Shown here one piece after another: positions 1-42,854 of a stretch of 42,854 nt of DNA (positions within the stretch are counted from its first letter, which is position 1; the number at the start of each line of letters is the position of its first letter). The stretch is from Leptolyngbyaceae cyanobacterium T60_A2020_046 (GTDB lineage Bacteria > Cyanobacteriota > Cyanobacteriia > Phormidesmidales > Phormidesmidaceae): positions 1 through 42,854 of the forward strand of contig JACYME010000196.1 in assembly GCA_015272155.1 (NCBI GenBank), written 5' to 3'. The position numbers and the translations under genes were made by a program. The notes below the pieces were generated by a model, which had not been told where the DNA came from, did no database searches, and worked only from the letters and a program-made list of their open reading frames with translations.

Positions 1-53
1 AATTCTGTTGCGATCGCACCTCAACCCCGATCTCCGAGAGGCCAATCACAGGC

Positions 54-184
54 TAAGTAGGTGGATATCAATAAACCCTGTTGTAAGGTGCTGTTAGGCG
101 TAGCCGTAACGCACCATCCAGTAAGGCTTTGATGCGTTACGCTGCCGCTAACGCATCCTACGAATAATTGAGTCCACCTACTTA
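54..184. repeat. MITE-like palindromic repeat next to fabI
   Basis: A 131-bp segment is bounded by a perfect 12-bp inverted repeat: TAAGTAGGTGGA at 54-65 and TCCACCTACTTA at 173-184. Inside are two related hairpins. One has arms at 87-96 and 107-115 with one bulged base. The other is perfect, with GATGCGTTA at 131-139 and TAACGCATC at 149-157. The GATGCGTTA...TAACGCATCCTACG pattern resembles a short palindromic repeat dispersed through many cyanobacterial genomes (from memory). The right arm overlaps the fabI stop codon at 182-184. It may be a non-autonomous miniature element or act as the fabI mRNA 3' end; no transposase is present. Confidence 0.6.
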
Positions 185-958
185 CATACCCATGATGTTG
201 TAGCCCGAATCCACATACAAAATTTGCCCTGTCACCCCGCTGGACAAATCACTGCATAAAAACGCCGCCGTCTTGCCCACTTCCTCCTGCGTCACCGTGC
301 GGCGCAGGGGAGCAACATCTTCGACGTGGTGAATCATATCGAGAATGCCGCCGATCGCGGAAGACGCCAGGGTGCGAATTGGGCCAGCCGAAATTCCATT
401 CACCCGAATTTGCTGGGGGCCAAGCTCCGATGCCAGGTAGCGCACATTCATTTCCAGGGCGGCTTTAGCGATCCCCATCACGTTGTAGTTAGGCACCACG
501 CGCACCCCGCCGAGATACGTGAGCGTGACGATGCTGCCCCCTTCTGTCATGAGGGGTTTTGCAGCATTCGCCAGACTCACCAGCGAGTAGGCGCTAATCT
601 CCAGAGCCAGTTGAAACCCAGCCCGCGAGGTGGCGCTAAAGTCGCCAATCAGATCTTCGCGGTTGGCAAAGGCGAGGCAGTGGACAAGGATGTCGAGCTT
701 GCCCCACTGGTCGCGAATGGCGTCGAAGGTCGCAGTGATCTGGGCATCATCCTGCACGTTGCAGGGTAAAAACAGCGAAGGATTCAGCGGCTCAACCAAA
801 TCCTTGACTTTTTTTTCCATCTTGCCTTTGTCGTCGGGCAGGTAGGTGATTCCCAAGTCAGCTCCGGCGGCGTGGAGTTGTTGGGCAATGCCCCAGGCGA
901 TGGAACGGTTGTTGGCAATGCCCGTAACTAGGGCGCGTTTTCCAGTGAGATCCAGCAT
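182..958 (-). CDS. fabI: Enoyl-[acyl-carrier-protein] reductase (NADH), FabI type
   Basis: This cytosolic enzyme carries out the last reduction of each fatty-acid elongation cycle, converting trans-2-enoyl-ACP to acyl-ACP with NAD(P)H. The 258-residue protein has the usual FabI length and an SDR Rossmann fold. The N-terminal nucleotide-binding segment reads GKRALVTGIANNRSIAWGIA (residues 6-25), the SIAWG form typical of FabI. The catalytic pair is Tyr158-X6-Lys165, with the second FabI tyrosine at Tyr148. The C-terminal SGYNIMGM is also family-typical. The ATG at 956-958 has an AGGA about 6 nt upstream on the minus strand. It follows the multicopper oxidase on the same strand after 194 bp, so it probably has its own promoter. 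Its stop codon lies inside the terminal arm of the palindromic repeat at 54-184. Confidence 0.95.
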   Translation of the reverse strand: MLDLTGKRALVTGIANNRSIAWGIAQQLHAAGADLGITYLPDDKGKMEKKVKDLVEPLNPSLFLPCNVQDDAQITATFDAIRDQWGKLDILVHCLAFANREDLIGDFSATSRAGFQLALEISAYSLVSLANAAKPLMTEGGSIVTLTYLGGVRVVPNYNVMGIAKAALEMNVRYLASELGPQQIRVNGISAGPIRTLASSAIGGILDMIHHVEDVAPLRRTVTQEEVGKTAAFLCSDLSSGVTGQILYVDSGYNIMGM

Positions 959-1152
959 GGCAATCCTGCGTGTGAGCCATTTAGGAGGATACTCAAAAAC
1001 CGGGGCCGATGGATAGACCCGGGGCTGGGAGCATCGCGACGACCGTAGCTGGGCAGCAGGCGAGGGTGAGATTGGGCCTGTAGGTTAGACGGGGCGGGGG
1101 CAGGGCCGTTGGGGCGTTGACGATTGGCGACTGCAATCTGCGATCGCCCCCA

Positions 1153-2580
1153 TCACGCGCTAGGCTGCATTTCGATCTGCCCCATCATGCCCTGGTCTTC
1201 GTGGTCGAGGATGTGACAGTGGTAGACCGTCACGCCAGGAAAGTCCGCAAAGGCCACCCGCAGATCGATGCTGCCGTAGGCCGGAATGTTGACGGTATCT
1301 TTCCAGACCGGATCGGCAACAGGCTGACCATCGCGCCGCAACACCTGAAACCCATTGGTATGCAGGTGGAAGGGATGATCCATTCCGGCTTTGTTGAGGA
1401 TGTGCCAGTCTTCGACGGTGCCAAGCTGCACGCGGGTATCGATGCGGTGGTGGTCAAAGCCGCGACCATTGATCAGAAAAAACTGGCCTTGATTGATCCC
1501 GTGGTCGAGGACAAATTCTCGGCGGCGGATGGGCTCGCCAGGGGCGACGACAGGAAGCAGTGCAGTAGGCAGCGGGGTGGGTGTGGTGGTCTCGGTGTAG
1601 GTCAGGATGGCGAGGGATTGGGGAGCCGTGTTGCGATCGCCCCCGCGCGGGTGATGGCCCATGCCATGCATCATGTTGGCAATGCCGCGATCGTAGGGCA
1701 GGCTTACCAAGTCGTAGGCAGCGGGGTCGCGCTGACCCGCCACCAGCAGATCGGCCCGTTCCCCCGGCGCGAGGATCAACTCGTCAATCTCTGTTGGGGC
1801 AGCCAGGGCACCCCCATCCAAGCCAATCAGGTGCCAGGGGTGATTTTGCAAGCGCAGCCGATAAATCCGTGAGGCGGAGGCATTCAGCAATCGCAGCCGC
1901 AGCAGCCCGTTTTGGGGCAGGGGAAGCTGGGGCGGGCGATCGCCATTCACCGTAATCAAATCGCCCTCGCGGCCCCACCGCCGAAACATGGGCATGGGTT
2001 CGCGGCGATTGCCCCGGCGATCGAGATCAAAATCTTGCAACACCAACACCGCCTCATCGGCGGCCTGAATTTCCGGTACCTGGTCGATCGCACCTCGCAC
2101 AATCAGCGGCCCCGCCAACCCCCCAAACACCTGCTCGGCGACGGTACCGTGGTGATGGGGATGATACCAAAACAGCCCACCGGGATGATCGGGCGAGAGA
2201 TCAAAGGCATAGTTCAGGGTTTCGCCCGACGCGGCCACGCGAAATACGTTATCAGCTTGGTCCGTGGGTGGAATGTGGAGACCGTGGAAATGCAGGTTGG
2301 TGGGCTGGGTCAGGCGGTTGTGTAGCCGCAGTTGCACCCGATCGCCCGCATTCATTTCCAGTAATGGGCCAGGCACTTGGCCACTGTAGCTCAGCAGGCG
2401 GGCCTGCCGCCCGGCCAGGGGCTGCCATGTCTCCGCTGCGGTCAGATCCGCCACCAGTTCGCCAGCCTGACTCACGACCCGCGATCGCCCAGGCGTGGGT
2501 GACAATACCGTCGCACAGCGTGCCAACAACACGGATCCGGTGGTGGCGATCGCCCCCCAAAGTAGTTGTCGCCTTTTCAT
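1153..2580 (-). CDS. Multicopper oxidase, Tat-exported
   Basis: A 475-residue three-cupredoxin oxidase of the CueO/McoA/laccase type. It oxidises Cu(I), Mn(II) or phenolics and reduces O2 to water. All four copper-binding motifs are readable: HFH (97-99), HPHHH (140-144), HPFHLH (402-407) and HCHILDHEDQGM from residue 454, which supplies the T1 Cys455 and axial Met. A His/Met-rich stretch (MMHGMGHH, about 303-310) recalls the Met-rich segments of cuprous oxidases. The N-terminus begins MKRRQLLWGA, a plausible twin-arginine signal, so a folded copper-loaded protein is probably sent to the periplasm. It lies 12 bp after the small membrane protein gene (2593-2883), implying one transcript, and a MerR regulator is divergent to both. 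Whether the true substrate is copper, manganese or an organic molecule is not visible. Confidence 0.9.
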   Translation of the reverse strand: MKRRQLLWGAIATTGSVLLARCATVLSPTPGRSRVVSQAGELVADLTAAETWQPLAGRQARLLSYSGQVPGPLLEMNAGDRVQLRLHNRLTQPTNLHFHGLHIPPTDQADNVFRVAASGETLNYAFDLSPDHPGGLFWYHPHHHGTVAEQVFGGLAGPLIVRGAIDQVPEIQAADEAVLVLQDFDLDRRGNRREPMPMFRRWGREGDLITVNGDRPPQLPLPQNGLLRLRLLNASASRIYRLRLQNHPWHLIGLDGGALAAPTEIDELILAPGERADLLVAGQRDPAAYDLVSLPYDRGIANMMHGMGHHPRGGDRNTAPQSLAILTYTETTTPTPLPTALLPVVAPGEPIRRREFVLDHGINQGQFFLINGRGFDHHRIDTRVQLGTVEDWHILNKAGMDHPFHLHTNGFQVLRRDGQPVADPVWKDTVNIPAYGSIDLRVAFADFPGVTVYHCHILDHEDQGMMGQIEMQPSA

Positions 2581-2592
2581 CCCAGTCTTCCC

Positions 2593-2883
2593 TTAGCGCT
2601 GAACCCAAGGCCGAGACGGGCGCTGTAGCCACAGCACAGTGCCTGTGACGATCAGGGTGAGCAGTCCCAGCGCATTCAAAAATGGGTAAATCCTTTCCAA
2701 GTTGAGTGGCCCAAAATGCCCGCGATGCACTTCGAGCACCCAGAGAAAGGCTTGGGTATTGCCCGATGCCATTGCCAGTTGGAAAACCACCCCCGTCGTC
2801 AGCGTCAGCAACAGGGGCAACACCATCACCGGGGCCAGGGTGGCATGAATATTCCGCAGGCGGCGATTGAGTTGTGGGGGCAT
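2593..2883 (-). CDS. Small two-helix membrane protein, PepSY-associated type
   Basis: A 96-residue protein with two hydrophobic segments, about residues 15-40 (IHATLAPVMVLPLLLTLTTG region) and 66-86 (FLNALGLLTLIVTGTVLWL region), linked by a short polar loop with HRGHFGP. The N-terminal RRLRNIHATLAP followed by a hydrophobic helix resembles the first helix of PepSY-associated membrane proteins, but here the protein is short and has no PepSY domain. The histidines flanking the helices could bind haem or metal; this is inference. It is the first gene of a two-gene unit with the multicopper oxidase and is divergent from merR. It may supply electrons, handle metal or act in assembly for the oxidase; its function is unknown. 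Confidence 0.7.
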   Translation of the reverse strand: MPPQLNRRLRNIHATLAPVMVLPLLLTLTTGVVFQLAMASGNTQAFLWVLEVHRGHFGPLNLERIYPFLNALGLLTLIVTGTVLWLQRPSRPWVQR

Positions 2884-3023
2884 GGGTGCAACCAGGCTGG
2901 GTGGACGGGAACAAGGCAGACAATCCTTGGGGCAATCGTAGCAAGTGTGGTCAGGGATGTTGGCGATTCGTCCTCGGGGAGGTTATGCCCCCAGCGGGAT
3001 AGATGATGGCAAAGGGCAGACGC

Positions 3024-3045
3024 GATATCCTAAAAATAGGTTATC
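3024..3045. promoter_or_regulatory. Candidate MerR operator dyad
   Basis: GATATCCTA (3024-3032), AAAA, TAGGTTATC (3037-3045) forms a dyad with 8 of 9 positions matching, directly upstream of the merR start at 3063 and in the divergent region facing the membrane protein/oxidase genes. MerR proteins bind dyads of about this size between an over-spaced -35 and -10. I could not assign convincing hexamers on either strand, so this is a candidate only. Confidence 0.4.
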
Positions 3046-3062
3046 CCAAGAACGTTTGCCCC

Positions 3063-3482
3063 ATGTCTTGCGCACCAGAGCTGCTCAAAATTGGTGAGGT
3101 GAGTACCCAGGCAAACCTGCCGGTCAAAACCATTCGCTACTACGAAGATCGGGGGTTAATTCAGGCAGCCCAGCGATCGCCCGGCGGGTTTCGTCTATTT
3201 GAATCAGGGGTGCTGAATCGGCTGCGTTTCATCCGGCGATCGCAGGCATTGGGGCTCAGCTTACAAGATATTCAAGACATTCTGTCGATCTCCGATCAGG
3301 GGTCGCGCCCGTGCCACAGTGTGCGGCACAAATTCCAGCAAAAAATCGAGGAAATTGATCGCCGGATTGTTGAGCTGCATCACCTCCGGCAACAAATTAC
3401 GGCACTGATGGCTGAGGCTGAGCAAGCAGAACAGCTTGACGCCGAAATTTGCCCCATTATTGAGCATGCCGCGACGGACTGA
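3063..3482 (+). CDS. MerR-family metal-responsive transcriptional regulator
   Basis: A 139-residue regulator from the ATG at 3063. An in-frame start at 3003 would add 20 non-family residues, so I prefer 3063. The winged-helix DNA-binding domain reads LLKIGEVSTQANLPVKTIRY at 8-27, then YEDRGLI, as in MerR/CueR/ZntR. A long dimerisation helix occupies about residues 88-122. Candidate metal ligands are Cys84 (RPCHSV) and Cys130 (CPIIEH), the latter at the C-terminal metal-binding-loop position of Zn/Cd/Pb/Hg-type MerR proteins. It is divergent from the membrane protein/multicopper oxidase unit, which it probably controls together with itself. The Cys/His pattern suggests a soft metal sensor, but the metal cannot be read. 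Confidence 0.85.
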   Translation: MSCAPELLKIGEVSTQANLPVKTIRYYEDRGLIQAAQRSPGGFRLFESGVLNRLRFIRRSQALGLSLQDIQDILSISDQGSRPCHSVRHKFQQKIEEIDRRIVELHHLRQQITALMAEAEQAEQLDAEICPIIEHAATD

Positions 3483-3523
3483 GCCCAGTTGCCCTGAATG
3501 CTGCCGGATCCTCTCAAACACAC

Positions 3524-3551
3524 CAGGACAGGAGCGATCGCCCCTGTCCTG
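3524..3551. terminator. Bidirectional hairpin with HIP1 core
   Basis: A 28-bp palindrome with a single mismatch pair: arm CAGGACAGG at 3524-3532, HIP1 core, arm CCTGTCCTG at 3543-3551. It sits in the 114 bp between the convergent ends of merR (+) and tic22 (-), where a shared terminator is expected. There is no clear T-run on either side, so it may stop transcription poorly or simply stabilise 3' ends. Confidence 0.45.
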
Positions 3552-3596
3552 ACTGTGGTCGTGCCTCTATCAATGACGACCGGGTACAACCGCTCG

Positions 3597-4328
3597 CTAG
3601 CGGCGAGGTCCATTGTTTTGGAGATAGCGCAGCGTATCCGATGCTGGTACGAGTTGAATCAACCCCAGCACGTCATCAATTTCTGCGTCGTTACTGGTTT
3701 CCATGCTTTGCAGCAGCCCTTCCAGGGTGATGACCTCAATGCGAATGGTGTTCGCCGCATCGGGATTTTGGTCAAAGAAGGGCTGGAGCTGACGCTGGAG
3801 ATCCGCCAGAGAGAAGAACATGGGAAGGGTCTGGTTGCTGTAGAGCAGGTATTGACCATTCTCACGATTCACAGCGGCGAATAGCGGCACCCCAGGGAAA
3901 TCCTCCACCGAGGCGAGTTCTTCCGCATCTTCAATGGCATCGCGATCGGGAATGTAGACCAAGCTGGTGCTGGTGCGAAGCTGCTGCCGCGCCTCTTGAT
4001 AAACACTGCTTAGGGGCAGGGCGGCGACCTGTGCCTCACCGGCAAAGGGCGCGTTTTCGGCCTCGGCTCGTTCTAGAAAGTCGCGCGCCGCTTCAGCATC
4101 AATAAAGACGATGGGCGCTTGCAGATTTTCATCAGAGGAGTTGTCAACGCTGGCAGTCAGCGATCGCCCGTCCTCATCCACAATCAAAAACACGGGCACC
4201 GTCGAGAGTTTCTCGACAATTTCAGCTCTGGGGAGTGCCAAGGCCGCCCGCGAGAAGCTTGTCGTTACGCCGGTTAGGGTGGCCCCAATTAAACCGAGTG
4301 TTGTGAGTCGGCGCACAATGCTTTTCAT
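3597..4328 (-). CDS. Tic22-like protein
   Basis: A 243-residue protein of the Tic22 family. In plants Tic22 is a chloroplast intermembrane-space import component. In cyanobacteria homologues are periplasmic or thylakoid-associated and act in outer-membrane biogenesis. The ATG at 4328 (MKSIVRRLTTLG) is preferred over one 5 codons upstream because it gives a clean signal peptide: basic start, hydrophobic core and an ALA-L cleavage region about residue 32. Family-like segments are VEKLSTVPVFLIVDEDG, PIVFIDAEAARDFLE and VPLFAAVNRENG. The domain is built from repeated 'name x TVPVF-x-V' halves, consistent with the Tic22 pseudo-symmetric fold. It is convergent with merR and monocistronic as far as visible. 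Confidence 0.8.
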   Translation of the reverse strand: MKSIVRRLTTLGLIGATLTGVTTSFSRAALALPRAEIVEKLSTVPVFLIVDEDGRSLTASVDNSSDENLQAPIVFIDAEAARDFLERAEAENAPFAGEAQVAALPLSSVYQEARQQLRTSTSLVYIPDRDAIEDAEELASVEDFPGVPLFAAVNRENGQYLLYSNQTLPMFFSLADLQRQLQPFFDQNPDAANTIRIEVITLEGLLQSMETSNDAEIDDVLGLIQLVPASDTLRYLQNNGPRR

Positions 4329-4343
4329 ATACTTGCAAACCAC

Positions 4344-4689
4344 TTTGCTGAACTACAGAGCGGGTGGGACTTTCCGAAGCCCATGACCCGTGAATCGAAC
4401 GGTTCGTCGCCCCTGATTGATGACAGGTACCACACGGGGCTGAGGTGCGCTGGAGTCGCATCCGTGCGATCGCTGGATGCATCCTAGCAAGTTTCCCTCA
4501 AATCTCTGTGCCCCAGAGTGGACGCTTCTTTTTTTGAACCTAGGGCCATGCCTGACTGAACCCCCCGCGGTCAGGCATGCCACCCGTTTTAAGCTCGGGC
4601 GAGGTCTTCGTGTGAAAGACGCCTGTGCCCTATAAAAGTGCCGACGCGAATACGAGGGCAATGCTCGAAGGATAAAGGGCGCGATAAAA
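4344..4689. other. Intergenic region between tic22 and tRNA-Pro
   Basis: No convincing gene. It holds a perfect 10-bp inverted repeat with a 13-nt loop, CATGCCTGAC (4547-4556) and GTCAGGCATG (4570-4579), just downstream of tRNA-Pro on the minus strand. It may terminate or help process the tRNA transcript; a T-run is absent on that side. The palindrome GGATGCATCC near 4476-4485 is the only other structure I see. The tic22 promoter should lie in the first 100 bp, but I see no clear hexamers. Confidence 0.35.
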
Positions 4690-4763
4690 TCGGGATGACA
4701 GGATTTGAACCTGCGACATCCTGCTCCCAAAGCAGGCGCGCTACCAAGCTGCGCTACATCCCG
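4690..4763 (-). tRNA. tRNA-Pro (anticodon TGG)
   Basis: Reading the minus strand, the acceptor 5' arm CGGGATG pairs with CATCCCG, followed by discriminator A. The anticodon stem CCTGC/GCAGG encloses loop TTTGGGA, so the anticodon is UGG (Pro). The T arm GCAGG-TTCAAAT-CCTGT is canonical apart from one G-U pair. CCA is not encoded. Confidence 0.95.
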
Positions 4764-4859
4764 TAAGTCACGATCAGTATAGCTCGCTTTTCTGGTGGAA
4801 ACGCAAGGGCGATCGCGGCATCCCCTGGGCCTCGCCCCAACCCAAGCAGCCTAATTTCT

Positions 4860-5294
4860 ATGACCATGATGACCTTGAAACCCCAAAGCTGGCCCATTCA
4901 AAACCTTCCGGGTCTCTCCCGCGAGCACTCCACCCAACTGCAACAGCTTGGGCTGACCACCACTGCCCACCTGCTTCATCAGGGGCGATCGCCCCAAGCT
5001 CAGCAAGCCCTTGCGCGCCAGCTTCAACTACCCCTCCGCTATGCCCAAAAGTGGCTGGCACTGGCAGATTTAGCCCAGTTGCCTAGCGTGGGGTGCGACT
5101 ATTGCGGGCTGTTGCTGCACACGGGCATTCAGTCGATCGCGCAGCTTGCTGCGATCGCGCCCGGTCGCCTCCATAGCCAAATTCGCCGCCTGCATACAGC
5201 CAGTTTGCAGCGGTCAGACCTGTGCCCCGATCCGGCACAGGTGGCGGTGTGGGTGCGCGAGGCCCAGCAGTTGAGCCAACGCCGAGGGCGCTAG
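4860..5294 (+). CDS. DUF4332-type helix-hairpin-helix protein
   Basis: A 144-residue soluble protein of unknown role. It contains two helix-hairpin-helix-like repeats: LPGLSREHSTQLQQLGLTTT (about 17-36) and a second around LLLHTGIQSIAQLAAIAPGR (about 84-103), which is the pattern of DUF4332 proteins. Such folds often bind nucleic acid non-specifically. A CDYC pair (residues about 79-82) could bind metal or form a disulfide. Start choice among ATGs at 4860, 4866 and 4869 is uncertain; the outermost is listed. It stands alone between tRNA-Pro (opposite strand) and lpd, with about 207 bp before lpd. Confidence 0.7.
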   Translation: MTMMTLKPQSWPIQNLPGLSREHSTQLQQLGLTTTAHLLHQGRSPQAQQALARQLQLPLRYAQKWLALADLAQLPSVGCDYCGLLLHTGIQSIAQLAAIAPGRLHSQIRRLHTASLQRSDLCPDPAQVAVWVREAQQLSQRRGR

Positions 5295-5501
5295 CGCCGC
5301 CGAGCGTTAAGCTGCCCATCGGGAGCCCTCCGTCGCCATCCTTCGATCACCACAGCCCCCGGCCAGAAAAGTTGTCTTAAAGCCCCACTCTAGTCAAGAA
5401 TTGGAAAGGTAAACCTGGGAACAGGTCGATGGCGCGCGATCGCACATCCCTGTCACCCGGTTTTCATCTATCGCTGCGATGGGCTTAGGAGACAGCAAGC
5501 T

Positions 5502-6935
5502 GTGAGTCAGTCACTTGACTATGATCTCGTCATTATTGGAGCAGGGGTTGGCGGCCACGGGGCAGCCCTCCATGCGGTGCGGCAGGGGCTCAAAACCGCC
5601 ATTATCGAAGCTGGAGAAATGGGAGGAACCTGTGTCAATCGCGGCTGCATTCCCTCTAAAGCGCTGCTGGCGGCCTCTGGGCGCGTGCGCGAACTCCAAG
5701 ATAATCATCACCTCAGCGCCCTAGGAATTCAGGTGAGTGGCGTCAGCTACGATCGCCAAGCCATTGCCGACCATGCCCATAACCTGGTGGCAAAAATCCA
5801 GGGCGATATGACCAACAGCCTCAAACGCCTCGGGGTAGACGTGATTCAAGGGTGGGGCAAGGTCGCTGGCGTGCAGAAGGTGCAGGTCGAAACCCCCAAC
5901 GGCGAAAGAACCCTCACGGCCCGCGACATCATGCTTTCGCCCGGCTCTGTGCCCTTCGTTCCCCCAGGGATTGAACTTGATGGGCGCACGGTGTTCACCA
6001 GCGATGATGCCCTCAAGCTTGAGTGGGTGCCCTCGTGGGTGGCCATCATCGGCAGTGGCTACATTGGGCTTGAATTTTGCGACATTTACACCGCCCTGGG
6101 TTCAGAGGTCACCATCATTGAAGCCCTCGATAAGGTGATGCCTACCTTTGACCCCGATATCGCCAAAGTCGCTGAGCGGGTGTTGATCAGCCCTCGGGAT
6201 GTGGAAACGCGGGCCGGGGTGCTGGCGGTTTCCGTCAAGCCGGGTTCTCCGGTGGTGATTGAGCTGGCCGATCGCGAAACCAAGGAAATCGTAGACGTGC
6301 TGGAAGTCGATGCCTGCCTGGTAGCGACGGGGCGGATTCCAGCGACGAAGAACCTGGGCCTGGAAACCCTAGGCGTGGAGACCGATCGCCGAGGCTTTAT
6401 CCCCGTTGATGAGCACCTCCAGGTATTGCGCGATGGTCAACCCGTGCCCCATTTGTGGGCGATCGGGGATGCAACGGGCAAGATGATGTTGGCCCATGCA
6501 GCTTCGGCCCAGGGGGTAGTGGCGGTGGATAACATGGTCGGCCAGCCCCGCACGGTGAACTATCAGAGCATTCCCGCAGCGGCCTTTACCCATCCTGAGG
6601 TGAGTTTTGTGGGGCTGACGGAGCCCGCTGCCCAGGAACTGGCTGCAAAGGAAGGCTTTGAGGTGGCATCGGTGAAGACCTACTTCAAGGGCAATTCCAA
6701 AGCGCTGGCGGAGGGTGAGTCGGACGGGCTGGCAAAGGTGATTTATCGCAAAGACACGGGTGAGGTGCTCGGAGCCCACATTCTCGGCCTCCATGCGTCG
6801 GATCTGATTCAAGAGGCGGCAAATGCGATCGCCCAAGGACAGTCCGTCACCGATTTGTCCTACTGTGTTCACACCCATCCCACCCTATCTGAGGTCCTAG
6901 ACGAAGCTTTTAAGCGTGCCGTTGTGACCCCTTGA
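5502..6935 (+). CDS. lpd: Dihydrolipoyl dehydrogenase (E3)
   Basis: FAD flavoprotein that reoxidises dihydrolipoamide with NAD+ in the pyruvate dehydrogenase complex and the glycine cleavage system; it is cytosolic. The 477-residue length is normal. The FAD-binding GxGxxG is [15 protein letters not shown] (11-25). The redox-active disulfide is [13 protein letters not shown], with Cys44 and Cys49. The NAD-binding site is [12 protein letters not shown] (about residue 183). The FAD GD motif is LWAIGDATG, and the catalytic His-Glu lies in [13 protein letters not shown] near the C-terminus. The start is GTG at 5502, preceded by GGAGA about 11 nt upstream. trpC follows after 16 bp, so the two are probably cotranscribed. 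Confidence 0.95.
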
Positions 6936-6951
6936 GGAAGGAAATCCCAGG

Positions 6952-7833
6952 ATGCAAATTCGTCGTCGTCCCCCAAGCCCAGGGGTCTCTGTGCAGCATT
7001 TGACCTATCAAGTTGTGACGCCTGACAGTGAGCCGCGCAACATTCTTGAGCGGATTGTCTGGCATAAAGAAAAAGAGGTGGCGAGGCTGCGCGAGCGGTT
7101 GCCCCTCATAGACTTGCAGCGTCAGGTTTTGAGTGCGCCGCCTGCCCGCGATTTTTTGGCGGCACTCCAGGCCAGCGATCGCCAGCCCGCCTTGATTGCA
7201 GAGGTCAAAAAGGCATCGCCAAGCCGGGGCGTGATTCGTGAGGATTTTGACCCCGTGGCGATCGCCCAAGCCTACGAAGCCGGGGGCGCGACCTGTTTGT
7301 CGGTGCTTACGGATGAGGCATTTTTTCAGGGGAGCTTTGACTATCTCACCCAGATTCGGCAAAGCGTGGACATCCCGCTGCTGTGCAAGGAATTCATCCT
7401 CTACCCGTACCAGATGTATCTGGCGCGGGTGTGCGGGGCCGATGCGGTGCTGCTGATTGCGGCAGTGCTGAGCGATGAAGACCTTCGCTATTTTGTGCGC
7501 ATTGCCCAAGCGCTGGGGATGCGGGCGCTGGTGGAAGTCCATACCCTGGTAGAGCTGGATCGCGTCCTTGCCATCGAAACAATTCAGCTCATTGGCATCA
7601 ACAATCGCAACCTCGAAACCTTTGAAACCACCCTCGACACCTCCTGCACGCTGATGGCAGAGCGCCAGGATGCGCTGCTGGCGCGCGACTGCTTTGTGGT
7701 GAGTGAGTCGGGGATTTATACCTCGGCAGATCTGGCTCGCCTCACGGCGGCAGGAGCCCGTGGGGTGCTGGTGGGGGAATCGCTGATGCGACAGGCGGAT
7801 TTGGCGGCGGCGATCGCCACCCTCTATTCCTAA
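6952..7833 (+). CDS. trpC: Indole-3-glycerol-phosphate synthase
   Basis: Tryptophan pathway enzyme converting carboxyphenylamino-deoxyribulose phosphate to indole-3-glycerol phosphate. It has 293 residues, about 30 more than the E. coli domain, because of an N-terminal extension ([20 protein letters not shown]) that is usual in cyanobacteria. TIM-barrel motifs are [13 protein letters not shown] (about residue 85), [11 protein letters not shown] (catalytic Lys region), [19 protein letters not shown] and GVLVGESLM (phosphate-binding). It is a single-domain enzyme, not fused to TrpF. It lies 16 bp behind lpd on the same strand; the pairing has no obvious metabolic logic. Confidence 0.95.
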
Positions 7834-7893
7834 CGCCGAGGGGTTCTGCCCTTCTGGCCCACACGCCCATCTACAGGATCGCCTTTATTTCCC

Positions 7894-8142
7894 ATGGACA
7901 AGCAGATTCCGCTGCCTTCGCACATCCATTACGAGCTGCTGATGCAGCTGCTCGAACGACAAACCCTGGAGACGGTTTACTCCGATGCGCGGCTGCGATC
8001 GCACATCAACGAGCTGATCATTACCCTACGCAAGGCGCTCTCGCAGCAGCGCCAGCTCGAAGAAGAACTCCAGCGCGCTAATCTCACCATCGATTACCGT
8101 TGGTCGCTCAACGACAGCCCCGCCTCCCTCGAAGATCGATAG
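7894..8142 (+). CDS. Small conserved cyanobacterial protein (DUF5340-like)
   Basis: An 82-residue acidic-helical protein beginning MDKQIPLPSHIHYELLMQLL, a start I associate with the cyanobacterial family DUF5340; this assignment is from memory. It looks entirely helical, with a coiled-coil-like segment LRKALSQQRQLEEELQRANL at about residues 46-65, suggesting self-association or a partner protein. There are no membrane segments, cysteines or catalytic motifs. It lies 60 bp after trpC on the same strand, so it may ride on the same transcript. Confidence 0.7.
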   Translation: MDKQIPLPSHIHYELLMQLLERQTLETVYSDARLRSHINELIITLRKALSQQRQLEEELQRANLTIDYRWSLNDSPASLEDR

Positions 8143-8314
8143 GTGCGGGTGCAATCCCCCCGTCCCAAACTCCAGCCCGCAAACAAGCCAATCACCCGTC
8201 ATCCTCTCGGAAGGCGGGGTCTCGCAAAGACTGTGCCATTTTAAGGCGTTGCAAAACTGGTAACCCATCCTCTGCGATCGCCGCTAATCTGTAGTGTAAA
8301 GTTGTGGTTTTGCT

Positions 8315-8878
8315 GTGGATAGTCCCGCGCCTTCACCCTCCTCGGCTCCGTTGCAGCCGACCCCAAATCCTCAACAACTCGACAGTATCAAGGCCCAGCT
8401 TGACTTGGTATTGCTTGCCCTGGAAGCCTTGTTGGGCATCGGCTCTGAAGCCATGCTGGAGGCGGCAAAATCCCTCGATGTCGGAGCGCTCATGGGCGAT
8501 CGTGTCAGCTTGTGGCGGCTGCGGCAAGCCAGCCCCCTGCGCAAGGGCCAGGGCCGCAAAAAGCTGGATGTGGACGAGGCGCGATCGCTGACCTTGGTTT
8601 GTGCCCACCTAGCCCAGCAGCACCATACTCCCATTCGCCAAGCCATTGAGCGATTGGAGCAAGCCACCGCCCGCAACCAACCGCCCCACCGGGTGGCGAT
8701 GTTAGGCGACTACCTCGACGCCTTTAGCAACCTGTACGAAGAGCGCATGGAAGACCCCAATCTCACCATCGACACGCTGCGAGACTTGGCCTTCAAGCTC
8801 TTGGTTGATCTGCTGTTTTACAGCCAGTCGGGCGGGGCGCGGCGGTTGTGGATCGCGCTGCTAGAGCGATCGCGCTAA
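8315..8878 (+). CDS. DUF3038 family protein
   Basis: A 187-residue soluble protein of unknown function, found essentially in cyanobacteria. The start is GTG at 8315. The N-terminal 20 residues are Pro/Ser-rich and disordered; the rest is helical, including SIKAQLDLVLLALEALLGIG (24-43) and a C-terminal TLRDLAFKLLVDLLFYSQSG segment. The next gene, a DUF4335 protein, starts 15 bp after its stop. I recall the two families being neighbours in many cyanobacteria, which suggests they act together. There are no catalytic motifs. Confidence 0.75.
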   Translation: MDSPAPSPSSAPLQPTPNPQQLDSIKAQLDLVLLALEALLGIGSEAMLEAAKSLDVGALMGDRVSLWRLRQASPLRKGQGRKKLDVDEARSLTLVCAHLAQQHHTPIRQAIERLEQATARNQPPHRVAMLGDYLDAFSNLYEERMEDPNLTIDTLRDLAFKLLVDLLFYSQSGGARRLWIALLERSR

Positions 8879-8892
8879 GGGAAGCCTCCACC

Positions 8893-10173
8893 ATGAGTTC
8901 CGCCGTTCAACTCAGGGCACTACACTACGAAACCCCCACCGCCACACTCGCGGTGATGATGCGGGAAGCAGCCATTTCCCAATGGTCTGATCGGCCTGTG
9001 GTGGAGCCGCTGCGCTTTGAACTGCACATCACCGCACCACCCGACGGCGATGGCGCGACGGTGACCCTACGCGGCGATCGCGATCAGCTTCTCAGTCTGC
9101 AAGCCCTCGTGCAGAACTATATCGATAGTCAACTCAGCGGCACGGGGACGATGCCGCGATCGCCCAATAATTCCCCCACCCTAGTGCCCGAGGGGCTCAC
9201 TCGCCATCGATTCTACGGGGGGGCGCTGACCCCCGATGCCTCCACTGGCTTGATTCTCAATAGCCAACAGTTGGCCGATCTCGGCGAAATTTTTGACCAG
9301 CTTGAGCAGGCGGTGCGGGTGTTGCCCGTGGGGATCGCCGCCCGCCGTCAGCGGCCTTGGCGACAGTGGAGTGCCGCAGCGGGGCTAGTGATCGCGATTG
9401 GGGCAGCAACCCTCATTGCCACCCTGCCCACAACCACGCTGAATCAAACTGCACTGGAATCCCAGCCCGAGACATCCCGCCGCGACTCCGGCGCTGCCCC
9501 CGACGCGAGCCCAGAATCGCTCCCCCCGCCTGCGGAGCAAGACACGGCCCGCCCTGCGGAAGAACCTAACACGGTTGAGGAAGAGGCCAACGCGGGCAAT
9601 GCTACGCCCGACCCAGCGGCCCGTGAGCCGTCCCCAGCTTCGGAGGAAACGGAGTCCGCCCCCCCTGAAGCTGTGCCGCCGCCTGTAGCCCAGCGCCGTC
9701 CTGAAGTTCCGCCATCGGCCCCCGCCCCCGCGTCGCGTCCTCCGACACGCCCAGAGGATTCGCCCGCGCCACCTGTGGCGGATGATGATAGTGCTGCCAT
9801 TGCGATCGCGCCGGAGCCCTTTTCGAGTCGTGCCGATGCGAGCCCGTCGGCGCAGGCCGAATCTGGCGCGATCGCCCTGCGCCGGAGCCCTACCCCGCCC
9901 GCGCTGATTCCGTTGCAGGCCCAACTCACGGAGGCCTGGGAACCGCCGCCCGAACTCGATGCCCCCTTGGACTACGCGCTTCAGATCACCACAGATGGCA
10001 CCCTCGCTGAAGTCACCGCTACGGATGCGCTGGCAGAACGCTATCGCGATCGCGTCCCCTTGCCAGAGATTGGCAGCGCGATCGCGCCCCCCAACGAATT
10101 TCGCACCCTGGGCGTTCAGTTCTTCCCCGATGGACAGGTCAGCGTCAGCGATCGCACCCCATCGCCCGAGTGA
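8893..10173 (+). CDS. DUF4335 family single-pass membrane protein
   Basis: A 426-residue protein with three parts. The N-terminal domain (1 to about 145, starting MSSAVQLRALHYETPTATLA) is the DUF4335-like fold. A membrane helix follows at about residues 160-182 (WSAAAGLVIAIGAATLIATL). A roughly 150-residue linker very rich in Pro, Ala, Glu and Ser comes next, then a compact C-terminal domain from about 345 (LIPLQAQLTEAWEPPPELDA onward, to VSVSDRTPSPE). The ATG at 8893 is chosen over the in-frame 8848, which lies inside the DUF3038 gene. The linker would let the C-terminal domain extend well away from the membrane. It is probably cotranscribed with DUF3038. Function is unknown. Confidence 0.75.
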   Translation: MSSAVQLRALHYETPTATLAVMMREAAISQWSDRPVVEPLRFELHITAPPDGDGATVTLRGDRDQLLSLQALVQNYIDSQLSGTGTMPRSPNNSPTLVPEGLTRHRFYGGALTPDASTGLILNSQQLADLGEIFDQLEQAVRVLPVGIAARRQRPWRQWSAAAGLVIAIGAATLIATLPTTTLNQTALESQPETSRRDSGAAPDASPESLPPPAEQDTARPAEEPNTVEEEANAGNATPDPAAREPSPASEETESAPPEAVPPPVAQRRPEVPPSAPAPASRPPTRPEDSPAPPVADDDSAAIAIAPEPFSSRADASPSAQAESGAIALRRSPTPPALIPLQAQLTEAWEPPPELDAPLDYALQITTDGTLAEVTATDALAERYRDRVPLPEIGSAIAPPNEFRTLGVQFFPDGQVSVSDRTPSPE

Positions 10174-10437
10174 GTGCCTGCACCGGAATTTGGGGTGGGG
10201 CGTATGCCAAGCCTTGATAAAGGCGATCGCGACGTTGATGAAGTTACCAACAAGCCTCCGTGAATTTACGGCCTCTTAACCCAATGACAGTCCGGGCTTA
10301 ATGCCAACTCAGTACTTTTGCGTAGTGCTCGTATCTTTGGTGACCGTTCACTCGCGCCAAAGGTGCTGGCATTTTGCAAACTTGCCTGAGCCTCAGCCCC
10401 TACACTACGGCTGTTTTGCCAGTAAGGAGTTGATTTT

Positions 10438-12204
10438 GTGGCGATTGTTCACCGGGTAGGTTTGCATCCTGTGCTGTTTGTCATTCACGTAGAGCAATCC
10501 ATGATGACTATTCGTTCTTTTACAGCCTTGGTGGTGCCAACCGCCGTAGCTTTGGGCGCGCTGGCTACCCCCGCGAATGCCGCCAGCCTACAGGTGCTCG
10601 GCACCTATGAAACCGGTGTTTTTGCCCAAGGGGCTGCCGAAATTGCCGCCTACGATGCGGCGTCCCGTCGCTTGTTTGTGGTCAACGCCAACGCCAACAC
10701 CATCGACATTCTCGACATTTCTACCCCCCCCACGCCCACCATGTTCAACACCATCAATATCAACTTGCTGGGGGGAGATTTTGGCGGTGTCAATAGTGTC
10801 GCGGTCTACAACGGCCTCGTGGCGGCTGCGGTGGAAGCGAACGTGGCGCAAAATCCGGGCAGCGTCGTCTTTTTCGACATTGACGGCATTTTTCAAAACG
10901 CGGTGCGGGTTGGGGCACTGCCCGACATGCTGACCTTTACCCCCGATGGCACCAAAGTGCTGATCGCCAATGAAGGCGAGCCCAACAGCGACTACACTGT
11001 CGATCCGGAAGGCTCGGTCAGCATTATCGATGTTTCGGGCGGGGTTGCAGGGCTCACCGATGGTGATGTGCGCTTTGCTACCTTCAACGCCTTCGACAGC
11101 CAGCGGGATGCCTTGATTGCGGCTGGGGTGCGGATTTTTGGGCCGGGGGCCAGCGTGTCCCAAGACCTAGAGCCGGAATATATTGCCGTGGCTCCCGATG
11201 GCAAGACGGCCTGGGTGGCGTTGCAGGAAAACAATGCGATCGCCATTCTGGATCTTGAACTGGGCGAATTCACCGACATTCTGCCCTTGGGCTACAAGGA
11301 TCACAGCCTGCCAGGGAATGGGTTGGATGCCAGCGATCGCGATGGGGCAATCAACATCGCGACCTTTCCCAACCTGTTTGGCATGTATCAGCCCGACGCG
11401 ATCGCCAGCTTTGCAGTCGATGGCGTGACCTATTACGCCACTGCAAACGAAGGCGACGCCCGCGACTACGATGCCTTCTCCGAAGAAGCTCGGGTCAACA
11501 GCCTTTCCCTGGATCCGACAGCCTTCCCCAATGCGGCGGAACTGCAAGCCAAGGGCGCTTTGGGTCGTCTGACCGTAACCACCACCCTTGGCCAAAATGC
11601 CAACGGCGACTATGAAGCGCTCTATGTGTTTGGGGGGCGGTCGTTCTCTATTTGGCGCGAAGATGGCAGCCTCGTGTGGGACAGCGGCGACCAGTTTGAG
11701 CAAATTTTGGCACAGGTGCTGCCCGAAAACTTCAACGCCAACAATGACGAAAATCAATCCTTTGACCGCCGCAGTGATAACAAAGGGCCAGAGCCCGAAG
11801 GCATCACCATCGGTCAAATTGGCGATCGCATCTACGCCTTTATTGGGCTAGAGCGCGTCGGCGGCATCATGATGTACGACGTGACCAACCCGGCGAATCC
11901 CCGCTTTGTCACCTACAGCAACAACCGCAACTTTGACGTAGCCTTTGATGAAACCAACTTCCAAGCGGCGGGTGACTTGGGGCCAGAAGGGTTGCTGTTC
12001 ATCAAGGCTGCCGACAGCCCCAATGGGCAAAACCTGTTGGTGGTGGCCAATGAAGTCAGCGGCACCACGACGCTCTACGGCATCGTTACCGATGATGAAG
12101 GCGACGACGGTGATGGTACAGAATCTGTGCCTGAGCCCGGTGCGGTGCTGGGGCTGCTGGCGATCGCATCGGTGGGAGCGCTGCGCCTGAAGCGATCGCG
12201 CTAG
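10438..12204 (+). CDS. Secreted choice-of-anchor I beta-propeller protein with PEP-CTERM tail
   Basis: A 588-residue exported protein. The core, from about residue 48, carries repeated beta-propeller-like blades (FVVNANANTIDILDIS, PDGTKVLIANEGEPNSDYTV, APDGKTAWVALQENNAIAIL) typical of the choice-of-anchor I family found in secreted or surface proteins. The C-terminus has VPEP, a hydrophobic helix and a basic end (LKRSR): a PEP-CTERM signal for exosortase processing and cell-surface or matrix delivery. Two starts are possible. GTG at 10438 has a strong AAGGAG 8 nt upstream and gives a long signal region. The ATG at 10501 gives a standard signal peptide (MMTIRSFTALVVPTAVALGA) ending ANA. An intrinsic terminator follows at 12247. 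The exosortase is not in this window. Confidence 0.85.
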   Translation: MAIVHRVGLHPVLFVIHVEQSMMTIRSFTALVVPTAVALGALATPANAASLQVLGTYETGVFAQGAAEIAAYDAASRRLFVVNANANTIDILDISTPPTPTMFNTININLLGGDFGGVNSVAVYNGLVAAAVEANVAQNPGSVVFFDIDGIFQNAVRVGALPDMLTFTPDGTKVLIANEGEPNSDYTVDPEGSVSIIDVSGGVAGLTDGDVRFATFNAFDSQRDALIAAGVRIFGPGASVSQDLEPEYIAVAPDGKTAWVALQENNAIAILDLELGEFTDILPLGYKDHSLPGNGLDASDRDGAINIATFPNLFGMYQPDAIASFAVDGVTYYATANEGDARDYDAFSEEARVNSLSLDPTAFPNAAELQAKGALGRLTVTTTLGQNANGDYEALYVFGGRSFSIWREDGSLVWDSGDQFEQILAQVLPENFNANNDENQSFDRRSDNKGPEPEGITIGQIGDRIYAFIGLERVGGIMMYDVTNPANPRFVTYSNNRNFDVAFDETNFQAAGDLGPEGLLFIKAADSPNGQNLLVVANEVSGTTTLYGIVTDDEGDDGDGTESVPEPGAVLGLLAIASVGALRLKRSR

Positions 12205-12246
12205 GCCCCTTTGCCTCACCGTCACGTCACGGTCATTTTGTGTTCT

Positions 12247-12282
12247 ACTGCCCTTTGTGTCACAGGCAAGGGGCAGTTTTTT
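12247..12282 (+). terminator. Intrinsic terminator of the PEP-CTERM gene
   Basis: Stem ACTGCCCTTTG (12247-12257) and CAAGGGGCAGT (12267-12277) is 11 bp with one G-U wobble and a 9-nt loop, followed by a run of six T. It is a textbook Rho-independent terminator 43 bp after the stop codon. Confidence 0.85.
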
Positions 12283-12415
12283 GGGGCGCTGCTGACGGCG
12301 ATCGCGCCATGCCCAAAGTTCAATTTTTTTAGCAGCAATTGATACGAAGCGCAGCGACATCATCTGCATAAATGGTGAGAATGCAACGGGGCGGCCCCCG
12401 ATCGATTGAGCATCC

Positions 12416-13351
12416 ATGCGCTTAGAACAGCTCGAAGCATTTTTATCGGTCGCTGACACTGGCAGTTTTCAGGCGGCGGCTCGCCACTGCGGCGTCACCC
12501 AGTCCACCATTAGCCGCCAAATTCAAGCTCTCGAAGTTGAACTCGACGCCACCCTATTTCACCGCATGGCCCAGGTCAAGCTCACCGTTGCGGGGGAAGC
12601 CTTGCTGCCTCGGGCGCGGCGCATCTGCCAAGATTGGCAACTGGCAACCCGTGAAATCGCGGATCTGATGGCGGGTCAGCAGCCGGAGTTGTGTGTCGCG
12701 GCGATTCATTCTGTCTGCTCCCACCTGCTGCCGCCCGTGCTTCAGCAGTTTTGCCAAGATTATCCCCATGTGCAAATGCGGGTAACGGCCTTGGGCAGCG
12801 ATCGCTCCCTCAAGGTATTGCGCGATGGCTTGGTGGATATCGCGATCGTGATGGATAACGAACGCCTCGCCACCAGCCTAGACATGCAGGTTATCCCCCT
12901 GTATCAAGAGCCGGTGGAGGTGTTGATGGGGGTCGATCATCCCCTCACCGAGCACCCCAGGGTGCCGTGGGCAGCACTGGCGCAATATCCCCACGTGGTG
13001 TTTAAGGACGGCTATGGGATGCAGCGCCTTGTGCAGGCACAGTTTGAGCAAAGCGGCGGCACCCTCCACGCTGCGCTAGAGCTGAATACGCTGGATGCCT
13101 TTCGGGGGGTGGTGCGTCAGGGGCAAATGGTGGCGCTGCTGCCTCAGTCGGCGCTGGCAGACAGCCGCCACGATCCGGCACTGGCGGTGCGTCCGACGGA
13201 GGCTCCGGTTCTGACTCGGCGGGTCGTCTTAGTGACAACGCGCGATCGCGCCGCCATTCCGCCCATTCAGCACTTCTGTCACTTAGTCCACGAGCGCGGG
13301 GCGGTGTTTTTGTCGCCGCCAGAGTTGTCTGAGCTGTTGTCCATGCGCTAG
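12416..13351 (+). CDS. LysR-family transcriptional regulator
   Basis: A 311-residue LysR-type regulator. The N-terminal winged HTH is canonical: MRLEQLEAFLSVADTGSFQA then AARHCGVTQSTISRQIQALE (helix-turn-helix about 22-41). A periplasmic-binding-like effector domain runs from about residue 90 to 295. Cysteines in the hinge/effector region (CVAAIHSVCSHLL, about 95-107) are notable but their meaning is unclear. LysR targets are usually adjacent; here the next gene in the same direction is the TrpD-like protein (13523), with 171 bp between. The region upstream to the PEP-CTERM terminator (12283-12415) should hold its promoter. The inducer cannot be inferred. Confidence 0.85.
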   Translation: MRLEQLEAFLSVADTGSFQAAARHCGVTQSTISRQIQALEVELDATLFHRMAQVKLTVAGEALLPRARRICQDWQLATREIADLMAGQQPELCVAAIHSVCSHLLPPVLQQFCQDYPHVQMRVTALGSDRSLKVLRDGLVDIAIVMDNERLATSLDMQVIPLYQEPVEVLMGVDHPLTEHPRVPWAALAQYPHVVFKDGYGMQRLVQAQFEQSGGTLHAALELNTLDAFRGVVRQGQMVALLPQSALADSRHDPALAVRPTEAPVLTRRVVLVTTRDRAAIPPIQHFCHLVHERGAVFLSPPELSELLSMR

Positions 13352-13522
13352 GGCAGGCCAGCCGCTGCCGCGACGGGCATCGCCCCGACTCGGTTCGGTT
13401 CGGTGCGTTGATCCTGCCGCCGCTTGCATCCCTGGCTCGTTCCCCTGGGGTGAGCGCCCCTGAAGTTTAGACCTTTCCCACTGTTCTTTTCCCATCCTTT
13501 GCCGAGTTGCGTCCAGGGCATC

Positions 13523-14587
13523 ATGAGTCAGGTTTTTCGCGAATTTCTTAAAAAGGTCGGCAGTGGTAGCCACACCTCCAAGCCCCTCACCCGCGATGAA
13601 GCCGCTGAGGCTGGACGGCTCATGCTCACCCAAGCCGCCACCCCGGCACAAATTGGGGCATTTCTCATTGCCCACCGCATCAAGCGCCCGACCCCCGAGG
13701 AGTTGGCGGGCTTTCTCGATGCCTATGCCGATTTGGGGCCGATGATGATGCCGATCGAAACTGCGCACCCAGTGGTGGTGTTGGGCTGTCCCTATGATGG
13801 GCGATCGCGGACGGCTCCGGTCACGCCCATCACCGCGCTGATGCTCGCGGCGTCAGGCATTCCCGTATTGCTGCACGGGGGCGATCGCATGCCCACCAAG
13901 TCTGGGCTACCGCTCGTTGACCTGTGGCGACGGTTGGGTCTGAGCTTCGATCGTCTCACCCTGGGGCAATCGCGCCAACTGCTGCAAGACACTGGGCTGG
14001 GTTTTGTGTACCTGCCCACCCATTTTCCCGAAGCGCAAGCCCTGGTTCCCTATCGCGAACAAATTGGAAAACGCCCGCCCCTGGCAACGCTGGAGCTATT
14101 TTGGTGCCCCTATGGCGGCAATGCGCACATCGTGGTCGGTTACGTGCATCCCCCCACGGAGGGGTTAGCCCAGGACACCCTGCGCCACCAAGGCCGCGAT
14201 CGCATTTCCACCATTAAAGGACTGGAGGGCAGCCCCGACCTATCCCGCAGCCGCACCGCCATCATCGGTACCACCCGCCCTGACGGCACCCTCGATCGCC
14301 TCCTGCTACATCCCCACGACTATGGCTTTGGCAGCGAAGACGTGCCCCTAGACGATGAGGCGACCTACCTCGATGACCTGGCCGCAACCGTCGCGGGGCA
14401 TCCCAGCCCCTTGGCCCAATCTGCAGTGTGGAATGGGGGCTTTTATCTCTGGCATTTTGGGGTGGTAGACACCCTAGAAGCGGGGTTCGATCGCGCCAAA
14501 ACGCTGTTGACTGCGGGCAGCCTTGTAGCTAAGGTCAGCGAAATCGAAGCGGCGATCGCGCGCCTGACCGCCATTCCCGGAGAATAG
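13523..14587 (+). CDS. Anthranilate phosphoribosyltransferase-like (TrpD2-type) protein
   Basis: A 354-residue member of the glycosyltransferase family 3 / TrpD superfamily. The helical N-terminal domain is recognisable (LTRDEAAEAGRLMLTQAATP then AQIGAFLIAHRIKRPTPEEL). The phosphoribosyl-binding region reads GCPYDGRSRTAPVTPITALM and then GIPVLLHGGDRMPTKSG, where a genuine TrpD has the GTGGD...NIST loop and HGNRSVSSKSG. The PRPP/Mg-binding glycine loop is therefore absent. It is more likely a TrpD2-like paralogue (E. coli YbiB binds nucleic acid) than the tryptophan enzyme. ATG 13523 is preferred over TTG at 13499. It follows the LysR gene and is convergent with the permease at 14602. Confidence 0.75.
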   Translation: MSQVFREFLKKVGSGSHTSKPLTRDEAAEAGRLMLTQAATPAQIGAFLIAHRIKRPTPEELAGFLDAYADLGPMMMPIETAHPVVVLGCPYDGRSRTAPVTPITALMLAASGIPVLLHGGDRMPTKSGLPLVDLWRRLGLSFDRLTLGQSRQLLQDTGLGFVYLPTHFPEAQALVPYREQIGKRPPLATLELFWCPYGGNAHIVVGYVHPPTEGLAQDTLRHQGRDRISTIKGLEGSPDLSRSRTAIIGTTRPDGTLDRLLLHPHDYGFGSEDVPLDDEATYLDDLAATVAGHPSPLAQSAVWNGGFYLWHFGVVDTLEAGFDRAKTLLTAGSLVAKVSEIEAAIARLTAIPGE

Positions 14588-14601
14588 CCCCGCGATCGCG
14601 C

Positions 14602-15711
14602 CTAGGATTCCGATGATTCCGCCAGGGGCAATTCCTCCACCGGAGCCGCCGTCACCAACACCGACTCCGCCACCGGCTTCCCCTTTTCCAGCACATCCAC
14701 AACCCAGGCTTCTTCAATCCAGGTTTTTGCCACCACTGCCAAGGGCAGCGCCAAAATCAACCCCAGCGGCCCCAAAAATGTCGCAAAAAAGATCTGGGCA
14801 ATCAGCGTCGCCGCAGGCAGCAGCGAGACTTGCTTTTGCATCATCATCGGGCTAAACCAATAGCTCTCCAGGTTTTGGATGAGCACATACAGCACCATGA
14901 CGGCGATCGCACTGCCAAAGGACTGGGAAAACGCCACAATAATCGGAAAAATTGCACTTAGGGCCGGGCCAATATTTGGAATAAAGTTAAACATGCCCGC
15001 CAGCATGGCATTGGCAAAAGGATAGGGCACCTGTAACACCAACAGACCCACAAAACTCAACGTCGCCACAAAGAGCGAGTTAATCGACACCCCACCCAGC
15101 CAGGAAATCAACGCAAATTCACACTTCGTCAAAATCTCATCCGCCCGTCGCCGATACCATGACGGAAACAGCCGCAAAAGCAACCGCCGATAGGCCATCG
15201 GATCACTCAGCAGCATCAGCGTCAGCACCAGCACCAACAACAGTTGCAGCAAAATTGCCAGCGACCCCGAAAAGAAGCTCAGGAAGTTGCCAAAGACTTG
15301 ACTGCCCAAGTTGGCAAACTGAGCGATCAGATCAGAAAAATTCGGCAGCTCCATCTGGGTAAATTGGCTGGGCAACCACCCTGGAGGGTTTTCGAGCACC
15401 TCATTTCCCCAGGTCACAAGGCGGTTAAACCCTTCTGGAATTAGCTTCAGCAGTTGCTCAAATTGCCCCACAAACAGCGGCAGCACTAAAACAACCAGCA
15501 AGACCGCCGCCAAAGCCACAATCCCCAAAGCCAAGGGCACCGCCTGCCCCCGGGGCACGCGAAACCATCCCACCAACCGCCGCACGAGCCGATTGAGGGC
15601 GATCGCCAGCACCGCCGCTGCAAAAAACAGCAGCAAAATCTGCCGAAACTGCCACACAATCACAAGGGTAATGCCCAAGCACAGCAAACTGACCCAATCC
15701 CCAAGCTTCAC
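14602..15711 (-). CDS. AI-2E family (UPF0118/PerM-like) transporter
   Basis: A 369-residue inner-membrane permease of the AI-2 exporter-like superfamily, whose members export small molecules or act as ion/proton antiporters; the substrate here is unknown. Hydrophobic segments include WVSLLCLGITLVIVWQFRQI and ILLLFFAAAVLAIALNRLV at the N-terminus, and several between about 150 and 345 (LAILLQLLLVLVLTLMLL, FVGLLVLQVPYPFANAML, LGPLGLILALPLAVV). The start is probably the GTG at 15711 (KLGDW follows), which has GGGGAGAG 5 nt upstream. The GTG at 15726 is also possible. It converges on the TrpD-like gene with only 14 bp between stops. Confidence 0.85.
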   Translation of the reverse strand: MKLGDWVSLLCLGITLVIVWQFRQILLLFFAAAVLAIALNRLVRRLVGWFRVPRGQAVPLALGIVALAAVLLVVLVLPLFVGQFEQLLKLIPEGFNRLVTWGNEVLENPPGWLPSQFTQMELPNFSDLIAQFANLGSQVFGNFLSFFSGSLAILLQLLLVLVLTLMLLSDPMAYRRLLLRLFPSWYRRRADEILTKCEFALISWLGGVSINSLFVATLSFVGLLVLQVPYPFANAMLAGMFNFIPNIGPALSAIFPIIVAFSQSFGSAIAVMVLYVLIQNLESYWFSPMMMQKQVSLLPAATLIAQIFFATFLGPLGLILALPLAVVAKTWIEEAWVVDVLEKGKPVAESVLVTAAPVEELPLAESSES

Positions 15712-15726
15712 GGCATCTCTCCCCAC

Positions 15727-16208
15727 AGCACATCCGCTTAGCCAGGATTTTAAGCGGTGTCGGGAGCAATGGACACCACCCCAAAATCAAATCGAACTCA
15801 TGCCGCTGAACACGCAGAACACCCGCCACATTGCAAAATTCCCCTCTGCCCTCTTGCTCAAAGGAGCACCAAGTTCAAGGAGCACCAAGTTCAAGGAATA
15901 CCCGCTAGGCAACCCTTCAGCATGTTGCAAAGACCCGAGGTGCGTACGCCCTGACGTGTAGGCTTCCAAGCAGCAAGAGCGCCTACGGTTATGCATTGGC
16001 ACATCACCATCCGCCGCTGGCCCACCCATCACCCCAAAACGCGCTCATCAGACCTCTTCCCACAACCTGGCCTGCCCTGGCCCTACAGATTTGTAGCGTC
16101 GTCCCAGCTAGACTGGAAACTAAGCACACTCCAACTGGTTTTACTCGGCTCTGGTGAAACCGAATTGTAGCTGTTGTGCCCCATACCATTGCTCAGGAAG
16201 CGCTAGCC
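15727..16208. other. Intergenic region with a short tandem repeat
   Basis: No convincing gene in about 480 bp between the divergent permease and Uma2 genes. It contains two exact copies of a 16-bp unit, AAGGAGCACCAAGTTC, at 15861-15876 and 15877-15892, followed by a 5-bp partial third. Both flanking promoters must lie here, but I cannot assign hexamers with confidence. Confidence 0.5.
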
Positions 16209-16988
16209 ATGGTTCAAGCTCAGCCCCGCACTGGCCCGGTCATCACTTGGCCCCCCCTCCCCGACGACTTCAAGCTGATCGACGACCCGGTGGAAAATAT
16301 TCAACAGCCCCCCCTCGCCGCCGCCCTCACCGATGCCCTGGGGGCAGCTCAGCGCATTCGCCCCGAGATGCTAATTGGCTCCAACTTTGGCCTCGTGGCT
16401 GGGGTAGACACCGAAACCGTGGTCAAAGCGCCCGACTGGTTCTATGTGCCTCGGGCGAACCCAGTCCCAGAGGGGTTGGTGCGCCGCAGCTATACCCCAA
16501 GTCTGGAAGGGGATCCCGTTGCCGTGGTGATGGAATTTTTGTCCGCCGATGACAACGGTGAGCTATCCATTCGATCGCTCCCCCCCTACGGCAAGCTCTA
16601 CTTCTACGAGCAAATTTTGCAGGTGCCCGTCTATGTCATTTACGAGCCCATGCGCGCCCGATTAGAGGTGCGGCATCTGCAAAATGGTCGCTATGAGCTG
16701 CAACCCGCCGACACAACAGGGCGATTTTGGATTGAGCCTCTGGGGCTATTTCTGGGGGTTTGGCGAGGAGAGCGACTGGCCCAAACCCTGAACTGGCTGC
16801 GCTGGTGGGATGCTGATGGCAACCTACTGCTCTGGAGTGCGGAGCAGGCCGAAGCCGAGCGTCAGCGCGCCGAAGCCGAGCGCCAGCGCGCCGAAGCCGA
16901 GCGCCAGCGCGCCGAAGCCGAGCGCCAGCGCGCTGAACGCCTCGCAAACCTGCTCCGAGATCAAGGCATTGACCCCGACCAAATTTAG
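16209..16988 (+). CDS. Uma2-family putative endonuclease with coiled-coil tail
   Basis: A 259-residue protein of the Uma2 (DUF820) family, PD-(D/E)xK nuclease-like, very expanded in cyanobacteria and of unknown target. Putative catalytic residues are the Asp in VKAPDWFYVP, the Glu in VVMEFLSADD and the Lys in YGKLYFYEQI. The C-terminus has four perfect AEAERQR heptads, a charged coiled coil, encoded by a 21-bp DNA repeat from 16851 to about 16934. ATG 16209 has AGGAAG 8 nt upstream. A GTG at 16176 would add 11 residues. It is monocistronic. Confidence 0.75.
   Translation: MVQAQPRTGPVITWPPLPDDFKLIDDPVENIQQPPLAAALTDALGAAQRIRPEMLIGSNFGLVAGVDTETVVKAPDWFYVPRANPVPEGLVRRSYTPSLEGDPVAVVMEFLSADDNGELSIRSLPPYGKLYFYEQILQVPVYVIYEPMRARLEVRHLQNGRYELQPADTTGRFWIEPLGLFLGVWRGERLAQTLNWLRWWDADGNLLLWSAEQAEAERQRAEAERQRAEAERQRAEAERQRAERLANLLRDQGIDPDQI
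16851..16934 (+). repeat. Four 21-bp tandem repeats within the Uma2-like gene
   Basis: Four successive 21-bp units begin GAAGCCGAGCGYCAGCGCGCC and encode AEAERQR heptads. Units two and three are identical at the DNA level; the first differs at one third position (CGT for CGC). Near identity suggests recent slippage and possible length polymorphism between strains. Confidence 0.8.
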
Positions 16989-17064
16989 ACCCGGTCGGGG
17001 ATAGTTAAAGCCGAATACCCCGCTTCTGTCACTTCAGGCAGGGGAAAAGATGTGCCTTAAGCTT

Positions 17065-17724
17065 TTAGGGGGAAGAGGAGGTTCGGCGTCGCCATAGGAG
17101 CGGTAGCAGGGAAAGCCCGGTGAGCCCTAATAGGGCAAGGCCGAGTTGCCCGACGCCCTGCCCCGCGATCGCAGCTTCCCCGGCTCGACCCAGCCATGTG
17201 TAGATCAGTGTTCCGGGCGCAATGCCGATGAGGGTGCCTAGGGCATAGGCCCTAGTGGAAACGGAGGTGAGCCCAAAGAGGAAGTTGACGAGGTTAAAGG
17301 GCGAGACGGGCGCGAACCGGACGGCTAAAACGCAGTAGAACGAATGGGTATCAAGGATTTTGTCCATGCGCCGGAAAAGGCGATGTCGCCCGAAGCGATC
17401 GCGAAACCAGTCTTTTAGGAGATAGCGAGCGACCCAAAACGCTGCGATCGCCCCTAGGGTTGCCCCCATCAGCGACCACAGCGTCCCCCACCACAGCCCA
17501 AACTTGATGCCCCCCGCGAGCACAAGCACCGTGCCGGGGATGCCGATAACCGTGGCAAGCACATGTGCGCCCACAAAGGCGGGCACCGTCCAGTGCCCCA
17601 GGACACAGAGCCAGCCAAACACTGCTTGAAAATCCAGCAGGCTCCGGATTTGGCGACCATATATCGCGATTCCGCAGCCCAGCATGACCAAGAGCCAAAA
17701 AGTCGGTTTTCGCAGGATTGCCAT
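17065..17724 (-). CDS. TVP38/TMEM64 family membrane protein
   Basis: A 219-residue integral membrane protein of the DedA/SNARE-associated (VTT domain) superfamily, linked in other organisms to lipid scrambling and membrane homeostasis. Hydrophobic segments fall at about 8-25, 42-70 (including GIPGTVLVLAGGIKFG), 78-95 and 150-215. The family signature is clear: FAPVSPFNLVNFLFGLT followed by GTLIGIAPGTLIYTWLG. It is followed on the same strand by nothing; its upstream neighbour at 17880-18692 is a longer paralogue, 155 bp away. Confidence 0.85.
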   Translation of the reverse strand: MAILRKPTFWLLVMLGCGIAIYGRQIRSLLDFQAVFGWLCVLGHWTVPAFVGAHVLATVIGIPGTVLVLAGGIKFGLWWGTLWSLMGATLGAIAAFWVARYLLKDWFRDRFGRHRLFRRMDKILDTHSFYCVLAVRFAPVSPFNLVNFLFGLTSVSTRAYALGTLIGIAPGTLIYTWLGRAGEAAIAGQGVGQLGLALLGLTGLSLLPLLWRRRTSSSP

Positions 17725-17879
17725 CGGCGTTACGCTTGCTTACGGCGTGAACACGGGGTGGGGGCGCGATCGCGACAACCGAAGGATTGTCTGGTCAAAA
17801 CACGCGATCTTCCCCTATAGATACGCAGGTGAGGAGAAAACAGATTTTAGGGATGAGCTATCTCGCCTAAGATGCTCAA

Positions 17880-18692
17880 TCAGGACCGGCTGACCACCGC
17901 ATCATCGGGATCTGCAACCTCTGGCACCGCTTCTTGCAAAGCTTTGCGTGCCACGCGAGTCACATAGAGCGTCACCGCAACCGTTGCCACAAAGGCAATG
18001 ATCCGAATCGCCCAGGTCACAGTGGGATTGCTTGGAGCCTCGCCCGTGCCTAAGGTGGCGAGGTTGCCCGCCAGTGACCCCAGATAGACGTACATCACCG
18101 TGCCGGGAATAATGCCTGTGGTGCCGATGACGTAATCTTTAACGGATACCTTCGTGAGGCCCAAGGCATAGTTCAACAGATTGAAGGGAAAGGCGGGCGA
18201 CAGGCGAATCAGAAAAATGATTTTGCGGCCTTCCCGTCCGATCGCCTCGTCAATGCTGGTGAACTTGCGACGCCCCGCAATTTTTTTGCCAATCCAATCG
18301 CGGGCGAGATATCGCCCCACCAGAAAGGCCGCCGTTGCGCCCAGCATTGCCCCAATGAAGACAAACAGGGAGCCTTTGACCACACCAAACACCACCCCAG
18401 CCCCGAGGGTGACCACAGAGGCGGGTAAAAACGCTACGGTGACAATCACATAAAGCACGATGAAGGCGATGGGAGCGGTCGCCCCCAATCCATCGATCCA
18501 GGCGAGGGCATTGACCAAGTACATTTGAAACTGATTGACCATGCTGGGAGCGTCATTGCCAGCGGCTTCTTGGGCAAACAAGGGCAACATTGGCCACAGC
18601 AAAAAAGCACCTGTCATAATGACCAGCCCGCGCAGGACGCGCGTTGAACGTCGGGTTAATAATGACCGGATTTGCGTTGAAAGAGAAGGCAT
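17880..18692 (-). CDS. TVP38/TMEM64 family membrane protein (longer paralogue)
   Basis: A 270-residue paralogue of the protein at 17065-17724. A signal-like hydrophobic segment at about 20-40 ends near FAQEAAG, followed by a loop and the VTT-domain helices. Signature segments are VAFLPASVVTLGAGVVFGVV, RLSPAFPFNLLNYALGLTKV and GTTGIIPGTVMYVYLGSLAG. It has an extra N-terminal region relative to its neighbour. It shares strand and order with the second copy, consistent with tandem duplication followed by divergence; the 155-bp gap leaves cotranscription open. Confidence 0.85.
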   Translation of the reverse strand: MPSLSTQIRSLLTRRSTRVLRGLVIMTGAFLLWPMLPLFAQEAAGNDAPSMVNQFQMYLVNALAWIDGLGATAPIAFIVLYVIVTVAFLPASVVTLGAGVVFGVVKGSLFVFIGAMLGATAAFLVGRYLARDWIGKKIAGRRKFTSIDEAIGREGRKIIFLIRLSPAFPFNLLNYALGLTKVSVKDYVIGTTGIIPGTVMYVYLGSLAGNLATLGTGEAPSNPTVTWAIRIIAFVATVAVTLYVTRVARKALQEAVPEVADPDDAVVSRS

Positions 18693-18823
18693 GGGTTAAG
18701 GGCTCCAAGTAAAACAGTCGGTAACTTTGTCGAGAACTCGGTCATCGAAAACCAGCGACACGCCGCACACTCAAACTCAGACCAGCCTTTTGGGGGCGAT
18801 CGCGATCCAGTCCACCCAGCGGA

Positions 18824-19834
18824 CTACACGAGCGCCCCACCACAACTCGACCCACTCCCCGCCGTACACCCAAAGCAGTGGGGGCGCGTCTGAACCTGCT
18901 CGATCACATCGAGACAGCCTGCGGACAGCAAACCCGCTAAGGTCAGGGGTTGCCCATCGGGGGTTTGGGCGGGCACCCCGGCCATTTGGTTGAAGTCACA
19001 GTCGTACACCTGGCCGAGGTAATCGATCGACAGCTCATCGCGGCACATCAGCCCCGCGACGGTGGCCGGGTTATGGTTCTCAGCCAAAAACTGGATATAG
19101 GGCGTCAGCAGCTTGCGGTGTTCTAGATGAAAGCGGGTGCGGCCAATGGGCAGATTGGTGATGGTCAACAACTGGTTAAAGGCGATCGCGAAATGGTCAG
19201 CAAGGTATGCTTTGTAATCTTGCTCTAGGCCCTGCTGGCTGGGCGTCAGCCGAAAGGGCTCTGCCGTGGGCACAGGTGGGTTATAAACCAAATCGAGCAC
19301 CAGGTTTGGGTCGCGACCATAGCCCCGCGCATTGAGCTGCTGGATAGCCCGAATCGAGTTGTTGTAGACGCCTGGGCCGCGCATTTTGTCTACGTTGTCT
19401 TGCAGGTAGCAGGGCAGCGAGGCCACGACCCGCACCTGATGCTGGGCAAAATAATCCGGCAGGTCTTCATACCCTGGCTCAAAGAAAATGGTCAGATTTG
19501 ATCGCACAATGATCGACTTGCCCAGCGATCGCGCCTTTTCCACCAAGGGCCGAAACCCAAAGTTCATCTCTGGCGCACCACCCGTCAAATCCACGGTATG
19601 AATTTGCGGGAAGCGATCGAGCACCGTCAACAATTGTGCTAACACGGTGGACGACAACTCCTCTGTGCGGTGGGGGCCAGCTTCCACATGGCAGTGGGTA
19701 CAAGCCAAGTTGCAGCGTCGCCCCAAATTTATCTGCAACACACGCACAGTGCGCTTGGTGAGGGGTTGACGCAGAGCCGTCTCAAAGCTGGGCTCAGGAG
19801 CAGAATTGTGGACAGTCGGACGAGAGAGAACCAT
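18824..19834 (-). CDS. arsS: Radical SAM enzyme, ArsS-like (arsenosugar biosynthesis)
   Basis: A 336-residue radical SAM protein. The [4Fe-4S]/SAM site is CNLACTHC, a CX3CX2C motif at about 41-48 after LQINLGRRC. TGGAPEMNFGFRPLVE continues the SAM fold. The C-terminal cysteine-rich tail (CRDELSIDYLGQVYDCDFNQ, then CFGCTAGSGSSCGG) matches the DUF3641-type region of ArsS, which joins the SAM 5'-deoxyadenosyl group to dimethylarsenic in arsenosugar synthesis. Identity rests on recalled family architecture; a related radical SAM/Cys-rich protein with another substrate is possible. No arsM is nearby. It is divergent from the histidine kinase at 20329. Confidence 0.75.
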   Translation of the reverse strand: MVLSRPTVHNSAPEPSFETALRQPLTKRTVRVLQINLGRRCNLACTHCHVEAGPHRTEELSSTVLAQLLTVLDRFPQIHTVDLTGGAPEMNFGFRPLVEKARSLGKSIIVRSNLTIFFEPGYEDLPDYFAQHQVRVVASLPCYLQDNVDKMRGPGVYNNSIRAIQQLNARGYGRDPNLVLDLVYNPPVPTAEPFRLTPSQQGLEQDYKAYLADHFAIAFNQLLTITNLPIGRTRFHLEHRKLLTPYIQFLAENHNPATVAGLMCRDELSIDYLGQVYDCDFNQMAGVPAQTPDGQPLTLAGLLSAGCLDVIEQVQTRPHCFGCTAGSGSSCGGALV

Positions 19835-20328
19835 AAACCGTATTCAGTCGTAAAAGGTCAAAAGTGTTTGGATGATATCGTGTGGGCCACTGCGCAACTG
19901 CAACCTGCAACGCGAAAGTGACAGGATTGTATCCTGAGTTCGCTGCGCGGGCAGGGGTCGCCAAGTTACAAGGGTGGGAGTGGGCGTTACCCTCATCCCA
20001 AACCCTTCTCCCCAGGGAGAAGGGCTTAAAAGGCAGTTTCCCTCTTCCCTCGAGAGAGGGCTAGGGTGAGGGGCGCGGGAGCGTTCATCCCCAGATGCAG
20101 CAACGCCGGTGGGAGCGATCGCGAAATGCGTGTTTTGGAGGCTTCTCGTTGAGTAACATCAGGACAATGGGCAGATGCGCAGGCCAAACCCCGATGTTGC
20201 CTATTGAACGAGGCACAACTGAAATTTCCCTGAGAAGATAGAACGAACTCCATGAGGACTGAAATCAGGGATTTCTCAGGATCCCCTGTTAGCGTGAAGC
20301 CATCCTGTTTTTTGATGAACCCAGACTG
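19835..20328. other. Intergenic region holding a dispersed repeat
   Basis: Divergent region between arsS (-) and the histidine kinase (+). Apart from the repeat at 19990-20073 I see no gene. A 157-residue minus-strand open frame here translates the repeat and antisense kinase sequence and is not credible. Confidence 0.5.
19990..20073. repeat. Dispersed palindromic repeat (CCCTCATCCC...GGGTGAGGGG type)
   Basis: CCCTCATCCC opens and TAGGGTGAGGGG closes the element. Between them are a hairpin CCCTTCTCCCC/AGGGAGAAGGG and a second, CCCTCTTCCCTC/GAGAGAGGG. This nested pattern matches a repeat I recall as widely scattered in filamentous cyanobacterial intergenic DNA. No coding capacity. Confidence 0.6.
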
Positions 20329-21762
20329 ATGAGTCGCCATCGCGATCGCCCTGTCTACTTCCGCCGTTGGCTCAACCCAAACTCCATTGGGTTTCGGCTC
20401 ACGGTGGGCGTGGTGCTGGCAATGGCGATCGGCATGGGCAGCATCGCGGGATGGATGAGCTGGCACATGCAGCGTGTACTCCTCGAAGGGCATAAGCAAG
20501 CGACAGGCACTATCTCAAAACGCTTTGCCCAAGACGTTGCCCTTTACGAAGAAATGATGACGCGCCCCGAAGCGCTTCAGCGTGTGATTGATGTGCGGGC
20601 CTATGGCGACACCGCGATTTGGATTCGGGATTCTTCGGGGGCCATCATCGCCCAGTCGGATACGCTCAATACCAGCACCTGGCAGACCGATGGCCTCAAT
20701 GATCAGCTTCAGGCTATCGGGCCGGAGCAGTGGGCCGGGATTTTGCCCCTTGGTGATCGCTACATTGCGCTGTGCGTCGGCCCGCTTATCCTTGGAGATG
20801 AGGAAGTCGGCACCCTGTTTGTGGTGAATGACATTACCCAAGACCGCCAGAGCTTCTTGATTGTGACGCGCAACCTGATCGCCGTAACGGGGGCCGTGAT
20901 GTTGGTTTTGGCGATCGCCGTTGCCATCTACGTCCGGCGATCGCTCTATCCCCTCAAGGCCATGAGCCAGCGCATCAATGCCGTCACCCCCACCGGGCTC
21001 GACGCCACCCGCCTACACCTCGACCATGCCCCCAGCGAAGTGCAGGAACTCGCCCAAACCTTTGATCAAACCCTGTCTCGTCTTGCCCAAGCCTGGGATC
21101 AGCAACGCCGCTTGGTGGGCAATGTCTCCCATGAGCTGCGCACGCCGCTGACCCTGGTGCAGGGTTATCTCCAAAGCACGCTGCGCCGCTGTGATACCCT
21201 GACTGAGCCCCAGCGCGATGGCCTGGAAACTGCCGCTGCCGAAACCGAGCGCACCATTCATATCCTGCAAGATCTCTTGGTGTTGGCGCGGGCCAGCACC
21301 GGCCATCTCAATCTCCATTTGGATTCCCATGATTTGAAGCCCATTGTGTTGGATGCGATCGCGATCGCCGATGCCAGCGGCCATCGCGTCCAGGCACAGA
21401 TCCTGACGGCTCCGCTTACCGCCCGGGTCGATCCTGGAGCCCTACGCCAAGTGCTGGTCAACCTCATTGACAATGCATTGAACCATTCTGCGCCCCCTGC
21501 CCCAGTCACGGTCACGCTGTCCCGCGAGGGGGCATGGGCGATGGTCGAAGTCCGCGATCGCGGGCGGGGCATTCCCCAGGTCGATCAACGCGAAATCTTC
21601 GAGCCGTTCTATCGGGTCGATGCCGATCGTAGTCGCAAAACGGGCGGCACTGGCCTCGGCCTCTCGATTGTAAAAACCCTTGTGGAAGCCATGCAGGGCT
21701 CCGTTGCCGTGCAGTCTTACCTAGGGGAAGGCAGCACCTTTATCGTCCGGTTAGTGGTTTAG
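20329..21762 (+). CDS. Membrane-bound sensor histidine kinase (HAMP-HisKA-HATPase)
   Basis: A 477-residue orthodox sensor kinase. TM1 is at about 20-44 (FRLTVGVVLAMAIGMGSIAG), a periplasmic sensor domain at about 45-180, TM2 at about 184-207 (LIAVTGAVMLVLAIAVAIYV), then a HAMP linker. HisKA has the phospho-acceptor His268 in NVSHELRTPLTLVQGYL. The ATPase domain shows VNLIDNALNHS (N box), VRDRGRGIP (G1), FEPFYRV (F) and GGTGLGLSIVKTL (G2). All catalytic boxes are intact. The cognate response regulator starts 10 bp downstream, kinase first. The periplasmic domain has no recognisable ligand motif, so the stimulus is unknown. Confidence 0.92.
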   Translation: MSRHRDRPVYFRRWLNPNSIGFRLTVGVVLAMAIGMGSIAGWMSWHMQRVLLEGHKQATGTISKRFAQDVALYEEMMTRPEALQRVIDVRAYGDTAIWIRDSSGAIIAQSDTLNTSTWQTDGLNDQLQAIGPEQWAGILPLGDRYIALCVGPLILGDEEVGTLFVVNDITQDRQSFLIVTRNLIAVTGAVMLVLAIAVAIYVRRSLYPLKAMSQRINAVTPTGLDATRLHLDHAPSEVQELAQTFDQTLSRLAQAWDQQRRLVGNVSHELRTPLTLVQGYLQSTLRRCDTLTEPQRDGLETAAAETERTIHILQDLLVLARASTGHLNLHLDSHDLKPIVLDAIAIADASGHRVQAQILTAPLTARVDPGALRQVLVNLIDNALNHSAPPAPVTVTLSREGAWAMVEVRDRGRGIPQVDQREIFEPFYRVDADRSRKTGGTGLGLSIVKTLVEAMQGSVAVQSYLGEGSTFIVRLVV

Positions 21763-21772
21763 GAGACGTGCC

Positions 21773-22447
21773 ATGACGCCCAAAATCTTGCTCGTTGAAG
21801 ATGAGGAAAAACTTGCCCAATTTATTCAAATGGAGCTGGGCTATGAAGGGTACGAGGTCACCGTGACCCATGATGGGCTGTCGGGGCTGATGGCGGCCCG
21901 TGATCGCGAGCCCGACCTAATCTTGCTGGATTGGATGATGCCCGGCCTCTCTGGGATTGAGGTGTGCCGCCGCCTGCGCTCGACGGGGGTCAGCGTCCCG
22001 GTGATTTTGCTCACGGCCAAGGATGATATCAGCGATCGCGTCACGGGCCTCGATGCCGGGGCCGATGATTATGTCGTCAAACCCTTCAGCATTGAAGAAT
22101 TACTTGCCCGCGTCCGGGCTCACCTCCGTCGCAACCAACCCCAAGAGGTCGATGGGCTCCAGTTTCAAGACCTCACCCTTAATCGCAAAACACGCGAGGT
22201 CATGCGCGGCGATCGCAGCATCGAACTCACGGCAAAGGAATTTGACCTGCTGGACTACCTAATGAGCCATCCACGCCAAGTGCTCACCCGCGATCGCATC
22301 CTAGAAGAAGTCTGGGGCTACGACTTTATGGGCGACTCCAACATCATTGAAGTCTACGTGCGCTACCTTCGCCTCAAACTGGAAGCAGAAGGTGAAACCC
22401 GCCTGATTCAAACCGTGCGCGGAGTCGGCTACGTCCTGAAAGATTAG
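21773..22447 (+). CDS. OmpR/PhoB-family response regulator
   Basis: A 224-residue regulator partnered with the kinase 10 bp upstream. The receiver domain has acidic residues Glu9-Asp10-Glu11 (VEDEE), phospho-acceptor Asp53 in LILLDWMMPG, Thr in LLTAKDD and the Lys-Pro of VVKPFS. The winged-helix output domain runs from about 125 to 224 (LTAKEFDLLDYLMSHPRQVL then TRDRILEEVWGY, ending TVRGVGYVLKD). It activates or represses promoters through direct repeats when phosphorylated. Targets are unknown; I cannot match it to a named cyanobacterial regulator. Confidence 0.92.
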   Translation: MTPKILLVEDEEKLAQFIQMELGYEGYEVTVTHDGLSGLMAARDREPDLILLDWMMPGLSGIEVCRRLRSTGVSVPVILLTAKDDISDRVTGLDAGADDYVVKPFSIEELLARVRAHLRRNQPQEVDGLQFQDLTLNRKTREVMRGDRSIELTAKEFDLLDYLMSHPRQVLTRDRILEEVWGYDFMGDSNIIEVYVRYLRLKLEAEGETRLIQTVRGVGYVLKD

Positions 22448-22514
22448 GCAGTGGCCACAATTCAGCAACCGCCAGGGAGAGAGAAGGCGGCACACATGCC
22501 CTGACCGCGTGGCA

Positions 22515-23525
22515 TCACTTCCCAGAGATACTCAGGCGTCTCTTAGGAAAGCGCTCCTTGAGCAGCAACCACAAAAATGGCATATCCCGCAGCAGATATC
22601 GCTTCCAGAGCCGTCTTGGTTCAGACAATAAGCGATGCAGCCACTCTAGCCCTAGGGTGCTCAACAGTTTGGGCGATCGCGGCTTGCAGCCCGCCTCAAA
22701 ATCTAAGGTCGCGCCCAAGCCCATAAAAATGTCAATGGAAGGGAGTTGGTCGCGGTACTTGACGATCCACTTTTCCTGCTTAGGCGCACCAACGCCCACC
22801 ACCAGCACATTGGCCGATGACGCGCGGATCATCTCCACAATGCGCTGACACTCTGCTTCATCTTTTTCAAATCCATAGGAAGGCGAGTGAGCGGCGACCA
22901 CAATCTCCCGGCCAATCCGAGCATTGAGGTTTGCCTGGGCTTTTTGAGGAACGCCCTCTGCTCCGCCTAACAAAAAGATCCGAATCTCGGGATTCTCGCG
23001 ATGGTACTCACAAAACGCTGCCAGCAAATCAGAACCCGAAATTTTAGCTTTGAGGGGGGTTCCTAAAAACCGGGACGCATAGAGCAAAACCTGACTGTCA
23101 CACACACGGTAGTCGGCTTGGGCGTAGGCACTGCGGAAGTCCGCGTCATGGCGCAGGGTCATCAAATGGTCAACATTTGGCGTAAACACCACGCCTCGCC
23201 GTAGCCGACTGAGAAACTCCTCCCAAGAGAAGTTATCAATGGCCACCCCCAGAATCTCAATGGATTGCTGGAACGGGTTCGACTGAGGGACGGGGCTTGT
23301 GCTTTCCTGATGTGTTGAGGCGCAAGGATTGCTAAATGTTGCAGAAATCTCAGAATTTGAATCTAATATCGTGTCGGCGGGCGTAAGAGCCGCGCCCGAT
23401 CGCACGTTTAGCGCGCTTTGAACATACGGATTGAAACGATGGGAAAACTGACGGCGCTGCACTGCGTTAGCCCTGGGATACGGGGTATCCGTAGAAATAC
23501 TGCTGGAGTGATCAAAGAGGCGCAT
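22515..23525 (-). CDS. WecG/TagA/CpsF family glycosyltransferase with N-terminal extension
   Basis: A 336-residue GT26 enzyme that transfers an N-acetyl-hexosamine or hexosamine-uronate onto a lipid-linked sugar during surface polysaccharide synthesis. The catalytic domain starts at about residue 88 (IEILGVAIDNFSWEEFLSRL). Its signatures are TPNVDHLMTLRHD, the Asp of VCDSQVLLYASRFLG (canonical form has DG), GAPKQEKWI and LGLEWLHRLLSEPRRLWKRY. About 85 extra residues precede it, rich in Ser, Thr, Asn and Pro and without a signal peptide; they may be disordered, or the true start may lie later (no in-frame ATG is obvious between). It is convergent with the response regulator. Confidence 0.85.
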   Translation of the reverse strand: MRLFDHSSSISTDTPYPRANAVQRRQFSHRFNPYVQSALNVRSGAALTPADTILDSNSEISATFSNPCASTHQESTSPVPQSNPFQQSIEILGVAIDNFSWEEFLSRLRRGVVFTPNVDHLMTLRHDADFRSAYAQADYRVCDSQVLLYASRFLGTPLKAKISGSDLLAAFCEYHRENPEIRIFLLGGAEGVPQKAQANLNARIGREIVVAAHSPSYGFEKDEAECQRIVEMIRASSANVLVVGVGAPKQEKWIVKYRDQLPSIDIFMGLGATLDFEAGCKPRSPKLLSTLGLEWLHRLLSEPRRLWKRYLLRDMPFLWLLLKERFPKRRLSISGK

Positions 23526-23673
23526 AGTGACCTAAAGAGGAAAGTAGTGGGAACAGCGATCGCAGTGGCATCACGCAGATATTGTCAAAAAACTGCTCCG
23601 TTCGCAGGAGTAGACACCTGTTGGAATTGTCCGTTTCGCGGGTGAACCAGCACTCAAGTTCCGTATGTTGGGA

Positions 23674-24100
23674 GTGCGCTCAAGCACATTGGCTTGATAA
23701 AAGGCAGAGGTATGAGAGTTGGTGCGAAAATGGTTCACCTACTGCGGGAAGCACTGAAAAATTACGTATAAACCTTCTTGTGAAACTCTAAGCAAAGTAA
23801 CCCCTCGGAACAACGGTGTTTCATCGGAGAGTGGGTCAACTTGTATCTGATGACACCGCTTGCGATTCAGTAAAAGCACTGAGGTGCTTGTCAGGGCGAC
23901 AATCTTTGCCGCCCGGCCTCACCGGAGATATCCAGAAGTCCTCCGGTCGTGCATGGACGGGGAGGGGAGTAGGGGCTGGGGTAAGTCAATCTGCCCATTA
24001 TTCGGCAATGGCTAACAAGGTGTCGGGGTTCTGCTTCGCGGCGCGTCCTTCGCAAGGGCGAGGCAACCTTTGCACAGGGTTCTGGCTTCTACGCCTCGAT
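23674..24100 (+). mobile_element. Probable 5' fragment of a group II intron (domain I)
   Basis: The segment opens with GTGCG, the group II 5' splice-site consensus, at 23674. It then reads as structured RNA. Hairpins include AAGCAC/GTGCTT (23874-23889), GGGCG/CGCCC (23894-23914) and ACCGGAG/CTCCGGT (23921-23947). The text around 'gttcacctactgcgggaag' (from 23740) and 'ggctaacaaggtg' (from 24009) resembles the domain I of cyanobacterial introns such as those of Thermosynechococcus, as I remember them. No reverse-transcriptase frame and no domain V is present, so it would be a 3'-truncated remnant next to the end of purE. No model was run. Confidence 0.5.
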
Positions 24101-24104
24101 TAGG

Positions 24105-24632
24105 TTAAGAGAGCCCTAACTGGACTAAGTACTGACGATAGCCGATAGCCTCTAGCTGGGTTTGCTTGTCGAGGACTTGGGCTTCTAGGGTTTGGCGATA
24201 ATGCTGCACGCGCTGCAAGAGTGCGCTATCGTGACTGGCGAGAATTTGCACGGCTAAGAGTCCAGCATTTTTGGCATTGCCGATCGCAACTGTGGCCACG
24301 GGGATGCCCCCCGGCATTTGCACAATCGAGTAGAGCGAATCAATCCCGTTGAGGGTTCGGGTCTGCACTGGAACGCCAATCACAGGAAGAGGCGTGAGGG
24401 CGGCGACCATGCCCGGCAGGTGGGCTGCCCCGCCCGCCCCGGCAATGATGACTTGCAGCCCGCGCTGGTGGGCCTGTGTGGCGTAGTCCACCATGCGGTT
24501 GGGGGTGCGGTGGGCGGAGACGATCGCAACTTCGTGGGCAATGTCAAAGTCTTCGCAAACCGCGATCGCGGTTTGCATGGTGGGCAGGTCAGAGTCGCTA
24601 CCCATGATGATCCCGACTTGTGGCCTAGTCAT
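24105..24632 (-). CDS. purE: 5-(Carboxyamino)imidazole ribonucleotide mutase (PurE)
   Basis: Purine synthesis enzyme converting N5-CAIR to 4-carboxyaminoimidazole ribonucleotide; cytosolic, octameric in relatives. It has 175 residues, a little over the usual 165. Motifs are [14 protein letters not shown] at the N-terminus, [30 protein letters not shown] and [20 protein letters not shown]. The ATG at 24632 is chosen because GGAGGAG lies 9 nt upstream; a TTG at 24653 would place that sequence inside the gene. It is divergent from chlM with about 290 bp between. The stop codon is within a few bases of the probable group II intron fragment, which approaches from the other side. Confidence 0.95.
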
Positions 24633-24923
24633 ACCGTGCTTCTCCTCCAACAAAATCCCGACACCCTCACCGGCGATACGGCAAGCCGCTCATCATCATC
24701 GGTGAAATTGCTCGAGCTGTGAACCATCATGAGAACCTGCATTCGGCTGAAGTGACGTCTGAAGGGCTCTCAGATGGGGCAAATCCCTTGGGCAAAATGC
24801 CTCAGCCCTTGAGGACAAAAGGCGATGACCTTAGTTGCAAAACGTAATAGGATTTAAACCTGAGAAATATTGAATTTCGTGCGTTTTGCTCTGCTCGCTC
24901 GCTCTTTATCCGTGACACATTCT

Positions 24924-25613
24924 ATGACTAACGCCGCTGACGATAAGACCATTGTCCGTGAATATTTCAACGCGACGGGCTTTGAGCGCTGGCGTCGCAT
25001 TTACGGAAATGACGCCACTGTCAACAAGGTGCAGCTCGATATCCGTAAGGGGCACCAGCGCACGGTGGATACGGTGATGGGCTGGCTGCTAGCGGATGAT
25101 AATCTGCAGGGGCTCCCGGTGTGTGATGCGGGGTGCGGGGTGGGAAGTTTGACCATTCCCCTTGCGCAGGCGGGTGCGCGAGTGAATGCCAGTGATATCT
25201 CTGAGAAGATGGTTTCAGAGGCTCGCGATCGCGCCCTAATGGAGCTGAACGCCGACCAAATGCCCAATTTCTACATTTCCGATCTTGAGGAATTGTCGGG
25301 TCGCTTTCACACTGTAATTTGTCTGGATGTGTTGATTCATTATCCCCAGAGCAAGATGGCGAGTATGGTTGAGCATCTAAGCTCGCTGGCGGAGTCGCGT
25401 CTGATTCTGAGCTTTGCGCCAAAGACGCTGTTTTATAGCGCTTTAAAGAAGGTTGGGAGCTTTTTCCCTGGCCCGAGTAAGACGACGCGCGCTTACCTTC
25501 ATGCGGAGCAGGATGTGGTCAAAATTCTAGAGGCCCAGGGCTGGGAAATTGCCCGAAATGATCTGATCAAAACCCGGTTCTATTTCTCGCGAATTCTGGA
25601 AGCGGTGCGTTAA
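24924..25613 (+). CDS. chlM: Magnesium-protoporphyrin IX methyltransferase
   Basis: SAM-dependent enzyme of chlorophyll synthesis that methylates the C13 propionate of Mg-protoporphyrin IX. It has 229 residues, from the ATG at 24924 (MTNAADDKTIVREYFNATGF), the start cyanobacterial homologues use; a TTG at 24870 would add 18 residues. The N-terminal YFNATGFERWRRIYG is characteristic of ChlM/BchM. The SAM-binding motif I is VCDAGCGVGSLTIPLA (66-81), followed by VNASDISEKMVSEA. A class I methyltransferase fold continues to the end. It is convergent with psbD, separated by two hairpins in 305 bp. Confidence 0.93.
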   Translation: MTNAADDKTIVREYFNATGFERWRRIYGNDATVNKVQLDIRKGHQRTVDTVMGWLLADDNLQGLPVCDAGCGVGSLTIPLAQAGARVNASDISEKMVSEARDRALMELNADQMPNFYISDLEELSGRFHTVICLDVLIHYPQSKMASMVEHLSSLAESRLILSFAPKTLFYSALKKVGSFFPGPSKTTRAYLHAEQDVVKILEAQGWEIARNDLIKTRFYFSRILEAVR

Positions 25614-25639
25614 GGCGCGATCGCAGTAAAAAACAGACC

Positions 25640-25680
25640 ATACAGAAGCGATCGCAGGGCACCTGCGATCGCTTCTGTAT
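25640..25680. terminator. Perfect 19-bp hairpin with HIP1 arms downstream of chlM
   Basis: ATACAGAAGCGATCGCAGG (25640-25658), loop GCA, then its exact reverse complement (25662-25680). Each arm contains GCGATCGC. On the minus strand the stem is followed, 6 nt on, by six T (25628-25633), which would make it a terminator in that direction; on the plus strand it has no T-run. It probably stabilises or ends chlM mRNA and backs up psbD termination. Confidence 0.55.
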
Positions 25681-25850
25681 TCAAAGCCCGAACTCTGTCG
25701 TGAAAAGCGGACAGCAGCGCGATCACGGTCAATGGCATCGGTGAGTGTTGAAGCTTGGTGTAGCGATTCTAGCTAAGAATGAGGGCAGGACGCTTCTAGA
25801 AAGCTTGATTTAACGTTCTATGCATTCTCAAACCTATGTCGAATGACGAT

Positions 25851-25879
25851 AAAAAAGGGAGCGCCAACGGCGCTCCCTT
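25851..25879 (-). terminator. Intrinsic terminator of psbD
   Basis: GGGAGCGCC (25857-25865), loop AAC, GGCGCTCCC (25869-25877), extendable to 11 bp with flanking A/T. On the minus strand it is followed by six T. It lies 40 bp past the psbD stop codon and shows that psbD is transcribed alone, without psbC. Confidence 0.88.
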
Positions 25880-25918
25880 CGGCTTATGAGATTGCTTGTT
25901 AAGACCTGAGATCGGAGG

Positions 25919-26977
25919 TTACAGTGCGTTACCGCGAGGCAGTACCTCTTCAGGGAATACAAACTTCTCGTGGGGCTGGTCGGTCGGAGCCATCCATGCC
26001 CGGATACCTTCATTCAGCAGAATGTTCTTGGTGTAGAAGGTTTCAAACTCAGGGTCTTCTGCGGCACGAATTTCCTGCGACACAAAGTCATAGGCCCGCA
26101 GGTTCAGACCCAAGCCAACCACACCTACCGCACTCATCCACAGCCCCGTCACCGGCACAAACAGCATGAAGAAGTGCAGCCAACGCTTGTTGGAGAAGGC
26201 AATACCGAAAATCTGAGACCAGAACCGGTTTGCCGTCACCATCGAGTAGGTTTCTTCGGCCTGGGTCGGCTCGAAGGCGCGGAAGGTGTTGGCATTCTCA
26301 CCATCTTTGAACAAGGTATTTTCCACCGTTGCGCCGTGAATGGCACACAGCAGCGCACCACCCAGAACGCCTGCCACTCCCATCATGTGGAAGGGGTTCA
26401 GCGTCCAGTTGTGGAACCCTTGGAAGAACAGCAGGAAGCGGAAAATCGCGGCTACGCCAAAGCTGGGCGCGAAGAACCAGCTCGACTGCCCCAAGGGATA
26501 CATCAAGAACACCGACACAAACACTGCAATCGGCGCAGAGAAGGCGATCGCGTTGTAAGGACGCAGACCCACCAGACGGGCGACCTCGAACTGACGCAGC
26601 ATAAAGCCGATCAGACCAAAGGCTCCGTGCAGGGCAATGAAGCTCCACAGCCCGCCGATTTGGCACCAGCGGACGAAGTCACCTTGGGCTTCGGGACCCC
26701 ACAGCAGCAGCAGGGAGTGGCCCATGCTGTCGGCGGGAGTCGAAACCGCAACGGTGAGGAAGTTACAGCCTTCCAGGTAGGAGGAGGCGAGGCCGTGGGT
26801 GTACCACGAGGTGACGAAGGTGGTGCCGGTTAGCCATCCGCCCACCGCCATGTAGGCGCAGGGGAACAGCAGTAGGCCAGACCACCCGATGAAGACGAAT
26901 CGGTCGCGCTTCAGCCAGTCGTCGAGGACGTCGAACCATCCCCGCTGGGCTTGCGCTCGTCCCATTGCTATGGTCAT
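25919..26977 (-). CDS. psbD: Photosystem II D2 protein, stand-alone gene copy
   Basis: D2 is one of the two reaction-centre core subunits of photosystem II in the thylakoid membrane. The 352 residues are full length. All key residues are present: His117 (accessory chlorophyll), Tyr160 (redox-active TyrD), His197 (P680 ligand), His214 and His268 (non-haem iron). Ser/His/Ala-rich membrane helices and the C-terminal VLPRGNAL complete the protein. The ATG at 26977 has GGAG 9 nt upstream (minus strand). In most cyanobacteria psbD overlaps psbC, and a second monocistronic psbD copy exists. Here an intrinsic terminator follows at once and no psbC is present, so this is probably that second copy (psbDII), often light-stress induced. 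Confidence 0.95.
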
Positions 26978-27467
26978 CGAGCGTATCTCCAAAAATGAAT
27001 CAACAAATTAAGAGTCATACTCCGCCGCTAGGCAGCAAAAAAATGAATGAGCACTGGTTGCGGGAAGTATGAGTTAGCTTAACTGTTCTTTACTATAAGC
27101 GATCGCTCCTAAGGTCGCAGCGACTGATCCCGGCGATTTTTGGAGAGAGTATATTTACTCATGATGCTGCTGCGATGCTCGAATCCCTTGCAATAAAAGT
27201 GTTTTAGCGATTTTCTCTGTTGCTAGGATAAGAAATGCTGCAAAGACTAAACCTGAGATAGGCAATGTGGCCTTTGTCAAGTTTTAAGGTTTGCTCGGTT
27301 GACAATCGCAGGTTTCTTGCAGAAGCTGGATTCCTTTAACCGATTGTGGTCATGGGCCAGCACGACCGCAATTGTGCTGGCTTTGCTGGGCGGGCGGTGA
27401 TTTTCACCCCCGACTCTGGGCTTGTCTGAGATACTGAAGAAGCACTTCAAAATCTATCAAGCATCTT
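26978..27467. other. Divergent regulatory region between psbD and UPF0367 gene
   Basis: About 490 bp without a gene. On the minus strand, TATAGT at 27092-27097 is a possible psbD -10, with a poor -35 (CTGCGA, 17 bp away), giving a leader of about 110 nt. A small inverted repeat GAGTA/TACTC lies at 27147-27160. On the plus strand TTGACA at 27299-27304 is a good -35, but no matching -10 is at 17 bp. I looked for HLR1-type repeats (TTACA direct repeats) and found no clear pair. Confidence 0.3.
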
Positions 27468-27755
27468 ATGTACACCCTAGAAGTCAATCTGAAGCAAACG
27501 CCGATGCCGTTGAGCGTTCAAAAGAAAACCCTGGAGGATGCGCAGGCAGATTATCGGCGGCTTTCAGAGGCGATCGCAGGTTCTAGCGGCGGCGTTCTAG
27601 AGCTCACCTGTGATCAAATGCCGGAAAAACGGATTACGTTGCTGGCGAGCGAAGTTGTGGCGATTCAGATTTATGAGAAATCTGGCACGGCGTCCTCGTC
27701 GGGTAAGGCTCCCGGTTTCTTTTCCCTGGTCGGTGGCGATGAAGGGAGCCGCTAA
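27468..27755 (+). CDS. UPF0367 family protein
   Basis: A 95-residue small soluble protein of a cyanobacterial/plastid family without known function. The start MYTLEVNLKQTPMPLSVQKK and the end GKAPGFFSLVGG fit the UPF0367 pattern: a compact domain of beta strands (VLELTCDQMPEKRITLL, then VVAIQIYEKSG) and a short C-terminal tail. No cysteine cluster, membrane segment or catalytic motif is visible. It is followed on the same strand by the ABC ATPase gene after about 234 bp. Confidence 0.75.
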   Translation: MYTLEVNLKQTPMPLSVQKKTLEDAQADYRRLSEAIAGSSGGVLELTCDQMPEKRITLLASEVVAIQIYEKSGTASSSGKAPGFFSLVGGDEGSR

Positions 27756-27989
27756 TCACCTTAAATACTGGTCAAAACTGGGGTGCGATCGCCTTCGGGT
27801 TCGATATCGTTGACGCCACACGCTCCGGATCTCAAACGTTGGGCGAAGTGGTCGCTTTGGCAGGCTTCGCCCATGCTCCCACGGAGACAAGTCTTGACCT
27901 CACAAAATCACGGCGTCTCGGGTTGGTCTCGCTGGCTTAGGGACAGTTCGGTTGCGTCAGTTTCAGCACATGGTTCAGTAGAGCGCGTT

Positions 27990-28664
27990 ATGGCCCGAGT
28001 GAGCAACGCTGCGATCGCGGTGCAAGATGTGTCATTTCAGTGGGCGGCGGATGCCCCGGTTTTGCAGCGGTGTTCCCTAGCGGTGCAGCCTGGCGAATTT
28101 TGTATGCTGCTGGGCAATAACGGCAGCGGTAAATCAACACTGCTGAAGTTGTTGGGGGGGCTGCTGACCCCCCAGGATGGGGTTATTCACATCGAAAAGC
28201 CTATTGGTTACGTCTTTCAAAACCCGGATCACCAATTGGTCATGCCGACGGTTGGCGCGGATGTGGCCTTTGGTCTGGTGAGCGAAAACTTGACCCTGCC
28301 TCAGGTGCGGTCGCGGGTGCTAGAGGCATTGGATGCGGTGAGCTTGGTTCACCTTGCGCGTCGGCCTATCTATGCCCTGAGTGGTGGACAAAAGCAGCGG
28401 GTGGCGATCGCGGGGGCGATCGCGCGCAACTGTCGCGTGTTGCTGCTCGATGAGCCGACTGCGCTGCTGGATCCCGATAGCCAACTCGAACTGACGGCGC
28501 AGGTGCGATCGCTAGTCAAACAGCGCAACCTCACGGCACTGTGGGTCACTCACCGATTGGTTGAGCTGGAATATTGCGATCGCGCCTTCTTGCTGAGAAA
28601 CGGCACCGTCGTTGCCCAAGGCAACCCCGACAGTGTGCGGCGTCAGCTTGAGCACGGGGAATAA
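27990..28664 (+). CDS. CbiO/EcfA-like ABC transporter ATP-binding protein
   Basis: A 224-residue ATPase of the energy-coupling-factor / cobalt-type ABC subfamily, also related to plant plastid NAP14 (family knowledge). Motifs in order are Walker A GNNGSGKST, Q-loop VFQNPDHQ, signature LSGGQKQRVAIAGAIA, Walker B VLLLDEPTA and H-loop VTHR. The ATG at 27990 (MARVSNAAIAVQDVSFQW) is chosen over the in-frame 27783, whose 69 additional residues look like non-coding DNA. No membrane partner is adjacent, so the transported substrate (metal or vitamin) is unknown. Confidence 0.85.
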   Translation: MARVSNAAIAVQDVSFQWAADAPVLQRCSLAVQPGEFCMLLGNNGSGKSTLLKLLGGLLTPQDGVIHIEKPIGYVFQNPDHQLVMPTVGADVAFGLVSENLTLPQVRSRVLEALDAVSLVHLARRPIYALSGGQKQRVAIAGAIARNCRVLLLDEPTALLDPDSQLELTAQVRSLVKQRNLTALWVTHRLVELEYCDRAFLLRNGTVVAQGNPDSVRRQLEHGE

Positions 28665-28787
28665 CGCGATCGCGGGTCAGAATTCCCCCATATCGCCCGA
28701 CTTCCTCCGCAGAAGAGATTAAGATATGAAAAAGATTTGAAATTTTTAACCCTATCCCTCGGCTGCTGGAGCAGTCCCTGATGTGTC

Positions 28788-29339
28788 ATGGCCTCCCATC
28801 ATCCTCATCCTCTACTATTTGTTGATGGGTACAACATCATTGGTGCTTGGCCCCAGCTCATCAAGCTGCGCAACCGCCAGGGGCTCGAAGAAGCCCGCCA
28901 CTATCTAATTGAGATCCTGGCGAACTACAGCGCCTACAAAAGTTTTCAGACGCGGATTGTGTTTGACGCCTACGCCCAAAAAGCCCCGAGTCTTGCAGAA
29001 ACCGTGACCCAGCACCTGTCCGTGCATTACACCAGTTTTGGGCAAACCGCAGACAGCTACATCGAAAAGTGGTGTGCGGAAAATCGTGTGCAAATTCGAT
29101 GCTCTCAACAGCGGCTGATTGTAGCGACCTCTGATCGCGCCCAGCAATTGACAGTGGTGGGCTATGGGGCTGAATGGATGTCGGCAAACCAGCTTGCCCA
29201 AGATGTCTCGCTGGCCGTGAAGGGAAGCCGCCAGCATCGCAAAAAATCTGCCCAGGGCGCTTCGCAAAAGCTCATGCACGCCCTCACCCCAGAAACACAA
29301 AAAGCGCTGCAAAAAATGCGCTTTGGGCATCTGCGTTAG
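28788..29339 (+). CDS. NYN-domain protein, YacP/Rae1-like ribonuclease candidate
   Basis: A 183-residue protein with a PIN-like NYN domain. LLFVDGYNIIGAWPQL carries the first conserved Asp at about residue 13. Other acidic sites are VFDAYAQ, TADSYIEKW and VATSDRAQQL, which together form the metal-binding set expected of the YacP family. Bacillus Rae1 (YacP) cleaves mRNA on the ribosome; whether the cyanobacterial protein does so is unknown. The C-terminal 40 residues are basic (RQHRKKSAQGASQKL), suiting RNA binding. It follows the ABC gene by about 120 bp. Confidence 0.82.
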   Translation: MASHHPHPLLFVDGYNIIGAWPQLIKLRNRQGLEEARHYLIEILANYSAYKSFQTRIVFDAYAQKAPSLAETVTQHLSVHYTSFGQTADSYIEKWCAENRVQIRCSQQRLIVATSDRAQQLTVVGYGAEWMSANQLAQDVSLAVKGSRQHRKKSAQGASQKLMHALTPETQKALQKMRFGHLR

Positions 29340-29564
29340 AGCACGTTGTCTGATGGCGGCGGAATCCTCGATCGCCCCAGCCGTATCAGGGCGTGGAGCA
29401 AGTGTTGAGGCGCGCGCGAACCCACCGTTGCCTCCACAGCCTCCAAGATTTGAGGATTTCAATAGGAAGGGATAGGGCTGGCATCACAGGCCCAATAGAA
29501 CTTTTTTCCGCTAACCCCTTGCCAAAGGGGACAATCTGTCGGTACCATGAACTCTGCAATGCAA
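29340..29564. other. Intergenic spacer before tRNA-Asn
   Basis: No feature supported. A 98-residue open frame that runs from here through tRNA-Asn is discounted because it translates the tRNA. Confidence 0.4.
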
Positions 29565-29636
29565 TCCTCAGTAGCTCAGTGGTAGAGCGGTCGGCTGTTA
29601 ACCGATTGGTCGTAGGTTCGAATCCTACCTGGGGAG
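29565..29636 (+). tRNA. tRNA-Asn (anticodon GTT)
   Basis: Acceptor TCCTCAG pairs with CTGGGGA (one G-U), discriminator G. D-loop AGTGGTAGA is canonical. The anticodon stem TCGGC/CGATT (sic, with a G-U) surrounds loop TGTTAAC, giving anticodon GUU. T arm GTAGG-TTCGAAT-CCTAC. CCA is not encoded. Confidence 0.96.
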
Positions 29637-29900
29637 TTTTTCAGAAAATGAAGCTTAGGCAAGCATTTGGGCGGTGGCCACTACCCTAGCCCGCTAACTC
29701 TGGCCTGGGCTCAATTCTGAGCGAACAGGTCGCCCACAACGCCAGATAAATCTAAAGGAAATCTTAAGGGCTGAGCCTTAGCGGTGGAGAATCTGTGGAG
29801 AACCTTATAATTCTGTATAGAATCCCCCAAGATTCTAAATATCCCGTAGAAATCGGGGGCTGTTGCGGAAGCCCGATGTTTCATCATAAAAGCGCTTTTA
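29637..29900. promoter_or_regulatory. rpaA upstream region
   Basis: 264 bp between tRNA-Asn and rpaA. TATAAT at 29806-29811 is a perfect -10 hexamer, but the -35 (GGTGGA, 17 bp upstream) is poor, as in many cyanobacterial type 2 promoters. A C5...G5 pair (from 29825 to 29860) could fold in the leader. No Shine-Dalgarno is visible at the rpaA start. Confidence 0.4.
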
Positions 29901-30605
29901 ATGATGCCTCGAATCCTTGTGATTGATGACGACCCCTCAATTGCGGAACTCGTCTCGGTAAACCTAGAAATGGCGGGCTATGATGTCAGTCAGGCTAGTG
30001 ACGGCATTAGAGGGCAAGCTTTGGCTGTTCAGCTTTTGCCTGACCTGATTATGTTGGATCTGATGCTGCCAAAGGTAGATGGTTTGACGGTGTGCCAGCG
30101 CCTTCGTCGTGATAGCCGGACGGCAGAGATCCCGGTACTTATGTTGACAGCCTTGGGCCAGACTCAAGACAAAGTGGATGGTTTTAATGCAGGAGCTGAT
30201 GACTATCTTACAAAACCCTTTGAGTTAGAAGAAATGCTGGCTCGAGTGCGGGCGTTGTTGCGCCGTACCGATCGCATTCCCCAGGCAGCTAAGCACAGCG
30301 AAATTTTGAACTATGGGCCGCTGACGTTGATTCCTGAGCGGTTTGAGGCCGTATGGTTTGACCAGACTGTAAAGCTAACTCATCTAGAGTTTGAGCTGTT
30401 GCATTGTCTGTTGCAGCGGCATGGACAGACGGTTTCGCCCAGCGAAATCTTGAAGGAAGTGTGGGGCTATGATCCCAATGATGATATTGAGACGATTCGG
30501 GTGCATGTGCGTCATTTGCGCACGAAGCTAGAGCCCGATCCACGTCACCCGAAGTACATCAAGACGGTGTATGGGGCGGGCTATTGTTTAGAGCTGCCGA
30601 CCTAG
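29901..30605 (+). CDS. rpaA: Response regulator RpaA, circadian output regulator
   Basis: OmpR-family master regulator that, phosphorylated by SasA (and dephosphorylated through CikA), drives circadian gene expression in cyanobacteria. The 234-residue sequence agrees closely with RpaA as I remember it, including [60 protein letters not shown] and the end [14 protein letters not shown]. The phospho-acceptor is Asp53, if counted from the first of two tandem ATGs (29901); the second start at 29904 is equally possible. Neither has a Shine-Dalgarno. It is convergent with the GGDEF-EAL gene (30635-32977), 29 bp apart. Confidence 0.9.
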
Positions 30606-30634
30606 GGCAGGTGTAAACCGGGCGTAGGTTTTGG

Positions 30635-32977
30635 TTATCCTTCAGCGGGCGATCGCAACTGGCTCGTGAGCAAATGCTCAACTTCTACGACCTCTAACGG
30701 GGGGTAAAACCAGTAGCCTTGCCCGAAGAGGCAGCCGCTTTTTAACAGGAATTCTGCCTGCTGCCCGGTTTCAATGCCTTCCCCGACAATATTTAAGCCG
30801 AGATTGCCGCCGAGAGCGATGATGGTTTTAATCACTTCCTGGTTGTCTGGGGTGGTTTCTAAGTTTGAGACGAAGGATTTGTCGATTTTTAAGATGTCTT
30901 TGGGAAACCGCAGCAGGTAGCTCAGGGAGCAGTATCCAGTCCCAAAGTCATCTAAGGCAACTTGAATCTGGCGCGATCGCAGTTGTTGTAGCGTAACGAG
31001 GGCTGTCTCCTCCGTCTCGATGAGGGCGCTTTCTGTAATTTCAACCCGTAGGTGTTGGCTGATCATTCCTGTTGAGGAGATCGCGTGATCAATTTGATCA
31101 ACGAGGTCGGGCTGGGCCAACTGCTTCGCCGATAGGTTCACACTCATCCGCATTGACTTGATCTCTGGCCAGTGGGCGAGCCAAGTTTGCCACTGGCGGC
31201 AGGCTTCGTGGAGCACCCACTGGCCAATCGGGACAATTAACCCGGTTTGTTCGGCAACGGGAATAAAGTGGGCGGGCGAGAGGAGCCCATGATTAGGATC
31301 CTGCCAGCGGATTAGGGCTTCAAACCCACAAATATGCTGGGTTGGCAGGTGAATAATGGGCTGATAGGTGAGGCGAAATTCCTGGCGATCGAGGGCGCGG
31401 CGCAGATCGTTCTCAAGCTGGAGGCGGCGCTTGACCTGGGTGTGCATCGATCCGTCAAAGACCTGGTACTGGCCGCGACCTTTGCTTTTGGCTTGATACA
31501 TAGCGGTGTCGGCATCGCGTAAAAATTGGGCGGCATCGCTATAACTTTGGGCATTGAGCACGATGCCGATGCATGCACTGGCAAAAAGTTCTTGGGTGTC
31601 GAGGGTGATGGGGCGTCTCAGAGTGAGTTGAATGCGTTCGACGATTTCGGTAACGTCGTCAATGCCCTCAATTTCCTCTAAGAGGATGGCAAATTCGTCG
31701 CCACTGGTGCGGGCGAGGGTATCGCCGACACGCAGGCAACGGTTGAGGCGATCGGCGACGACGCGCAGCAAGAAATCGCCTGCATCATGCCCCAGGCTGT
31801 CGTTCACGATCCGAAAGTCGTCGAGATCGAGGAAGAGGACGGCAAATTCTCGACCGGAGGCGCTGCCGTCGAGGTCTTGGTGACGGTGGGCAATTTGAAT
31901 GGCATGGTTGAGGCGATCAAGAAAGAGGGCGCGGTTGGGGAGCCCAGTGAGGGAATCGTGAAAGGCGTCGTGGCGGAGTTGTTCTTCGATGCGGTGGCGT
32001 TGCTGGAGTTCTTTTTGGGCTTGTTCGTAGAGTTGAGATTGGTAGATGGCGATCGCGCATTGATCGGCAACGGCTTTGACCAGCGATCGTTCAGCTTGGC
32101 TCCAGTCACGGGGTCGGAAGGCTTGATAAAGGGTCAAAACGCCAAAATAATGCTGCTGATAGCAGACGGGAGTAATCAGACCCGATTGAATCTGATGAGC
32201 CTCAAAAAATGTGGCTAAATCAGGATCTAAATCGGTGTGGGGAGGCTGCAAAATGAGCTGATGACCGGCCCGGAGGTCAGCATGGTGTTTTTGGCACAGG
32301 CTGCACTCGACATTGTAAAAACACTGGCGGTTGACAGCGCGATCGCTCACATAGCGCACCACCATGCGCTGATCAGCCTCTGGCCGCACCATCAGGCAAT
32401 AGCTCACCTCCAGCACATCATGGAGCTGATTTACCGTCGTTTGCAGCACCTCCTCCAAAACCAGCGTTTCACGCATTGCATGAACAATGCGATTTAGAAT
32501 CGACTCGCGCCATGCCTGCTGTTCGATCTGAGAAATCGCGGCCTGCTTTTGTGCTCGCAAGTCCGCCTCATTCAGCGCCCGTTGGAGCACCGTGGGCAGC
32601 CGATAGAGGCGATCTTTCAAGACGTAATCCGTCATCCCGGCCCGAATACACTCCACCGCAGCCTCTTCGCCTAAGCTGCCAGTGACGAGAATGAAGGGGG
32701 TATTGGGCTGGAGGTTTTGCACGATAGACAACACCTGGGGCGCATGGAGTCCAGGCAAGCGATAGTCGGCAAGAACCGCGCTGAAGCGCTCACTTCGCAG
32801 TTTTGTTTCACATCCCTTGAGATCTGCCGCAGTCTCGTAGGCAAAGACCAGCCCCGATGATTCCAGCGCCAGCAAAATGAGCTCGATATCCTCGGGCACA
32901 TCTTCCACAATCAGTAGGTTGAGCGGCGGTGAAGTCTCTTCAGCGTCGGAAAGTCCGCTGTGCATAGCATCTGGCAT
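30635..32977 (-). CDS. REC-GAF-GGDEF-EAL cyclic-di-GMP signalling protein
   Basis: A 780-residue soluble response regulator with both c-di-GMP synthase and phosphodiesterase domains. The N-terminal receiver (about 18-135) has Asp71 in VLADYRLPG. A GAF domain follows (about 160-320) with a CSLCQKHH segment at 225-232. The GGDEF domain (about 338-510) reads SGDEF at 425-429, a functional variant, preceded by an I-site RVGD at 416-419. The EAL domain (about 520-775) retains EAL at 553-555, the Asn of SVNLS (614), EITES (646-650), DDFGTG (676-681), Lys697, EGIET (733 on) and Gln753, so phosphodiesterase activity is expected. It is the third gene after the giant kinase and the Rcp1-like receiver, 76 bp behind the latter, and is probably controlled by them. 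Confidence 0.92.
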   Translation of the reverse strand: MPDAMHSGLSDAEETSPPLNLLIVEDVPEDIELILLALESSGLVFAYETAADLKGCETKLRSERFSAVLADYRLPGLHAPQVLSIVQNLQPNTPFILVTGSLGEEAAVECIRAGMTDYVLKDRLYRLPTVLQRALNEADLRAQKQAAISQIEQQAWRESILNRIVHAMRETLVLEEVLQTTVNQLHDVLEVSYCLMVRPEADQRMVVRYVSDRAVNRQCFYNVECSLCQKHHADLRAGHQLILQPPHTDLDPDLATFFEAHQIQSGLITPVCYQQHYFGVLTLYQAFRPRDWSQAERSLVKAVADQCAIAIYQSQLYEQAQKELQQRHRIEEQLRHDAFHDSLTGLPNRALFLDRLNHAIQIAHRHQDLDGSASGREFAVLFLDLDDFRIVNDSLGHDAGDFLLRVVADRLNRCLRVGDTLARTSGDEFAILLEEIEGIDDVTEIVERIQLTLRRPITLDTQELFASACIGIVLNAQSYSDAAQFLRDADTAMYQAKSKGRGQYQVFDGSMHTQVKRRLQLENDLRRALDRQEFRLTYQPIIHLPTQHICGFEALIRWQDPNHGLLSPAHFIPVAEQTGLIVPIGQWVLHEACRQWQTWLAHWPEIKSMRMSVNLSAKQLAQPDLVDQIDHAISSTGMISQHLRVEITESALIETEETALVTLQQLRSRQIQVALDDFGTGYCSLSYLLRFPKDILKIDKSFVSNLETTPDNQEVIKTIIALGGNLGLNIVGEGIETGQQAEFLLKSGCLFGQGYWFYPPLEVVEVEHLLTSQLRSPAEG

Positions 32978-33053
32978 TGTCTTACGTCCGTCGGAGGCTG
33001 CGTACTGACTTTGTCTAGCCTTGCGCTAGACCAGACCCCTAAAATCGCCGATA

Positions 33054-33500
33054 TCAAGCCCCCAAATAACCTAGGGGATGGTTGACATTCATCCAGTAAG
33101 CCCCGACTTGTTGAGCAAGTTCACGAAATTGTTGAAATTCCAGGGCTTTGACAACATAGCTGTTAACACCCAGATTGTAACAAGCTCTTAGGTCCTGCTC
33201 TTCAGCGGAGGAGGTCATGATGACAACGGGTAGAAATCGGGTTCTGGGATGACTGCGAATCGCTTGCAGAACTTCGATCCCGTTCTTTTTGGGGAGTTTG
33301 AGATCCATTAAGACAAGGCGAGGAAGATCGCGGGTCGGTGGGCTCAGATCGTTACCACAAAGGTATTGAATCGCTTGTTCTCCATCGGAGACAACATCGA
33401 AAACACGGATGAAATTCAGCTCTTGAATCGCGAGTTGAATTAACTCAACATCGTTGGGATCATCTTCTACGAGCAATAATTTTTGGGGATCAACAACCAT
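33054..33500 (-). CDS. Rcp1-like single-domain response regulator
   Basis: A 148-residue receiver-only protein of the type paired with phytochrome-like kinases (Rcp1). The ATG at 33500 (MVVDPQKLLLVEDDPNDVEL) is chosen over one 8 codons upstream. It has acidic pair VEDD, phospho-acceptor Asp66 in LVLMDLKLPKKNGIEVL, and TSSAEEQDLRACYNLGVNSY. The conserved Lys is followed by Ala (VVKALEF) where receivers normally have Lys-Pro, a small departure. Without an output domain it should relay phosphate or dock to a partner. It lies 267 bp after the giant kinase and 76 bp before the GGDEF-EAL gene, on one strand. Confidence 0.9.
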   Translation of the reverse strand: MVVDPQKLLLVEDDPNDVELIQLAIQELNFIRVFDVVSDGEQAIQYLCGNDLSPPTRDLPRLVLMDLKLPKKNGIEVLQAIRSHPRTRFLPVVIMTSSAEEQDLRACYNLGVNSYVVKALEFQQFRELAQQVGAYWMNVNHPLGYLGA

Positions 33501-33767
33501 GCTTGGACACTTCCAGGAACACACGTTTCGTCAAAAACTGTATGGTGCTCGTCGTTGCTTTGGCGTCACGAATGACACGCAATCCCCTGATAAACCTTGT
33601 GTGAACGCAGCTTGATGCTGTCTTTGATGAACTGAATTTATTTGATGCATGGGGATCGATGACGGGATGGTGAGTCTCTGTACGATCGCATCCAACACCT
33701 GTGATTAGTATGCCCGCCAAATGGACAAAACGGTATACAGCCGTGAGGCTAAGGCTCGGAGCCGATT

Positions 33768-36700
33768 TTAGCCGAGGGTAAAGAAAAAGGTCGTGCCCTG
33801 ATTGATCTGACTCTCGACCCAGATAGTCCCGTGATGGCGATGAATGATGCGTTGGACGATCGCGAGGCCGATCCCGGTGCCTTCAAACTGCTCGGCGGTG
33901 TGCAGCCGTTGAAAGGGCGTAAACAGCTTGTCTGCATAGCTCATGTCAAATCCGACACCATTGTCTTGTACGTAGAAAACCTGGGTTTTGGGGTCATACC
34001 CGATGGTGATTTCGGCGGGGGTGCGATCGCGGCTGAACTTGACTGCGTTCTGAATTAAGTTCATGAAGACCTGTTGAAGCAAGGCCGCATCGCCCTGGAC
34101 GGTCGGTAAATCTGACAGGGTGAGTCGCATCGTGTTGGAGTCGTCGGACAGTTCCAGCATCTCGATCACGGTGTTGACCAAGGCTGAAAGCGCAACCGGA
34201 CGCAGGATGAGATCTCGCCGCCCAACGCGGGAAAGCGTGAGCAATCCGTCAATGAGCAGCCCCATCTTTTCGCTGCTGTGGGCGATGACATGGATGTAAT
34301 GGCTAATCTTGGGATCGCTGAGGGTGGCGGGGCTCAGTCGTTGTTGGAGGGCGGTGATAAACCCATTGATGTGGCGCAGGGGCGCACGCAGATCGTGGGA
34401 AACGGAGTAAGCAAAGGACTCCAATTCTTGGTTGGTGGCTGCGAGTTGTCGAGTTTGTTGTTCGAGGGCTTGGCGGGTGTGGACTAGCTCAGTAATGTCT
34501 CGGGATGAGCCGATGATGGCGTAGACCGAGCCATCGGGGCGTTTGAGCGGAATTTTGTAGGTGTCGAGGTGAATGAGCCCCAAGGGCGTTTCGATCGCCT
34601 CTTCCATATGGAGTACCTCGCCCGTTGCGAAAACCTGCTGGTTTTGAGCGTCGTAGTAGGCGGCTTGCTCGGGGGGAAAGCACTCAAATACGCTCTTGTT
34701 TTGGAAGGCTTGGCGGTTGGCTCGTTGGGTAAAGCTGGCAAACACGTCATTGCCAAAGGTCAACTGGTTGGTGGCGCGATCGATGACAAAAATCTGATCG
34801 GGCAGGGCATTCATGAAGGTGAGAAGTTCTGAGGTGCGCTGTTCGACGAGATCTTCAAGGTGCTGATTTTGTTGTTCTAACTCGTGATTAAGGCGACGGA
34901 TTTCGTGCTCGGCTTGTTTGCGCTCGCTGATGTCGCGAATAAGTAGGAGCACTTCATTCTCTGACATGGGGACGATGCGACCCTCTTCCCACCGGGTGGT
35001 GCCGTGGACGGTGATCTGGTATTCGTAAAGCTGGGTGTGTTGGGTGGCGATCGCTCGTTCTACCAATGCCATCCGCTCGTGGACAATCTCTGGCGGCAGC
35101 ATGTCTCGAATGTTGCGTCCAACGGCCTCTGCCTCAGGCACCACAACGGGATATTCGCTGGGGTGTTTGACTGAGAGACAGTCGCCATCGCGGTTCATGC
35201 GAATCACCATGTCGGGCAGGGCTTCTACGATCGCGCGGTTCACGGCTTCACTGTGTCGGAGGGCGCGCTCGGTGGCTTTGCGCTCGGTAATGTCGATGAC
35301 GAGGCCGTCCCAAATCAAGCTGCCGTCGGCCTGGGGTGCGGGCCGAGAAATGGCCTGGCACCATTTTTCGAGGCCCGCTGGGGTGATGATGCGATGCTCG
35401 TAGGAAATGGGGGTCATTTGTGCGGCGGCTTGGGCGATCGCGATTTGAAAGTTGGGGACATCTTCGGGGTGCACCAGACGCCAGAGGTGATTGGTGTCTT
35501 GGTAAATGGCTTCGGCTTCTAGGCCCCAGAGATCGCGGGCGGCGGCGCTGACGTAGCTAAAGCGATCGCGGCCATCGGGATAGGTGTGATAGCGGTAGAT
35601 GACGCCGGGCATATTGTCGGCAAGCCGCTGAAAGCGCGCTTCACTGTCGCGGAGTGCCTGATGCGATCGCTGGCGTTCGAGTTCGGCAGCGGCCCGAGCG
35701 GCAAAGATTTTCAAAATGGCGATGGCATTCTGCACATCGCGCAGGGGTTCGCGATGGATGACGCAAATCTCGCCAATGGGTGTGCCCTGGGCATTAGTGA
35801 GGGCAATGCCGATGTAGCTTTCTGCCTTGAGTGCAACGAGGTCGCGATCGCACGGAAATGCTTCCTGCACGGCCTGGGTACAGAGATAGAACCCATCCCG
35901 GAGCACGTATTCACAGGGCGTGTTTGGGATGGGGTATTGATAGGTGGGTTGGAGTGTGCCCTGGCTCCAGAAGGCGAGGGTCGTGAGATGGTCGTCACAG
36001 AGTTGGTTGATAAGCACCGTTTCGCCTTCGAGGGAGGTTGCCAGGTGTTTGGCGAGGGCGGCGAAGAAATCGGTGCCTGTGACGGCGGCAGTGCCAATCA
36101 CGATATTGCGCAGGGCTGATTCTGCTAAGACGCGATCGGTGATGTCGTTGTAGACCGAGCTGAGGAAAATGGGTTGTCCTTGACTGTCGCAGACCGCCGT
36201 GGTAATGGACTGAACATAACGAATGCTGCCATCCCGACAGATGAAGCGCTTTTCGATTAGGTGGGTGGGGGCCGTGCCGTTGACGACTTCGAGGGTGAGG
36301 CGGCTGTCGTTTTCTAGGTCGTCGGGGTGGGTGAATTCGGCATAGTGACGACCGAGCAGTTCGTGGGCTGGATACCCCAGCAACGTGCAAAATGCAGGAT
36401 TAATGCGCAAATAGCTGCCTGCTAAAGAAAGCTGAGCCATGCTCACGGCAGATTGCTCAAAGATGGCCTGAAATTCTCGCTCGCTGAGCTGCTGGGCCGC
36501 ATGGGCGCGGGCGCGATCGCTGACATTGCGACAGTTGACGACAATGCCTCGGACAACGGGATCATGGAGCAGGCTGGTCGCGATCGCCTCAAAATATCGC
36601 CAGCTTCCATCCTGATGACGCACTCGATAATGAACAATGGGCAGACTCACCCCAGGATTCGCCGCTGCTTGCTGAATCGTGTCAATAATCATGTCTACAT

Positions 36701-39700
36701 CTTCAGGAGCGACGAAATCGGTGGCGGGTTGACCGATCAGCTGAGCGGGTTGGTAACCCAAAACCCGTTGGGCTGAGGGCGTCACGTACTGAAAGCAACC
36801 CTGGTGATCGAGCAGCACCACAATATCAGGGGTTTGCTCTGTCAACGCTTGGAAGTAGTTTTGCTGCTGTCGCAGGGCTTCATCGACCTGATGACGACGA
36901 TAGGCATTGGCAAATAGGTTGCCGACGAGCTGCAACAGTGCGACTTCATCCTGGCTCCAGAGTTGGGTGTGGGTATGGGTCGCAAAGCCTAAAAAGCCTT
37001 GCAATACCTGACTGTGAAACATCGGCACCAGCACCGCTGATTGAATGCGAAGGTGATCAAGAGCGGCTCGCTCGTTGAGGGCTTCGGCGGGCAGGTCGTC
37101 GGGGGTGGTAAGCAGAATGGTGTGCCGCTGGTTGAGCTCTGATATCAGCCAGGAAAAGCTTTGCTGGGGAAGGTGGCATAGCTCGGGGGGCAAGGGCTCA
37201 AGGGTGGGGAGATGCCATTGGCTGTAGAGTGTGACAGCGTTCTGATCGGCGTCGAGCAAGAAGACGTAGCTGCGTTCTGCCCCAGCGGCTTCGGTGATGT
37301 CGCGCAGGGCGTGATGGATGCCTGTGGTCAGTGCTTCGCTGGGCAAGTCCACAAACTGGGTTGAGAGTTGCCCGAGGAGGTGCTCGAACTGAAGGCGGTG
37401 GTAAAGCTTGGCTTCAATGCGCTTGCGATCGCGAGTATCCCGAATAATGGTCGAAAAAGACACCACTTCGCCACCGTCACCAAAGTGTGCTGCGATGGTT
37501 TGAGAAACTGGAATTTCTTCTCCGGCATGATCCAAGATGGCCAGCTCGCCTTGCCAGCTTCCTTCTGCGATCGCGGTCGGCAAGGCCTCTTCATACAGCC
37601 GCTGAATCGCCCAAGCGGGATGAAACTGGTCAATGTGTTCCCCTTCATAGGTCTCGGAAGTCGCGCCGACCAGCTTACGAAAGGCCGAGTTCAAGTAGGT
37701 AACCTGGCCATCCGCAGTGGCCATCCCAACCGCGTCAGGGGTGGACTCTAGGATGGCCTGTAGATTTTGCTGACAGAGTTCAGCCTGTCTCAGTTCTGTC
37801 AGATCTCGGATGCTGGTGACGATGCCTGTGATGGTGCCATTGTCTTCAACGTAGGGGGTCAGGGTAACGCTGTGATAGCACTGGCCCAGGTGAGGAAACG
37901 TAAACCAATCGGCATAGCGCAGCGTTTCGCCAGCGAGGCAGCGATCGAGCAATGGTTTCAGCCGAGTCGCAAAGGCGTCTTGCCCCAGCACTTCGGCAAC
38001 GGTGTGCCCGAGGATGGGCTGCCCACTGTAGCCATACCAATGGGCATAGGTGGGGTTAATGATTTGGTAGCGATAGTCGCGATCGAGGAGGCAAATGCCA
38101 TCGGTGGCAACTTCGACCATGCGGACGTAGCGCTGGAGGGCGGCTTTGGCGTGGCGCTGTTCGCTGATGTCTTCGTAGGTGCAAAAGACGCCAATAATTT
38201 CCCCAGTGCTGGATTTTAGGGGCAGTTTGGTGGCCCGTACCCAGAGATCAGTTCCGTTGCGGTGGCGTTGGAGTTGTTCGCGACAGATGCGGGGCTGACT
38301 GCCGTTCAAAATGGCGCGATCGTCATCCTGATATTGGGTAATGGCGTCTGGTACGACTTCGGGTAAATCCCCATCTCCCTTGCCAATCAAGTCCGCAGGG
38401 CTACTCAGCCCCATGTCCTGGGCAAATTGGCGGTTGCCGCCGATAAAATGCCCCTGCTGATCTTTCCAGAAGACGCGCTGGGGCATGGTGTCGAACACCA
38501 GTTGTAAAAGCTGTTGGGATGATCGCAGCGCTTCTTCAACCTGCTTGCAATCGGTGATGTCGGTATGGGAGCCGACCATGCGGACGGGGGTACCCGTTTC
38601 GTCTAAGATGACTCGCCCCCGGGTCAAGAACCATCGATACTGGCCGTCTTTGGCCCGTATTCGATGTTCTGCCGAAAAGATATCGGTGTGTCCGGCGAGG
38701 TGGGCCTGTACCTTGGCCATGACTTTGGGCAGGTCTTCGGGGTGAACCTGTGATTCCCAAGTGCGCCATTGGTTGGGGATCTCGTCGTCGGTGTAGCCCA
38801 ACATGGTCTTCCATCGTGGGGAGAAGAAGACCTCATGGGTCTGAATTTTCCAGTCCCAAATGCCGTCGTTGCTCCCGAGGATGGCAAGCTGCCAGCGTTC
38901 TTCACTTTCTTTGAGGGCGGTAATGGCTTGGGTGCGATCGCTCACATCTTGTACCTGTGATAGCCCAGACAGCAGGGTGCCGTGGGCATCGACGAGGGCA
39001 GAGTTATACCATTCGCAGGCGCGGGCTGTGCCGTTTTGGGTCAAGGTGTTGATCTGCAAAATCTGCCGTTGGGTTGCGCCGTGTCCTACGGTGGTGAGCC
39101 AAGTTTGAAAGCGATCGCGATCGGCATCGGTGAAGAGTGGGCAGTCGGTTAGGCGCTGGCCCAGCATGGTGTCGGCGGGCCAGCCAAAGAGGGCCGCAGC
39201 GCGTGTAGACCAGCGAGTAATGCGCAAGTCATGATCCCACTCAATCACGGCGAGGGGCGAGTTTTCGATATGGAGCTGGAGGCGATCGGTCGTGGCTTTG
39301 AGGTGTTGGCGGGTGCGTTCCAATGCAGTGAGGTCGCGAATGCTGACGATCGCCCCGGTGAGCGTGCCGTCTTCTTCCCAATAGGGGGTGTAGGTAATGC
39401 TGACAAATTCATGCTGGGGGCTTGAGATCCAGAGTTCTTGCTGAATGTGTTCGCCGGTGGTGATGCAGCGGTGCAGCGCGGGTTGAACGTGGGTGGTAAA
39501 GGTTTGGGGATCGAGAAAGTCCCTCAGCGATCGTCCAAACCAATGCTGAACTTCGCTCCAAGCTTGACAGGCTTGGTTCATGAGCCGACAAAGGCCATCG
39601 CCATCAATGATGCAGATCCGGTCGGTGGTGACAGAAAAAATTCGCTCATAGCGGCGCATCACCAGTTCAGCTTGCTTTCGGGCGGTGATGTCGGTCGTGA

Positions 39701-40895
39701 CGCCAACGACAATCGGTGAGGCAATGCCATTCTTGCGAAGGGCGCTGCCGCGATCATGCACCCATCGCACGGCTCCGTCGGGATAGCAGATGCGGTATTC
39801 TTCGTTGAAATCTGCGTTGCTGTGTTGCCCTGCGTGGAGTGCCGCGGCGACGCGATCGCGATCGTCGGAGTGGATATGTGCCAAAAATGCCGTGGGGTTG
39901 CCATAGGCTTCTTCGCGGGTCATCGGCCACACCGTTTCAAAGGCGGGGCTGAGGTAAAGGTCGCGCTGGGCTTGGGCATCGTACACCCAGAGCACGTCGT
40001 CAATGTTTTGGACGAGGTACTGAAACTGGGCTTCGGATTCACGCAGGGCAAGCTCGGTTTGTTTCCGTTGGGTAATGTCGGTGGTGATGCCGATGCAGTA
40101 GCGCAATTGGCCGTCTGGATCAAAAACAGGGAAGCCGCGATCGCGAATCCATCGCATTTCCGCACCGGAGCCTAGAATCTGATACTCCTCGTCAAAGGGG
40201 GCAGGTTCGGTAATCAGGCGGCGGTGACGTTCACAGAACCGAGCCTCATCCTCTGGAACCAGTCGCTTGATGAGGGCGCTGATACCTTCTTGATAAAGGC
40301 GATCACTAGAAATTCCCCAAATTCGTTCAATCGCTGGACTCACGTAGAGGGGCTCGCCAGTGGTGCCATCCACGATCCAAAAGACATCGTCAATGGTTTC
40401 GGCAATGAGGCGAAATCGGGATTCAGAGAAATTTTGAGCCACTTCGTCAGTCTCGCGATCGCGAATTTCCTGTTGAAGCTGCTGGTTGGTTTGGGTGATG
40501 GCAGCGGCGCGATCGCGATAGTGTTCAAGCTCCTGATGCATCTGATGCACCTGGGTCATGTCGGTGAGCACTGCGATTCCGTAGCCGTCAGTGTGGTCTT
40601 GAGGCTGCACCCAGCGCGCTGAGATCTGCATTGCGATCGCACTGCCGTTCCTCTTCCAAACGTAGATGGGTAGGTCTTGGACGACCTTGCTGGTTACCCC
40701 TGTTTGCCAAACGTTTGCGGCGACATGCTGCGAGTCCGGGGTGAGAAATTGGAGCCACGATCGCCCCATGACTTCATCTCGACGATAGCCCAGAGCTGCA
40801 AGCCAGCAATCGCTTACGGCGATCACCTGTCCGGCAGCATCGACAACATGGATCAGGGCCGGGGTTTGCTCAAACAGCGTGCGATCGCACATCAT
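33768..40895 (-). CDS. Giant soluble multi-PAS/GAF sensor histidine kinase
   Basis: A 2375-residue cytosolic kinase without membrane segments. I count 14 PAS modules ending in D-[IV/L]-[TS]-x-R-K-type linkers: about 1-115, 155-280, 285-410, 413-530, 535-660, 660-790, 790-915, 920-1040, 1040-1160, 1341-1465, 1469-1590, 1747-1880, 1883-2000 and 2022-2150. GAF domains fall at about 1165-1330 and 1596-1745. A coiled coil (HELEQQNQHLEDLVEQR) precedes the last PAS. HisKA has His2167 in SVSHDLRAPLRHI. The ATPase has MNLIQNAVKFS, YVQDNGVGFDM, LFTPFQRLH and GTGIGLAIV, all intact. The SHDLRAPL type is that of phytochrome-related kinases that use Rcp1-like receivers, fitting the next gene. PAS ligands are unknown. 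Confidence 0.93.
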   Translation of the reverse strand: MMCDRTLFEQTPALIHVVDAAGQVIAVSDCWLAALGYRRDEVMGRSWLQFLTPDSQHVAANVWQTGVTSKVVQDLPIYVWKRNGSAIAMQISARWVQPQDHTDGYGIAVLTDMTQVHQMHQELEHYRDRAAAITQTNQQLQQEIRDRETDEVAQNFSESRFRLIAETIDDVFWIVDGTTGEPLYVSPAIERIWGISSDRLYQEGISALIKRLVPEDEARFCERHRRLITEPAPFDEEYQILGSGAEMRWIRDRGFPVFDPDGQLRYCIGITTDITQRKQTELALRESEAQFQYLVQNIDDVLWVYDAQAQRDLYLSPAFETVWPMTREEAYGNPTAFLAHIHSDDRDRVAAALHAGQHSNADFNEEYRICYPDGAVRWVHDRGSALRKNGIASPIVVGVTTDITARKQAELVMRRYERIFSVTTDRICIIDGDGLCRLMNQACQAWSEVQHWFGRSLRDFLDPQTFTTHVQPALHRCITTGEHIQQELWISSPQHEFVSITYTPYWEEDGTLTGAIVSIRDLTALERTRQHLKATTDRLQLHIENSPLAVIEWDHDLRITRWSTRAAALFGWPADTMLGQRLTDCPLFTDADRDRFQTWLTTVGHGATQRQILQINTLTQNGTARACEWYNSALVDAHGTLLSGLSQVQDVSDRTQAITALKESEERWQLAILGSNDGIWDWKIQTHEVFFSPRWKTMLGYTDDEIPNQWRTWESQVHPEDLPKVMAKVQAHLAGHTDIFSAEHRIRAKDGQYRWFLTRGRVILDETGTPVRMVGSHTDITDCKQVEEALRSSQQLLQLVFDTMPQRVFWKDQQGHFIGGNRQFAQDMGLSSPADLIGKGDGDLPEVVPDAITQYQDDDRAILNGSQPRICREQLQRHRNGTDLWVRATKLPLKSSTGEIIGVFCTYEDISEQRHAKAALQRYVRMVEVATDGICLLDRDYRYQIINPTYAHWYGYSGQPILGHTVAEVLGQDAFATRLKPLLDRCLAGETLRYADWFTFPHLGQCYHSVTLTPYVEDNGTITGIVTSIRDLTELRQAELCQQNLQAILESTPDAVGMATADGQVTYLNSAFRKLVGATSETYEGEHIDQFHPAWAIQRLYEEALPTAIAEGSWQGELAILDHAGEEIPVSQTIAAHFGDGGEVVSFSTIIRDTRDRKRIEAKLYHRLQFEHLLGQLSTQFVDLPSEALTTGIHHALRDITEAAGAERSYVFLLDADQNAVTLYSQWHLPTLEPLPPELCHLPQQSFSWLISELNQRHTILLTTPDDLPAEALNERAALDHLRIQSAVLVPMFHSQVLQGFLGFATHTHTQLWSQDEVALLQLVGNLFANAYRRHQVDEALRQQQNYFQALTEQTPDIVVLLDHQGCFQYVTPSAQRVLGYQPAQLIGQPATDFVAPEDVDMIIDTIQQAAANPGVSLPIVHYRVRHQDGSWRYFEAIATSLLHDPVVRGIVVNCRNVSDRARAHAAQQLSEREFQAIFEQSAVSMAQLSLAGSYLRINPAFCTLLGYPAHELLGRHYAEFTHPDDLENDSRLTLEVVNGTAPTHLIEKRFICRDGSIRYVQSITTAVCDSQGQPIFLSSVYNDITDRVLAESALRNIVIGTAAVTGTDFFAALAKHLATSLEGETVLINQLCDDHLTTLAFWSQGTLQPTYQYPIPNTPCEYVLRDGFYLCTQAVQEAFPCDRDLVALKAESYIGIALTNAQGTPIGEICVIHREPLRDVQNAIAILKIFAARAAAELERQRSHQALRDSEARFQRLADNMPGVIYRYHTYPDGRDRFSYVSAAARDLWGLEAEAIYQDTNHLWRLVHPEDVPNFQIAIAQAAAQMTPISYEHRIITPAGLEKWCQAISRPAPQADGSLIWDGLVIDITERKATERALRHSEAVNRAIVEALPDMVIRMNRDGDCLSVKHPSEYPVVVPEAEAVGRNIRDMLPPEIVHERMALVERAIATQHTQLYEYQITVHGTTRWEEGRIVPMSENEVLLLIRDISERKQAEHEIRRLNHELEQQNQHLEDLVEQRTSELLTFMNALPDQIFVIDRATNQLTFGNDVFASFTQRANRQAFQNKSVFECFPPEQAAYYDAQNQQVFATGEVLHMEEAIETPLGLIHLDTYKIPLKRPDGSVYAIIGSSRDITELVHTRQALEQQTRQLAATNQELESFAYSVSHDLRAPLRHINGFITALQQRLSPATLSDPKISHYIHVIAHSSEKMGLLIDGLLTLSRVGRRDLILRPVALSALVNTVIEMLELSDDSNTMRLTLSDLPTVQGDAALLQQVFMNLIQNAVKFSRDRTPAEITIGYDPKTQVFYVQDNGVGFDMSYADKLFTPFQRLHTAEQFEGTGIGLAIVQRIIHRHHGTIWVESQINQGTTFFFTLG

Positions 40896-41504
40896 GGCAG
40901 CCTACCAACAGCGATAAAACGGTCTTTGGAGCACCTGAGCAAGCCTTGGGGAGACGGGCATCTTTGGACTTTATCGCGATACCCGTCATCGGGCCAGCGC
41001 AGACTGCTCCGCGAATTCGATCCAAAACGGATGTATGCATGTCTGTCTACATCCATGGATATCCCTGGCCGGAGTTGTTGAAAAACGCGATCGCAGTAGC
41101 CTCTTCCAAGATTCAGGCTCGGCCTGCTCAGCTTGGGAGAAGGTAAATTCTGCGATCGGTTATCTTTAAAGTCCAAGCTACTTCCTTTTCTAAAAGATAA
41201 CTTCGGTAACTAGCAGAGGGCGCGTTTTTATCCCTGCGATGTAACGAAAAGCCAACGGTGCTGAATGGCTGGCCTAGGGCATGCCATCAATTGATGTTGA
41301 AGCGCTTACCCAGATGAGATTACCGCGCCCGCACTCACAATAGTGCTAGGGTCTGTAACCCAGCCGCGATAAGGACTCTGGATTGAATTGATGGCCGTCC
41401 CTAGTAACCCTGACCAATACCGATTCTCCACCCAATGTGCGCTGCAAAATGGTGAGAAATTGCAATCACAAGCCAAGGACGGATGCGGCGAAATCTATCT
41501 ATCC
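40896..41504. other. Intergenic region upstream of the giant kinase
   Basis: 609 bp with no convincing gene. It contains a 9-bp inverted repeat GTTATCTTT (41159-41167) / AAAGATAAC (41193-41201) and a 7-bp repeat GGATGTA/TACATCC with a 12-nt spacer near 41030-41056. Either could be regulatory sites for the kinase operon. A 94-residue minus-strand frame ending 4 bp inside the kinase start has no protein-like features. Confidence 0.4.
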
Positions 41505-42854
41505 CTAGGGCGAAATCTCACGCATGTAACGTCCCCACAGGGCGGCGGCTTGTCCACTGCTGGCACTGGTTGGGGTGTTGTCATCATTGCCTAACCAGAC
41601 TCCCGTCACCAGGTTCCTGCGCGGGATATAGCCCACAAACCAGAGATCTCGGTTATCGTTGGTGGTTCCAGTTTTGCCCGCTTCTCCAAGGCCAAGGGCG
41701 GCGGCTCGGCCGGTACCGCTTTGGACGACGCCTTGCAAAAGTCCGGTCATTTGCTGGGCGATCGCAGGAGGCAGGGCTTGGCGATTGGTATCCCCAGTCT
41801 GACCAAATTCATAGATGACGCGGCAACTATTGGCGTCGTTGGGGTCAGTACAGTCGCTACTGTCTAATACTCGTCGAATGCCGTGGGGCGGGTTCCAAAC
41901 CCCGTCATTTGCGATCGCGGCAAATGCCCCCGTCAATTCCAGTGGTGTGACTTCACTATCGCCGAGCACGAGCCCTGGTGATAGCCTCAGATCAGACATG
42001 ATACCTAGGCGACGAGCCGTGCGTACCATTGCCTCTAGTCCAACTTCCTGGGCAATCCGCAAGGCCACCACGTTGTCAGATCGGGCCATTCCGGTGTACA
42101 TATCAACGACCCCGCCGCCGCCACGGCAGCCGTCAAACTGTTGGCCATCCCAGACCAGCGTTTCGCAACTAAACCCTTGCCCGGGTGACATCCCCGCTTC
42201 CAGAGCGGCAGCAAAAGCAAACACTTTAAATGTCGAACCTGGCTGACGCAGAGCCTGGGTGGCTCGATTAAACTGGCTGACTTCATAGTCAAACCCACCC
42301 ACAAGGGCGCGAATTTCACTTTGCTGACTATCTAGGGTAACGATCGCCCCTTGAGAGTATCCCAAAGCTTGTCCGTTGCTTGTCACGTCTTCGCGCAGCG
42401 CTCGCTCCGCCGCTGCCTGGGCAGATAGGTCAAGGGTAGACTCCACAATGAAATTCCCTTCCCGAGCAAGCTGAGTGCCTAAAACCGCTTCCAACTCGTC
42501 AAAGATATAGCCGTAAAAATAGGGTGCACGGATACTCTGAAGCTCTGCCCGTGCCTTAGGACTAATTTCAATCCGCGAGCGTCGGGCGCGCCGGGCCTCT
42601 TCTGCACTCACGATGCCTAAGGCTGCCATCCGATCTAGCACGCGATCGCGGTAAGCCACCGCCGCCTCATAATTCTGCACAGGATTAAATGCATTCGGCG
42701 CAGGCAAAATGCCCACTAAGGTTGCCGCTTCTGACAACGTCAACGCCGCCGCAGGTTTATCAAAATAGAACCGCGCTGCATCCTCAAACCCGTAAAGGTT
42801 GCCCCCCAAGTACACCCGGTTCAGATAAAACAGCAGCAAGGCATCTTTGCTGTA
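41505..42854 (-). CDS. Class A penicillin-binding protein (5' end outside window)
   Basis: Bifunctional peptidoglycan transglycosylase/transpeptidase, C-terminal 449 residues; the gene continues past the right edge, so the membrane anchor and most of the transglycosylase domain are missing. The first visible residues (YSKDALLLFYLNRVYLGGNL) are the end of the transglycosylase, with LNRVYLGG and ATLVGILPAPNAFNP. The transpeptidase shows SxxK as PGSTFK (near 42235), SxN as SDN in ARSDNVVAL (near 42075) and KTG as GKTGTT (near 41672). An extra Cys-bearing insert (SDCTDPNDANSCRVIYEF) lies before KTG and may form a disulfide. The short tail ends REISP. It acts at the outer face of the cytoplasmic membrane. 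Confidence 0.93.
   Translation of the reverse strand, partial: YSKDALLLFYLNRVYLGGNLYGFEDAARFYFDKPAAALTLSEAATLVGILPAPNAFNPVQNYEAAVAYRDRVLDRMAALGIVSAEEARRARRSRIEISPKARAELQSIRAPYFYGYIFDELEAVLGTQLAREGNFIVESTLDLSAQAAAERALREDVTSNGQALGYSQGAIVTLDSQQSEIRALVGGFDYEVSQFNRATQALRQPGSTFKVFAFAAALEAGMSPGQGFSCETLVWDGQQFDGCRGGGGVVDMYTGMARSDNVVALRIAQEVGLEAMVRTARRLGIMSDLRLSPGLVLGDSEVTPLELTGAFAAIANDGVWNPPHGIRRVLDSSDCTDPNDANSCRVIYEFGQTGDTNRQALPPAIAQQMTGLLQGVVQSGTGRAAALGLGEAGKTGTTNDNRDLWFVGYIPRRNLVTGVWLGNDDNTPTSASSGQAAALWGRYMREISP

Follow-up and report, generated by a model that had tools for sequence, protein, structure and literature searches.

The window, a stretch of 42,854 nucleotides from the Leptolyngbyaceae cyanobacterium T60_A2020_046, carries three consecutive signalling genes on one strand, encoding a giant histidine kinase, a small Rcp1-like receiver and a protein of REC-GAF-GGDEF-EAL architecture (hereafter the enzyme). 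Their positions and spacing, as given in the initial annotation, were confirmed, and the domain assignments were confirmed by Pfam. The features of the locus are as follows:

41505-42839, minus strand: penicillin-binding protein gene, upstream of the kinase gene
33768..40895, minus strand: giant histidine kinase gene (2375 aa)
33501..33767, minus strand: gap between the kinase and receiver genes (267 bp)
33054..33500, minus strand: Rcp1-like receiver gene (148 aa counted from ATG)
32978..33053, minus strand: gap between the receiver and enzyme genes (76 bp)
33013-33031: perfect 7-bp hairpin within the receiver/enzyme gap (GTCTAGC-GCAAG-GCTAGAC)
30635..32977, minus strand: REC-GAF-GGDEF-EAL gene (780 aa)
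29901-30605, plus strand: OmpR-type regulator gene, convergent with the enzyme gene (29-bp gap)

For the receiver gene, a GTG at position 33524 could serve as an alternative start, although the alignment of orthologues begins at the ATG. The 267-bp and 76-bp gaps were scanned for terminators and sigma70 promoters, and neither was found; promoter-like sites are fewer in the gaps than in shuffled sequences, and a sigma70 scan is not very informative for promoters of cyanobacteria. The hairpin was considered as a repeat or a terminator and rejected, being present in a single copy in the genome and having no T-run. We infer that the trio is co-transcribed; a separate promoter of a type outside the scan could lie within the 267-bp gap.

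Domain content of the three proteins

According to Pfam, the kinase consists of about 14 PAS and 2 GAF-like domains, followed by HisKA and HATPase_c; the PAS count was read from the sequence, which shows 12 TIGR00229 stretches and 13 PAS_4 stretches. Both a phospho-accepting histidine and an ATPase domain, as expected of a two-component kinase, are present, the SHDLRAPL box starting at residue 2166 with His 2167 as the phospho-acceptor. Pfam detects neither receiver nor HPt domains in the kinase, and no match to a PHY domain. A role as transmembrane sensor was considered and rejected (best 19-residue hydropathy 1.66, no transmembrane-like stretch), and the kinase is predicted to be soluble. 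Its core is nearest to 8f71 (“Histidine kinase”, 144 bits) among solved chains, with bacteriophytochrome kinases reaching 117.8 bits. The SHDLRAPL box of the initial description is present and the core is close to phytochrome kinases, but 8f71 is closer and a phytochrome sensor module is absent.

The small receiver comprises a single REC domain with the phospho-acceptor Asp66 and a conserved C-terminal extension. It matches the solved structures of RcpB (79.5 bits), RcpA (78.3 bits) and Rcp1 (73.8 bits) over residues 5-139, and with this near full-length match and the extension it belongs to the Rcp1-like single-domain receivers. Its designation as Rcp1-type holds at the subfamily level, but RcpB, RcpA and Rcp1 are outscored by other single-domain receivers of solved structure. 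The window copy alone reads Lys118-Ala119, where 51 of the 52 collected receivers have Lys-Pro; this exchange may alter its signalling. In two genomes a tandem pair of small receivers lies upstream of the enzyme gene (G064, L074 7858-8388 and 8787-9299; G213, L258 3805-4242 and 5143-5583), which resembles one FaRLiP cluster with two rfpC-like genes.

In the enzyme, a REC domain with a complete site (E25, D26, D71, T99 and K121, invariant across 40 homologues) is fused to the GGDEF and EAL domains. The EAL domain retains all eight catalytic and metal-binding residues (E553, N614, E646, D676, D677, K697, E733, Q753), a set that is complete in 39 of the 40 homologues. The cyclase signature reads SGDEF (residues 425-429) and so departs from the canonical GG(D/E)EF of diguanylate cyclases, though an RxxD I-site (RVGD) is present. 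Hence, of the two domains initially described as intact, this can be said of the EAL domain but not of the GGDEF domain. Of the 40 homologues, 31 have GGDEF at this site, 8 have SGDEF (the window copy and seven from its family) and 1 has SGGEF. SGDEF can be active, as in ECA3270 and some other enzymes, and is inactive in another context, the serine having inactivated VCA0965 (PMC3974145, PMC9683572). Because the EAL set is complete and the activity of SGDEF varies between enzymes, the phosphodiesterase half is the safer prediction, and phosphodiesterase activity (EAL) is most likely the conserved output of the enzyme.

The REC-GAF part of the enzyme aligns with PPHK (6OAP) over 300 residues. 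A function as photosensor was rejected for this protein, as its GAF domain lacks the bilin-binding Cys-His where PPHK has ECHV; it thus has no bilin-binding GAF domain of the phytochrome or cyanobacteriochrome kind. A search of the genome contigs with the GGDEF-EAL alignment returned generic GGDEF-EAL proteins only.

Gene order, co-occurrence and exchange of the output

Conservation of gene order had been proposed as a check in the initial annotation. In regions fetched around orthologues, the contiguous order kinase – Rcp1-like receiver – REC-GAF-GGDEF-EAL was found in 17 other genomes, giving 18 including the window (with G084, G111, G133 and 14 further genomes, L254-L267) from five cyanobacterial families (f1, f2, f23, f24, f26). 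Since the order recurs in 17 other genomes, it is far beyond chance. The kinase cores form one clade (support 100/99) apart from the other sampled Rcp1-associated kinases. In G137 (L077 652-4662) the kinase gene is inverted and lies between the receiver and enzyme genes.

Contiguity is lost in part of the distribution. In genus g2 and in G008, which belongs to the window's own family, the receiver adjoins the enzyme and the kinase is encoded on a different contig or some 120 kb distant; these unlinked kinases are still giant, with 1840-2743 aa where complete. A kinase of 1452-2743 aa is retained on another contig or at a distance in seven genomes (G001, G007, G008, G014, G022, G027, G032). The penicillin-binding protein gene lies upstream of the kinase gene in the window, G007, G008 and G013; in two of these, G007 and G008, kinase and enzyme genes are not linked. 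In four genomes (G182, G206, G224, G324) the enzyme adjoins neither kinase nor receiver.

The kinase clade is present in 18 of the 20 enzyme-bearing genomes among the first 143 genomes, and in 36 of 40 in a sample of 388 genomes that overlaps the first, even where the genes are unlinked. Fisher tests of co-occurrence give 1.9e-16 for the 143 genomes, and 7.6e-30 by genome and 8e-9 by genus for the 388, values that are indicative only as phylogeny is ignored. Four genomes of the larger sample (G065, G182, G200, G340), three of them fragmented drafts, have the enzyme and no member of the kinase clade; in G200 and G340 the enzyme lies on short contigs. G016 is such a case in the first sample. Decay of the enzyme upon loss of the kinase was considered as a general pattern and rejected: the copy in G065, where the receiver frame is broken and the EAL end damaged, looks degraded, and G016 keeps a full-length frame. 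The order in five families, taken together with the co-occurrence of kinase and enzyme when unlinked, carries the grouping beyond the “inference from order only” on which it had initially been based. This data supports the view that the trio is a real, conserved module and would act as one functional unit.

Kinase-clade members lacking the GGDEF-EAL orthologue were also examined. In at least 11 other genomes, the REC-GAF protein encoded downstream of this kinase and receiver ends in a histidine kinase in place of GGDEF-EAL. The REC-GAF part of this version is 39-49% identical to that of the window over about 310 aa. This exchange of the output indicates that the constant partner of the kinase is the REC-GAF front end rather than any one output domain. 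Copies of the OmpR-type regulator with 90-91% identity to the window gene occur in five genomes (G140, G192, G262, G292, G331), where they are convergent and located 1.0-1.4 kb downstream of the REC-GAF-histidine kinase version of the locus. The presence of this neighbour suggests that the two versions share a chromosomal location, and with it an old neighbourhood.

The small receiver is likewise variable. In seven genomes (G013, G021, G086, G217, G225, G308, G358) the kinase adjoins the REC-GAF protein with no small receiver; the output is GGDEF-EAL in G013 and G021 (one genus), G217, G308 and G358, and a kinase in G086 and G225. In addition, the near-complete genome G007 (three contigs) keeps kinase and enzyme, and a search of it yielded no receiver orthologue and no match above 47% identity.

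Signal flow and alternative readings

Based on this dataset, we consider it probable that the locus encodes a branched two-component module, in which one kinase serves two parallel Asp receivers, with c-di-GMP as output. The giant cytoplasmic kinase would integrate several signals, presumably internal ones, via its PAS and GAF-like domains and autophosphorylate on His2167. The phosphate would then pass directly and in parallel to Asp66 of the small receiver and Asp71 of the enzyme. Phosphorylation of the enzyme's REC domain, plus whatever its GAF domain senses, would set c-di-GMP turnover. In the lineage of the window the GGDEF half may be a weaker cyclase or a regulator that binds GTP or c-di-GMP. 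The small receiver would form an accessory branch, either as a phosphate sink or as a second output acting by protein-protein contact; its role as a competitor is likely.

The initial annotation had proposed a phosphorelay, with the single-domain receiver as competitor or shuttle. In such a scheme, phosphate would move from the kinase to the small receiver, on to a histidine (an HPt domain elsewhere, or back through the kinase) and from there to the enzyme. The position of the receiver gene, which sits between the other two in all contiguous trios, speaks for such a scheme. However, a phosphorelay in the strict His-Asp-His-Asp sense calls for an HPt domain or a second histidine, and Pfam detects no HPt domain in the three proteins of the locus, nor is a receiver fused to the kinase. 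The only two HPt domains of the genome reside in open frames of 1905 aa and 518 aa on other contigs, i.e. in unrelated large proteins. Moreover, if the small receiver were an obligatory carrier, the receiver-less arrangements should be non-functional; the seven genomes in which kinase and REC-GAF protein adjoin without it, and the case of G007, argue against a required shuttle step. Because the locus has no HPt domain and the receiver is absent in seven genomes, we favour the branched module over the phosphorelay or obligatory shuttle, which appears quite improbable.

A different question is whether the enzyme belongs to the system at all. Rcp1-like receivers are classically encoded beside their kinase, as in Cph1-Rcp1, and a kinase stands alongside in most of 40 other Rcp1-like receiver loci, so that kinase and receiver may already form a complete system and the enzyme may be a mere neighbour under another kinase. 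The enzyme of G182, which occurs without the kinase clade, and those of G206, G224 and G324, which lie far from the kinase, fit this possibility. It is countered by the co-occurrence of kinase and enzyme even when unlinked, and by the five genomes in which an enzyme with GGDEF-EAL adjoins the kinase without a receiver (G013, G021, G217, G308, G358), and we regard it as unlikely. It could also be considered that signalling genes are simply clustered here with no functional significance, as the genome encodes about 60 REC domains and cyanobacterial signalling genes do cluster; recurrence of the same three orthologous families in the same order in five families, with one supported kinase clade, makes this highly improbable.

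Beyond the branched module itself, the natural variants may point to a more general arrangement, for and against which we see about equal weight: a conserved cyanobacterial unit where two receivers answer to a single PAS-array kinase and where the output of the REC-GAF partner can be either GGDEF-EAL or a histidine kinase, the same OmpR-type gene lying alongside in some genomes. With input and transfer interface unchanged, evolution would thereby have replaced a second-messenger output by a kinase cascade. The output swaps and receiver losses make the role of the Rcp1-like receiver directly testable among close relatives with and without it.

Relation to known systems

To our knowledge, partners have been assigned for only a minority of cyanobacterial two-component genes; in the trio, gene order and co-occurrence tie a kinase to its likely pair of receivers and to a c-di-GMP output. 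The initial annotation regarded the combination as undescribed, and a search of the open literature, with subscription papers mostly outside it, found no description of a kinase – receiver – c-di-GMP enzyme trio. However, the wider layout is common. In most of the 40 other Rcp1-like receiver loci, the receiver gene directly follows a kinase gene and precedes one for a REC protein, often with 4-nt overlaps; this REC protein mostly has a kinase output, with GGDEF-EAL found in six loci (L217, L220, L222, L227, L233, L249). Since the layout of histidine kinase, Rcp1-like receiver and REC-output protein is common among these loci, the trio of the window is one lineage of a widespread design. Its parts are of known kinds; as a unit, it appears to be undescribed.

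Among cyanobacterial systems, RcaE-RcaF-RcaC likewise consists of a kinase, a single-domain receiver and a larger receiver protein, with a photoreceptor as sensor and a DNA-binding output. In Caulobacter, PleC and DivJ phosphorylate in parallel the single-domain receiver DivK and the REC-containing c-di-GMP enzyme PleD. This is the flow proposed here for the trio, but the families and the genome layout differ, and PleD is a cyclase without EAL.

In thermophilic cyanobacteria, two-component gene triads have been tallied, with no functional study (PMC9953108). The co-transcribed pair CdgK-CdgS of Anabaena sp. PCC 7120 determines the c-di-GMP level and the size of the cells (PMC9927289). Here a very large multidomain cyanobacterial kinase adjoins and controls a REC-containing c-di-GMP enzyme, as is proposed for the trio; however, CdgK contains two receivers and an HPt domain for an internal phosphorelay, whereas the window kinase has no HPt, CdgS is described as a diguanylate cyclase whereas the window enzyme has GAF and EAL domains, and no separate Rcp1-like receiver such as that of the trio is described (PMC9927289). 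RfpA-RfpC-RfpB of far-red photoacclimation also comprises a kinase, a single-domain receiver, proposed as a shuttle, and a larger receiver protein (PMC4658448). There the sensor is a photoreceptor and the output DNA-binding; the window trio would act on c-di-GMP turnover, and its small receiver can be missing.

LvrA-LvrB of Leptospira is a branched pathway with direct transfer from a kinase to a REC-controlled enzyme encoded alongside (PMC5863495, PMC13269768). The REC domain of LvrB resembles that of the window enzyme (66.6 bits) and the kinase core of LvrA that of the window kinase (214.7 bits). The output of LvrB is a kinase and the extra receiver is fused to LvrA, which makes the pair closer to the REC-GAF-histidine kinase version of the locus than to that of the window (PMC5863495, PMC13269768). 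PPHK of Leptolyngbya sp. JSC-1 (PDB 6OAP; PMC11480761) shares the REC-GAF front end with the window enzyme, but combines a bilin-binding GAF with a kinase output, in contrast to a GAF without Cys-His and a GGDEF-EAL output. Finally, Cph1-Rcp1 (PDB 1I3C) resembles the trio in that an Rcp1-like receiver adjoins a kinase with a phytochrome-type core, from which the window differs by having no phytochrome sensor and by its third gene with a c-di-GMP output.
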